A DNA stretch of 42,746 bases from contig JAFMKE010000003.1 of assembly GCA_017853115.1 (NCBI GenBank), positions 1 through 42,746 on the forward strand, written 5' to 3'. Below the pieces are notes generated by a model, which ran no database searches, was not told the origin of the DNA, and saw nothing but the letters and a program-made list of their open reading frames with translations. Positions 1-42,746 of this stretch are shown one piece after another. The stretch is from Verrucomicrobiota bacterium (lineage in GTDB: Bacteria > Bacteroidota > Bacteroidia > Chitinophagales > UBA8649). Positions within the stretch are counted from its first letter, which is position 1, and every line of letters starts with the position of its first letter. A program made the translations under genes and the position numbers.

Positions 1-34
1 TCAATAATCCTTAACTTTACGCAAAACTGAAGGC

Positions 35-2344
35 TTGAATTACTGGTTGCTTTTATTGCCATTTTTCATTCTGATTGTAGGCTATTTCTCTTTTCCATTC
101 TTAATTAGTTATGCCAAGCGCATCAATTATGTGGATGAAGGGACGAGCAGAAAGAGACATCGGGATAATATTCCACCTATAGGTGGTTGGCTTGTTTATT
201 CGGCCTTTGCTCTGACCTTCTTTTTTGCCTTGCTTTTGCCTAATTTTTCTTTTAAAAATTTAGGTGTTTTCCTCAGTGTATCTGGCGTGTTTTTATTAGG
301 AGTAATTGACGACAAGTACCCTATGAATGCCAGTAAAAAGTTCGCTGGTCAGTTTTTGGTTGCTGCGCTTTGTGTATTCTTAGGAGAAGTTCATTTTGCT
401 GAATATATGAGTTTGTATGGCATCCCTTATCTTTTAGGCCAAGTGTTGTGTATGGTCGCTATTGTTTTTGTCATTAACGCTTATAATTTGGTGGATGGAA
501 TTAACGGCTTGGCCGCTATGCTTGGCATAGTTGCTATAGGTTTTTTGAGTTTGTGGCTGTTTAGTGCAGGCTTATTTTCTTATTTTATTCTAGCCTTGAG
601 TGTTATCGCAGCCTTACTTGTATTTCTTCGTTATAATGTATTTCAAACCCTGATTTTCTTGGGTGATAATGGATCCATGATAATCGGCTTACTAGCTACT
701 ATTTTTGCGTTTACATTTATCAAGACCTTTACGGGATTTGACAGCGTGGTTCTTACAAAGTGTAATGCAGAAGTAGGTATTGCCATAGCAGCAATGGCCA
801 TACCCATCGCTGATACCCTGCGATTGTTTTTCCTTCGACCATATTATCTAGCTAAGTCACCATTCAAAGCGGATAGAAACCACGTTCATCATTTGCTTTT
901 GCGCATCGGCTTTAGTCACGCCGAAGCTTCTTTATTACTTTTTGGTTTGTCCATCTTGCTTGTATTGGCCGCATTGGCCGCCCAGGATCTTGGCAGTATA
1001 GCCGTAATATTTATTACTTTTTCTATTTGTGTTGCTTTTCTTATGGCAATTGATTTTCTGGTTTTTAGTCGTTACCGACGAAAAGTAAATAAGAAAACGG
1101 TATTCAATAGCTTGCAAAATGTTTCTCAAGCTCTCGGTAATCCGGTATTCATTGAATACACTTTTGCTATTAGCATGTTCTTACTGGTTATTTCGATTCC
1201 GTTTCACCGGGTTTCCACCAGTATTCCAACCATAATTCTAATTTTCTCCTTTATAGCTTTGAGCATACGTAACCTATTAATCTTTAAAGGAGATTTTATA
1301 ACTAAGATGAAAGGTGAAGTTGCTGCCTTTCTTAAGCATCCGTATACTTGGCTTATTCTAGTTTTCCTTCTTTATACCTTGATACACCTATTCTTTATCC
1401 AAGCTGAAGGAAGGTGGAACAAATGGACAATCTATTTATTACTTTTGGTGTATTGGCTTAGTTTATTCCAATTTGAAAAGATAGTTCAGATTAGACCAAG
1501 GATATTGCTTACGGCTTTTATTGCGGGCTGCCTGGGGTTTGGAATCTATATTTTGATGGAATCCTTTGTGGAGTTTCCAGATAAAGGCTGGAATGGATTT
1601 ACCTACAATGAATTATTGAGCAATGTAAAGGCAAACCCAGTTACGCATTCTTTATACTACAACCTTGCAATATTATTTTTGGGAAACAATTACAAATTTC
1701 TAAAGCGAGAGGAATGGCGAATATCGTATTGGTTAATGCTCGTATTCTTCATTCTTATGGTATTTCTGTGTAGTTCGAAGGTTGGGATATTTATCTTGGC
1801 ACTTTCCTTAAGCAGCGCTATTTACAACATGGTAAGAAATAACAAAACGGCCTGGTTGATAATCGGAGTTATTGGATCGCTTGCCTTGTTAATTGGATTG
1901 CGATTAGGACTCTTTACCCTTGAATATATCCAATTGGCTTTTGATTCGAGGTTGGTGGTCTGGATGGAAACCAAGCAAATTATAGCGCAAAACTTGCTAA
2001 CTGGCGTTGGTGTTGGAAATTCAGTAGAAACCTTGCGTTTGGCTTTTGAGAATATAGACTTTGTTCAAGGCCTAGAACAAGCGTACAATGCACAAAATCA
2101 ATTTTTGGAATCTTTCCTAGAAACCGGCGTATTTGGCTTTTTAATTCTCTGCTTGTTTTTTGTTTATTCCTTGTATAAATCCATCCAAGAGAGGAATAAA
2201 CTCTATTTTGTATACATCCTGGTTGTCGGTATCTACATGATGACTGAGTCACTCTGGCAAACGCAGATGGGAATGGTTTCCTTTGCCTTCTTCAATGCGC
2301 TTTTCTTGGCTTCGTTTTATCACAAAGAGACTATTTCTTCCTAG
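35..2344 (+). CDS. Fusion protein: N-terminal WecA/MraY-like undecaprenyl-phosphate sugar-1-phosphate transferase plus C-terminal O-antigen ligase/polymerase (Wzy_C/WaaL-like) membrane domain
   Basis: 769-aa ORF with TTG start. N-terminal motifs: GVIDDKYP, NAYNLVDGINGLAA, FLGDNGSM, HVHHLLLRIGFSH (WecA/MraY family). C-terminal half has many TM segments plus WMETKQIIAQNLLTGVGVGN and NAQNQFLESFLETGVFGF, resembling O-antigen ligase signatures. Confidence 0.82.
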   Translation: MNYWLLLLPFFILIVGYFSFPFLISYAKRINYVDEGTSRKRHRDNIPPIGGWLVYSAFALTFFFALLLPNFSFKNLGVFLSVSGVFLLGVIDDKYPMNASKKFAGQFLVAALCVFLGEVHFAEYMSLYGIPYLLGQVLCMVAIVFVINAYNLVDGINGLAAMLGIVAIGFLSLWLFSAGLFSYFILALSVIAALLVFLRYNVFQTLIFLGDNGSMIIGLLATIFAFTFIKTFTGFDSVVLTKCNAEVGIAIAAMAIPIADTLRLFFLRPYYLAKSPFKADRNHVHHLLLRIGFSHAEASLLLFGLSILLVLAALAAQDLGSIAVIFITFSICVAFLMAIDFLVFSRYRRKVNKKTVFNSLQNVSQALGNPVFIEYTFAISMFLLVISIPFHRVSTSIPTIILIFSFIALSIRNLLIFKGDFITKMKGEVAAFLKHPYTWLILVFLLYTLIHLFFIQAEGRWNKWTIYLLLLVYWLSLFQFEKIVQIRPRILLTAFIAGCLGFGIYILMESFVEFPDKGWNGFTYNELLSNVKANPVTHSLYYNLAILFLGNNYKFLKREEWRISYWLMLVFFILMVFLCSSKVGIFILALSLSSAIYNMVRNNKTAWLIIGVIGSLALLIGLRLGLFTLEYIQLAFDSRLVVWMETKQIIAQNLLTGVGVGNSVETLRLAFENIDFVQGLEQAYNAQNQFLESFLETGVFGFLILCLFFVYSLYKSIQERNKLYFVYILVVGIYMMTESLWQTQMGMVSFAFFNALFLASFYHKETISS

Positions 2345-2350
2345 GAAGAA
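2335..2350. repeat. 16-bp perfect palindrome TTCTTCCTAGGAAGAA between convergent genes (possible weak bidirectional terminator)
   Basis: Read directly; spans the stop codon of the upstream fusion gene and lies 15 bp from the end of nth. Confidence 0.45.
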
Positions 2351-2364
2351 CAAAACAAATGTGT

Positions 2365-2997
2365 TCAGAACATATTCTTTCTGCCTATCTCCTTGCAAAT
2401 AGGGCAGATGTGGGGTTTATGTCCACGTGCAGGGCAGTATTCACGACCAAAGAAAATAATTTGAAGGTGGAGCTTGTTCCAAAGTTTCTCAGGAAACAAG
2501 CGTTTGGCATCTTTCTCGGTTTGAACTACATTTTTTCCTGAACTTAGCGTCCATCGATACATTAATCGATGAATATGCGTGTCAACCGGAAAGGCTGGAA
2601 CACCGAATCCCTGACTCATTACTACTGAAGCTGTTTTGTGCCCAACACCCGGTAGTTTTTCAAGCGCTTCAAATGATTGGGGTACTTTTCCTTCATGCTC
2701 TTCCACCAGAATTTTAGAAAGCCCGTATATGCCTTTCGATTTCATTGGGCTCAAGCCACAAGGCCGAATAATTGCTTTAATTTCTTCAACACTTAACTTA
2801 AGCATATCATATGGATTATCTGCTAATGCAAATAAGTGGGGAGTGATTTGATTAACCCGTTCATCGGTACATTGGGCAGACAATAGAACAGCAACAAGTA
2901 AGGTGTAGTTGTCTTTATGATTGAGGGGAACTGGCACTTCAGGGTATGAAGCTTCAAGGGTTCTGATAATGAATTCAACTTTTTCCTTTTTATTCAT
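2365..2997 (-). CDS. nth: Endonuclease III (HhH-GPD DNA glycosylase/AP lyase)
   Basis: LLSAQCTDERVNQ, LPGVGHKTASVVMSQ (HhH) and VDTHIHRLMYR motifs; C-terminal CPARGHKPHICPIC. Confidence 0.93.
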   Translation of the reverse strand: MNKKEKVEFIIRTLEASYPEVPVPLNHKDNYTLLVAVLLSAQCTDERVNQITPHLFALADNPYDMLKLSVEEIKAIIRPCGLSPMKSKGIYGLSKILVEEHEGKVPQSFEALEKLPGVGHKTASVVMSQGFGVPAFPVDTHIHRLMYRWTLSSGKNVVQTEKDAKRLFPEKLWNKLHLQIIFFGREYCPARGHKPHICPICKEIGRKNMF

Positions 2998-3144
2998 GGC
3001 CTAAAAATAAAGTTTTTGTTTGAGGTGATATAGACGAAATGTCTAAACCACTAATTTTCCAAGTACTTTGAGCGTGTTCACTTTCATTACACATTTCAGT
3101 TTAAATCTGCCTGGTTACTGTTACACCAAGCAAAGTCATTTGAG

Positions 3145-3173
3145 TTGAAATCCTGAAATTTTTCGTAACTTTG
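3145..3173 (+). promoter_or_regulatory. Putative Bacteroidetes-type promoter (TTG-N18-TAACTTTG) for hppD
   Basis: TTG at 3145-3147, TAACTTTG at 3166-3173, 18-nt spacer, about 25 bp upstream of the ATG; matches the known TTG-N~19-TAnnTTTG consensus. Confidence 0.55.
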
Positions 3174-3198
3174 GGGGATTACTGAAATCAACAAAACT

Positions 3199-4332
3199 AT
3201 GGAAAGAACTGTTTCTAAAAATCAAGATAAATTAGTAGATGCGCCAGATTTTTTACCCCTCTTAGGTACTGATCATGTCGAGATATATTGTGGCAACGCC
3301 AAGCAGTCTGCTTTTTATTATCAGTCTGCTTTCGGGTTTAATTTAGTGGCTTATTCAGGTTTAGAAACGGGTAATAAAGAACAAACTTCTTATGTTTTAC
3401 AACAGGAAAAGTTGCGTATTGTGCTTACCTCCGCCTTAACGCCAGAAAGTCCCATTAATGCCCATTTGGCTAAGCACGGAGATGGAGTAAAATATTTAGC
3501 TTTATGGGTTGATGATGCAACACAAAGCTGGAAGGAAACTACTTCGCGCGGAGCTATAAGTGTTCTGGAACCAACAGTAATGAAAGATGAGTTTGGTGAA
3601 GTGGTGGTTTCAGCTATCCAGACCTATGGTGATACTGTCCACAAGTTTGTTGAGCGTAAAAATTATACTGGTGCGTTTATGCCAGGGTTCATAGCCAAGT
3701 CCTCAACCATGGAGGTTAAGCCGATAGGTTTGCAATATATCGACCACTGTGTAGGGAATGTAGAGTTAGGTAAAATGAACCATTGGGTGAAGTTTTATGA
3801 GGAGGTGATGGGTTTTGGATTATTGTTGACTTTCGACGATAAGGATATTTCAACGGAGTATACTGCTTTGATGAGTAAGGTGGTAAGTAATGGAAATGGG
3901 TATGTTAAGTTCCCAATAAATGAACCAGCGAAAGGAAGAAAAAAATCTCAGATTGAGGAATACATAGACTTTTATCAAGGTGCTGGTGTGCAGCATATCG
4001 CGGTGGCTACAAAGGATATTATTTTTACCGTTGGCGAGTTGAGAAAGAGAGGGGTGGATTTCTTAGAAGTGCCAGCCACTTACTATGATGATTTGATTGA
4101 CCGAGTAGGAGAGATTAAGGAGGATCTCGAGATACTAAAAGATTTGAATATTTTGGTTGACCGGGATGATGAAGGATACTTACTTCAGATATTTACGAAA
4201 CCTGTTCAGGACAGACCAACATTATTCTTTGAAATTATTCAGCGAGAAGGCGCGCAGTCCTTTGGAAAAGGCAACTTTAAAGCCTTGTTTGAAGCAATAG
4301 AAAGAGAACAGGCCAGTAGAGGTACACTATAA
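3199..4332 (+). CDS. hppD: 4-hydroxyphenylpyruvate dioxygenase
   Basis: 377 aa with two VOC-like halves; LQYIDHCVGNVELGKM, GVQHIAVATKDI and FFEIIQREGAQSFGKGNFKALFEAIEREQ motifs. Confidence 0.95.
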   Translation: MERTVSKNQDKLVDAPDFLPLLGTDHVEIYCGNAKQSAFYYQSAFGFNLVAYSGLETGNKEQTSYVLQQEKLRIVLTSALTPESPINAHLAKHGDGVKYLALWVDDATQSWKETTSRGAISVLEPTVMKDEFGEVVVSAIQTYGDTVHKFVERKNYTGAFMPGFIAKSSTMEVKPIGLQYIDHCVGNVELGKMNHWVKFYEEVMGFGLLLTFDDKDISTEYTALMSKVVSNGNGYVKFPINEPAKGRKKSQIEEYIDFYQGAGVQHIAVATKDIIFTVGELRKRGVDFLEVPATYYDDLIDRVGEIKEDLEILKDLNILVDRDDEGYLLQIFTKPVQDRPTLFFEIIQREGAQSFGKGNFKALFEAIEREQASRGTL

Positions 4333-4363
4333 AGAAGATTCTTGTATATTCGCAAGCCTTACG

Positions 4364-4657
4364 ATGAGAAACCTGGTTCAAATAGCGACGTTTGCCAACG
4401 AAATTGAGATGTCTATGGTCCGCAACAAGTTAGAGCATGTGGGCATAGAGACTTTTCTTAGGGATGAGCGAATCAATGCCTTACGCGAATTCTCGGCAGG
4501 TAGCATGAACGGTGTGAGAATATTTGTGGATGAAGATGATTACCCTCGTGCAATGAATTTTCTGATTGAAATCGGTCACTATAGTGCCGCAGATTTCGAA
4601 CCAACTTGGTTGGATCGATTTCTATTTAAAATGTTCGGAAGGTTAAAAAATAAGTAA
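4364..4657 (+). CDS. DUF2007-type small protein (putative signal-transducing protein)
   Basis: MRNLVQIATFANEIEMSMVRNKLEHVGIETFLRDE... resembles the DUF2007 fold; 97 aa. Confidence 0.7.
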   Translation: MRNLVQIATFANEIEMSMVRNKLEHVGIETFLRDERINALREFSAGSMNGVRIFVDEDDYPRAMNFLIEIGHYSAADFEPTWLDRFLFKMFGRLKNK

Positions 4658-4689
4658 AGAAAAGCTCCGATGGAGTAATTTCTGACAAG

Positions 4690-5040
4690 CTAGAGCTGCT
4701 CTTTTAGGCTTTCGATAATCTTTTTAGAATTCCCGATAAATATTTTGCCATTAACAAGACATACCGGTCTTTTTAAGAAGGTATATTCATCCAATATGTA
4801 TTGGCGATAATCTGATTCACCCAAGTTTTTCTCTTTGAGATTGAGCGCACGGAATTTCATCGCTGTCCTGCTGAACAGTGCTTCGTACGAACCAGCCAGC
4901 GCTTTCATTTCATCGAGTTGTTCTGGTGTTATCCTATCCTCTTTGATATTCTGTAATTCAAAGCCGTTTTTCTCTGCTTCAATTTCTTTTAAGATTCGTT
5001 GGCACGTGCTGCAGGTTTTGAGATAATAGATTTTTTTCAT
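4690..5040 (-). CDS. ArsC/Spx-like (arsenate reductase family) thioredoxin-fold protein
   Basis: MKKIYYLKTCSTCQRILKEI with CxxC; FLKRPVCLVNGKIFIGNSKK. Start assigned to the internal Met (MKKIYY) rather than the ORF-track start at 5067. Confidence 0.85.
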   Translation of the reverse strand: MKKIYYLKTCSTCQRILKEIEAEKNGFELQNIKEDRITPEQLDEMKALAGSYEALFSRTAMKFRALNLKEKNLGESDYRQYILDEYTFLKRPVCLVNGKIFIGNSKKIIESLKEQL

Positions 5041-5041
5041 T

Positions 5042-5455
5042 TTAGTTTTTGTTATATAGTTCTGCAAAGGCTTTCATCTGCTTAATCATTGAAGTTAGTC
5101 CATTACTTCGCTGTGAACTCAGGTGCTCGTGCAATTTGATCGCTTCAATAAACCCAAGAGGGTGTTCGATCACCTCCTGAGGACTTAAATCGGATAGGAC
5201 ATTGACCAACATGGCGATAATTCCTTTCGTTATGACCGTGTTACTATCGGCTTTGAAGAATATTTTACCATTTTCTTCATATGGATAAAGCCAAACTTTA
5301 CTCTGACATCCTTTGACTAGCAAGTCATCAATTTTATATTTCTCGTCGAGTGGAGGAAGTTCCTTGCCAATACTAATAATATGCTCGTATTTGTCCATGG
5401 GATCATCAAACAAATCGAATTCATCAATATAATCTTGTTCTACTTTACTCAACAT
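5042..5455 (-). CDS. sufE: SufE family Fe-S cluster assembly protein
   Basis: YEHIISIGKELPPLDEKYKIDDLLVKGCQSKVWL motif, typical of SufE. Confidence 0.93.
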   Translation of the reverse strand: MLSKVEQDYIDEFDLFDDPMDKYEHIISIGKELPPLDEKYKIDDLLVKGCQSKVWLYPYEENGKIFFKADSNTVITKGIIAMLVNVLSDLSPQEVIEHPLGFIEAIKLHEHLSSQRSNGLTSMIKQMKAFAELYNKN

Positions 5456-5460
5456 TTATA

Positions 5461-7488
5461 TTAGTTTTTCACCAGTTTAAACGGATAATTTTGCCCTGCA
5501 GTTCGAATGTGTAAGAAATAGATTCCAGGTGCTAAATCCCCATAATTTAGGATGGAAACTTGCTCCTCAATCTTGCTCTCAGAGAGCAATTGTCCTTTCA
5601 AGTCATATAAGGAAACTACTACCTTTTCTCCCGAAAACTCTTTCAATTCGAGAACTAATCCCTCGTTCAGATAACTAAATCCATAGGTGTTAAACAGCTT
5701 AGGCTTATTAGAGTCCTTATATTCTCGAACGCCACTGTAAAAATCATTGCAAGTCCCTTCAACAAATTTTCGCTCCAGCAATATGTTAAATATGCTACAA
5801 GTATGAACGCCATTAAACAAAAGGGTATCAGCTAGGAATAGATTAAAGGCGGCTTGCGTAAGACTCGAATTGGGCATATTATAATACATGACTTCAATGG
5901 CCAATTGATCTGCAACCGTTGCTCCTAAATCTAAGTACAAGTCGTTGAGAACCGCCGACCAAATCTCTCCGTTAAAGTAAATATTCTGATTCGAGGAGAG
6001 GTCTAGTTTTGTTTTGTTTGAATTACTGATTCTTCCTGCCCAGAATTCATTGTGACCGTCCCACGAAAAGACTTTGTTCGCCTCAAAATTATCATACTGC
6101 CTAGAGTAAGTGGTGGCTAGGTAGTCCCCAAATCCTTCGTCCAAAGCTCTTCGCTCGTCACCGCTATTGGTTTCTGGCGAAGCAAAGGCACTTATTGCAT
6201 GACCATATTCGTGTATAATCACGTCTGCATCTTCCGCATCATCTACACCTCCTTCGCCAAAAACCAATCGAGGAGGGCTCGTTGGGGTAAAGAATGAATT
6301 GTCTGCCCCATTGTTACCATGAGCATCTACCAAAATGACTTCCGATGCTAAATTGGTAAAACCTAAGCTTTCCCAGTAGCGTTTGAAATTATTGAGGTGG
6401 TAGAAGGCATTAACATCTTCAAATTCTGTCAAATTTCGTGTGAAATCAAAGCTGTCCGTGGCACTATTCGCCGGATTGGTGAAGGGCAGGCTGAATTCAC
6501 TAATTATAAAATCAGCATTGACGAGATTGAAGCTACCGCCTGAAAAATCTACGGGTAACTCACCCCATACTTGCTCTTGTGCAAGGCTTGGGTAATTATA
6601 ATCTTCAATAATTATCTCAGTAGTATAGTTACTAAGGTCTTCTGTAATGGCTGTATTGAAACCTAAAATGTTTCCATTGCCATCCAAAAATATATTTTCA
6701 AACACTTGTTGTATAATTGGTGCAGAGAAATTATTTATATAACTTTCTGTTGGTACGTTGAAGGTTAAACCGTCATAGCTAAAGTTGATTCCATTAGCTG
6801 TAATCGTAGTATTTCCAGTATTATTCAGGTTTTGAATCACTAAGGCAGTTGTGTCGAAGCGCAAGGCATCTTGATAAGTTCCGCCATACAATACATTCGC
6901 GCTTGTCAAGGGATCGGGCTGAAAAACTTTTGCATACGCTGTTGTGTCGTTGTGGTATTTAAGGATATTTTCGAAATAAACTTCGTCATTTATCCAAAAT
7001 CGATGGGCGTAATAATCTTTTTCCTCTTGAATACCTAGTTCTTTTCGAACCAACTTCATTGTGTCGTCAAGAAGAATGTAGCAGAGATTTTCATCAGATT
7101 CATTCGAGTTGAAATGAATAGTATTCCATTCTTCTAGCAGCGGTAGGGTAGTTTGCAACAAACGAGGATGATTATTAAAATCAAGTAAAATCTTGACTAA
7201 AACTTGTTCTATTGGATAAGTGCCATAGCGGCATTGAAAAGTATAATTGACACCACCAAGACTTTGTTTTTCGTATAATAAGGCGAGTTCAAGATTTTGA
7301 TAGTCTTTGAAAAAATCATCGACAAAGTCTTGCACGGATTCTACGCGCACAGAATTACTTACATCTTGCGGCTTGTTTTTGAAAGGAAGGATATACGGCC
7401 CCATATCTTGAGCAATGCTTAATTCGCCCAAAGTGCATAGCACAATCATCAAGAAAAATGACTTGATATGTTGAAAATCACCACTCAT
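5461..7488 (-). CDS. Secreted gluzincin-type zinc metallopeptidase (M4/M36-like) with C-terminal T9SS sorting domain
   Basis: N-terminal hydrophobic signal; VIIHEYGHAISAF (HExxH) followed by ALDEGFGDYLA (third-ligand Glu); C-terminal VVVSLYDLKGQLL...LNYGDLAPGIYFLHIRTAGQNYPFKLVKN resembles type A T9SS CTDs. Confidence 0.85.
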   Translation of the reverse strand: MSGDFQHIKSFFLMIVLCTLGELSIAQDMGPYILPFKNKPQDVSNSVRVESVQDFVDDFFKDYQNLELALLYEKQSLGGVNYTFQCRYGTYPIEQVLVKILLDFNNHPRLLQTTLPLLEEWNTIHFNSNESDENLCYILLDDTMKLVRKELGIQEEKDYYAHRFWINDEVYFENILKYHNDTTAYAKVFQPDPLTSANVLYGGTYQDALRFDTTALVIQNLNNTGNTTITANGINFSYDGLTFNVPTESYINNFSAPIIQQVFENIFLDGNGNILGFNTAITEDLSNYTTEIIIEDYNYPSLAQEQVWGELPVDFSGGSFNLVNADFIISEFSLPFTNPANSATDSFDFTRNLTEFEDVNAFYHLNNFKRYWESLGFTNLASEVILVDAHGNNGADNSFFTPTSPPRLVFGEGGVDDAEDADVIIHEYGHAISAFASPETNSGDERRALDEGFGDYLATTYSRQYDNFEANKVFSWDGHNEFWAGRISNSNKTKLDLSSNQNIYFNGEIWSAVLNDLYLDLGATVADQLAIEVMYYNMPNSSLTQAAFNLFLADTLLFNGVHTCSIFNILLERKFVEGTCNDFYSGVREYKDSNKPKLFNTYGFSYLNEGLVLELKEFSGEKVVVSLYDLKGQLLSESKIEEQVSILNYGDLAPGIYFLHIRTAGQNYPFKLVKN

Positions 7489-8090
7489 TATAGTTCCTTA
7501 ACGATTTCAAATTTCATTTCGTTCGTCCTTAGCCATAAAGATACTTCTTCCGTTGAAGAGCGCGGCAACTGGAATGAAATTTTACAATGTGCTGAATAAT
7601 CTTCACTCCACTGATCCAAACCGCGGCGTTTCAGGTAATTGAACAAATCATTTACCTGAGTGTAGGCGCATGAAACCATCCAAAAGCTTTGTATTTCTTT
7701 CTCTACAATGTGGGCTTCGGTTAAGGCATCTTGCGCAGCTTTTTTATAGGCATTGATTAATCCGCTTACTCCGAGATTCACCCCGCCATAATATCTAACT
7801 ACCACGATGAAGACATTACTTAATTCGAATGAATCGATTTGACCTAGAATGGGTTTTCCCGCCGATCCGCTTGGTTCACCATCATCATTCGCACGAAAGT
7901 TATTTTTATCTGTCCCAATGCGATAAGCATAGCAATGGTGACTCGCTTTTGGATGTAATGCTTGAACTTCGGCTAATTGGGTTTTAAATGAATTTTCATT
8001 ATAGCATGGGAAAGCATAGGCATGAAACTTGGATGCCTTGTCCTCAAAATATCCTTTACTTGCTGTTTCAATGCTAAAATAGGTGCTCAA
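7488..8090 (-). CDS. YigZ/IMPACT (UPF0029) family protein
   Basis: ASKFHAYAFPC..., DDGEPSGSAGKPILGQI, VVRYYGGVNLGVSGLINAYKKAA motifs. Confidence 0.93.
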   Translation of the reverse strand: MSTYFSIETASKGYFEDKASKFHAYAFPCYNENSFKTQLAEVQALHPKASHHCYAYRIGTDKNNFRANDDGEPSGSAGKPILGQIDSFELSNVFIVVVRYYGGVNLGVSGLINAYKKAAQDALTEAHIVEKEIQSFWMVSCAYTQVNDLFNYLKRRGLDQWSEDYSAHCKISFQLPRSSTEEVSLWLRTNEMKFEIVKEL

Positions 8091-8958
8091 TCGACATTAG
8101 AATTATTGAAAGAATAGCTAGAATAAAACCAATAACATTTTTTACGCTTAGTTTTTCTTCAAAGGCAACAACGGCAATAAGTGTGGAGGCTACTACTATC
8201 CCCACGTTGTTAAGAGGAAATACGGCAGCGGAGTTGTTTGAGTAGAAATTCAAGGCTTTAAACAAGAAATATATGGAGAAATAGTTGGGAATGCCCAGTA
8301 TTATTCCCGCAAGAATATTTTTCAGTGTGAAATGATTCTTCTTCTTTCGAACATCATGGAATATTGCAGCCATGGTTCCGAGGGATGCGGCTGTAAAAAA
8401 TAGAATAATTAAAAATGCTTCGAAACCACTGCGCTGGAAGAATGACTTCTCCGTAAACTGAACGATGGCATCACAGATACCACTTCCCACGAAGATGATT
8501 AAGGGAAGTAAGAAAAGCCATTTTTTTCCTTCAAATTGGTGTTCTTCTTTTTTATCTTTTAATGAACTTAATACCACTGCAATAATCGTGAGTATTATGG
8601 CGAATAACTTAATATTCGTGATAGGCTCTTTGTAAAGGGTGAAAGCAAGAAAAATTGGTAACACATATCCCAACTTCATGGAAACAGTGGCCACGCTGAT
8701 ACCAAGTTCTTGGGTAGTTTTTCCAATTAAAAAGAACAAACTGATGAATAATGCTCCTAAAATAAGCGCATAAGCATACCAATCGGTGTAGCTTGTAGCC
8801 ACAACTTCCCAGTCATTGACAAAGGGAATACCAAGCGCCATGGCAGTAAAGTAATTAATGACTATGGCATGAAAAGTACTCACTTTAAATTGCTTGAAGG
8901 ATTTAAAAATGAGCATAATAGCTGTTGAGCTGAGTATGCTAAGCAGTAACCAAATCAT
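8074..8958 (-). CDS. EamA/DMT-superfamily permease
   Basis: 294 aa with about 10 hydrophobic segments; internal duplicated EamA-like layout. Confidence 0.82.
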   Translation of the reverse strand: MIWLLLSILSSTAIMLIFKSFKQFKVSTFHAIVINYFTAMALGIPFVNDWEVVATSYTDWYAYALILGALFISLFFLIGKTTQELGISVATVSMKLGYVLPIFLAFTLYKEPITNIKLFAIILTIIAVVLSSLKDKKEEHQFEGKKWLFLLPLIIFVGSGICDAIVQFTEKSFFQRSGFEAFLIILFFTAASLGTMAAIFHDVRKKKNHFTLKNILAGIILGIPNYFSIYFLFKALNFYSNNSAAVFPLNNVGIVVASTLIAVVAFEEKLSVKNVIGFILAILSIILMSIEHLF

Positions 8959-9991
8959 TTTTTACATTTTTAAAGTGATGCACCTTATCTCCAAAAATGG
9001 TAAAGGACTTTACCATTTTTGACTCTAACCGCGGAGCCAATTTGCCTTCCTTCAGCTCCTTATTGCCGATTAGAACATAGGCTTCATCCCATAAATCTGC
9101 ATCAATAAATTGCTGCAGTGTATACGCTCCTCCTTCAACCAACAAAGATTGGATATTTCGTTCGTACAAGGTATTTAGTATTTGAGAAAGTGGAGCTTGG
9201 TTCTTGGTAAGCTGAATCCATTCTTTTGGAAACTCTAAGTTGGTCGCTTCTGATCCGAAAACCAATGTCTCTTCGTTGTCTGTAAGTAATTCAATTGTAG
9301 TATCCATTGGCTCATCTCCCTGCAACACGATGCGCAAGGGATTTTTACCTTGTATGAGGCGTGTAGTGAGTTTTGGATTGTCAATTCGGGCAGTTCTACT
9401 GCCAACAAGAATGGCCATGTGGTTTCGTCTCAGCATGTGAACGAATAGCTTACTTTTTTGATTGGTAATCCAAAATTGTTTTTCGGCTGCAGGAGCAAAA
9501 TATCCTTTTGCAGTTTGTGCCCATTTCAGTGTGATGAACGGACGCTTGGTTTTATGTGATTGAAAGAAACTTTTGTTTAGCTCTCTAGCCTCATCTTCCA
9601 AGACATTTTCGATTACTCGAATTCCAGCATCTCGCAATTTTTGTATTCCTTTTCCTGCTACTAGCGGATTGATGTCGGTACATGCTACAACCACCGTTTG
9701 AATTTTTTCTTCGATAATCAAATTACTGCAGGGCGGAGTTTTACCAAAATGACTGCAGGGTTCTAAACTAACATACAAAACAGCATCTGATGGGATTTTA
9801 CCCATTCTTCGCTTACAATCTTCAATGCAATTCACTTCGCCGTGGGCTCCTCCGTATGGGGAGGTATATCCTTCGCCTATAATCTGATTATTACTAACAA
9901 GAATGGCACCTACACTGGGGTTGGGCGCTGCAGTGGGGAGACCAATTTTAGCTAATTGCAAACACCTTCTCATGTAGGTTTCGTGAGACAT
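8939..9991 (-). CDS. ribD: Bifunctional riboflavin biosynthesis protein RibD (deaminase/reductase)
   Basis: MRRCLQLAKIG..PNPSVGAILV, GGAHGEVNCIEDC, YVSLEPCSHFGKTPPCSNLII zinc-deaminase motifs; ITLKWAQTAKG and VEGGAYTLQQFI of the reductase domain. Start set at MSHETYM. Confidence 0.95.
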   Translation of the reverse strand: MSHETYMRRCLQLAKIGLPTAAPNPSVGAILVSNNQIIGEGYTSPYGGAHGEVNCIEDCKRRMGKIPSDAVLYVSLEPCSHFGKTPPCSNLIIEEKIQTVVVACTDINPLVAGKGIQKLRDAGIRVIENVLEDEARELNKSFFQSHKTKRPFITLKWAQTAKGYFAPAAEKQFWITNQKSKLFVHMLRRNHMAILVGSRTARIDNPKLTTRLIQGKNPLRIVLQGDEPMDTTIELLTDNEETLVFGSEATNLEFPKEWIQLTKNQAPLSQILNTLYERNIQSLLVEGGAYTLQQFIDADLWDEAYVLIGNKELKEGKLAPRLESKMVKSFTIFGDKVHHFKNVKNDLVTA

Positions 9992-10102
9992 GCAGCAAAG
10001 ATAAGGCATCAATCTAATTAATCACTACGCGTATGATTTCAGTCTATCTTTTCTATGCACGACTATCTAAAGTTTATTTACTTTTGTGTAAAACCGAGAA
10101 AG

Positions 10103-12082
10103 TTGAAATACAATACCAAAAATATATCAAAGGAAAGGCAAATCGCTTTGTACCGGGATATGCTTTTTTCTCGCATGATTGAGGAGAAGATGCTCAAATT
10201 ATTGCGTCAAGGTAAGATCTCCAAATGGTTTAGTGGTATCGGTCAAGAAGGTATTGCTGTTGGAGTTACCTCAGCCTTGGAAGCCGATGAGTATATCCTG
10301 CCAATGCACAGAAATCTGGGTGTTTTTACGACGCGAAAAATCCCATTTTCTAAGTTGTTTCAACAGTGGCAAGGAAAGAAAAATGGTTTTACGAAAGGGC
10401 GTGATCGAAGCTTCCATTTTGGTACAAACGATTATCATATTGTAGGAATGATTTCACATTTGGGCCCTCAGTTGAATGTAGGTGATGGCATCGCATTAGC
10501 ATCTAAATTAAAAGCTGAAAAAAAAGTAACGGTTGCGTTTACTGGTGAAGGGGCAACAAGTGAGGGCGATTTTCACGAAGCCTTAAATATTGCTGCAGTA
10601 TGGGATTTGCCCATCATTTTTGTAATTGAAAATAATGGGTATGGCTTATCTACCCCTACTCAGGAGCAATATCGCTGTGAACGGCTCTCTGATCGTGGAG
10701 TGGGTTATGGAATACAAGCTTTAACCATAGACGGAAACAATATTGTGGAAGTGTATGAAACGATTCGAAAACATGCTGAATCCATTCGTGAAAATCCACA
10801 TCCCGTATTGATAGAATGCGAAACCTTTAGAATGCGGGGTCACGAGGAGGCTTCTGGCACAAAGTACGTGCCTGATGAGTTGTTTGAAGAGTGGGGGAAG
10901 AAAGATCCTTTACTAAACTTTGAATCTTATTTGCTTGATAAAGGGCATCTTTCAACCGAAGACATTGATAACTTCAAAACAGCAATGACCTCAGAGATTG
11001 AGGAGGGACTTGAAGAAGCATTTAATGCGCAAGATGTTATTCCGAATGTTGCAGAAGAACTCGCAGATGTCTACAAAGCTTTTTCACCCGCGTTAATTAC
11101 GCCAGTAAATGATAAAAGCAGCATTAAGCGGATGGTAGATGCTTATTCTGATGGTTTAAGACAAAGTATGCAGCGTTTCGAAAACCTAGTAATCATGGGG
11201 CAAGATATTGCTGAGTACGGAGGTGTATTTAAAATTACAGAAGGATTTGTTAATGAGTTTGGGCGAGAACGTGTGCGAAATACCCCAATATGTGAATCGG
11301 GTATATTGAGCGCAGCTCTGGGCTTAAGTATAAAAGGGATGAAGGCTGTCGTAGAGTTGCAGTTCGCTGATTTTGTTACTTCAGGATTTAATCCGATAAT
11401 CAATAACTTAGCTAAATCCCATTACCGGTGGGGACAAGCAGCTGATGTTACTTTACGCATGCCGACGGGAGCAGGAGTTGGTGCTGGACCCTATCATTCA
11501 CAGAGTAATGAGGCGTGGTTTTATCATACGCCTGGATTAAAAATCGTTTATCCGAGCAATGCGTATGATGCGAAGGGCCTATTGGCTGCTGCTATAGAAG
11601 ACCCTAATCCCGTTATGGTGTTTGAACACAAGGCACTTTATCGAAGCGTTGAAGGCGAAGTTCCAGAAGATTATTACACCGAACAGATTGGCAAGGCGAA
11701 AACTGTCCGAAGTGGTCACGATATTAGTATTATTACCTATGGATATGGTGTAATCTGGGCAGAACAACTCGCGGAGAAGAACAGTAATTATAGTATAGAC
11801 ATACTTGATTTACGTTCTCTGGTTCCCATGGATTTTGAAGCTATTCGTCTAAGTGTTAAACGCACGGGAAAGGTAATTGTGCTTAATGAGGATTGCTTAA
11901 CAGGCAGCATAGCCTCAGATGTGGCCGCTTGGATTGGTGAAAATTGTTTTGAGTTTCTCGATGCACCTGTTCGCAGAGTAGGAAGCTTGGATACTCCGGT
12001 ACCTTTCGCTAAAGCTTTAGAGAATCAATTCTTACCTCCGGAAAGATTAGACGAGGTATTCCACGATTTGCTTGCTTATTAG
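10103..12082 (+). CDS. Fused alpha+beta E1 subunit of a branched-chain/2-oxoacid dehydrogenase complex (thiamine-diphosphate dependent)
   Basis: E1-alpha half: LLRQGKISKWFSGIGQEGIAVG, GEGATSEGDFHEALNIAAVWDLPIIFVIENNGYG. E1-beta half: GQDIAEYGGVFKITEGFVNEFGRERVRNTPICESGI, MPTGAGVGAGPYHSQ. The ORF track starts at 10055, but a TAnnTTTG-like element at 10079-10086 suggests a TTG start near 10103. Confidence 0.92.
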   Translation: MKYNTKNISKERQIALYRDMLFSRMIEEKMLKLLRQGKISKWFSGIGQEGIAVGVTSALEADEYILPMHRNLGVFTTRKIPFSKLFQQWQGKKNGFTKGRDRSFHFGTNDYHIVGMISHLGPQLNVGDGIALASKLKAEKKVTVAFTGEGATSEGDFHEALNIAAVWDLPIIFVIENNGYGLSTPTQEQYRCERLSDRGVGYGIQALTIDGNNIVEVYETIRKHAESIRENPHPVLIECETFRMRGHEEASGTKYVPDELFEEWGKKDPLLNFESYLLDKGHLSTEDIDNFKTAMTSEIEEGLEEAFNAQDVIPNVAEELADVYKAFSPALITPVNDKSSIKRMVDAYSDGLRQSMQRFENLVIMGQDIAEYGGVFKITEGFVNEFGRERVRNTPICESGILSAALGLSIKGMKAVVELQFADFVTSGFNPIINNLAKSHYRWGQAADVTLRMPTGAGVGAGPYHSQSNEAWFYHTPGLKIVYPSNAYDAKGLLAAAIEDPNPVMVFEHKALYRSVEGEVPEDYYTEQIGKAKTVRSGHDISIITYGYGVIWAEQLAEKNSNYSIDILDLRSLVPMDFEAIRLSVKRTGKVIVLNEDCLTGSIASDVAAWIGENCFEFLDAPVRRVGSLDTPVPFAKALENQFLPPERLDEVFHDLLAY

Positions 12083-12843
12083 TCTTGATCGCGATTAGCA
12101 AGTACCTCTTCGTAGTGCTTAACATATGTAGGATTTTCAGTGCCCATCAGTCGGTCCCAGAATCTAAAGTATAAGCCATAGTTTCCCTTGAAATACTGGT
12201 GGTGCATATTGTGATGCACCGAGGTGTTTAAAACTTCAAATAGTTTGGTTTGTCGAAACCATTTTGGCATGATTTCATAACCAAGATGCCCGTACACATT
12301 GATTAACAAACTGCTTGTGGTAAATGCAAGTATCGCGTAGAGGTGAATAGGCATGATAAAAATCAGGATTAAAATGATTAGGGCCTCCAAAACCGATTCT
12401 CCTGCATGGAAGGCGAATGAGGCGAAAGGCGATGGGTTAGTGGATAGATGGTGTGTCTTGTGCATGCGGCTATAGAAAGGCTCAATGTGCAGGAAACGGT
12501 GCATCCAATAAAAATAGGTGTCATGTATAATGAGGGCTAGTATCACACTAACAGGCAAATACCATAAGGGGAAATCATCGATGTCTTGATACATTTGAGA
12601 GTATTTCGCCAATGGCCCAAACTCTACAAACAAGGCGATGGCTACAAATATCAAATTGGTGACTACTGAATAGAAGATTTCTCTCCGAAAATCAATCCCT
12701 TTGGCCTGCTTCTGTTGGATTTTATGTTTCTGAAAAGTCTTCTGAAAAACGATGTAAAAGAAGCTAAATGCAATACCTGCAAACAAAAAGTAGCGAAGTA
12801 GAAACATCGTGGCCAACTTCATACCAAGAAGAAAACTGTCCAT
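12079..12843 (-). CDS. Sterol desaturase / fatty acid hydroxylase superfamily membrane protein
   Basis: Histidine clusters HDTYFYWMHRFLH, RMHKTHHLS, HHNMHHQYF. Confidence 0.9.
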   Translation of the reverse strand: MDSFLLGMKLATMFLLRYFLFAGIAFSFFYIVFQKTFQKHKIQQKQAKGIDFRREIFYSVVTNLIFVAIALFVEFGPLAKYSQMYQDIDDFPLWYLPVSVILALIIHDTYFYWMHRFLHIEPFYSRMHKTHHLSTNPSPFASFAFHAGESVLEALIILILIFIMPIHLYAILAFTTSSLLINVYGHLGYEIMPKWFRQTKLFEVLNTSVHHNMHHQYFKGNYGLYFRFWDRLMGTENPTYVKHYEEVLANRDQD

Positions 12844-12888
12844 GTAAATCGATTTAGAACGAAAGTTAGAAAATGATATCGGTAAATC

Positions 12889-13641
12889 TTAGTCTTTAAC
12901 TTTGTATAACAGAATGTTGCTTGGACTCGCATCCATAGCCAAGGGTAAGGTTTGAATATTTACGATATACAGGCCATCTTGAATATCGTCTGGAGCATAA
13001 ATCATTTCCGTAATGGTGGCATCAAGCCTTGGCAAGTCACTGGGGTAGTTCCAAAATGCTTTGTGCGCTAATAATTTACCTTCATCTTCTTCCCGATCCA
13101 CGGAGGGTGTATCAATCATGAAATGTTCAATACCTTTTTTTACTAAGAATTCCATCGCTTCATAGCGGATGTAGCATGGATTAGTGCCACTCCAGTCTTT
13201 AATTTTGTCTTCCGGTTGGTTTGGCAAAGTTCGAATCATTAGGCAGTTTACAGATTCGGCGAAATGGATTGCTTGCACTTGTTCAAGTGAAATAAAATAG
13301 TCATCCTTCAACTTTTCCGGATCAATAGTGATTAATTGACCTAGTTGATGGGTGTTTGTCAGACAGTCTTTAATCAGATAAGGTTCAACTGCTATGTGTC
13401 CAAGGCATTCTGTATGGGTTCCATTGCCATGAGGATTGATAAAAATATTTTTAAAATTTAAGATTCCTCCTTCAGTGGTGCTGCCTACCCAATTGTCCAT
13501 TCTAACGGGTTCGATATCTAGTTGAGGAGAATAAAAGGCCCTTGGCAAGTGGTTTTTTCCATAAAATGGGGTTGAAATTGACCGGCCTTCATTTAAATTA
13601 ATTTCGTATTCTTTTCCTGCTATTTCTATGCTTGCTTTCAT
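12889..13641 (-). CDS. Cyclase family (kynurenine formamidase-like) metal-dependent hydrolase
   Basis: INPHGNGTHTECLGH metal-binding motif and overall cyclase-family layout. Confidence 0.82.
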   Translation of the reverse strand: MKASIEIAGKEYEINLNEGRSISTPFYGKNHLPRAFYSPQLDIEPVRMDNWVGSTTEGGILNFKNIFINPHGNGTHTECLGHIAVEPYLIKDCLTNTHQLGQLITIDPEKLKDDYFISLEQVQAIHFAESVNCLMIRTLPNQPEDKIKDWSGTNPCYIRYEAMEFLVKKGIEHFMIDTPSVDREEDEGKLLAHKAFWNYPSDLPRLDATITEMIYAPDDIQDGLYIVNIQTLPLAMDASPSNILLYKVKD

Positions 13642-14768
13642 CGTTTAGTTTCTTCATTAATTTCAAAGAAATGGGCAGCAATTCCGTCTGCGTAAAACAA
13701 TCCTTCTTCGCTAAGTGTGATAATAGATTCTTCCTGATTGAACATTTCTGTATCTAGGTCTTTAAGCTTACTTTCAAATGTAGGGTAAAAATTCGGAAAC
13801 ACGTTTTCAATCTGTTCGGTGCTTATTCCCCACTTTGTTCTCAATCCAGTCATAATATACTCGTTGTATTGGTCTTGTAAACTTAGATGCTCAATTTCGA
13901 TTTGATTTGCCTTCTTGTCGATATATCCCTTCAAGTTAGGCTTGTTCCATTGGCGACTTTTTCCATTAAAGGAATGCGCACCAGGGCCTAAACCAAGATA
14001 CCATTCTCCTTTCCAGTAGGATGTATTGTGCTTGGAAATTTTCTCGTTTTTACACAGATTAGATATTTCATAGTGGTCCCAGTTTAGATCCTTTGCCCAT
14101 GAACGGAGCATTTTGAAATTTTCAGCGGCTAGTTTGTCATTTACTTTAGCCACTTGTCCTTTTCTGATTTGATGGAATAATGCCGTTCCTTCTTCTACAG
14201 TTAGCGCATAGCAAGAGAGATGTTGCACTTGTAGATCGGCAGCCGTGTTTAAATTGTCTTCCCATGCTTGTTTGGAAAGCGTTGGCGTTCCATAGATTAA
14301 ATCAATCGAGATATTGTCTAATCCAATATCCTGAGCTGACTGTATCGAGTTAAGGGCTTCTTGAGCATTATGCGCTCTGCGCATGAACTGCAAATCCCTA
14401 TCTTGAAATGATTGAGTGCCAATACTCAACCTATTGATCCCACTTTTCCTTAAATCCTTCAGTTTTACTTTGCTCAGGTCATCGGGGTTAGCTTCGAGGG
14501 TGATTTCTGGCACTGAGTCAAGTATATAATGCTTATTTATGACATTGAGAATTTCTTCTATGGTATGGGCCTCCAAAATAGATGGCGTTCCTCCCCCAAA
14601 ATAGATGCTTTCAATCGTTTGATTGCTCAAATAATTTTTGCGTGCTGGAATCTCTTCGAGTATGCGTTCAACAAAAGCTTCTTTAAAGTGAAGTGATGTA
14701 CTAAAGTAAAAATTGCAATAATTGCAGGCTTGTTTACAAAAAGGGATATGAAGGTATATGCCTGCCAT
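13638..14768 (-). CDS. hemW: HemW-like radical SAM protein (coproporphyrinogen III oxidase-like heme chaperone)
   Basis: AGIYLHIPFCKQACNYCNFYFSTS (CxxxCxxC), YFGGGTPS, RLSIGTQSFQD. Start set at 14768 because the ORF-track extension to 14891 would overlap the divergent gene. Confidence 0.93.
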   Translation of the reverse strand: MAGIYLHIPFCKQACNYCNFYFSTSLHFKEAFVERILEEIPARKNYLSNQTIESIYFGGGTPSILEAHTIEEILNVINKHYILDSVPEITLEANPDDLSKVKLKDLRKSGINRLSIGTQSFQDRDLQFMRRAHNAQEALNSIQSAQDIGLDNISIDLIYGTPTLSKQAWEDNLNTAADLQVQHLSCYALTVEEGTALFHQIRKGQVAKVNDKLAAENFKMLRSWAKDLNWDHYEISNLCKNEKISKHNTSYWKGEWYLGLGPGAHSFNGKSRQWNKPNLKGYIDKKANQIEIEHLSLQDQYNEYIMTGLRTKWGISTEQIENVFPNFYPTFESKLKDLDTEMFNQEESIITLSEEGLFYADGIAAHFFEINEETKR

Positions 14769-14824
14769 CAATTCTATTGCGTACTTTTGAAAATAAATTG
14801 TAAAGTAAAGGGTTTTATTCATAC

Positions 14825-16597
14825 TTGAGACAGAAATTGTTATATATCGTGGCCCTGTGCCTTTGGGCAAATCTTTTGTTTGCTCAAACATCGGTTGAAC
14901 TAGAAGTTTTATATGCTGATAGCCAAGCCTTGGATAAAAAGTATCACTTAGCAGAGAGCTTCAAGAGTGTACTTCAGTTGAATGCATCACTAGAAGATTT
15001 AATTCACCAGCTTAAAAAAGATGGTTATCTAACAGCCTCAGTGGATAAATTGGGCTGTGATAGCGCTATGACAAAGTGTGTTGCAACACTATTTGTTGGC
15101 CAAAAATATTCAATTGAATCTATAGAGAATGGCAATATAGAGGATGTCGTATGGAAAAAGTTGGGTTTGCATAAGCTACAGCCGGGTGTCGATTTAAGTC
15201 GACTCGAGTATATTCAAGCTAGTATACTGAATTACTACGAAAATAACGGATTCCCGTATGCGCAAGTTTGGGTGGATTCATTGGCTTTGCAGGATGGCAA
15301 GGGAAGTATGCACTTATTCGTTGAACCTAATGACTTGATTACCGTGGATAGTTTGGTAGTGCATGGAAACACGAAGACAAAGTCTAAGTTTTTGCAACGA
15401 TATTTAGGTATAGAGTCGGGCGATTTGTTTAGCCAAGGTAAATTCGATGCAATTGAGCAGAAGTTAAAACAACTTCCTTATTTCCGAAGCGCACAAACTC
15501 CTGAAATATATTTCACTCCGGGTGAAGCTACGCTTCATGTTTTTTTGGAGAAGCAACGAAGCAATCAGTTTAATTTGATTCTTGGCGTGTTGCCGAATAG
15601 TGAGTTGGGTGACAAAAAGTTGACAATTACAGGAGAAGGTAAACTTCAGCTTCTTAATTCTTTTGGTGTAGGAGAGGAGATTTATGCTGAGTTTCGTCAG
15701 CTTAAGCCCAGAACACAAAATTTGGATATCGCCTTTACTTATCCTTATTTTTTAAACTCGCCTATTGGAGTTTACGGTTCATTCAATCTGTATAAAAATG
15801 ATAGTTTGTTCATCGATGTGAACACGGAAGTTGGTATCCTTTACCAGTTTGGGGGATTTAACCGATTAAAATTTTTCTATGACAATCAGAGTTCAAATAT
15901 TTTGAATGTCGATACCCTTTCTATTAAAAATAGTGGCGTTTTACCTACAACTTTGGATATAAGAAACAACATCTACGGTATTGCGCTCGAACTGCAACAA
16001 CTCGATTACGTTTTAAATCCAAGAAGGGGCTTTCAATTGCATCTCAGCGGTGGAGTGGGCTTGAATCGAATAAGGGTGAATCAGAGCATAGCTACCTTGA
16101 TTGCTTTTGATGGAAATCCACTGCAGTTCCAATATGATTCATTACCATTAAAGAGGCTCAACTACTCTTTAGCTTTGAATGTTTCCCAGTTTATTCCGAT
16201 TCGTAAAAAGAGTACATTGTTGCTACGAAATCAATCCAAGTTTTATGTCGCAAAAAATATATTGGAAAATGAGAAGTATCGAATTGGAGGTTATCGGATG
16301 TTAAGAGGGTTCGATGAAGAGGCAATTTATACTCCATTCTATTCTATCTTTACCACAGAGTTTAGGTTGCTGTTGTCGCAAAATTCTTATTTCAACTTAT
16401 TTACGGATGTGGGAATTGTGGAAGACGAACAGAAGGGCTCGGGCAATATAGATATTCCTGTTGGTTTTGGTGTCGGTGTTGCTCTTGAAACGAGAGGAGG
16501 TATTTTTAGTTTGAGCTATGCCTTAGGAAGGAATTTGGATAATAAAATTCAAGTTAGAAATGGAAAAATACATTTTGGATTTGTCAGTTTGTTTTAA
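14825..16597 (+). CDS. Omp85/BamA-TamA-like outer membrane protein with POTRA-like repeats
   Basis: Signal peptide MRQKLLYIVALCLWANLLFAQ; POTRA-like VDSLVVHGNTKTKSKFLQRYLGIESGDLF; LNPRRGFQL and YRMLRGFDEEAIY barrel motifs; C-terminal aromatic F. TTG start. Confidence 0.82.
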   Translation: MRQKLLYIVALCLWANLLFAQTSVELEVLYADSQALDKKYHLAESFKSVLQLNASLEDLIHQLKKDGYLTASVDKLGCDSAMTKCVATLFVGQKYSIESIENGNIEDVVWKKLGLHKLQPGVDLSRLEYIQASILNYYENNGFPYAQVWVDSLALQDGKGSMHLFVEPNDLITVDSLVVHGNTKTKSKFLQRYLGIESGDLFSQGKFDAIEQKLKQLPYFRSAQTPEIYFTPGEATLHVFLEKQRSNQFNLILGVLPNSELGDKKLTITGEGKLQLLNSFGVGEEIYAEFRQLKPRTQNLDIAFTYPYFLNSPIGVYGSFNLYKNDSLFIDVNTEVGILYQFGGFNRLKFFYDNQSSNILNVDTLSIKNSGVLPTTLDIRNNIYGIALELQQLDYVLNPRRGFQLHLSGGVGLNRIRVNQSIATLIAFDGNPLQFQYDSLPLKRLNYSLALNVSQFIPIRKKSTLLLRNQSKFYVAKNILENEKYRIGGYRMLRGFDEEAIYTPFYSIFTTEFRLLLSQNSYFNLFTDVGIVEDEQKGSGNIDIPVGFGVGVALETRGGIFSLSYALGRNLDNKIQVRNGKIHFGFVSLF

Positions 16598-17406
16598 TGA
16601 GGCATTGGCTTAGTATATTTGGTTTTTTGTTCTTTGGACTTTTCGCTCAAGCACAAGTCGATACAGCTTTTTTGGAAACTGATAGTGCAGTTGGTTCAGT
16701 AGGTATCCATGCAAACGTTTGGTTTTTTACAGGTAAAGGATTACCTGGAATTGATCGAGTAGCTGCTTATCAGCTAGAAGGAGGGGTGCAGGATTTCTAT
16801 TTTTATTTTGCAATCGTTTTGAGTCTAGTGTTTGCTTTGGTTTTTGTTAGTTCAAAGGAAATTGTGTTTTCGAGCTGGCGTTCTTTTTTTCGTGTCCAAA
16901 ACCAAATTCAATACAACCGTTCGGATAAGTCGGGTAATTTGATTTATTTACTACTGTATGCTGTATTATTTATTCTGGTGTTTAGTGTGCTGCTGTCTTT
17001 TGTTATGCAAACTTTTTGGACCTACGATGTAAGCTTATGGCGGATATGTTTAGTTGGTTCCCTTTATTTTACATGGGATTATCTTTCGGCGAATCTTTAT
17101 TATTTGTTTGCAGGGAATCGGAAGGCCATTGATGCAGTAAAATATATTGGTTTATCTTATGCCCCCTTATGGTCAATTCTAGTGTGGATTGGCTTATTTT
17201 TTATTCTCTTTGCTTCACGAGAAATTTCAGGGTACACGGCTTCGGTATTGGTTTTCTTTTTAGGTGCATCTATTGTAATTAAGGAGCTTCGGGTTCTACA
17301 AGTTCTTTGGGGTGAAAAAGTAGATATCATATCATTTCATTTTTTTGCTTATCTTTGCACCTTCAAATTTTTACCGTTTATGCTGCTTGTGTGGTTATTT
17401 TTTTAA
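16597..17406 (+). CDS. DUF4271-type multi-pass membrane protein
   Basis: Signal peptide and several TM helices; placement immediately upstream of hemD is typical of the Bacteroidota DUF4271 family. Confidence 0.7.
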   Translation: MRHWLSIFGFLFFGLFAQAQVDTAFLETDSAVGSVGIHANVWFFTGKGLPGIDRVAAYQLEGGVQDFYFYFAIVLSLVFALVFVSSKEIVFSSWRSFFRVQNQIQYNRSDKSGNLIYLLLYAVLFILVFSVLLSFVMQTFWTYDVSLWRICLVGSLYFTWDYLSANLYYLFAGNRKAIDAVKYIGLSYAPLWSILVWIGLFFILFASREISGYTASVLVFFLGASIVIKELRVLQVLWGEKVDIISFHFFAYLCTFKFLPFMLLVWLFF

Positions 17407-17453
17407 CCATGCTCAAGTAAAGAGGGTAAAGGCAGGAAAAAGAAAACATTTCT

Positions 17454-18200
17454 ATGGCAAAAATTACTAACGTCCTAATTTCGCAGCCTGAGCCGATGGC
17501 GAGGTCCCCGTACTTTTCCCTAGCTAAAAAATTTGGATTTGAACTAGAATTTCAGCCTTTTATTGAGGTTGAACGTGTCAGTAATAAAGAGTTTCGAAAG
17601 CAGCGCGTTGATTTAAATAATTACTCTGCAGTTACTTTTACGAGCAGAAATTCGATGGATTTCTATTTTCAGATGATGGAAGAGATGCGGGCAACAGTCT
17701 CCCAAGAAACTAAATATTTTTGCATGTCTGAAGCTATTGCTTTGTATTTGCAGAAATACATACAATATAGAAAGCGTAAGGTTTTTTATGCCAATGGAAC
17801 TTTTGACGATTTTCAGAATCTTTTGTTAAAGTATAAAGCCGCTGCTGGTACTTTTTTAGTTCCCTGTCCGGATGTGCGTAATGATAAGTTGGCTACTTTT
17901 TTAACTGACGAGGGTTTTGATTATAAGGAATGTGTGATGTATCGTACCGTTAGTGCAAAGCTTTCGGAAATGGATATTGCCAAGTATAATATGATTGTTT
18001 TCTTCAGTCCTCTAGGTGTAGAGTCCTTGTTTGAAAATTTTCCAAACTTCAAGCAAGGGGAGACCCATATTGCGGGCTTTGGGCCAACAACTTGTCAGCG
18101 TATTCAGGAGTTGGGTTTAACATTGAATCTCTGTGCGCCTATGCCAGAGGCAAGATCGATGTCTGCCGCTTTGGAAAGATATTTAGAAGGATTATCATAA
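17454..18200 (+). CDS. hemD: Uroporphyrinogen-III synthase family protein
   Basis: LISQPEPM..SPYFSLAKKFG, AVTFTSRNSMDFYF, IVFFSPLGVESLF, HIAGFGPTT motifs. Confidence 0.88.
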   Translation: MAKITNVLISQPEPMARSPYFSLAKKFGFELEFQPFIEVERVSNKEFRKQRVDLNNYSAVTFTSRNSMDFYFQMMEEMRATVSQETKYFCMSEAIALYLQKYIQYRKRKVFYANGTFDDFQNLLLKYKAAAGTFLVPCPDVRNDKLATFLTDEGFDYKECVMYRTVSAKLSEMDIAKYNMIVFFSPLGVESLFENFPNFKQGETHIAGFGPTTCQRIQELGLTLNLCAPMPEARSMSAALERYLEGLS

Positions 18201-18241
18201 TTCCCATTTATCTGCGTTAACTTTACTACAAACAAGTCAAG

Positions 18242-19213
18242 TTGATGCGCTTAACTTTATTCGCTTTATTTCTTTTTGTCAATTCGCAAGCATTTGCTCA
18301 GCAATGGGTCCAATTTACCCAAGCCAATGCTTATGGTTCTTTCTTGAATCCCGGGCATATTGGATATCAAAGCAACTTAAATGCCACTGCTGCGCACAGA
18401 AGTCAGTATGTTGGTTTGGGTACCCGAGCCATTGGCACTCAATTTGTTTCTTTTAGTTCGCCCTTTCTTAGTTCCAAATTTGGACTGGGTTTTAGATTGC
18501 TTAATGATTTCATTGGTGTCCAACGATTTACGCATATAGATTTGGGCGGCGCTTATCATTTTATGCAGGGTAAACATCGATTGTCTGCTGGATTTCAGCT
18601 GGGGATAGTTCAGCTAAGTATAAATGGCGCTGAGCTAACTGCTCCTGATGGAAGCTATTCGTCTGGGGTAGTCGTCCACAATGATCAAGTCCTTCCTCAA
18701 GAATCTTCATCTGGTTTGGCCCCTACCATTAGTGCAGGATTGCTATATGGTTATAAAAAATTTGAAGTGGGTGTTTCAATGCAGCATGTAAGTTCTCCAC
18801 AAATTGAGCTCTCCAATACGGCGAATGGAACATTAATAATTTTATCGCGTACAATAAATTTATATTCGTCTTACGTTATAGAGGCGAATAACGTGAAAGT
18901 TAAACCAACGTTCTTTAGTAAAACAGACTTCAAGGAATGGCAAGCACAGATGAACCTAGAAATTGATTGGCGTAAGTTGATTGTTGGTGCGGGTTTTAGA
19001 GGTTATAGTGGCTTGAATAACGACGCTATAATTGGTTTGTTTGGATTCCGAGTGAAAGAAAAGATTCGATTGGTGTATAGCTATGATTACAATGTTTCTT
19101 TTTTGAATAATTCGAATTCAGGTTCTCATGAGCTTAGTTTGAGGTTTGATTTACCAAAAAGTTTTAAACAAACCGTAAAAAGTAATAAAATTTTTAACCC
19201 AAGATATTTATAA
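18242..19213 (+). CDS. porP: T9SS membrane protein, PorP/SprF family
   Basis: Signal peptide; QQWVQFTQANAYGSFLNPGHIG..., GLGFRLLNDFIG, YSYDYNVSFLNNSNSGSHELSLRF; directly upstream of gldK. Confidence 0.9.
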   Translation: MMRLTLFALFLFVNSQAFAQQWVQFTQANAYGSFLNPGHIGYQSNLNATAAHRSQYVGLGTRAIGTQFVSFSSPFLSSKFGLGFRLLNDFIGVQRFTHIDLGGAYHFMQGKHRLSAGFQLGIVQLSINGAELTAPDGSYSSGVVVHNDQVLPQESSSGLAPTISAGLLYGYKKFEVGVSMQHVSSPQIELSNTANGTLIILSRTINLYSSYVIEANNVKVKPTFFSKTDFKEWQAQMNLEIDWRKLIVGAGFRGYSGLNNDAIIGLFGFRVKEKIRLVYSYDYNVSFLNNSNSGSHELSLRFDLPKSFKQTVKSNKIFNPRYL

Positions 19214-19242
19214 AAAAATATTACTTTAGCGCGGTGATTGTT

Positions 19243-19271
19243 TTGCTTTTTATCAAAGAGTATTATATTTA
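19243..19271 (+). promoter_or_regulatory. Putative promoter TTG-N18-TATATTTA upstream of gldK
   Basis: TTG at 19243-19245 and TATATTTA at 19264-19271, 33 nt before the gldK ATG. Confidence 0.5.
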
Positions 19272-19303
19272 CACGCTTTAAAATTGCTATTAAAAGACAA
19301 AGT

Positions 19304-20563
19304 ATGATGAAGTTTCAATCTTTAGCCCTAACAATTCTTTCTTTTGGAGTTTTGATTTTATCAGGATGTGGGGGAAGTTACAATGGCCAACTTCTTGGAG
19401 AGTTAGATAGGCCCAATTGGCAGCCAGAAATGCCTTATGGTATGGTGTACGTGCCTACAGGTTTTTTACATATTGGACCATCAGACCAAGATGTAAATCA
19501 TGCCTTGTTGGCTCAAAGTAAGTCGATTTCAATAGCAGGCTTCTTTATGGATGATACGGAGATAACAAATAATGAATATCGTCAGTTCGAGCACTGGGTG
19601 CGCGATTCAGTAGCTCACAAGTTGTTGGGTAACATCATTGTAGATGAAGAATCTGGCTTAGAGCGAATTGACTGGAGTATCGACATCGATTGGGAGGATA
19701 CTGAGACTAAAGAACTTTTAGCGAGTATGGTTTATCCGAAAGATGATCCATTGGGTGGAGGTCTTAATACTACGAAGTTGATTTACGAATATGTTTGGGT
19801 TGATTGGCAAACAGCGGCTAAAGAGCCTAATATTGAAAGAGAAGATTTGGCTATGCAAGAAGAAGTTGAGATTTATCCAGATACCTTAGTTTGGATTCGT
19901 GATTTTTCTTATTCTTACAACGAACCATTCGCAAGAAACTATTACAACCATCCTGCTTTTGATGATTATCCAGTTGTTGGTATTACATGGGATCAAGCGA
20001 ACGCTTTTTCAGCGTGGAGAACTGGATTCTACAATGGCTTCAAAAAACAACAAGGTTTGTCGGTATTAGATGATTTCCGTATCCCAGTAGAACATGAGTG
20101 GGAATATGCTGCGAGAGGAGGTAAAAAACAATCTCCTTATCCGTGGGGTGGTCCATACATCAGAAACAGTCAGGGTTGTTTGTTGGCTAACTTTAAGCCA
20201 GGAAGAGGAAACTACCCGGAGGATGGCGGTTTGTACACCGTGCGTGCTGATGCATACTGGCCGAATGATTACGGTTTGTATAACATGGCTGGAAATGTGG
20301 CTGAATGGACGTCTTCAGCATTTTATGAAAACTCTTACAATTTTATTCATGATCTTAACCCTGATATTCGATACGATGCGAATGACAGTGAGCCAAATAC
20401 CATGAAGCGTAAGGTGTTGAGAGGTGGTTCGTGGAAAGATATAGGATATTATATTCAAACAGGTACACGTCACTGGGAGTATTCTTTTGAAGCGAAAAGC
20501 TACATCGGATTTAGATGTGTTTCTACTTACTTAGGTAGAGATTATAGAGATGCTTCATATTAA
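19304..20563 (+). CDS. gldK: GldK/PorK T9SS ring lipoprotein (FGE-sulfatase-like fold)
   Basis: Lipobox ILSGCGG; GMVYVPTGFLHIGPSDQD, MDDTEITNNEYRQF, GNVAEWTSSAFY, LRGGSWKD. Start moved to 19304 (MMKFQS). Confidence 0.95.
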   Translation: MMKFQSLALTILSFGVLILSGCGGSYNGQLLGELDRPNWQPEMPYGMVYVPTGFLHIGPSDQDVNHALLAQSKSISIAGFFMDDTEITNNEYRQFEHWVRDSVAHKLLGNIIVDEESGLERIDWSIDIDWEDTETKELLASMVYPKDDPLGGGLNTTKLIYEYVWVDWQTAAKEPNIEREDLAMQEEVEIYPDTLVWIRDFSYSYNEPFARNYYNHPAFDDYPVVGITWDQANAFSAWRTGFYNGFKKQQGLSVLDDFRIPVEHEWEYAARGGKKQSPYPWGGPYIRNSQGCLLANFKPGRGNYPEDGGLYTVRADAYWPNDYGLYNMAGNVAEWTSSAFYENSYNFIHDLNPDIRYDANDSEPNTMKRKVLRGGSWKDIGYYIQTGTRHWEYSFEAKSYIGFRCVSTYLGRDYRDASY

Positions 20564-20594
20564 ATTTGAATTTTATATACTATTTATTTAATAA

Positions 20595-20611
20595 GTTAAT
20601 CGAAGATTAAC
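20595..20611 (+). repeat. Inverted repeat GTTAATC-GAA-GATTAAC in the gldK-gldL intergenic region
   Basis: Perfect 7-bp arms with 3-nt loop, read directly. Confidence 0.6.
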
Positions 20612-20647
20612 CCTAAAGACTATTATTAAAAACTAAAAAAAACTAAA

Positions 20648-21283
20648 ATGGCAAAATCACAATCATTCTTTTTAAGTAAGTCAGGTAAAACATATCTTAA
20701 CTACGCATATTCGATAGGTGCGGCAGTTGTTATTGCGGGTGCGTTGTTTAAGTTGATGCACTGGCCATTCGCAAGTTTAATGCTAATTGTAGGTATGAGT
20801 ACGGAGGTGTTGATTTTTATTATTTCTGCTTTTGAACCTCAATTTGAGCATCATGATGAATACAAATGGGAGCGAGTATATCCTGAATTGGCGGATGATG
20901 AGTTAGGCTCGAAATCGATTACAAAGAGTTTAGATGATATGTTAGCCCAAGCTAATATTGAGCAGGAAATGCTTTCTCGCATTGGAGAAAACTTAGGTAA
21001 GTTAAGCACGAATGTGGCTAGCTTAAATGATATGGGAGATGCCATGTCTGCAACGCAAGATTATACCACCAACGCAAGAGCTGCAGCGAACGCGTTAGGT
21101 GAAGTTAAGGATGCTTACACGGCGGCTTTATCATCAGCAGATGGATTAGCTAGTACGCTAGATACAATGAAAGCAATTTCAGAATCAACTTCGGCAGTTC
21201 AAGCGGAAATGACAGAGTTATCATCAAATTTATCATCGTTAAATACTGTATACGGAAATATGCTTTCAGCAATGAAAAGCTAA
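20648..21283 (+). CDS. gldL: GldL/PorL T9SS inner-membrane motor protein
   Basis: Two N-terminal TM helices with GALFKLMHWPFA and STEVLIFIISAFEP motifs, then a helical cytoplasmic tail. Confidence 0.95.
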   Translation: MAKSQSFFLSKSGKTYLNYAYSIGAAVVIAGALFKLMHWPFASLMLIVGMSTEVLIFIISAFEPQFEHHDEYKWERVYPELADDELGSKSITKSLDDMLAQANIEQEMLSRIGENLGKLSTNVASLNDMGDAMSATQDYTTNARAAANALGEVKDAYTAALSSADGLASTLDTMKAISESTSAVQAEMTELSSNLSSLNTVYGNMLSAMKS

Positions 21284-21300
21284 GAGGCAGTTTATTTAAG

Positions 21301-21323
21301 TAATCAAATTCCTAAACCGATTA
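21301..21323 (+). repeat. TAATC-N13-GATTA inverted repeat in the gldL-gldM intergenic region
   Basis: Read directly; longer loop than the gldK-gldL element. Confidence 0.35.
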
Positions 21324-21336
21324 AAAATAGATTATA

Positions 21337-22977
21337 ATGGCAGGTGGTAAATTAACCCCAAGACAGAAGATGATTAATATGATGTATCTCGTATTAACTG
21401 CACTTCTGGCAATGAACGTATCCGCTGAAGTACTTGAAGCTTTCAAATTAGTTGAGACGGGTATCGAAAATTCAAACGATGTTTTAAGAGATAAAATAAC
21501 TTTTGTTGATGAAGCATTTCAAGGAAAAATGGCAGATTCTCCAGATGGTCCTGCGTTGTATGCGATGACGCAAGATGTTTCAGGCTTAACAGGTGAGTTG
21601 GTCGGTCTAATCAATGAAATCAAGGAAGATTTGTATGGTCTTTCTGGTCGAAATGAAGAGGGGGGCTTGGAAAAGATGGACGACATCGATTCTCCTTCTC
21701 GTTTGTTAGCTATGCCAGATGCCCCGGAGTTTAAGGGAGAAGCTCTTCAAAACAAGATTAAGGAAGTTAAGGCAAGGTTAACGGATATTATCAATGATAC
21801 GACGCTCGACCTTTTGGCTACTCAACGTACGGCTTTGATCAATAGTTTAACATTGACAGCTGAAGATGTAGAGGGTACTCAAGGTATCGAAGGAAAGTGG
21901 TATTACAAAAATTTCTTCCATGTTCCGTCTGCTGGTACAATGACCATTTTGACGAAGTTGGAGAATGATGCATTAAGTGCTGAGGCTACTGTTAATGAGG
22001 CTATTCTTAAAACGATTGGTGCATTGGATTTTAAATTCGATAAGTTAAGAGCTACAGTGCAAGCGCCAAAGTCATATCTTCCAGGTGGAGCTCAATATGA
22101 AGCGAACATCTTCCTAACTGCATCAAGTTCAGGTATTGTGGCTGAAACTTATGTGGGTAATTTAGATATGTCGAAATTCGAGAAAGATTCGTTGGGCGAC
22201 TATATCCCTTTTAACAGTGACGACGAAACGCCTTTTACAGGTGAACCTGTGATTGTTGAGAATGGTAAGTATTCAGCTGGAACGGCAGTGGGACAAAATG
22301 AGAAAAAGGGTGCTATCAAAATTCAAAATCCGAAAGGTGGGTTTGACTGGTATCCCTTCGAAATTTCTTACGAAGGAGCTGCTCCAGGTGGTTTCTCTGT
22401 TTCTCCTACAAAAATGAATGTATTATACATCGGAGTAGATAATCCGCTGTCCATTACCTTGGGAGATGCTAAGCCGGGCACAGAGCGTGTTTCTATCTCG
22501 CAAGGAAGTATTTCGGGAAGCGGTAACAATTGGACTGCTAAAGTAAGTTCAGTGGGAGAAGCTACGATTACGGTGGGAGGTACTACACCTTCAGGTGAGC
22601 CTGCCAAGTCGCAGTCAGCTAACTTTCGTGTGAAGTTAATTCCCGATCCAATCCCTACCTTGGGTGGTGACGAGATATTGACTACTAATGGTAAAGGCCA
22701 AAAAGGTACAATTAAGGCGAAAGGTGGTATTGTTCCATTATTAAAGGATTTCGATTTCGAAGCAAGGTTTAATGTAATCAGCTATGATTTTTATTTAACA
22801 TCAGGTGGTGAGCTCTTACCGGCTAGAGGTAATAGTGGGCCGTTGTTTAGTGGCGCAGTTACTAATCTTATTGATAGAGCAAAACCGAATGATTTAATGG
22901 TATTTGATAATATTAAGGTTCAAGGTCCTGATGGGAAAACGAGAAAAATCCCAAGTATGACTTTCCAGATTTTCTAA
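21337..22977 (+). CDS. gldM: GldM/PorM T9SS motor/periplasmic shaft protein
   Basis: MAGGKLTPRQKMINMMYLVLTALLAMNVSAEVLEAFKLV is diagnostic. Confidence 0.97.
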   Translation: MAGGKLTPRQKMINMMYLVLTALLAMNVSAEVLEAFKLVETGIENSNDVLRDKITFVDEAFQGKMADSPDGPALYAMTQDVSGLTGELVGLINEIKEDLYGLSGRNEEGGLEKMDDIDSPSRLLAMPDAPEFKGEALQNKIKEVKARLTDIINDTTLDLLATQRTALINSLTLTAEDVEGTQGIEGKWYYKNFFHVPSAGTMTILTKLENDALSAEATVNEAILKTIGALDFKFDKLRATVQAPKSYLPGGAQYEANIFLTASSSGIVAETYVGNLDMSKFEKDSLGDYIPFNSDDETPFTGEPVIVENGKYSAGTAVGQNEKKGAIKIQNPKGGFDWYPFEISYEGAAPGGFSVSPTKMNVLYIGVDNPLSITLGDAKPGTERVSISQGSISGSGNNWTAKVSSVGEATITVGGTTPSGEPAKSQSANFRVKLIPDPIPTLGGDEILTTNGKGQKGTIKAKGGIVPLLKDFDFEARFNVISYDFYLTSGGELLPARGNSGPLFSGAVTNLIDRAKPNDLMVFDNIKVQGPDGKTRKIPSMTFQIF

Positions 22978-22990
22978 CTTTCAATACTAT

Positions 22991-23006
22991 TAAATCAAAG
23001 ATTAAC
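22991..23006 (+). repeat. TAAATCAAAGATTAAC element in the gldM-gldN intergenic region, similar to the gldK-gldL element
   Basis: 14 of 16 positions match TTAATCGAAGATTAAC from the gldK-gldL gap. Confidence 0.45.
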
Positions 23007-23035
23007 GTTATTACGCAAGTTGTAAAACAAGAATT

Positions 23036-23854
23036 ATGAAAAAGTTATTATCACTGTTTGTGTCCGCAGTTTGTATCTCTGGAATAATCCAGGCTCAGGA
23101 TGTAATTGACGGTGTCTACGAAAAGGTAGTTACGGTTGAAAAAGGAATCATCCCTTATGATGACATTCGTGAGGCTGATGTTTTTTGGTCCAAGAGAATT
23201 TGGCGGACTATTGATGTTCGGGAAAAAATGAACTTAATTTTTGCCTATCCTCAGCAGCCATTGATTGACATTCTGCATACAGCTGCTACCAATGGTGACT
23301 TAACTGTTTATGATATGACCGTGTTGAATGCTGATCAGTTTACAGAAGTTCTGAGTGTGGAGAAAGTTAAAATGATTGGTAACAGTGTAGATACGATTTC
23401 AAGAATCAACCCGATAACACTTCAACAGGAAGAAGTTATCCAAGTGAACGAATTTGATCCCGCAAAGGTTATTAAATATAAATTAAAAGAAGACTGGTTC
23501 TTTGATGAGGAAACGTCAACTTTTCAGGTTCGGATTATTGGTATAGCTCCAGTTATTGAATCCTATAGTTCTGATGGGAATTACCTAGGTGATGAAACTA
23601 TGTATTGGGTCTACTATCCAGATTTAAGACCAATTTTGGCGAAGTATGAAGCCTACAATACGGGTAATGATGCTATTCGTTTAAGTTGGGAAGATATTAT
23701 GGAGGCTAGATTTTTCTCGAGCTATATTACTAAAGAATCAAATGTATATGACCGTGTTATTCAAGAATACGCAACGGGCTTAGATGCTTTGTTTGAGTCA
23801 GACAATATCAAGCAAAAGTTATTTGAGTTTGAGCATGACTTGTGGTCATATTAA
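23036..23854 (+). CDS. gldN: GldN/PorN T9SS ring protein
   Basis: Signal peptide; READVFWSKRIWRTIDVREKMNLIFAYP; EDWFFDEETSTFQVRIIGIAP; MYWVYYPDLRP. Confidence 0.96.
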   Translation: MKKLLSLFVSAVCISGIIQAQDVIDGVYEKVVTVEKGIIPYDDIREADVFWSKRIWRTIDVREKMNLIFAYPQQPLIDILHTAATNGDLTVYDMTVLNADQFTEVLSVEKVKMIGNSVDTISRINPITLQQEEVIQVNEFDPAKVIKYKLKEDWFFDEETSTFQVRIIGIAPVIESYSSDGNYLGDETMYWVYYPDLRPILAKYEAYNTGNDAIRLSWEDIMEARFFSSYITKESNVYDRVIQEYATGLDALFESDNIKQKLFEFEHDLWSY

Positions 23855-25656
23855 GAGGTAAAAAAACGTAATACTTTGTCAGCTTTAGCCTGACCAATAA
23901 ATAAAGCGAGTTCTTCCAAAGAAGCTCGCTTTATTTTTTTTACCGAGCCAAACTCATTCAATAAAATTTCTTTTGTCTTCTTGCCGATGCCCGATATTTG
24001 ATCTAACTCGGATTGAATGAAATTTTTACTTCTTTGATTGCGATGAAAGCTAATGGCAAATCGATGGGCTTCATTTCGCAAATGTTGAATGACTTTCAAA
24101 CTTTCACTTTTTTTGTTGATATACAAGGGCAAGGAATCTCCAGGGTAATATATTTCCTCTAGTTTTTTAGCTATTCCAATAATCGGTAGTTTACCTCTTA
24201 ATCCAAGCTTGTCAATACTCTTTAAAGCAGAACTTAACTGACCTTTGCCTCCATCTACGATTACTAGGTTGGGTAGCTCTTTACCTTCTTTCAACAAGCG
24301 GCTATAGCGACGAAATACTACCTCCTCCATGCTTGCGAAATCATTAGGTCCTTGAACAGTTTTTATATTATAGTGTCTGTAATCTTTTTTTGCTGGTTTA
24401 GTGTTTCGAAACACCACCATGGAAGCTACAGGATTTGTACCTTGAATATTAGAGTTGTCGAAGCACTCAATATGTCTAGGAAGTTCAGTCAAGCGCAAAT
24501 CTTCTTGTATTTGTTTTAGAACGCGTTCAATACTACTTTCTTTTTTGGCTTGTTTCTCCTTGATATCGAAGTAATGCTGTTTTTGGGATACTAGATTTCT
24601 AAATGCTAAATCCAGGATCTTTTTCTTGTCTCCAGTTTTTGGGATTGTAAGTTTGGGACCCTCAAGTTCTATGGCAAATGGAATAACTATTTCATTAGCG
24701 TTTTCTTCTTCGTCTCGATCATTGCGGTGTTGCTCGATGACGAACATAAGTAATTCCTCATCAGATTCGTCGAGTTTAGATTTTAACTCAAAATTATAGG
24801 TGCTTACAATGGCTCCATTACGTATTTTAAGATAGGTAATAAAGGCTTTTTCCGGCACGGAGAGTATGTTATAGGCATCGATATGTTGGATGCTCACATC
24901 TACTACAGTGTTTTTCTCGCCATAGTTTAGTAGAGTTTCTATTCTTCGTTGGTAGTCATAAGCTTTTTCAAATTCCAGTTTTTCTTCAAATTCCGCTTGT
25001 TTTTCTTTTAAGTAGTTCACTGCCATATCAGATTTCCCAAGTAGGATGTTTCTGATCTGTTCGATGTTCTTCATATAATCGTCTTCTGACTGATGTGCTT
25101 CGCACGGGCCTAAACAATTATCAATATGGTACTCTAAACATACTTTAAACTTATTCTTTCTTATGTTTTCCTGATTTAAGGCAAGCGAACATGTTCTAAG
25201 TGGAAAGAGTTTAACAATGGTTTCGTATGCCTTTTTAGCATAGAACATAGAAGTGTATGGCCCAAAATATTCTGATCCATCGTTAATCTTTTTTCGGGTA
25301 AAGACAACTCTTGGAAATTTTTCATTTTTTATGGCTATCGAAGGATAACTTTTATCGTCTCGAAATTGAATGTTGTATTTTGGTCTTTCGTTTCGAATGA
25401 GATTTTTTTCAAGCAAAAGCGCTTCCCGTTCATCCTTCACAACGGTGAATTGAATGTCGCGAATTTGTTTTACCATTAGTCGAAGACGAAAACTATCATG
25501 AGTTTTAGTAAAGTAGGAACTTACCCGTTTTTTTAGATTTTTGGCTTTCCCAACATAAAGTAATCGCTGGTCCGCATCATAGTGGCGATACACTCCAGGT
25601 TTTTCTGGTAAGGAATGGATAAGATCTTTAATTCTTTCGGTATCTTTTTTACTCAT
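23851..25656 (-). CDS. uvrC: Excinuclease ABC subunit C
   Basis: GIY-YIG domain (PGVYRHYDADQRLLYVGKAKNLKKRVSSYF), IECFDNSNIQGTNPVASMVVF, ELPNLVIVDGGKGQLSSAL. Confidence 0.97.
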   Translation of the reverse strand: MSKKDTERIKDLIHSLPEKPGVYRHYDADQRLLYVGKAKNLKKRVSSYFTKTHDSFRLRLMVKQIRDIQFTVVKDEREALLLEKNLIRNERPKYNIQFRDDKSYPSIAIKNEKFPRVVFTRKKINDGSEYFGPYTSMFYAKKAYETIVKLFPLRTCSLALNQENIRKNKFKVCLEYHIDNCLGPCEAHQSEDDYMKNIEQIRNILLGKSDMAVNYLKEKQAEFEEKLEFEKAYDYQRRIETLLNYGEKNTVVDVSIQHIDAYNILSVPEKAFITYLKIRNGAIVSTYNFELKSKLDESDEELLMFVIEQHRNDRDEEENANEIVIPFAIELEGPKLTIPKTGDKKKILDLAFRNLVSQKQHYFDIKEKQAKKESSIERVLKQIQEDLRLTELPRHIECFDNSNIQGTNPVASMVVFRNTKPAKKDYRHYNIKTVQGPNDFASMEEVVFRRYSRLLKEGKELPNLVIVDGGKGQLSSALKSIDKLGLRGKLPIIGIAKKLEEIYYPGDSLPLYINKKSESLKVIQHLRNEAHRFAISFHRNQRSKNFIQSELDQISGIGKKTKEILLNEFGSVKKIKRASLEELALFIGQAKADKVLRFFTS

Positions 25657-27928
25657 ATTTACCCGGATCTATACCATTACTGGTAGTCTGCGTAAACTTA
25701 GAACAATCGAGTTCAACGGATAGTTCTTCGAGTGGTGCCTCAAAGGTAGAATCAAAATTATAGTTGAGGCTTGTATCCTTGTATACCTTGTCGATAAACT
25801 TTGCCCAAATGGGAAGGGCCGTACTTGCACCTTGTCCTAAAGATGTGCTTCTGAATCGAATGAACTTGTCATCACAACCAACCCAAACTCCTGCTAGTAA
25901 GTCCGGAGTAAATCCCATAAACCATCCATCTGAGTTATTTTGCGTCGTTCCTGTTTTACCAGCAATCTCCAAAGATTTTGGAATATTGTATTTAAATCGA
26001 ACTCTTGCTCCAGTAACTTCGCCGGGAGGACCATCAACTACATTGCGCATCATTTGCGTAATCACATAAGCGGTTTCTTCATCCAAGGCTGCAGTACTTT
26101 CTGCGAAAAATTCTTCAATTACATTGCCGTGGCTGTCTTCGATTCTAGAAACGAAAATAGGTTCATTGCTAGTGCCTTTGTTCGCAAATGTGGTATAGGC
26201 GCGAATCATTTCATAAACAGAAATATCGGCAACACCTAAACAAATTGAAGGGTAGGGTGGTATCTCACTCTCTATACCCATCTTCTTGGCAAATTCAACA
26301 ACAGCCTGAGCGCTCAACTCATGCATTAAGTAGGCGGTAACCTGATTTTTTGAAGCGGCTAATCCATCTTTTATTGCCATCATGCCATCCGATTCTCCAT
26401 CGGAATTTTTTGGGCAATACTGTTTTAAGATCGGCCATCTCGCGTCATTCGCTTCGAAACAAATCGGTAAATCTGGCACTTTAAAACAAGGGGAATATCC
26501 CTTTTCCTTAATGGCTAAGGTGTAAATAAGTGGTTTAAAGGTCGATCCTACTTGACGCTTTGTATTTTTGTTTACGTGATCGTATTGGTTATATTCAAAA
26601 TTTGCCCCACCAACCCAGGCTTTTACATAGCCAGTTTGCGGGTCAACGGCCATTAATCCAGTTTGCAAAATCATCTTATAGTACTTAACGGAATCCAGAG
26701 GGCTAAGCACTGTATCAATCATGCCATTATGACTCCATATTGACATTTCTCTTGGTGTTGTTATTAAAGCATGTGCAGCTGAATCTGATAATGAAGAATC
26801 ATTACTTTTAAAAATCTTCATTACCTTGTTTACAAGAACTTCACTTTGCTTAGCATACGATGCTTCTCTGTCATATTTATCGTAATATTCCCATGGATCT
26901 CGATTTTTCCAATGCTTGAAAAATTCATTTTGCCACTCACTTAAATGCTCATGAACTGCATCCTCTGCGTGTTGCTGCATACGACTATCGATTGTGGTAT
27001 AAACTTTCAAGCCGTCCTTATAAATATTATAGGGTTCTCCCGTGCTTGGATTAATATGTGAAGTTGCCCATTCTTTTAGCCATAATCTTAACTGTTCCCT
27101 AAAATGTGGGGCTAGTCCATTGATGTGATTAGTTGCTTTATAGTCGGTTACAATAGGCAGCGCTTGTAATGAGTCTTTAAGCTCTTTGGAAATATAGTCG
27201 TAGTTGTGAAGTTGATAGAGTACAACATTCCTTCGTTGCATACTGTTTTCCATATTGGATATGGGGTTATATTTTGACGGAGCTTTGAGCATTCCCACGA
27301 GGACCGCACTTTCTTCAATGCTAAGATTTTCGACCTCTTTGTTGAAGTAGGTTTTCGCGGCTGATTTTATTCCATAGGAGTTGTGCACAAAGTCTACCGT
27401 GTTAAGATACATGGTCAAAATTTCTTCTTTGGTATATGTTCTTTCCAACATTACGGACATAACCAATTCCTTAATCTTTTGACCAATACGTCCAAGTTTG
27501 GATTGCGGAATATCATGAAAGAGATTCTTTGCTAATTGCTGCGTTATTGTACTTCCGCCACCTCGCTTTCCCAAAAATACTATAGCTGAAATGGAACGCT
27601 TTAAATCGATGCCTGAGTGTTGATAGAAACGAACATCTTCGGTTGCCACCAATGCATCAATCAAATTTTGAGGTAACTCATGTGTTTGTGCATTGGAACG
27701 GTTTTTACTAAAAAATTTTCCAATAGGAATGTCTGAGTCGGCAGAAAAAATTTCTGTTGCTAACTCACTGTTAGGGTTTTCGATTTCAGCAAAGCTTGGC
27801 ATTTTCCCTAGTAGACCTTTTGAAACGCCGTAAAAGAATAACATCAGACTAAAAATCCCAATGAAAAACACAGCCCATAAGACTATGATGGGCTTCTTAA
27901 AATTTATTTTTTTCTGTGTTTTAGCCAT
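25649..27928 (-). CDS. Class A penicillin-binding protein (PBP1A-like transglycosylase/transpeptidase)
   Basis: GT51: ATEDVRFYQHSGID, GGGSTITQQLAKNLF. Transpeptidase: GSTFKPLIYTLA, GKTGTTQNNSDGWFMGFTPDL. Confidence 0.96.
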   Translation of the reverse strand: MAKTQKKINFKKPIIVLWAVFFIGIFSLMLFFYGVSKGLLGKMPSFAEIENPNSELATEIFSADSDIPIGKFFSKNRSNAQTHELPQNLIDALVATEDVRFYQHSGIDLKRSISAIVFLGKRGGGSTITQQLAKNLFHDIPQSKLGRIGQKIKELVMSVMLERTYTKEEILTMYLNTVDFVHNSYGIKSAAKTYFNKEVENLSIEESAVLVGMLKAPSKYNPISNMENSMQRRNVVLYQLHNYDYISKELKDSLQALPIVTDYKATNHINGLAPHFREQLRLWLKEWATSHINPSTGEPYNIYKDGLKVYTTIDSRMQQHAEDAVHEHLSEWQNEFFKHWKNRDPWEYYDKYDREASYAKQSEVLVNKVMKIFKSNDSSLSDSAAHALITTPREMSIWSHNGMIDTVLSPLDSVKYYKMILQTGLMAVDPQTGYVKAWVGGANFEYNQYDHVNKNTKRQVGSTFKPLIYTLAIKEKGYSPCFKVPDLPICFEANDARWPILKQYCPKNSDGESDGMMAIKDGLAASKNQVTAYLMHELSAQAVVEFAKKMGIESEIPPYPSICLGVADISVYEMIRAYTTFANKGTSNEPIFVSRIEDSHGNVIEEFFAESTAALDEETAYVITQMMRNVVDGPPGEVTGARVRFKYNIPKSLEIAGKTGTTQNNSDGWFMGFTPDLLAGVWVGCDDKFIRFRSTSLGQGASTALPIWAKFIDKVYKDTSLNYNFDSTFEAPLEELSVELDCSKFTQTTSNGIDPGKYE

Positions 27929-27954
27929 GATAAGACTCCTTCTGTGAGTTAAAC

Positions 27955-30483
27955 CTACTCGTCTTTGGTTGATTTTACTTCTTCTTGCTTGTTGCCACCA
28001 AGCTGAACTTCCTTGCTGCCCAATTTAAATTTTACTCCACCATCACTGGAAGAGTTGGTCTGTTCTTTAACATCAAGTGATTGCTTGTTTACCGGGATTT
28101 GTTTGTCAATTTTTAGTTTATCTATTGTTCCTTGGTCAACATCTCTTTGTACAGGTTGATCTGTTCCATTGAGATAAGATAAGATTTCTTCCGCCTTTTC
28201 TTGTTCCGCGGTATTAGCGTGATTATTCACCACGTATTCTAGTGAAGAAATATATGATTCACGAAGTTGTTTGCTACCCATGCACATTGCTTTGAGTAAA
28301 TCGAATTTAGCCATCATCATAGTTTGACTATATTTCTCCTTGGCTATTTCACATTGAATGATGACCTGGTCGAAATCTTTTATCTGATACAAAGCGTATG
28401 CTTCTTCATAAAAATCTGTTGCTTGATCTTCCAAATTTTTGGTTTCTACGCTACTTGGGTTAGTGAAGAACTGGCTAAATTTATTGTCGGGGTATTTTTC
28501 AAGTAAAGTTTGCTTTGCCTTCATTGCCTGAGCGCTTTGATTCATATCGGTGTAAAGAACATATAACTGGTAGAGCGCTTCTGGTTCATATCGGTTATCT
28601 GGGTGTAGCATATTGAGCATTACGAACATTTCTGCACTTTTCGGCAAGTTTTCTAAGCCGACTTTGTAAATAACCGCACCGTTGTAATACGCTTCAATAA
28701 TTTCTTTCCGGAGTTCCTTCTTTTCTTTTTCTGATGAAGGAATTGCATTGATCATTTCTTGATATTTAGCATCAATTCGCGCAAAATACTCGTCACTTTC
28801 TGTTTCGAATGAATCACCGCCGTCTGCTGTCATATTGCTTCCCTTCTCACTTCTCCTCCAGTCATCTTCCAGCAAGATATCACCCCAAGTTTGCTTGAAT
28901 TTTTTATATCCACTATTTCTACTTGCTTCGCTGTAGAAATACCAGGCATTCTTACCACTTGTTTTAGACGTTTGGGTACTGCTTGATGCGATTAACTGAG
29001 CCTGCTTATTTTTTTCTTCTTCCTTGATTTCGGCATCTATAATATCAACGGCTTGTTTGTAGAGAATACTCTCTAATTCTTTGGCAGGAATTTCACCCAA
29101 TACAAGCAGACTATCATTGATGGTGATAATCTTGAGGTAGTCTATCAACTCAGTTAATACTGTACTTCTATTTAGAATAACATCATAGGCTATGTAGCTG
29201 TTGTCAAGTAGACTAACTGCACTATCATAATAAGCCTGAGCCATGGGATAGTCTTCTTCCTCGTAGTAGATGTCAGCTAGTTTTCCGTATGAAATACCCT
29301 TTTGCTTTTGATTAGATTGCGAGACTTTCGCTGATTTTAACAAGAATTTTTTGGCATCTTCGATTACATCATTATTTAATGCAATCATAGCTTTTTCATA
29401 GTACAATTGATCGTAATAAGCACGATTCTTATTGTCTTTGGACATTTTAGCAATAAGCTTTAATGCCTCATTTTCTCCTCCTGGTGATTGTCGATTCATC
29501 TGGATGAGCTTCAATTTAGCGTAGAATATCATTTCGAAGTCAGCATTGCCTTTCATCGATTGCTTGTAATAATCTGCGGCAATTGTTTTTTGACCTAAAG
29601 ATTCATATACCTGCCCTGCTATAAATTGTAAACGGGCTTTATTTTTTTGTTTTTTTGTGTTTACTATCGCACTATCCAAATAGTTTATTCCGGTATTGAA
29701 ACTGCCCTGTGCGAAATACAAATAGGTATTGACCATGTCAACTTCTCTATCATAATCTTTAAGAAAATTTTGACTTCCTCGAATAAAGGTCAAAATATTT
29801 TCCGCTTCGATGTATTGTTCATTGCTTATGTATGCCTTTGCCAACCAAACCAAAGCGTCGCTGTATGCACTTTCGTGCGCAATAAGTTTCTTCGATGGAC
29901 GGATGTCTTTGCCTGCAAGTTCTTTTTCAATCAGCTTATCTTCTAGCTTTTTAGCTTTAGCCTTCTTCTTTTTGCTGTTTTTCTGCTTCTTGATTTTGTC
30001 TTTGCTACGGGCATCTACGCCTTCCTCAAAATTCGCAGTCACATACCGAAAGCAATTGATGGCTGAATCTAATTCACCTTGAAAATAGTATGCTTTTCCG
30101 ATGAGGACAAAAGCATCGTCACTCCAATTACTTATGCTATTGTCTACTCCCGTAATGTAGTTTTTCCCTTCTTCTTTCTCCTGATGTGTTTGGATGCTGA
30201 GGCGAGCCTTGGCAATCGTTGTATTCAAGCTTTCATTCTGGCTGTTAATATCTTCATAATGACCATAGCTTTCAAGTGGCAATATTTGTTCATAATCATC
30301 TTTATTGCCGTCACGTAAAGTTTTTAATTGATTATTGAATTGCTCATTCGCATTGAAATAACCATTATAATGACTTGTAAGGTCATGATAGGTTTGCTTT
30401 ACTATTCCCGCATTCTGTTTGGCGCAAGAATTCAGGAAAATCAGAACCAGAAAAAGGGGGAAGTGCTTTGCTATAGAATTCAA
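27955..30483 (-). CDS. porW: PorW/SprE-like T9SS TPR lipoprotein
   Basis: Lipobox LIFLNSCAK; KQTYHDLTSHYNGYFNANEQF; multiple TPR-like repeats; lysine-rich insert KKQKNSKKKKAKAKK. Confidence 0.88.
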   Translation of the reverse strand: MNSIAKHFPLFLVLIFLNSCAKQNAGIVKQTYHDLTSHYNGYFNANEQFNNQLKTLRDGNKDDYEQILPLESYGHYEDINSQNESLNTTIAKARLSIQTHQEKEEGKNYITGVDNSISNWSDDAFVLIGKAYYFQGELDSAINCFRYVTANFEEGVDARSKDKIKKQKNSKKKKAKAKKLEDKLIEKELAGKDIRPSKKLIAHESAYSDALVWLAKAYISNEQYIEAENILTFIRGSQNFLKDYDREVDMVNTYLYFAQGSFNTGINYLDSAIVNTKKQKNKARLQFIAGQVYESLGQKTIAADYYKQSMKGNADFEMIFYAKLKLIQMNRQSPGGENEALKLIAKMSKDNKNRAYYDQLYYEKAMIALNNDVIEDAKKFLLKSAKVSQSNQKQKGISYGKLADIYYEEEDYPMAQAYYDSAVSLLDNSYIAYDVILNRSTVLTELIDYLKIITINDSLLVLGEIPAKELESILYKQAVDIIDAEIKEEEKNKQAQLIASSSTQTSKTSGKNAWYFYSEASRNSGYKKFKQTWGDILLEDDWRRSEKGSNMTADGGDSFETESDEYFARIDAKYQEMINAIPSSEKEKKELRKEIIEAYYNGAVIYKVGLENLPKSAEMFVMLNMLHPDNRYEPEALYQLYVLYTDMNQSAQAMKAKQTLLEKYPDNKFSQFFTNPSSVETKNLEDQATDFYEEAYALYQIKDFDQVIIQCEIAKEKYSQTMMMAKFDLLKAMCMGSKQLRESYISSLEYVVNNHANTAEQEKAEEILSYLNGTDQPVQRDVDQGTIDKLKIDKQIPVNKQSLDVKEQTNSSSDGGVKFKLGSKEVQLGGNKQEEVKSTKDE

Positions 30484-30581
30484 GGTAATTCTTTTAACTT
30501 TAGTAACTTTGTTTTAACTGAATTTAAACTAATTTATTATTCCGGAGAGCATAATAATGCTATAATTGCAGCTAATAATTT

Positions 30582-31484
30582 ATGGCTAAAGATAAGAATA
30601 TTAAGAATAAAAAGTCGCTTTTCGTTAAATTAAGGTACAAGTATAGGCTTGTCATTTTGAATGAAGATACCTTTGAACAAAAAGCCTCTTTGCGCCTATC
30701 ACGTATGAATTTATACGTGCTTAGTAGTGTTTTATTTTTTGTTGTGGTTAGTGCTGTAACAGCGGTTATTGCCTTCACCCCGCTTAAGTATTATATGCCG
30801 GGAGTTGGATCTGTTGATGTAAGAACGCAACTGATAGAAATGGAAATGATTACAGATTCTATGCAGCGGCAATTAGATAAACGAGATATTTGGTTAATGG
30901 CTTTTCAGAAAGCTTTGAGTGGTGAGCTGGATAGTACTTTTTTTCTTGGAGACTCTTTAATCAATGAGGAATATGGTGCGGTAGATATTGACGAAGTATC
31001 ACCTGTTGAACAAGGATTTAGGGAGGAAATGGCGAGTGAAGTTGCTGTTAAAAATACTGGAGATAATACCGCAATGGCTGGCTATGGCATAGCTAAGTCT
31101 TATCCTTTGCGATTTATAACACCCGCCTTGGGTACGGTAATCAGTGAATATGATGAGCTTAGCGGTCATAGGGGGATAGATATTGCAGGTGAGGAGAATG
31201 AGTTTGTCCGGGCAACAGAATCAGGGGTAGTATTTTTGGCGGATTGGAATCCTGAAACCGGCTATGTGATTGGCATTCAGCATCAGGGCAACACCTTGTC
31301 TTTTTACAAGCACAATGCGGCATTGTTGAAAAAAGTTGGTAACTTCGTCGAACGTGGGGAAGCAGTAGCTCTCATGGGAAATACGGGCCATTTAAGTAAC
31401 GGTCCTCATTTACATTTTGAGCTATGGCAAAATGGGAAGACAATAGATCCCATGGACTTCATGGTTATTAATACCATAAATTAA
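30582..31484 (+). CDS. M23/LytM-family murein peptidase with N-terminal TM
   Basis: GHRGIDIAGEENEFVRATESGVV, IGIQHQGNTLSFYKHN, GNTGHLSNGPHLHFELWQNGKTIDP; TM near residues 45-70. Confidence 0.93.
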   Translation: MAKDKNIKNKKSLFVKLRYKYRLVILNEDTFEQKASLRLSRMNLYVLSSVLFFVVVSAVTAVIAFTPLKYYMPGVGSVDVRTQLIEMEMITDSMQRQLDKRDIWLMAFQKALSGELDSTFFLGDSLINEEYGAVDIDEVSPVEQGFREEMASEVAVKNTGDNTAMAGYGIAKSYPLRFITPALGTVISEYDELSGHRGIDIAGEENEFVRATESGVVFLADWNPETGYVIGIQHQGNTLSFYKHNAALLKKVGNFVERGEAVALMGNTGHLSNGPHLHFELWQNGKTIDPMDFMVINTIN

Positions 31485-31490
31485 TCGATT

Positions 31491-31913
31491 ATGTTTGGAG
31501 ATAACAAGGACAAAAAAAGTGTGGCCAGCCAGGATAATTTTTCGGCCAACACCATTCAGTCTGGAACTATAATTAAAGGTGAAGTAAATTCTGAGGGTAA
31601 TATTCGTATTGACGGAAAATTAGAAGGGTCATTGGATACACAAGGTAAACTTGTCGTTGGGAATAGTGGCGTAATTACTGGTGATGTAATTTGTCAGCAT
31701 GCGAATATAGAAGGTCGTATAGAGGGTAAGTTGGAAGTCAATGAAATGCTCATTCTCAAAAGAACTGCGGTAATTAAAGGAGATATTACTACGCGTAGAT
31801 TGGTGGTTGAGGAAGGTGCAGTTTTCAATGGAAATATTGCTATGGGTGTCATTATGAAAAAATCTGTGGGTAATAATCACGATGAAACAGCCGTCCGAAA
31901 AGAAGCGGTTTAA
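31491..31913 (+). CDS. Bactofilin (polymer-forming cytoskeletal protein)
   Basis: GTIIKGEVNSEGNIRIDGKLEGSLDTQGKLVVGNSGVITGDVICQHANIEGRIEGKLEV repeat pattern. Confidence 0.93.
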   Translation: MFGDNKDKKSVASQDNFSANTIQSGTIIKGEVNSEGNIRIDGKLEGSLDTQGKLVVGNSGVITGDVICQHANIEGRIEGKLEVNEMLILKRTAVIKGDITTRRLVVEEGAVFNGNIAMGVIMKKSVGNNHDETAVRKEAV

Positions 31914-32100
31914 GCCGGGAAAATTCATTCAATATTCGGGAATGGCTTTTCAAATGATAGCCACAATTCTCCTTGGTTTGGGTATCGGATTTCTCTTGGA
32001 TTCCTATTTAGGTACAGAAAAAATGTTTACGGCAATTTTTACTTTATTATTTGTGATTGCCAGTATGTACCTTACGCTCAAAGATTTCATTAAGCCATGA
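31882..32100 (+). CDS. AtpZ/AtpI-family small membrane protein
   Basis: 72 aa, YSGMAFQMIATILLGLGIGFLLDSYLGT...FVIASMYLTLKDFIK typical of AtpZ; overlaps the 3' end of the bactofilin gene. Confidence 0.82.
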   Translation: MKQPSEKKRFKPGKFIQYSGMAFQMIATILLGLGIGFLLDSYLGTEKMFTAIFTLLFVIASMYLTLKDFIKP

Positions 32101-32489
32101 ATTCACCCAATCGATTGCTGTACATCCTCTCGTTGATTCTTCTTTGTTTTGCTGCTCTTCCGCTGTATTTTCTCGGTATAAATAATGAAGCGATAATTAT
32201 AGCAACGATGGTTGTGCTGTATGTATTTATTAGCCTTCAACTGGACTTATTCATTCGTATCGCTAAGGCTTTGAAATGGTCAAAAACAGCGGTGATTCTC
32301 GTTGGCTTTTTTGGAATCAAGAATATATTTTTCGGTTTTTATTTCATTCTAGCTTATAAAGCTGGATGGATAGGGCAGTCATGGACAAGCTTTCTTGTAC
32401 CTACACTCTATCTGATCTACAGTGTGGTTATAGCCAATAAATTACTAAGTTTGGATGCTAGAGATTTTGAATCTTCGCCTATTTCTTGA
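32097..32489 (+). CDS. Hypothetical four-TM membrane protein
   Basis: 130 aa hydrophobic ORF overlapping the AtpZ-like stop codon by 4 nt; consistent with translational coupling. Confidence 0.7.
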
Positions 32490-33831
32490 TGGTGTCGTAA
32501 TCAAAACGATCCATTAAGCCGGTATCGTAACTACCTGTTCGGAATTCATCATTTTTTAATAAAGCTAAGTGAAGGGGAATAGTGGTTTCTATCCCTTCCA
32601 CTATGAATTCTTCTAATGCGCGTTCCATTCTTGCAATAACCTCTTCTCTGTTCTTGCCTTTGCAAATCACCTTGGCAATCATCGAGTCGTAGTATGGTGG
32701 TACCGTATATCCTGCAAATGCATGCGTGTCTACACGCACACCAAATCCTTTGGGTGTATGAAACGCAGTAATTTTACCAGGGTTAGGAGCGAAGTTTTTA
32801 AGTACATTTTCTGCATTGATTCGACATTCCATTGCGAAGGTGCCGTCGGGTAGGTAGCTGTTTCCAACAATTTTTTCCCCAGCAGCAATTTTAATTTGTT
32901 CTGCAATTAGATCATACTGCATCACTTCTTCGGTAACTGGGTGTTCTACTTGGATTCGTGTATTCATTTCCATGAAGTAGAAGTTCCGATGTTTATCCAC
33001 TAGGAACTCGATGGTCCCCATACCCTCATATTTAATGGCTTTTGCGGCTTTAATAGCGGCATCTCCCATTTTCTTTCTAAGCTTTTCGTCTACGAACGGT
33101 GATGGACATTCTTCGATGAGTTTTTGATGGCGGCGTTGGACAGAACAATCCCGTTCGGATAAATGACAGGCATTTCCTCTGCGGTCACCGGCAACTTGTA
33201 TTTCAATATGTCTTGGCTCTTCAAGGAATTTTTCCATATACATCCCGTCATTACCAAAAGCCGCAGCCGATTCTTGACGAGCGGAATCCCATGCGGCTTC
33301 GAGGTTTTCTTCTTTATGCACAATGCGCATCCCTTTACCTCCACCACCAGCAGTGGCTTTAAGAATAACTGGGTAACCTATTTTTTCAGCAACTTTTTTG
33401 GCATTAGCTACACTTGATAAAAGACCATCTGAACCTGGAATGCAAGGCACACCAGCGGCGATCATTGTTTCTTTCGCCGTAACCTTGTCGCCCATTTTAT
33501 TAATCATTTCAGATGTCGGACCAATAAACTTTATACCGGTATCCTCACAGATTTTCGCGAATGTGGCATTTTCTGCCAAAAATCCATATCCCGGGTGAAT
33601 GGCATCTGCATTAGTAATTTCAGCGGCAGCCATAATATTGGCAATCTTTAGGTAAGAATCTGTACCTTTTGGTCCACCTATGCACACGGCTTCATCTGCA
33701 AATTTTACGTGTAGGCTATCTTTATCTGCGTTGGAATACACTGCAACAGATTTGATTCCCATTTCGCGACAAGTACGGATAACACGAAGGGCAATTTCTC
33801 CTCGATTAGCGATTAAAATTTTCTTAAACAT
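32479..33831 (-). CDS. accC: Acetyl-CoA carboxylase biotin carboxylase subunit
   Basis: [66 protein letters not shown]. Confidence 0.97.
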
Positions 33832-33906
33832 TTCCATAGCTTGGTTATTTAATGCATCTATGATTTCAGCGGTTGGCTGAAAACGATAAAGGCGTACTAA
33901 TTCGGT

Positions 33907-34404
33907 TTAAGCGGGATCAATAAGGAATAAAGGTTGATCATATTCAACTGGCGTTTGATCATCAACCAGAATTTTAACAATCGTACCTGAAACTTCAGAT
34001 TCAATTTCGTTAAACAGTTTCATAGCTTCTATGATAGCAAGAACATCACCTTTACTCACCGTATCACCGACTTTTACAAATACATCCTTGTCTGGAGATG
34101 GTTTTCTGTAGAAGGTTCCAACCATAGGCGATTTAAAGACAACATGATTAGCATTTTCAGTGTCCGAACTTACTTCCTCTGAAACTACTGCAGCAGGCGT
34201 TTCTTGCACGGGAGTATTGGCTTGTGGTGCAGCTGGAGCTGGTGCAGAAGCAACGGGCATAATAGGAGCCATTGGCTGCGCCTTACCATTGAAATAATCT
34301 TTCGATCGAATGGTAACAGAGAAATCCCCCTTACTCATTTTGAATTCTGCTAAATCAGTTTCGTTAATTAGTTTGACTAATTCATGTATTTCTTTATTAT
34401 TCAT
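33907..34404 (-). CDS. accB: Biotin carboxyl carrier protein of acetyl-CoA carboxylase
   Basis: Ala/Pro linker and biotinyl motif [19 protein letters not shown]. Confidence 0.96.
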
Positions 34405-34423
34405 GATAGTGTATTTGGCTTAA

Positions 34424-34987
34424 TTATTTTGCTCTCTCCATGTAGGCTCGAGTAGAGGTGTCCACTTTTATTTTATCTCCTTCATTAATGAATAAAGGTA
34501 CATTTACTTCTGCCCCAGTTTCAAGTTTTGCTGGTTTTGTGGCGTTAGTAGCCGTATCTCCTTTAACACCCGGCTCACTGTATGTTACCTCTAAAATTAC
34601 ATAGGAGGGTAGTTCACAAGTTAAGATTTCATCTGTATTTGCGTTATACAGTGCTTCAACGTTCATGCCATCCAGCAATAAATCGTTGTTTTCGATTAGG
34701 TTTTCAGGAATGCTTACTTGCTCAAAGGACTCACTATTCATAAAATGAAAACCCATGTCATCTTTGTAGAGGTATTGAAATTTTCTTCTCTCAATTCGTA
34801 CTTCATCAATTTTATGTCCTGACGGCCAGGTGTTATCGACTACTTTCCCAGAGGTCAGACTTTTTAACTTGGTACGCACGAAAGCTGGTCCTTTTCCTGG
34901 TTTTACATGTTGAAATTCCACGACAGTATATATGTCATGGTTGAAATTGATGCATAATCCATTCCGGATGTCAGATGTTGATGCCAT
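34424..34987 (-). CDS. efp: Elongation factor P
   Basis: ASTSDIRNGLCINFNHDIYTVVEFQHVKPGKGPAFVRTKLKSLTSGKVVDNTW; C-terminal INEGDKIKVDTSTRAYMERAK. Confidence 0.97.
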   Translation of the reverse strand: MASTSDIRNGLCINFNHDIYTVVEFQHVKPGKGPAFVRTKLKSLTSGKVVDNTWPSGHKIDEVRIERRKFQYLYKDDMGFHFMNSESFEQVSIPENLIENNDLLLDGMNVEALYNANTDEILTCELPSYVILEVTYSEPGVKGDTATNATKPAKLETGAEVNVPLFINEGDKIKVDTSTRAYMERAK

Positions 34988-35094
34988 AAAAATTTATAAA
35001 AGTTTAAGGGAGTAAATGTAATAGTTTTTTTGGAAACGGGGCTGTCATAACTGGGTAAAATGACAATTCAAAAAGTAGCTTAAGTGACCTAGGT

Positions 35095-36093
35095 TTATTT
35101 TGAGTAGCCCCAAGTTAAATACATAGAGCCCCAGGTGAATCCACCACCAAATGTGGTTAATATGAGTTTGTCACCCTTTTTTAGTTGGTCTTCCCATTCC
35201 GCGAGACAAAGAGGAAGCGTGCCAGCTGTGGTATTACCGTATTTATGTAGGTTTAGCATCACTTTTTCGGGTGCTAGATTAATACGTTGACGAGCGGCCT
35301 CAATGATACGCAAGTTAGCTTGGTGAGGGACTAGCCAATCGATATCTTCCGCGCTCAGCTCGTTCTTTTCAAGAATGTCTTGACATGCACCAGCCATTCC
35401 AGACACAGCAAATTTGAATACTTGTTTACCTTCTTGATAAACACAATGTAAATTCTGCTCAACGGTTTCCTTACTTGCCGGGTTTAATGATCCACCAGCT
35501 TTTTGATGCAAGTAATTTACACCTGATCCGTCTGATTTGAGTATGCTATCTTGAATACCAATTGTAGGGTCTTCGCTAGGTTCTAACAAAACAGCCCCTG
35601 CTCCATCTCCAAAAATGATACATGTATTTCTGTCAGAATAGTTGATGATAGAACTCATGGTGTCGGCACCGACAATAATCACTTTTTTGTATGCCCCACT
35701 TTCAATGAATCGCCGGCCTGTTTCTAAGGCGAAAAGAAATCCTGAGCACGCAGCGCCTAAATCGTAACCAAATGCATTCGTGAGACCACACTTATCAGTA
35801 ATTAAATTAGCGGTAGCCGGAAATGGCATGTCTGGAGTTACTGTAGCGCAAATCAGGAGGTCAATTTCTTTTGGGTCAATTCCTCGTTTTTCAAGCAATT
35901 GATTCACAGCTTCAGCCCCCATGTCTGAAGTAGCTAAATTTTTTTCTTTGAGAATGCGTCTTTCGTGAATACCCGTTCTACTTACAATCCACTCATCGGA
36001 GGTGTCCACCATTTGTTCAAGCATAGCATTAGTGAGCTTATGTGGAGGTACATAAGCTGCAACACCGGTGATGCTAGCTTTAAGGGCTGACAT
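35095..36093 (-). CDS. fabH: 3-oxoacyl-ACP synthase III
   Basis: VDTSDEWIVSRTGIHERR, GAACSGFLFALETGRRFIESG, VPHQANLRIIEAA, YGNTTAGTLPL. Confidence 0.96.
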   Translation of the reverse strand: MSALKASITGVAAYVPPHKLTNAMLEQMVDTSDEWIVSRTGIHERRILKEKNLATSDMGAEAVNQLLEKRGIDPKEIDLLICATVTPDMPFPATANLITDKCGLTNAFGYDLGAACSGFLFALETGRRFIESGAYKKVIIVGADTMSSIINYSDRNTCIIFGDGAGAVLLEPSEDPTIGIQDSILKSDGSGVNYLHQKAGGSLNPASKETVEQNLHCVYQEGKQVFKFAVSGMAGACQDILEKNELSAEDIDWLVPHQANLRIIEAARQRINLAPEKVMLNLHKYGNTTAGTLPLCLAEWEDQLKKGDKLILTTFGGGFTWGSMYLTWGYSK

Positions 36094-36101
36094 ATTAGCG
36101 A

Positions 36102-36281
36102 TTATGCTTCAGTTAACTGCTTGCCTCTGTAGTATAGAACCCCATCTACAAAGTAAGCACGGTGACGCATGTGCGCTTCGCCCGTTTTGCTACAGATAGA
36201 AATAGTAGGCGCAGTAGCTTTGTAATGCGTTCTTCTTTTATCTCTTCTTGTCTTCGATATTTTACGCTTAGGATGTGCCAT
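36102..36281 (-). CDS. rpmF: 50S ribosomal protein L32
   Basis: Not in the ORF track (59 aa). Translated by hand: [59 protein letters not shown]. Confidence 0.96.
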
Positions 36282-36287
36282 AATCGT

Positions 36288-36818
36288 TTACTTTTTATTC
36301 TTTAATTTTTCTAGTGCAGCCCATCTTGGATCCACACTCGGTTTTTCTTCTTGTTTCAGTTGCTTGATGACTTCCACATTACACGCCGAATGGCCATCCT
36401 TGTCTTCTGGATGAACGCACCGAAGTGGAATACTTAATACAATGAATTCATAGATTAAGTTAGAAACATCAATAAAATCATCATTCCTAGAGATGAAAAC
36501 TACATCTTCATCTTTGTTGTCAATCTCGTCCGCATCACCAAATTTAACAGCAATTTCGTAATCGCCGAATACTTCCTGTTTAAAAGGCTCTGAACAACGA
36601 TCACACGGAACTTCCACATTCCCATCAATAAAAAAAGTCAAAAGAAAGAAGTTCTCTCTTCGGTCGAAATCAATTTTCACTTCGACATCACAATGCTGGA
36701 TGTCGCTTTTCGGGAAGTTTTCGAAGAATTGGTCTCCAATCAGGTATTCAAACTGATAGAGCTTAGTCTTCATTCCTACAAAAGGAATTTTAAACTCCTG
36801 TAAAAATTTATTTTCCAT
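36288..36818 (-). CDS. DUF177/YceD-family protein
   Basis: VPCDRCSEPFKQEVFGDYEIAVKFG and IPLRCVHPEDKDG; directly upstream of rpmF as is usual. Confidence 0.88.
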   Translation of the reverse strand: MENKFLQEFKIPFVGMKTKLYQFEYLIGDQFFENFPKSDIQHCDVEVKIDFDRRENFFLLTFFIDGNVEVPCDRCSEPFKQEVFGDYEIAVKFGDADEIDNKDEDVVFISRNDDFIDVSNLIYEFIVLSIPLRCVHPEDKDGHSACNVEVIKQLKQEEKPSVDPRWAALEKLKNKK

Positions 36819-37091
36819 TTTTAAAAATAGGAGTGCAAAGGTAAGAATAAATATCCAAACAATATTCGCTAAAGCGCAATAAAATTAGACCTTACTACTG
36901 TTTATATACGTTCTAATCCTTTTTGGGCTTTGGAACCTGAACAAATCGTTCCGAAAAATGAATAACAAGCGATAAGGGTGGGTTTGAAATTTCATCTTTG
37001 GTTAATTTATTTTAAAATGCACCTGCGTGGATAACCCAACTGTACAATACGCTAAACTTCTTTTACTTTTGTGAAAAATTTATTTAGAAAA

Positions 37092-37931
37092 ATGAAAACA
37101 AAACAATTGATTCTAGGGGTGCTCATGGTGAGCTTTTTAAGTGCTTGTGTTTCTAAAAAGGAATATTCAAAATTGCAATCGCAGTCAGATGAATTTGAAA
37201 AAGAATTGATGGAGCGAGATAAGGAATACGGAGAACTCGCTGTACTTGCTGACGGTTTGAGAGATAATATTGCTTTAGCACAAAAGCAGAATGATGCTTT
37301 GCAAAAGTCGCTTGCGGCGTGCCTTGAAAACACTACACAGGGTTCTGCAAACATTACCAAGTTGTTAGACGAGATAGATAAGTCAAACGCTTACATTAAA
37401 AAATTGGTTGATAGTAAGTTTAAGAATGACTCGTTGAATTTGTACATCTCGAACTCGCTTAAACGTTCATTGGACGATATCGATGATAAGGACGTTGATG
37501 TAAAAGTGCTTAAAGGTGTCGTATTCATTTCTTTATCTGATGCATTACTGTATAAGACGGGAAGCTATGAAGTTCAGCCATCAGCAGAGTTAGTGCTAGC
37601 TAAATTGGCTAAAATCATTAATGATTACGAAGATTATGATGTTTTGGTAGAAGGCCATACTGATAATGTGCCCTACACGGGTTCGGGCCTTATCAAGGAT
37701 AACTGGGATTTAAGTGCAATGCGTGCAACTTCCGTGGTTAAAGTGTTGCAAGATAAGTTTGATGTAGATCCTGCTAGAATGACAGCAGGTGGTCGCTCGG
37801 AGTACAATCCTAAAACAAGTAATGAAACGGTTGAAGGGAAAGCGGCTAACAGAAGAACGGTTATTGTTGTAATGCCTAAGCTAGATCAGTTCCTAAACTT
37901 GATGAATCAAGTGCCTTCGGGAGGAAATTAA
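37092..37931 (+). CDS. OmpA-family lipoprotein with coiled-coil N-terminal region
   Basis: Lipobox FLSACVSKK; OmpA motif VLVEGHTDNVPYTGSGLIKDNWDLSAMRATSVVKVL...RRTVIVV. Start moved from GTG 37071 to ATG 37092 because a TACTTTTG element lies at about 37065. Confidence 0.93.
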   Translation: MKTKQLILGVLMVSFLSACVSKKEYSKLQSQSDEFEKELMERDKEYGELAVLADGLRDNIALAQKQNDALQKSLAACLENTTQGSANITKLLDEIDKSNAYIKKLVDSKFKNDSLNLYISNSLKRSLDDIDDKDVDVKVLKGVVFISLSDALLYKTGSYEVQPSAELVLAKLAKIINDYEDYDVLVEGHTDNVPYTGSGLIKDNWDLSAMRATSVVKVLQDKFDVDPARMTAGGRSEYNPKTSNETVEGKAANRRTVIVVMPKLDQFLNLMNQVPSGGN

Positions 37932-37942
37932 ATTTAATATTG

Positions 37943-37982
37943 AAAAAAAAGCCGCTCCGAGCATTCGGAGCGGCTTTTTTTA
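37943..37982. terminator. Strong bidirectional intrinsic terminator
   Basis: GCCGCTCCGA-GCAT-TCGGAGCGGC perfect 10-bp stem (37951-37974), A-tract before and T-tract after; between convergent OmpA-like gene and htpG. Confidence 0.93.
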
Positions 37983-37998
37983 CTCTAGCTATGTTAAC

Positions 37999-39879
37999 TT
38001 ATTCAGCCAAGTCTTTTACACTTCGTTGAATGAAGTTTGTCAGCTTTTTACCTTTAAGCATACCTTGACCAAGCAATGCTAAGTCGTAGAGCTGAGCAAT
38101 ATATTCACCTTGATTTTTCTTGGCTTTCAACAATTTGCCTGCCACGGGATGATTCGTATTTACAACCAGATTCAAACCGCCCGGCATATCACCCATAAAT
38201 GGCATACCTCCACCGAGTTGTTGCATCTCTTTCATTCGTCGAAGCCATTCACTTTGTGTTATCATCACTGGCATATCTTCTGGAGATAGGGCCTTCAGTT
38301 CAACAGTTACTTTATTGTCTTCGATAGCCTCTTCAAAAGCTTTTTTCAGTTTCTCTTGTTCTTTTTCACTCAATACAGATTCCATGGAATCTTCTTTCTC
38401 GATGAGTTTATCAAGTGTGTCTGCATCCACCCTTTTGAAAACCGAATCACTATTTTTCATTTCCAGCTGCTGCATGAAGTGATTATCGATTAGTGCATCC
38501 ATTTTCAACACGTCGTACGATTTTGCCACAGCTCCTTGTATATAGGCATCCTGACCTTCTACATCATTGGAGTATAAGTGAACGATCTTATCATTTTTAT
38601 CCGTTTGTAATGGCTTTATTTGCTCTGCGTACTCTGTAATGGTTTTGAACTGCCCTTCGATGTTTTCTAACAAGCAAGCATCCTTGGTTCTATCAAAGAA
38701 TTTTTCATCGCTCAACATGCCATATTTGACAAATACACCGAGACTTTCCCATTTTTGCTCATAGGATTCTCGATCTTTTTTGAATAGTTCTACTAGTTTA
38801 TCTGATACTTTCTTACTGATATGGCCCGTAATTTTCTTCACATTGCTGTCACTTTGCAAATAACTTCTCGATACATTCAGCGGAATGTCCGGAGAGTCAA
38901 TCACCCCATGTAGCATCGTTAAGAACTCAGGTACAATGTTTTCTACATTATCTGTAACGAACACCTGATTGCTGTATAAGCCTATTTTGTTCTTTTGTAC
39001 TTCGTAAGTTTTCTTCAACTTAGGGAAATATAAAATTCCGGTTAGCTTGAAAGGAAAATCTACATTCAGGTGAATCCAAAACATAGGATCTTCGCTCATC
39101 GGGTATAATTCACGGTAGAAATTTAAATAATCTTCATCGTTTAAATCACTCGGTGCCTTTACCCATGCAGGAGCAGTGTTATTGATGATATGGTCTTTGG
39201 TTTTAGTTTCCATAACATCTTTACCATCATCGTCTTTTTTACCTGAGGCTACCTCGTAAGTTTCTTCTCCAAATTTGATTTCGATTGGCAAGAACTTACA
39301 ATATTTGTTTAGCAAACTTTTAATTTTTGCTTCTTCCAAAAACTCTTCAGATTCTTCATTAATGTGCAGTACAATGTCTGTTCCGCGTTCTGTTTTCTCC
39401 GCTGCTTCAATCGTGTAGTTTGGACTACCATCACAGGACCATTTTGAAGCAGGGGCATCCTTGTAAGATTTGGTTAAGATTTCTACGTGGTCGGCTACCA
39501 TGAATGCACTGTAAAAACCTAAGCCAAAGTGACCAATAATTTGTGCTTTGTCATCAATTCCTTTGAATTTTTCAATGAATTCTTCCGCACTTGAGAAGGC
39601 GATTTGATTAATATATTTATCAATCTCTTCTTGGGTCATTCCGATTCCTTTGTCACTGATAGTTAAGGTTTTCGCTTTCGAATCCAACTTAACTTCGATT
39701 TGTGTGCTTCCTAGGTCACCTTTGATGTCACCTTTTTTGGATAGTAAGACAAGCTTTTGTGTTGCGTCTACAGCATTTGATACCAATTCACGTAAAAAAA
39801 TGTCTTGATCTGAGTATAAGAACTTCTTAATTATCGGAAAGATATTTTCCGTTTGTACATGTATACTACCTTGTTGCAT
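37999..39879 (-). CDS. htpG: Molecular chaperone HtpG (Hsp90)
   Basis: FLYSDQDIFLRELVSNAVDATQKL, ISDKGIGMTQEEI, HFGLGFYSAFMVAD, DIPLNVSRSYLQSD. Confidence 0.97.
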   Translation of the reverse strand: MQQGSIHVQTENIFPIIKKFLYSDQDIFLRELVSNAVDATQKLVLLSKKGDIKGDLGSTQIEVKLDSKAKTLTISDKGIGMTQEEIDKYINQIAFSSAEEFIEKFKGIDDKAQIIGHFGLGFYSAFMVADHVEILTKSYKDAPASKWSCDGSPNYTIEAAEKTERGTDIVLHINEESEEFLEEAKIKSLLNKYCKFLPIEIKFGEETYEVASGKKDDDGKDVMETKTKDHIINNTAPAWVKAPSDLNDEDYLNFYRELYPMSEDPMFWIHLNVDFPFKLTGILYFPKLKKTYEVQKNKIGLYSNQVFVTDNVENIVPEFLTMLHGVIDSPDIPLNVSRSYLQSDSNVKKITGHISKKVSDKLVELFKKDRESYEQKWESLGVFVKYGMLSDEKFFDRTKDACLLENIEGQFKTITEYAEQIKPLQTDKNDKIVHLYSNDVEGQDAYIQGAVAKSYDVLKMDALIDNHFMQQLEMKNSDSVFKRVDADTLDKLIEKEDSMESVLSEKEQEKLKKAFEEAIEDNKVTVELKALSPEDMPVMITQSEWLRRMKEMQQLGGGMPFMGDMPGGLNLVVNTNHPVAGKLLKAKKNQGEYIAQLYDLALLGQGMLKGKKLTNFIQRSVKDLAE

Positions 39880-40038
39880 AATTTAACTTCTTTTGATTCA
39901 CCCTAGCTAATCAAAGTCTGTGCCTGTAAAAAGTTTGTGACAAGATGTCAGCGAATGGGAAATTTTTACCGATTATTTTATTATTAAAAAATAAAATTCA
40001 GCTAATTACCTTTTTGTAAACTCTCTTAGCTGGAGAAC

Positions 40039-41817
40039 CTAATGCTTTGAGTAATTGTTATACAAGGTTTTGAATGGACCATCTTCCTTTCTGAGCAATT
40101 CTTCTCTGGGGCCGTAATCTACAATTTTACCTCCTTCGAGCATGAGGACGTAATCGGCATTACTAATGGTTGCTAGTCGGTGGGCAATGATTATCGAAGT
40201 GCGTTTTTTTATCAATTTATCGATAGCGTTTTGAACAATATATTCTGTTTCTGTATCAACTGAAGATGTCGCCTCATCTAAAACCAGGATTTTTGGATTA
40301 AAAACTAAAGCGCGCACAAAAGAGATGAGCTGTCTTTGCCCCAAGCTTAGCGTTGCCCCTCGTTCCATTACCTGGTATTCATAGCCATTCGGCAGCTGTT
40401 CAATGAATTCATCTGCCCCTATCAGTGCGGCGGCTTTCTTTATATCTTCATCTGTGATATTGTCATCTAACAAACGGATATTATCCATGATACTGCCAGA
40501 AAAGAGAAAAACATCTTGAAGTACTGTGCTGATTTGTTTTCTGTAAAATCTCAGATCAAAATCTTTAATACTCGTATCGTCTAAGAAAATATCTCCTTTT
40601 TGCCAGGTATACAATCGACTGAGTATATTGATAATACTGCTTTTCCCGGAGCCAGTTTGTCCTACTATGGCAAGCGTTTTACCAGCTGGAATTTGAAATG
40701 AAATATTTTTAAGCACGTAATCTTCATCGTTGTACGCAAAACTAAGGTCTCGGAATTCGACTTTACCAGTTATTGCTACATCTTTTATTGCTCCTGAGTC
40801 TTCAATTCGATCTTTACGATCCAATAAAATGAAAACTCTTCGGGCGGCCACTAATCCCATTTGCATCGTGTTAAAACGCTCAGCCATGAATCGGATAGGG
40901 CGGAAAAGTAGACCAATCAACAAAATAAACTGAATGATTAACCCAACGTCTGCTGGAGCGCCAAAACTGGTAGTTAGGTGATTCTGAATCAATAAGTCTG
41001 CACCCAACCATACCATCAATCCAATGGCAACGGCAAGTAAAATTTCAACTACTGGAAAGAAAACGGAATAGGCCCATATCGCCTCTACATTGGCTTCTTT
41101 GTGCTGGTCGTTAATGTCACGGAATTTCTCAAACTCTTGTTGTTCAGCCCCAAAGATTTGAACAAGACGCATACCTGAAATATGTTCTTGTAGGAAGGCA
41201 TTGAGCAAAGAAACTTGCGTTCTCACTTTTTGAAAAGCTTTTTTTACACTTTCTTTAAACAGGTAAGTGCTTAGAATCATAAAAGGTAAGGCAGCCAAAC
41301 TAATTAGTGCCAATTGCCAACTTTTCAGAAACATCCAGATGACAATAATGAGTAAAGTGAGTATATCTGCCAAAAGCTGTATAAAGCCTTGGGTGAATAT
41401 GCTGTTGATGGTTTCAATATCGTTAACTGTCCGTGTAGTGGTTGTTCCAATCGGTGTTTTATCGAAGTAGCTCAGATTCAAACTTAACACATGCTTAAAA
41501 ACGGCTGTTCGCAAATTTTTTACCACAGACTGTCCGAGTTTATTACTACTATATATGAAAAAGTAACGCAAGACTGACTCAGCCATCAAAGTCAGGATGA
41601 TAAGAATTACAAGTAATTGCGTATTATCTCCAGCGCCTAGGATGTTTTCATCAATTAGTCGTTGAATCAATTCTGGACGCAGTGGACCCAATATGGCCAA
41701 AACAAGCGAGTACACTACCGTAGCAATAAGTAGGAACTTAAACGGGAAAGCGAGCTGAATCACCTTCCATAATAATTTCATATCCATTGCTTCTCCTGTG
41801 GAATCTGACTTAGACAT
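40039..41817 (-). CDS. ABC transporter, fused permease/ATP-binding protein (type IV exporter/multidrug-lipid type)
   Basis: Six-TM domain then Walker A GQTGSGKS, signature LSLGQRQ, Walker B KILVLDEATSSVD, H-loop AHRLAT. Confidence 0.95.
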   Translation of the reverse strand: MSKSDSTGEAMDMKLLWKVIQLAFPFKFLLIATVVYSLVLAILGPLRPELIQRLIDENILGAGDNTQLLVILIILTLMAESVLRYFFIYSSNKLGQSVVKNLRTAVFKHVLSLNLSYFDKTPIGTTTTRTVNDIETINSIFTQGFIQLLADILTLLIIVIWMFLKSWQLALISLAALPFMILSTYLFKESVKKAFQKVRTQVSLLNAFLQEHISGMRLVQIFGAEQQEFEKFRDINDQHKEANVEAIWAYSVFFPVVEILLAVAIGLMVWLGADLLIQNHLTTSFGAPADVGLIIQFILLIGLLFRPIRFMAERFNTMQMGLVAARRVFILLDRKDRIEDSGAIKDVAITGKVEFRDLSFAYNDEDYVLKNISFQIPAGKTLAIVGQTGSGKSSIINILSRLYTWQKGDIFLDDTSIKDFDLRFYRKQISTVLQDVFLFSGSIMDNIRLLDDNITDEDIKKAAALIGADEFIEQLPNGYEYQVMERGATLSLGQRQLISFVRALVFNPKILVLDEATSSVDTETEYIVQNAIDKLIKKRTSIIIAHRLATISNADYVLMLEGGKIVDYGPREELLRKEDGPFKTLYNNYSKH

Positions 41818-42565
41818 AAGGGTATTTTATATTCCACAAAAACAACCCTTGCGGCGGAGCTGTTGGTTTGTACTTCAATTCTGTACCATCTCGCAAAGCA
41901 CTTTCTAATTCTTCTAGGCTGATTTTTTCTCGTCCGATATCAACCAGGCAGCCGACCATTCTACGAATTTGATTGCGTAAATAACGATTCGATTTCACTT
42001 TGAAAATCACTCGTTTTTCAGGCTTGAAATAACACCATTCCGCTTGGCTAACATGCGACAGGTGATTGCTTAACTCGGGATTAAATCGACATAAGGCTAT
42101 GTAGTTGTTGTACTGGGTAAACAGTTCACAAGCTTTATAGATTAAATCCGTATTTAAATCGCTCAATGGATACCACCAAGCTTGATTTCTTCTAAACACA
42201 TCATAATTTTCATCGAGGAAATACCAATACGTTCGTTCTGTAGCATCATATCGAGCATGGGCTTCTGGTTCCACTTCATGTATGTTGAGTATACCTATAT
42301 CGCTTGGAAACATTTTCTGTAAAATGAAAGCTAGGTTTTCCCGATGCTTGGGTGCGTCGAAATGAAGGAAGTATTGCTTGGCATGCACCCCAGTGTCCGT
42401 TCGACCGCAACCAACTACTTGGATGTTTTGATCATACAAGCGACTGAGCACCTGTTCGATGGCTTCTTGAACAGAGGCGAATTCAGGCTGCCGCTGCCAA
42501 CCGAAGTAGTTTGTGCCATCGTAGGCAATCTCTAAAAAAAGTCGTTTCGGATAATCCTCGTTCAT
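41810..42565 (-). CDS. truA: tRNA pseudouridine(38-40) synthase
   Basis: LFLEIAYDGTNYFGWQRQPEFASVQEAIE, GCGRTDTGVHAKQYFLHFD, RYLRNQIRRMVGCLVDIG. Start set at MNEDYPKR (42565). Confidence 0.96.
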   Translation of the reverse strand: MNEDYPKRLFLEIAYDGTNYFGWQRQPEFASVQEAIEQVLSRLYDQNIQVVGCGRTDTGVHAKQYFLHFDAPKHRENLAFILQKMFPSDIGILNIHEVEPEAHARYDATERTYWYFLDENYDVFRRNQAWWYPLSDLNTDLIYKACELFTQYNNYIALCRFNPELSNHLSHVSQAEWCYFKPEKRVIFKVKSNRYLRNQIRRMVGCLVDIGREKISLEELESALRDGTELKYKPTAPPQGLFLWNIKYPYV

Positions 42566-42729
42566 GATCGTGCGCAAATATATGGCTTTCCTTAACAAGC
42601 GCTTGAATTCATTTTAGCGTTCAAAACTAAACCGTGATAGGACTATAACATTATTAAGGGTGTTTGGTTTCTTTTTTAGCTTGTCTCAAGTTATTTTCAC
42701 TCGTATCTTTACAAACTAATTGGAAAAAC

Positions 42730-42746
42730 ATGATACAACGCATTCA
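42730..42746 (+). CDS. 5' fragment of a CDS running off the window (MIQRI...; possibly DUF4293-type)
   Basis: ATG at 42730 downstream of a TTG-N20-TATCTTTA promoter-like pair; only five codons visible, so the family assignment is a guess from the N-terminus. Confidence 0.3.

Follow-up and report, generated by a model that had tools for sequence, protein, structure and literature searches.

A natural histidine-to-glutamine change in a primase–O-antigen ligase-like fusion protein of a Chitinophagales genus

A single open reading frame in the DNA analysed (the window, i.e. the whole 42,746-nucleotide contig C104 of a draft genome of 2.07 Mb in 203 contigs) codes for a WecA/MraY-like priming transferase joined to an O-antigen ligase (Wzy_C)-like domain, in which glutamine occupies the position of the catalytic histidine of O-antigen ligases. 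A bifunctional O-antigen ligase as such is already known from WadA. The features of the protein are compiled in Table 1.

Table 1. Features of the fusion gene and its product, with positions in the window
Feature	Residues	Positions	Strand	Basis or remark
Fusion ORF	769 aa	35..2344	+	TTG start, one frame; full length also in L011/L013, L014, L042
N-half, polytopic polyprenyl-phosphate sugar-1-phosphate transferase, 11 TM	1-345	35..1069	+	PF00953, Foldseek, topology
DD motif	D92-D93	308..313	+	invariant in alignment of full-length fusions
NAYNLVDGING motif	148-158	476..508	+	alignment of fusions
LGDNGS motif	209-214	659..676	+	alignment of fusions
HVHH motif	283-286	881..892	+	alignment of fusions
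Linker, basic (RYRRKVNKK), predicted cytoplasmic	346-371	1070..1147	+	pLDDT largely <50
C-half, O-antigen-ligase-like Wzy_C domain, 12 TM	372-769	1148..2341	+	PF04932, 7TPG profile and Foldseek
Site of first phosphate-binding Arg of WaaL (E. coli R215)	K582	1778..1780	+	comparison with homologues
Large periplasmic loop of ligase domain	624-693	1904..2113	+	AlphaFold2 model, topology
Second phosphate-binding Arg (E. coli WaaL R288), kept	R639	1949..1951	+	comparison with homologues
Catalytic-His position of H-N-x-x-L motif	Q687 (CAA)	2093..2095	+	CAG in L011

An in-frame TAA at positions 5-7 closes the frame just upstream, so the start of the fusion gene lies on the contig. That a priming transferase and an O-antigen ligase-like domain reside on one polypeptide, as a sequence-only reading of the window had proposed, was borne out by an uninterrupted ORF and by recurrence of the architecture in relatives. 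The fusion was found in a total of five genomes, all from the same Bacteroidota order and distributed over three families. A Chitinophagales MAG of the window's genus (G001, locus L011, JADHRO010000064.1) encodes a protein of the same architecture with 67% identity; the fusion of G051 (L014), from another family, is 44% identical (N-half 44%, C-half 43%), that of G074 (L042), from a third family, shares 29% identity with the window fusion, and that of G064 (L084), from the family of G074, is cut by the contig end. Since four other genomes contain the same fusion, an assembly error is ruled out; given the single-ORF relatives at three levels of identity and the one truncated by its contig end, a chance ORF, a frameshift or an assembly artefact can be regarded as excluded in practice. 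The chance that two adjacent genes were joined by assembly or annotation is minute: the ORF does start 35 bases from the contig end, and in G002, a genome of the window's family, wzy_C and wecA lie side by side as separate genes, but the same uninterrupted junction recurs at 67, 44 and 29% identity in independent genomes, and the gene order in G002 (wzy_C, then wecA) is the reverse of that in the fusion. Draws of 399 and 398 genomes from the order contained no fusion beyond the five, and draws from the class (395 genomes) and the phylum (396 genomes) no further one at thresholds too strict to pick up fusions that had diverged strongly or arisen independently, so that rarity holds for this fusion lineage only. 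Within this scope, the fusion is real but rare.

The WecA/MraY-like identity of the first half, also part of the sequence-only reading, was confirmed by profile, predicted fold, topology and motifs. Residues 77-227 match PF00953 with 92.5 bits (cut-off 27; 3.6e-26), and Foldseek comparison of the N-half of the AlphaFold2 model with the PDB retrieved MraY and DPAGT1 with a probability of 1.00 (best E 9.3e-7). All four PNPT motifs (DD, NxxNxxDG, GDxGS, HxHH) are intact and are located in cytoplasmic loops or at their margins. The motifs and the fold, taken together with what is known of the family, give good support to priming by the N-half on the cytoplasmic side of the membrane. The WecA model TIGR02380 (NCBIfam) scored 118.9 bits on the N-half and did not reach its cut-off of 326, and the sugar specificity is therefore not fixed. 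The N-half thus has all motifs, the 11-TM topology and the fold in common with WecA and related polytopic PGTs (PF00953; MraY, DPAGT1), from which the fusion differs in its C-terminal 12-TM ligase domain and in the TIGR02380 score below cut-off.

Residues 568-705 of the second half match PF04932 with 40.9 bits (cut-off 31.7; 2.4e-10); besides PF00953 and PF04932, the full fusion protein showed no Pfam match. An AlphaFold2 model of the whole fusion, built on an alignment of 44 rows, had a mean pLDDT of 86.1 and a pTM of 0.75, the linker being of low confidence at residues 352-361 and 366-370, and its C-half matched WaaL (7TPG) in a Foldseek search of the PDB. When the C-half was modelled alone (pLDDT 88.5, pTM 0.88), 7TPG was the one confident Foldseek match (E 1.3e-7, TM 0.63/0.64). 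A single-sequence phmmer search of the PDB gave no match, whereas a C-half profile matched the sequences of 7TPG (2e-17) and of the oligosaccharyltransferase 9RMK (4e-10). The topology assigned from predicted helices comprises 11 + 12 TM, with a cytoplasmic linker and a periplasmic 70-residue ligase loop; the loops of this predicted topology contain 26 K/R residues on the cytoplasmic and 7 on the periplasmic side. With a cytoplasmic priming site and a periplasmic ligase loop, the two halves are predicted to be topologically compatible. The Pfam score above cut-off, the predicted 7TPG fold and the topology thus agree with the O-antigen ligase/Wzy_C-like identity proposed earlier for the second half; ligase and polymerase roles of the C-half are not distinguishable by sequence alone.

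The stretch QNQFLESFLETGVFG corresponds to the H-N-x-x-L motif of WaaL, and its first Q occupies the position of the family's histidine. In a profile alignment, the Q687 column coincides with the histidine of 7TPG, His-313, which has been proposed as the acceptor-activating residue of O-antigen ligases (PMC10920833) and whose equivalents are H338 in E. coli WaaL and H324 in PglS. R215, R288 and H338 are important for the function of E. coli WaaL (PMC3643930), and the H324A variant of PglS has been employed as an inactive control (PMC12800693). Glutamine is encoded at this position in both species of the window's genus, by CAA in the window and by CAG in L011. Histidine is present in the fusions of G051 (L014), G074 (L042) and G064 (L084), and, among stand-alone Wzy_C proteins of the order, in 58 of the 58 examined, a sample which is weighted towards high-scoring members and includes the window genome's own copies. 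The assignment of a late transfer step to the window protein, made in the earlier reading, is not supported in that form, given this replacement of a histidine that every homologue examined other than the two fusions of the genus possesses. The second phosphate-binding arginine (R639) is Arg in the fusions as well as in 58/58 stand-alone homologues; at the first (K582), all fusions examined have Lys, while the stand-alone homologues have Arg (44/58) or Lys (10/58). Further near-invariant residues of the C-half, namely W643, G657, G659, N688, G698 and G701, are kept along with R639 in both species of the window's genus.

In the window genus, the fusion gene is located between genes resembling, by sequence, those of aldo/keto reductases and endonuclease III, the upstream side being seen only in L011; glycan genes do not adjoin it in the window or in L011. 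In G051, the fusion gene stands at the end of a cluster that also codes for a second Wzy_C, for glycosyltransferases and for a Wzx-like protein; the fusion gene of G064 faces a PF02397 priming transferase. The glycan neighbours in G051, G064 and G074 are Wzx/Wzz/GT or PGT-type genes. A 449-aa ORF without Pfam match, flanked in the G051 cluster by the Wzx-like gene and a glycosyltransferase gene (L056, 11503-12852, minus strand), is a candidate for a polymerase of an unlisted family. The window also contains a T9SS block at 18242-30483 (PorP/SprF, GldK, GldL, GldM and GldN, with PorW/SprE on the opposite strand), and at 5461-7488 (minus strand) a gene whose secreted product carries a T9SS type A sorting tail and weakly matches M36-like peptidases; an orthologue of it lies near the L011 fusion. 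The suggestion that the fusion serves T9SS-linked A-LPS was dropped for want of linkage: although T9SS genes are found on this contig at a distance of 16-28 kb, the glycan neighbours elsewhere are of the types named above, and in the window genus there are none.

In trees, the fusion N-halves fall into one clade (support 98/99), but stand-alone Wzy_C proteins are nested among the C-halves: the one on contig C175 of the window genome groups with the C-halves of the window, L011 and L014, and one of G051 with those of G074 and G064. A single clade of C-halves was rejected (AU p 0.008 and 0.0001), a result to be read with caution in view of long branches. One fusion with later duplication or exchange of the C-half and two separate fusions would both be compatible with these trees. 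In G002, wzy_C and wecA are on the same strand and about 20 bases apart according to the listed ORFs; the two genes that flank them also occur beside the G051 cluster (a murQ-like gene, 62%, and a second gene, 50%). In at least three genomes, the murQ-like gene and a conserved small gene flank wzy_C-bearing polysaccharide loci (L056, 14286-15671; L122, 7552-9021; L040 and L096). The window genome contains five PF04932, three PF00953 and one PF02397 genes. Its contigs C175, C11 and C67 carry three further clusters, each with Wzy_C and, as judged by eye, Wzx-like and Wzz-like proteins; the Wzy_C of C175 is the nearest stand-alone relative of the fusion's C-half.

As to function, the N-half would prime a surface glycan on the cytoplasmic side by loading undecaprenyl phosphate with a sugar-1-phosphate, probably of a HexNAc, taken from a UDP-sugar, a role that the polysaccharide genes beside the fusions of G051 and G064 fit, and the C-half, with its predicted O-antigen ligase (GT121-like) fold, would expose its active loop to the periplasm. 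In the relatives with intact histidine (G051, G074 and G064), the C-half probably moves the Und-PP-linked glycan to an acceptor; these proteins are most naturally read as bifunctional, pairing a primase with a ligase or a polymerase and having one site on each face of the membrane, and coupling of priming to ligation is plausible for them. In the window genus, the acceptor-activating histidine is replaced by glutamine while the other near-invariant residues are kept, and the C-half is presumably non-catalytic. It most likely still binds the Und-PP-glycan, without conventional ligation catalysis, and would tether the priming half or report the glycan load to it, while transfer could be performed by a paralogue with intact histidine, for instance the stand-alone Wzy_C of contig C175. 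For the window genus we favour, at an even chance, the reading that the primase is active and that the C-half tethered to it binds Und-PP-glycan but is non-catalytic or works by an altered mechanism. A bolder version, which we consider unlikely, is that this pseudo-ligase senses periplasmic Und-PP-glycan and gates its own attached cytoplasmic primase, so that entry into the pathway would be tied to turnover of the carrier lipid, the relatives with intact histidine representing the ancestral bifunctional primase-ligase.

Two other readings of the window-genus protein were weighed against the tethered primase. It might be fully bifunctional, combining priming with ligation or polymerisation, if Gln687 were tolerated or another base took over, perhaps with a different acceptor or stereochemical course. 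The similar conservation of both halves relative to the G051 fusion and the retained near-invariant ligase positions are consistent with this, the three fusions with intact histidine fit it directly, other polysaccharide polymerase families of the clan have Asp or Glu in place of the histidine, and WadA is a working bifunctional ligase. However, the histidine, important in E. coli WaaL and substituted in the inactive PglS control, is found in 58/58 stand-alone homologues and altered in the window genus only, and no acidic residue gained in both of its species lies at the motif position, E696 being nine residues away and the rest further; we consider full bifunctionality possible but somewhat unlikely. 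Alternatively, the ligase domain could be a functionless appendage of a WecA protein heading for loss, as the missing catalytic residue and the absence of glycan genes beside the fusion in the window genus might suggest. This is improbable, since about 400 residues with 12 TM have stayed intact across two species whose C-halves are only 62% identical (dN 0.31, with saturated dS, so that dN/dS is not computable), other near-invariant residues are retained, and the C/N rate ratio of the window-genus pair (about 1.7) is no higher than that of the G074/G064 pair with intact histidine (about 1.8) and so gives no hint of decay. On account of these ratios, the idea that selection on the C-half relaxed once the histidine was lost was likewise dropped. 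The His-to-Gln replacement looks like one specific change within a maintained domain rather than decay.

Priming commits scarce undecaprenyl phosphate, which ligation or polymerisation sets free again. Blocked late steps have been reported to sequester the carrier (PMC12826051). Placing the first and the last steps on one protein would be a natural device to balance carrier use. The occurrence of the same fusion family with and without the catalytic histidine of the ligase provides a natural experiment.

Text searches of the literature retrieved no characterised fusion of PF00953 and PF04932, in keeping with the sequence-only reading on this point; such searches are weak evidence, as the subscription literature was mostly outside their scope. 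That reading thus stands as regards the architecture itself, with a PF04932 match above cut-off, uninterrupted halves and no characterised example in the literature searched. The C-half of the window fusion shares the fold, the topology, the R288-equivalent arginine and the context of the HN motif with WaaL (PF04932, GT121, 7TPG), but unlike WaaL the fusion has Gln for the catalytic His and Lys for the R215-equivalent Arg, and is attached to a primase. The protein O-oligosaccharyltransferases PglL and PglS belong to the Wzy_C superfamily as does the C-half, whose profile also matches the oligosaccharyltransferase 9RMK; however, the C-half scores far better on 7TPG, and PglL and PglS are not fused to a primase. 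The closest precedent is WadA of Brucella, which combines a GT25 domain with an O-antigen ligase (PMC9938171, PMC10920833) and, described in 2023, is the only bifunctional O-antigen ligase found; its partner domain acts on the acceptor, not on the donor. Pfam detected no GT25 domain in the N-half of the window fusion, which is a PF00953 protein. Whereas the first domain of WadA, a GT25 of the soluble type, completes the acceptor (lipid A-core), that of the window fusion is a polytopic 11-TM primase that would start the donor (Und-PP-sugar), and WadA retains the histidine (H605) where the window fusion has Gln687.
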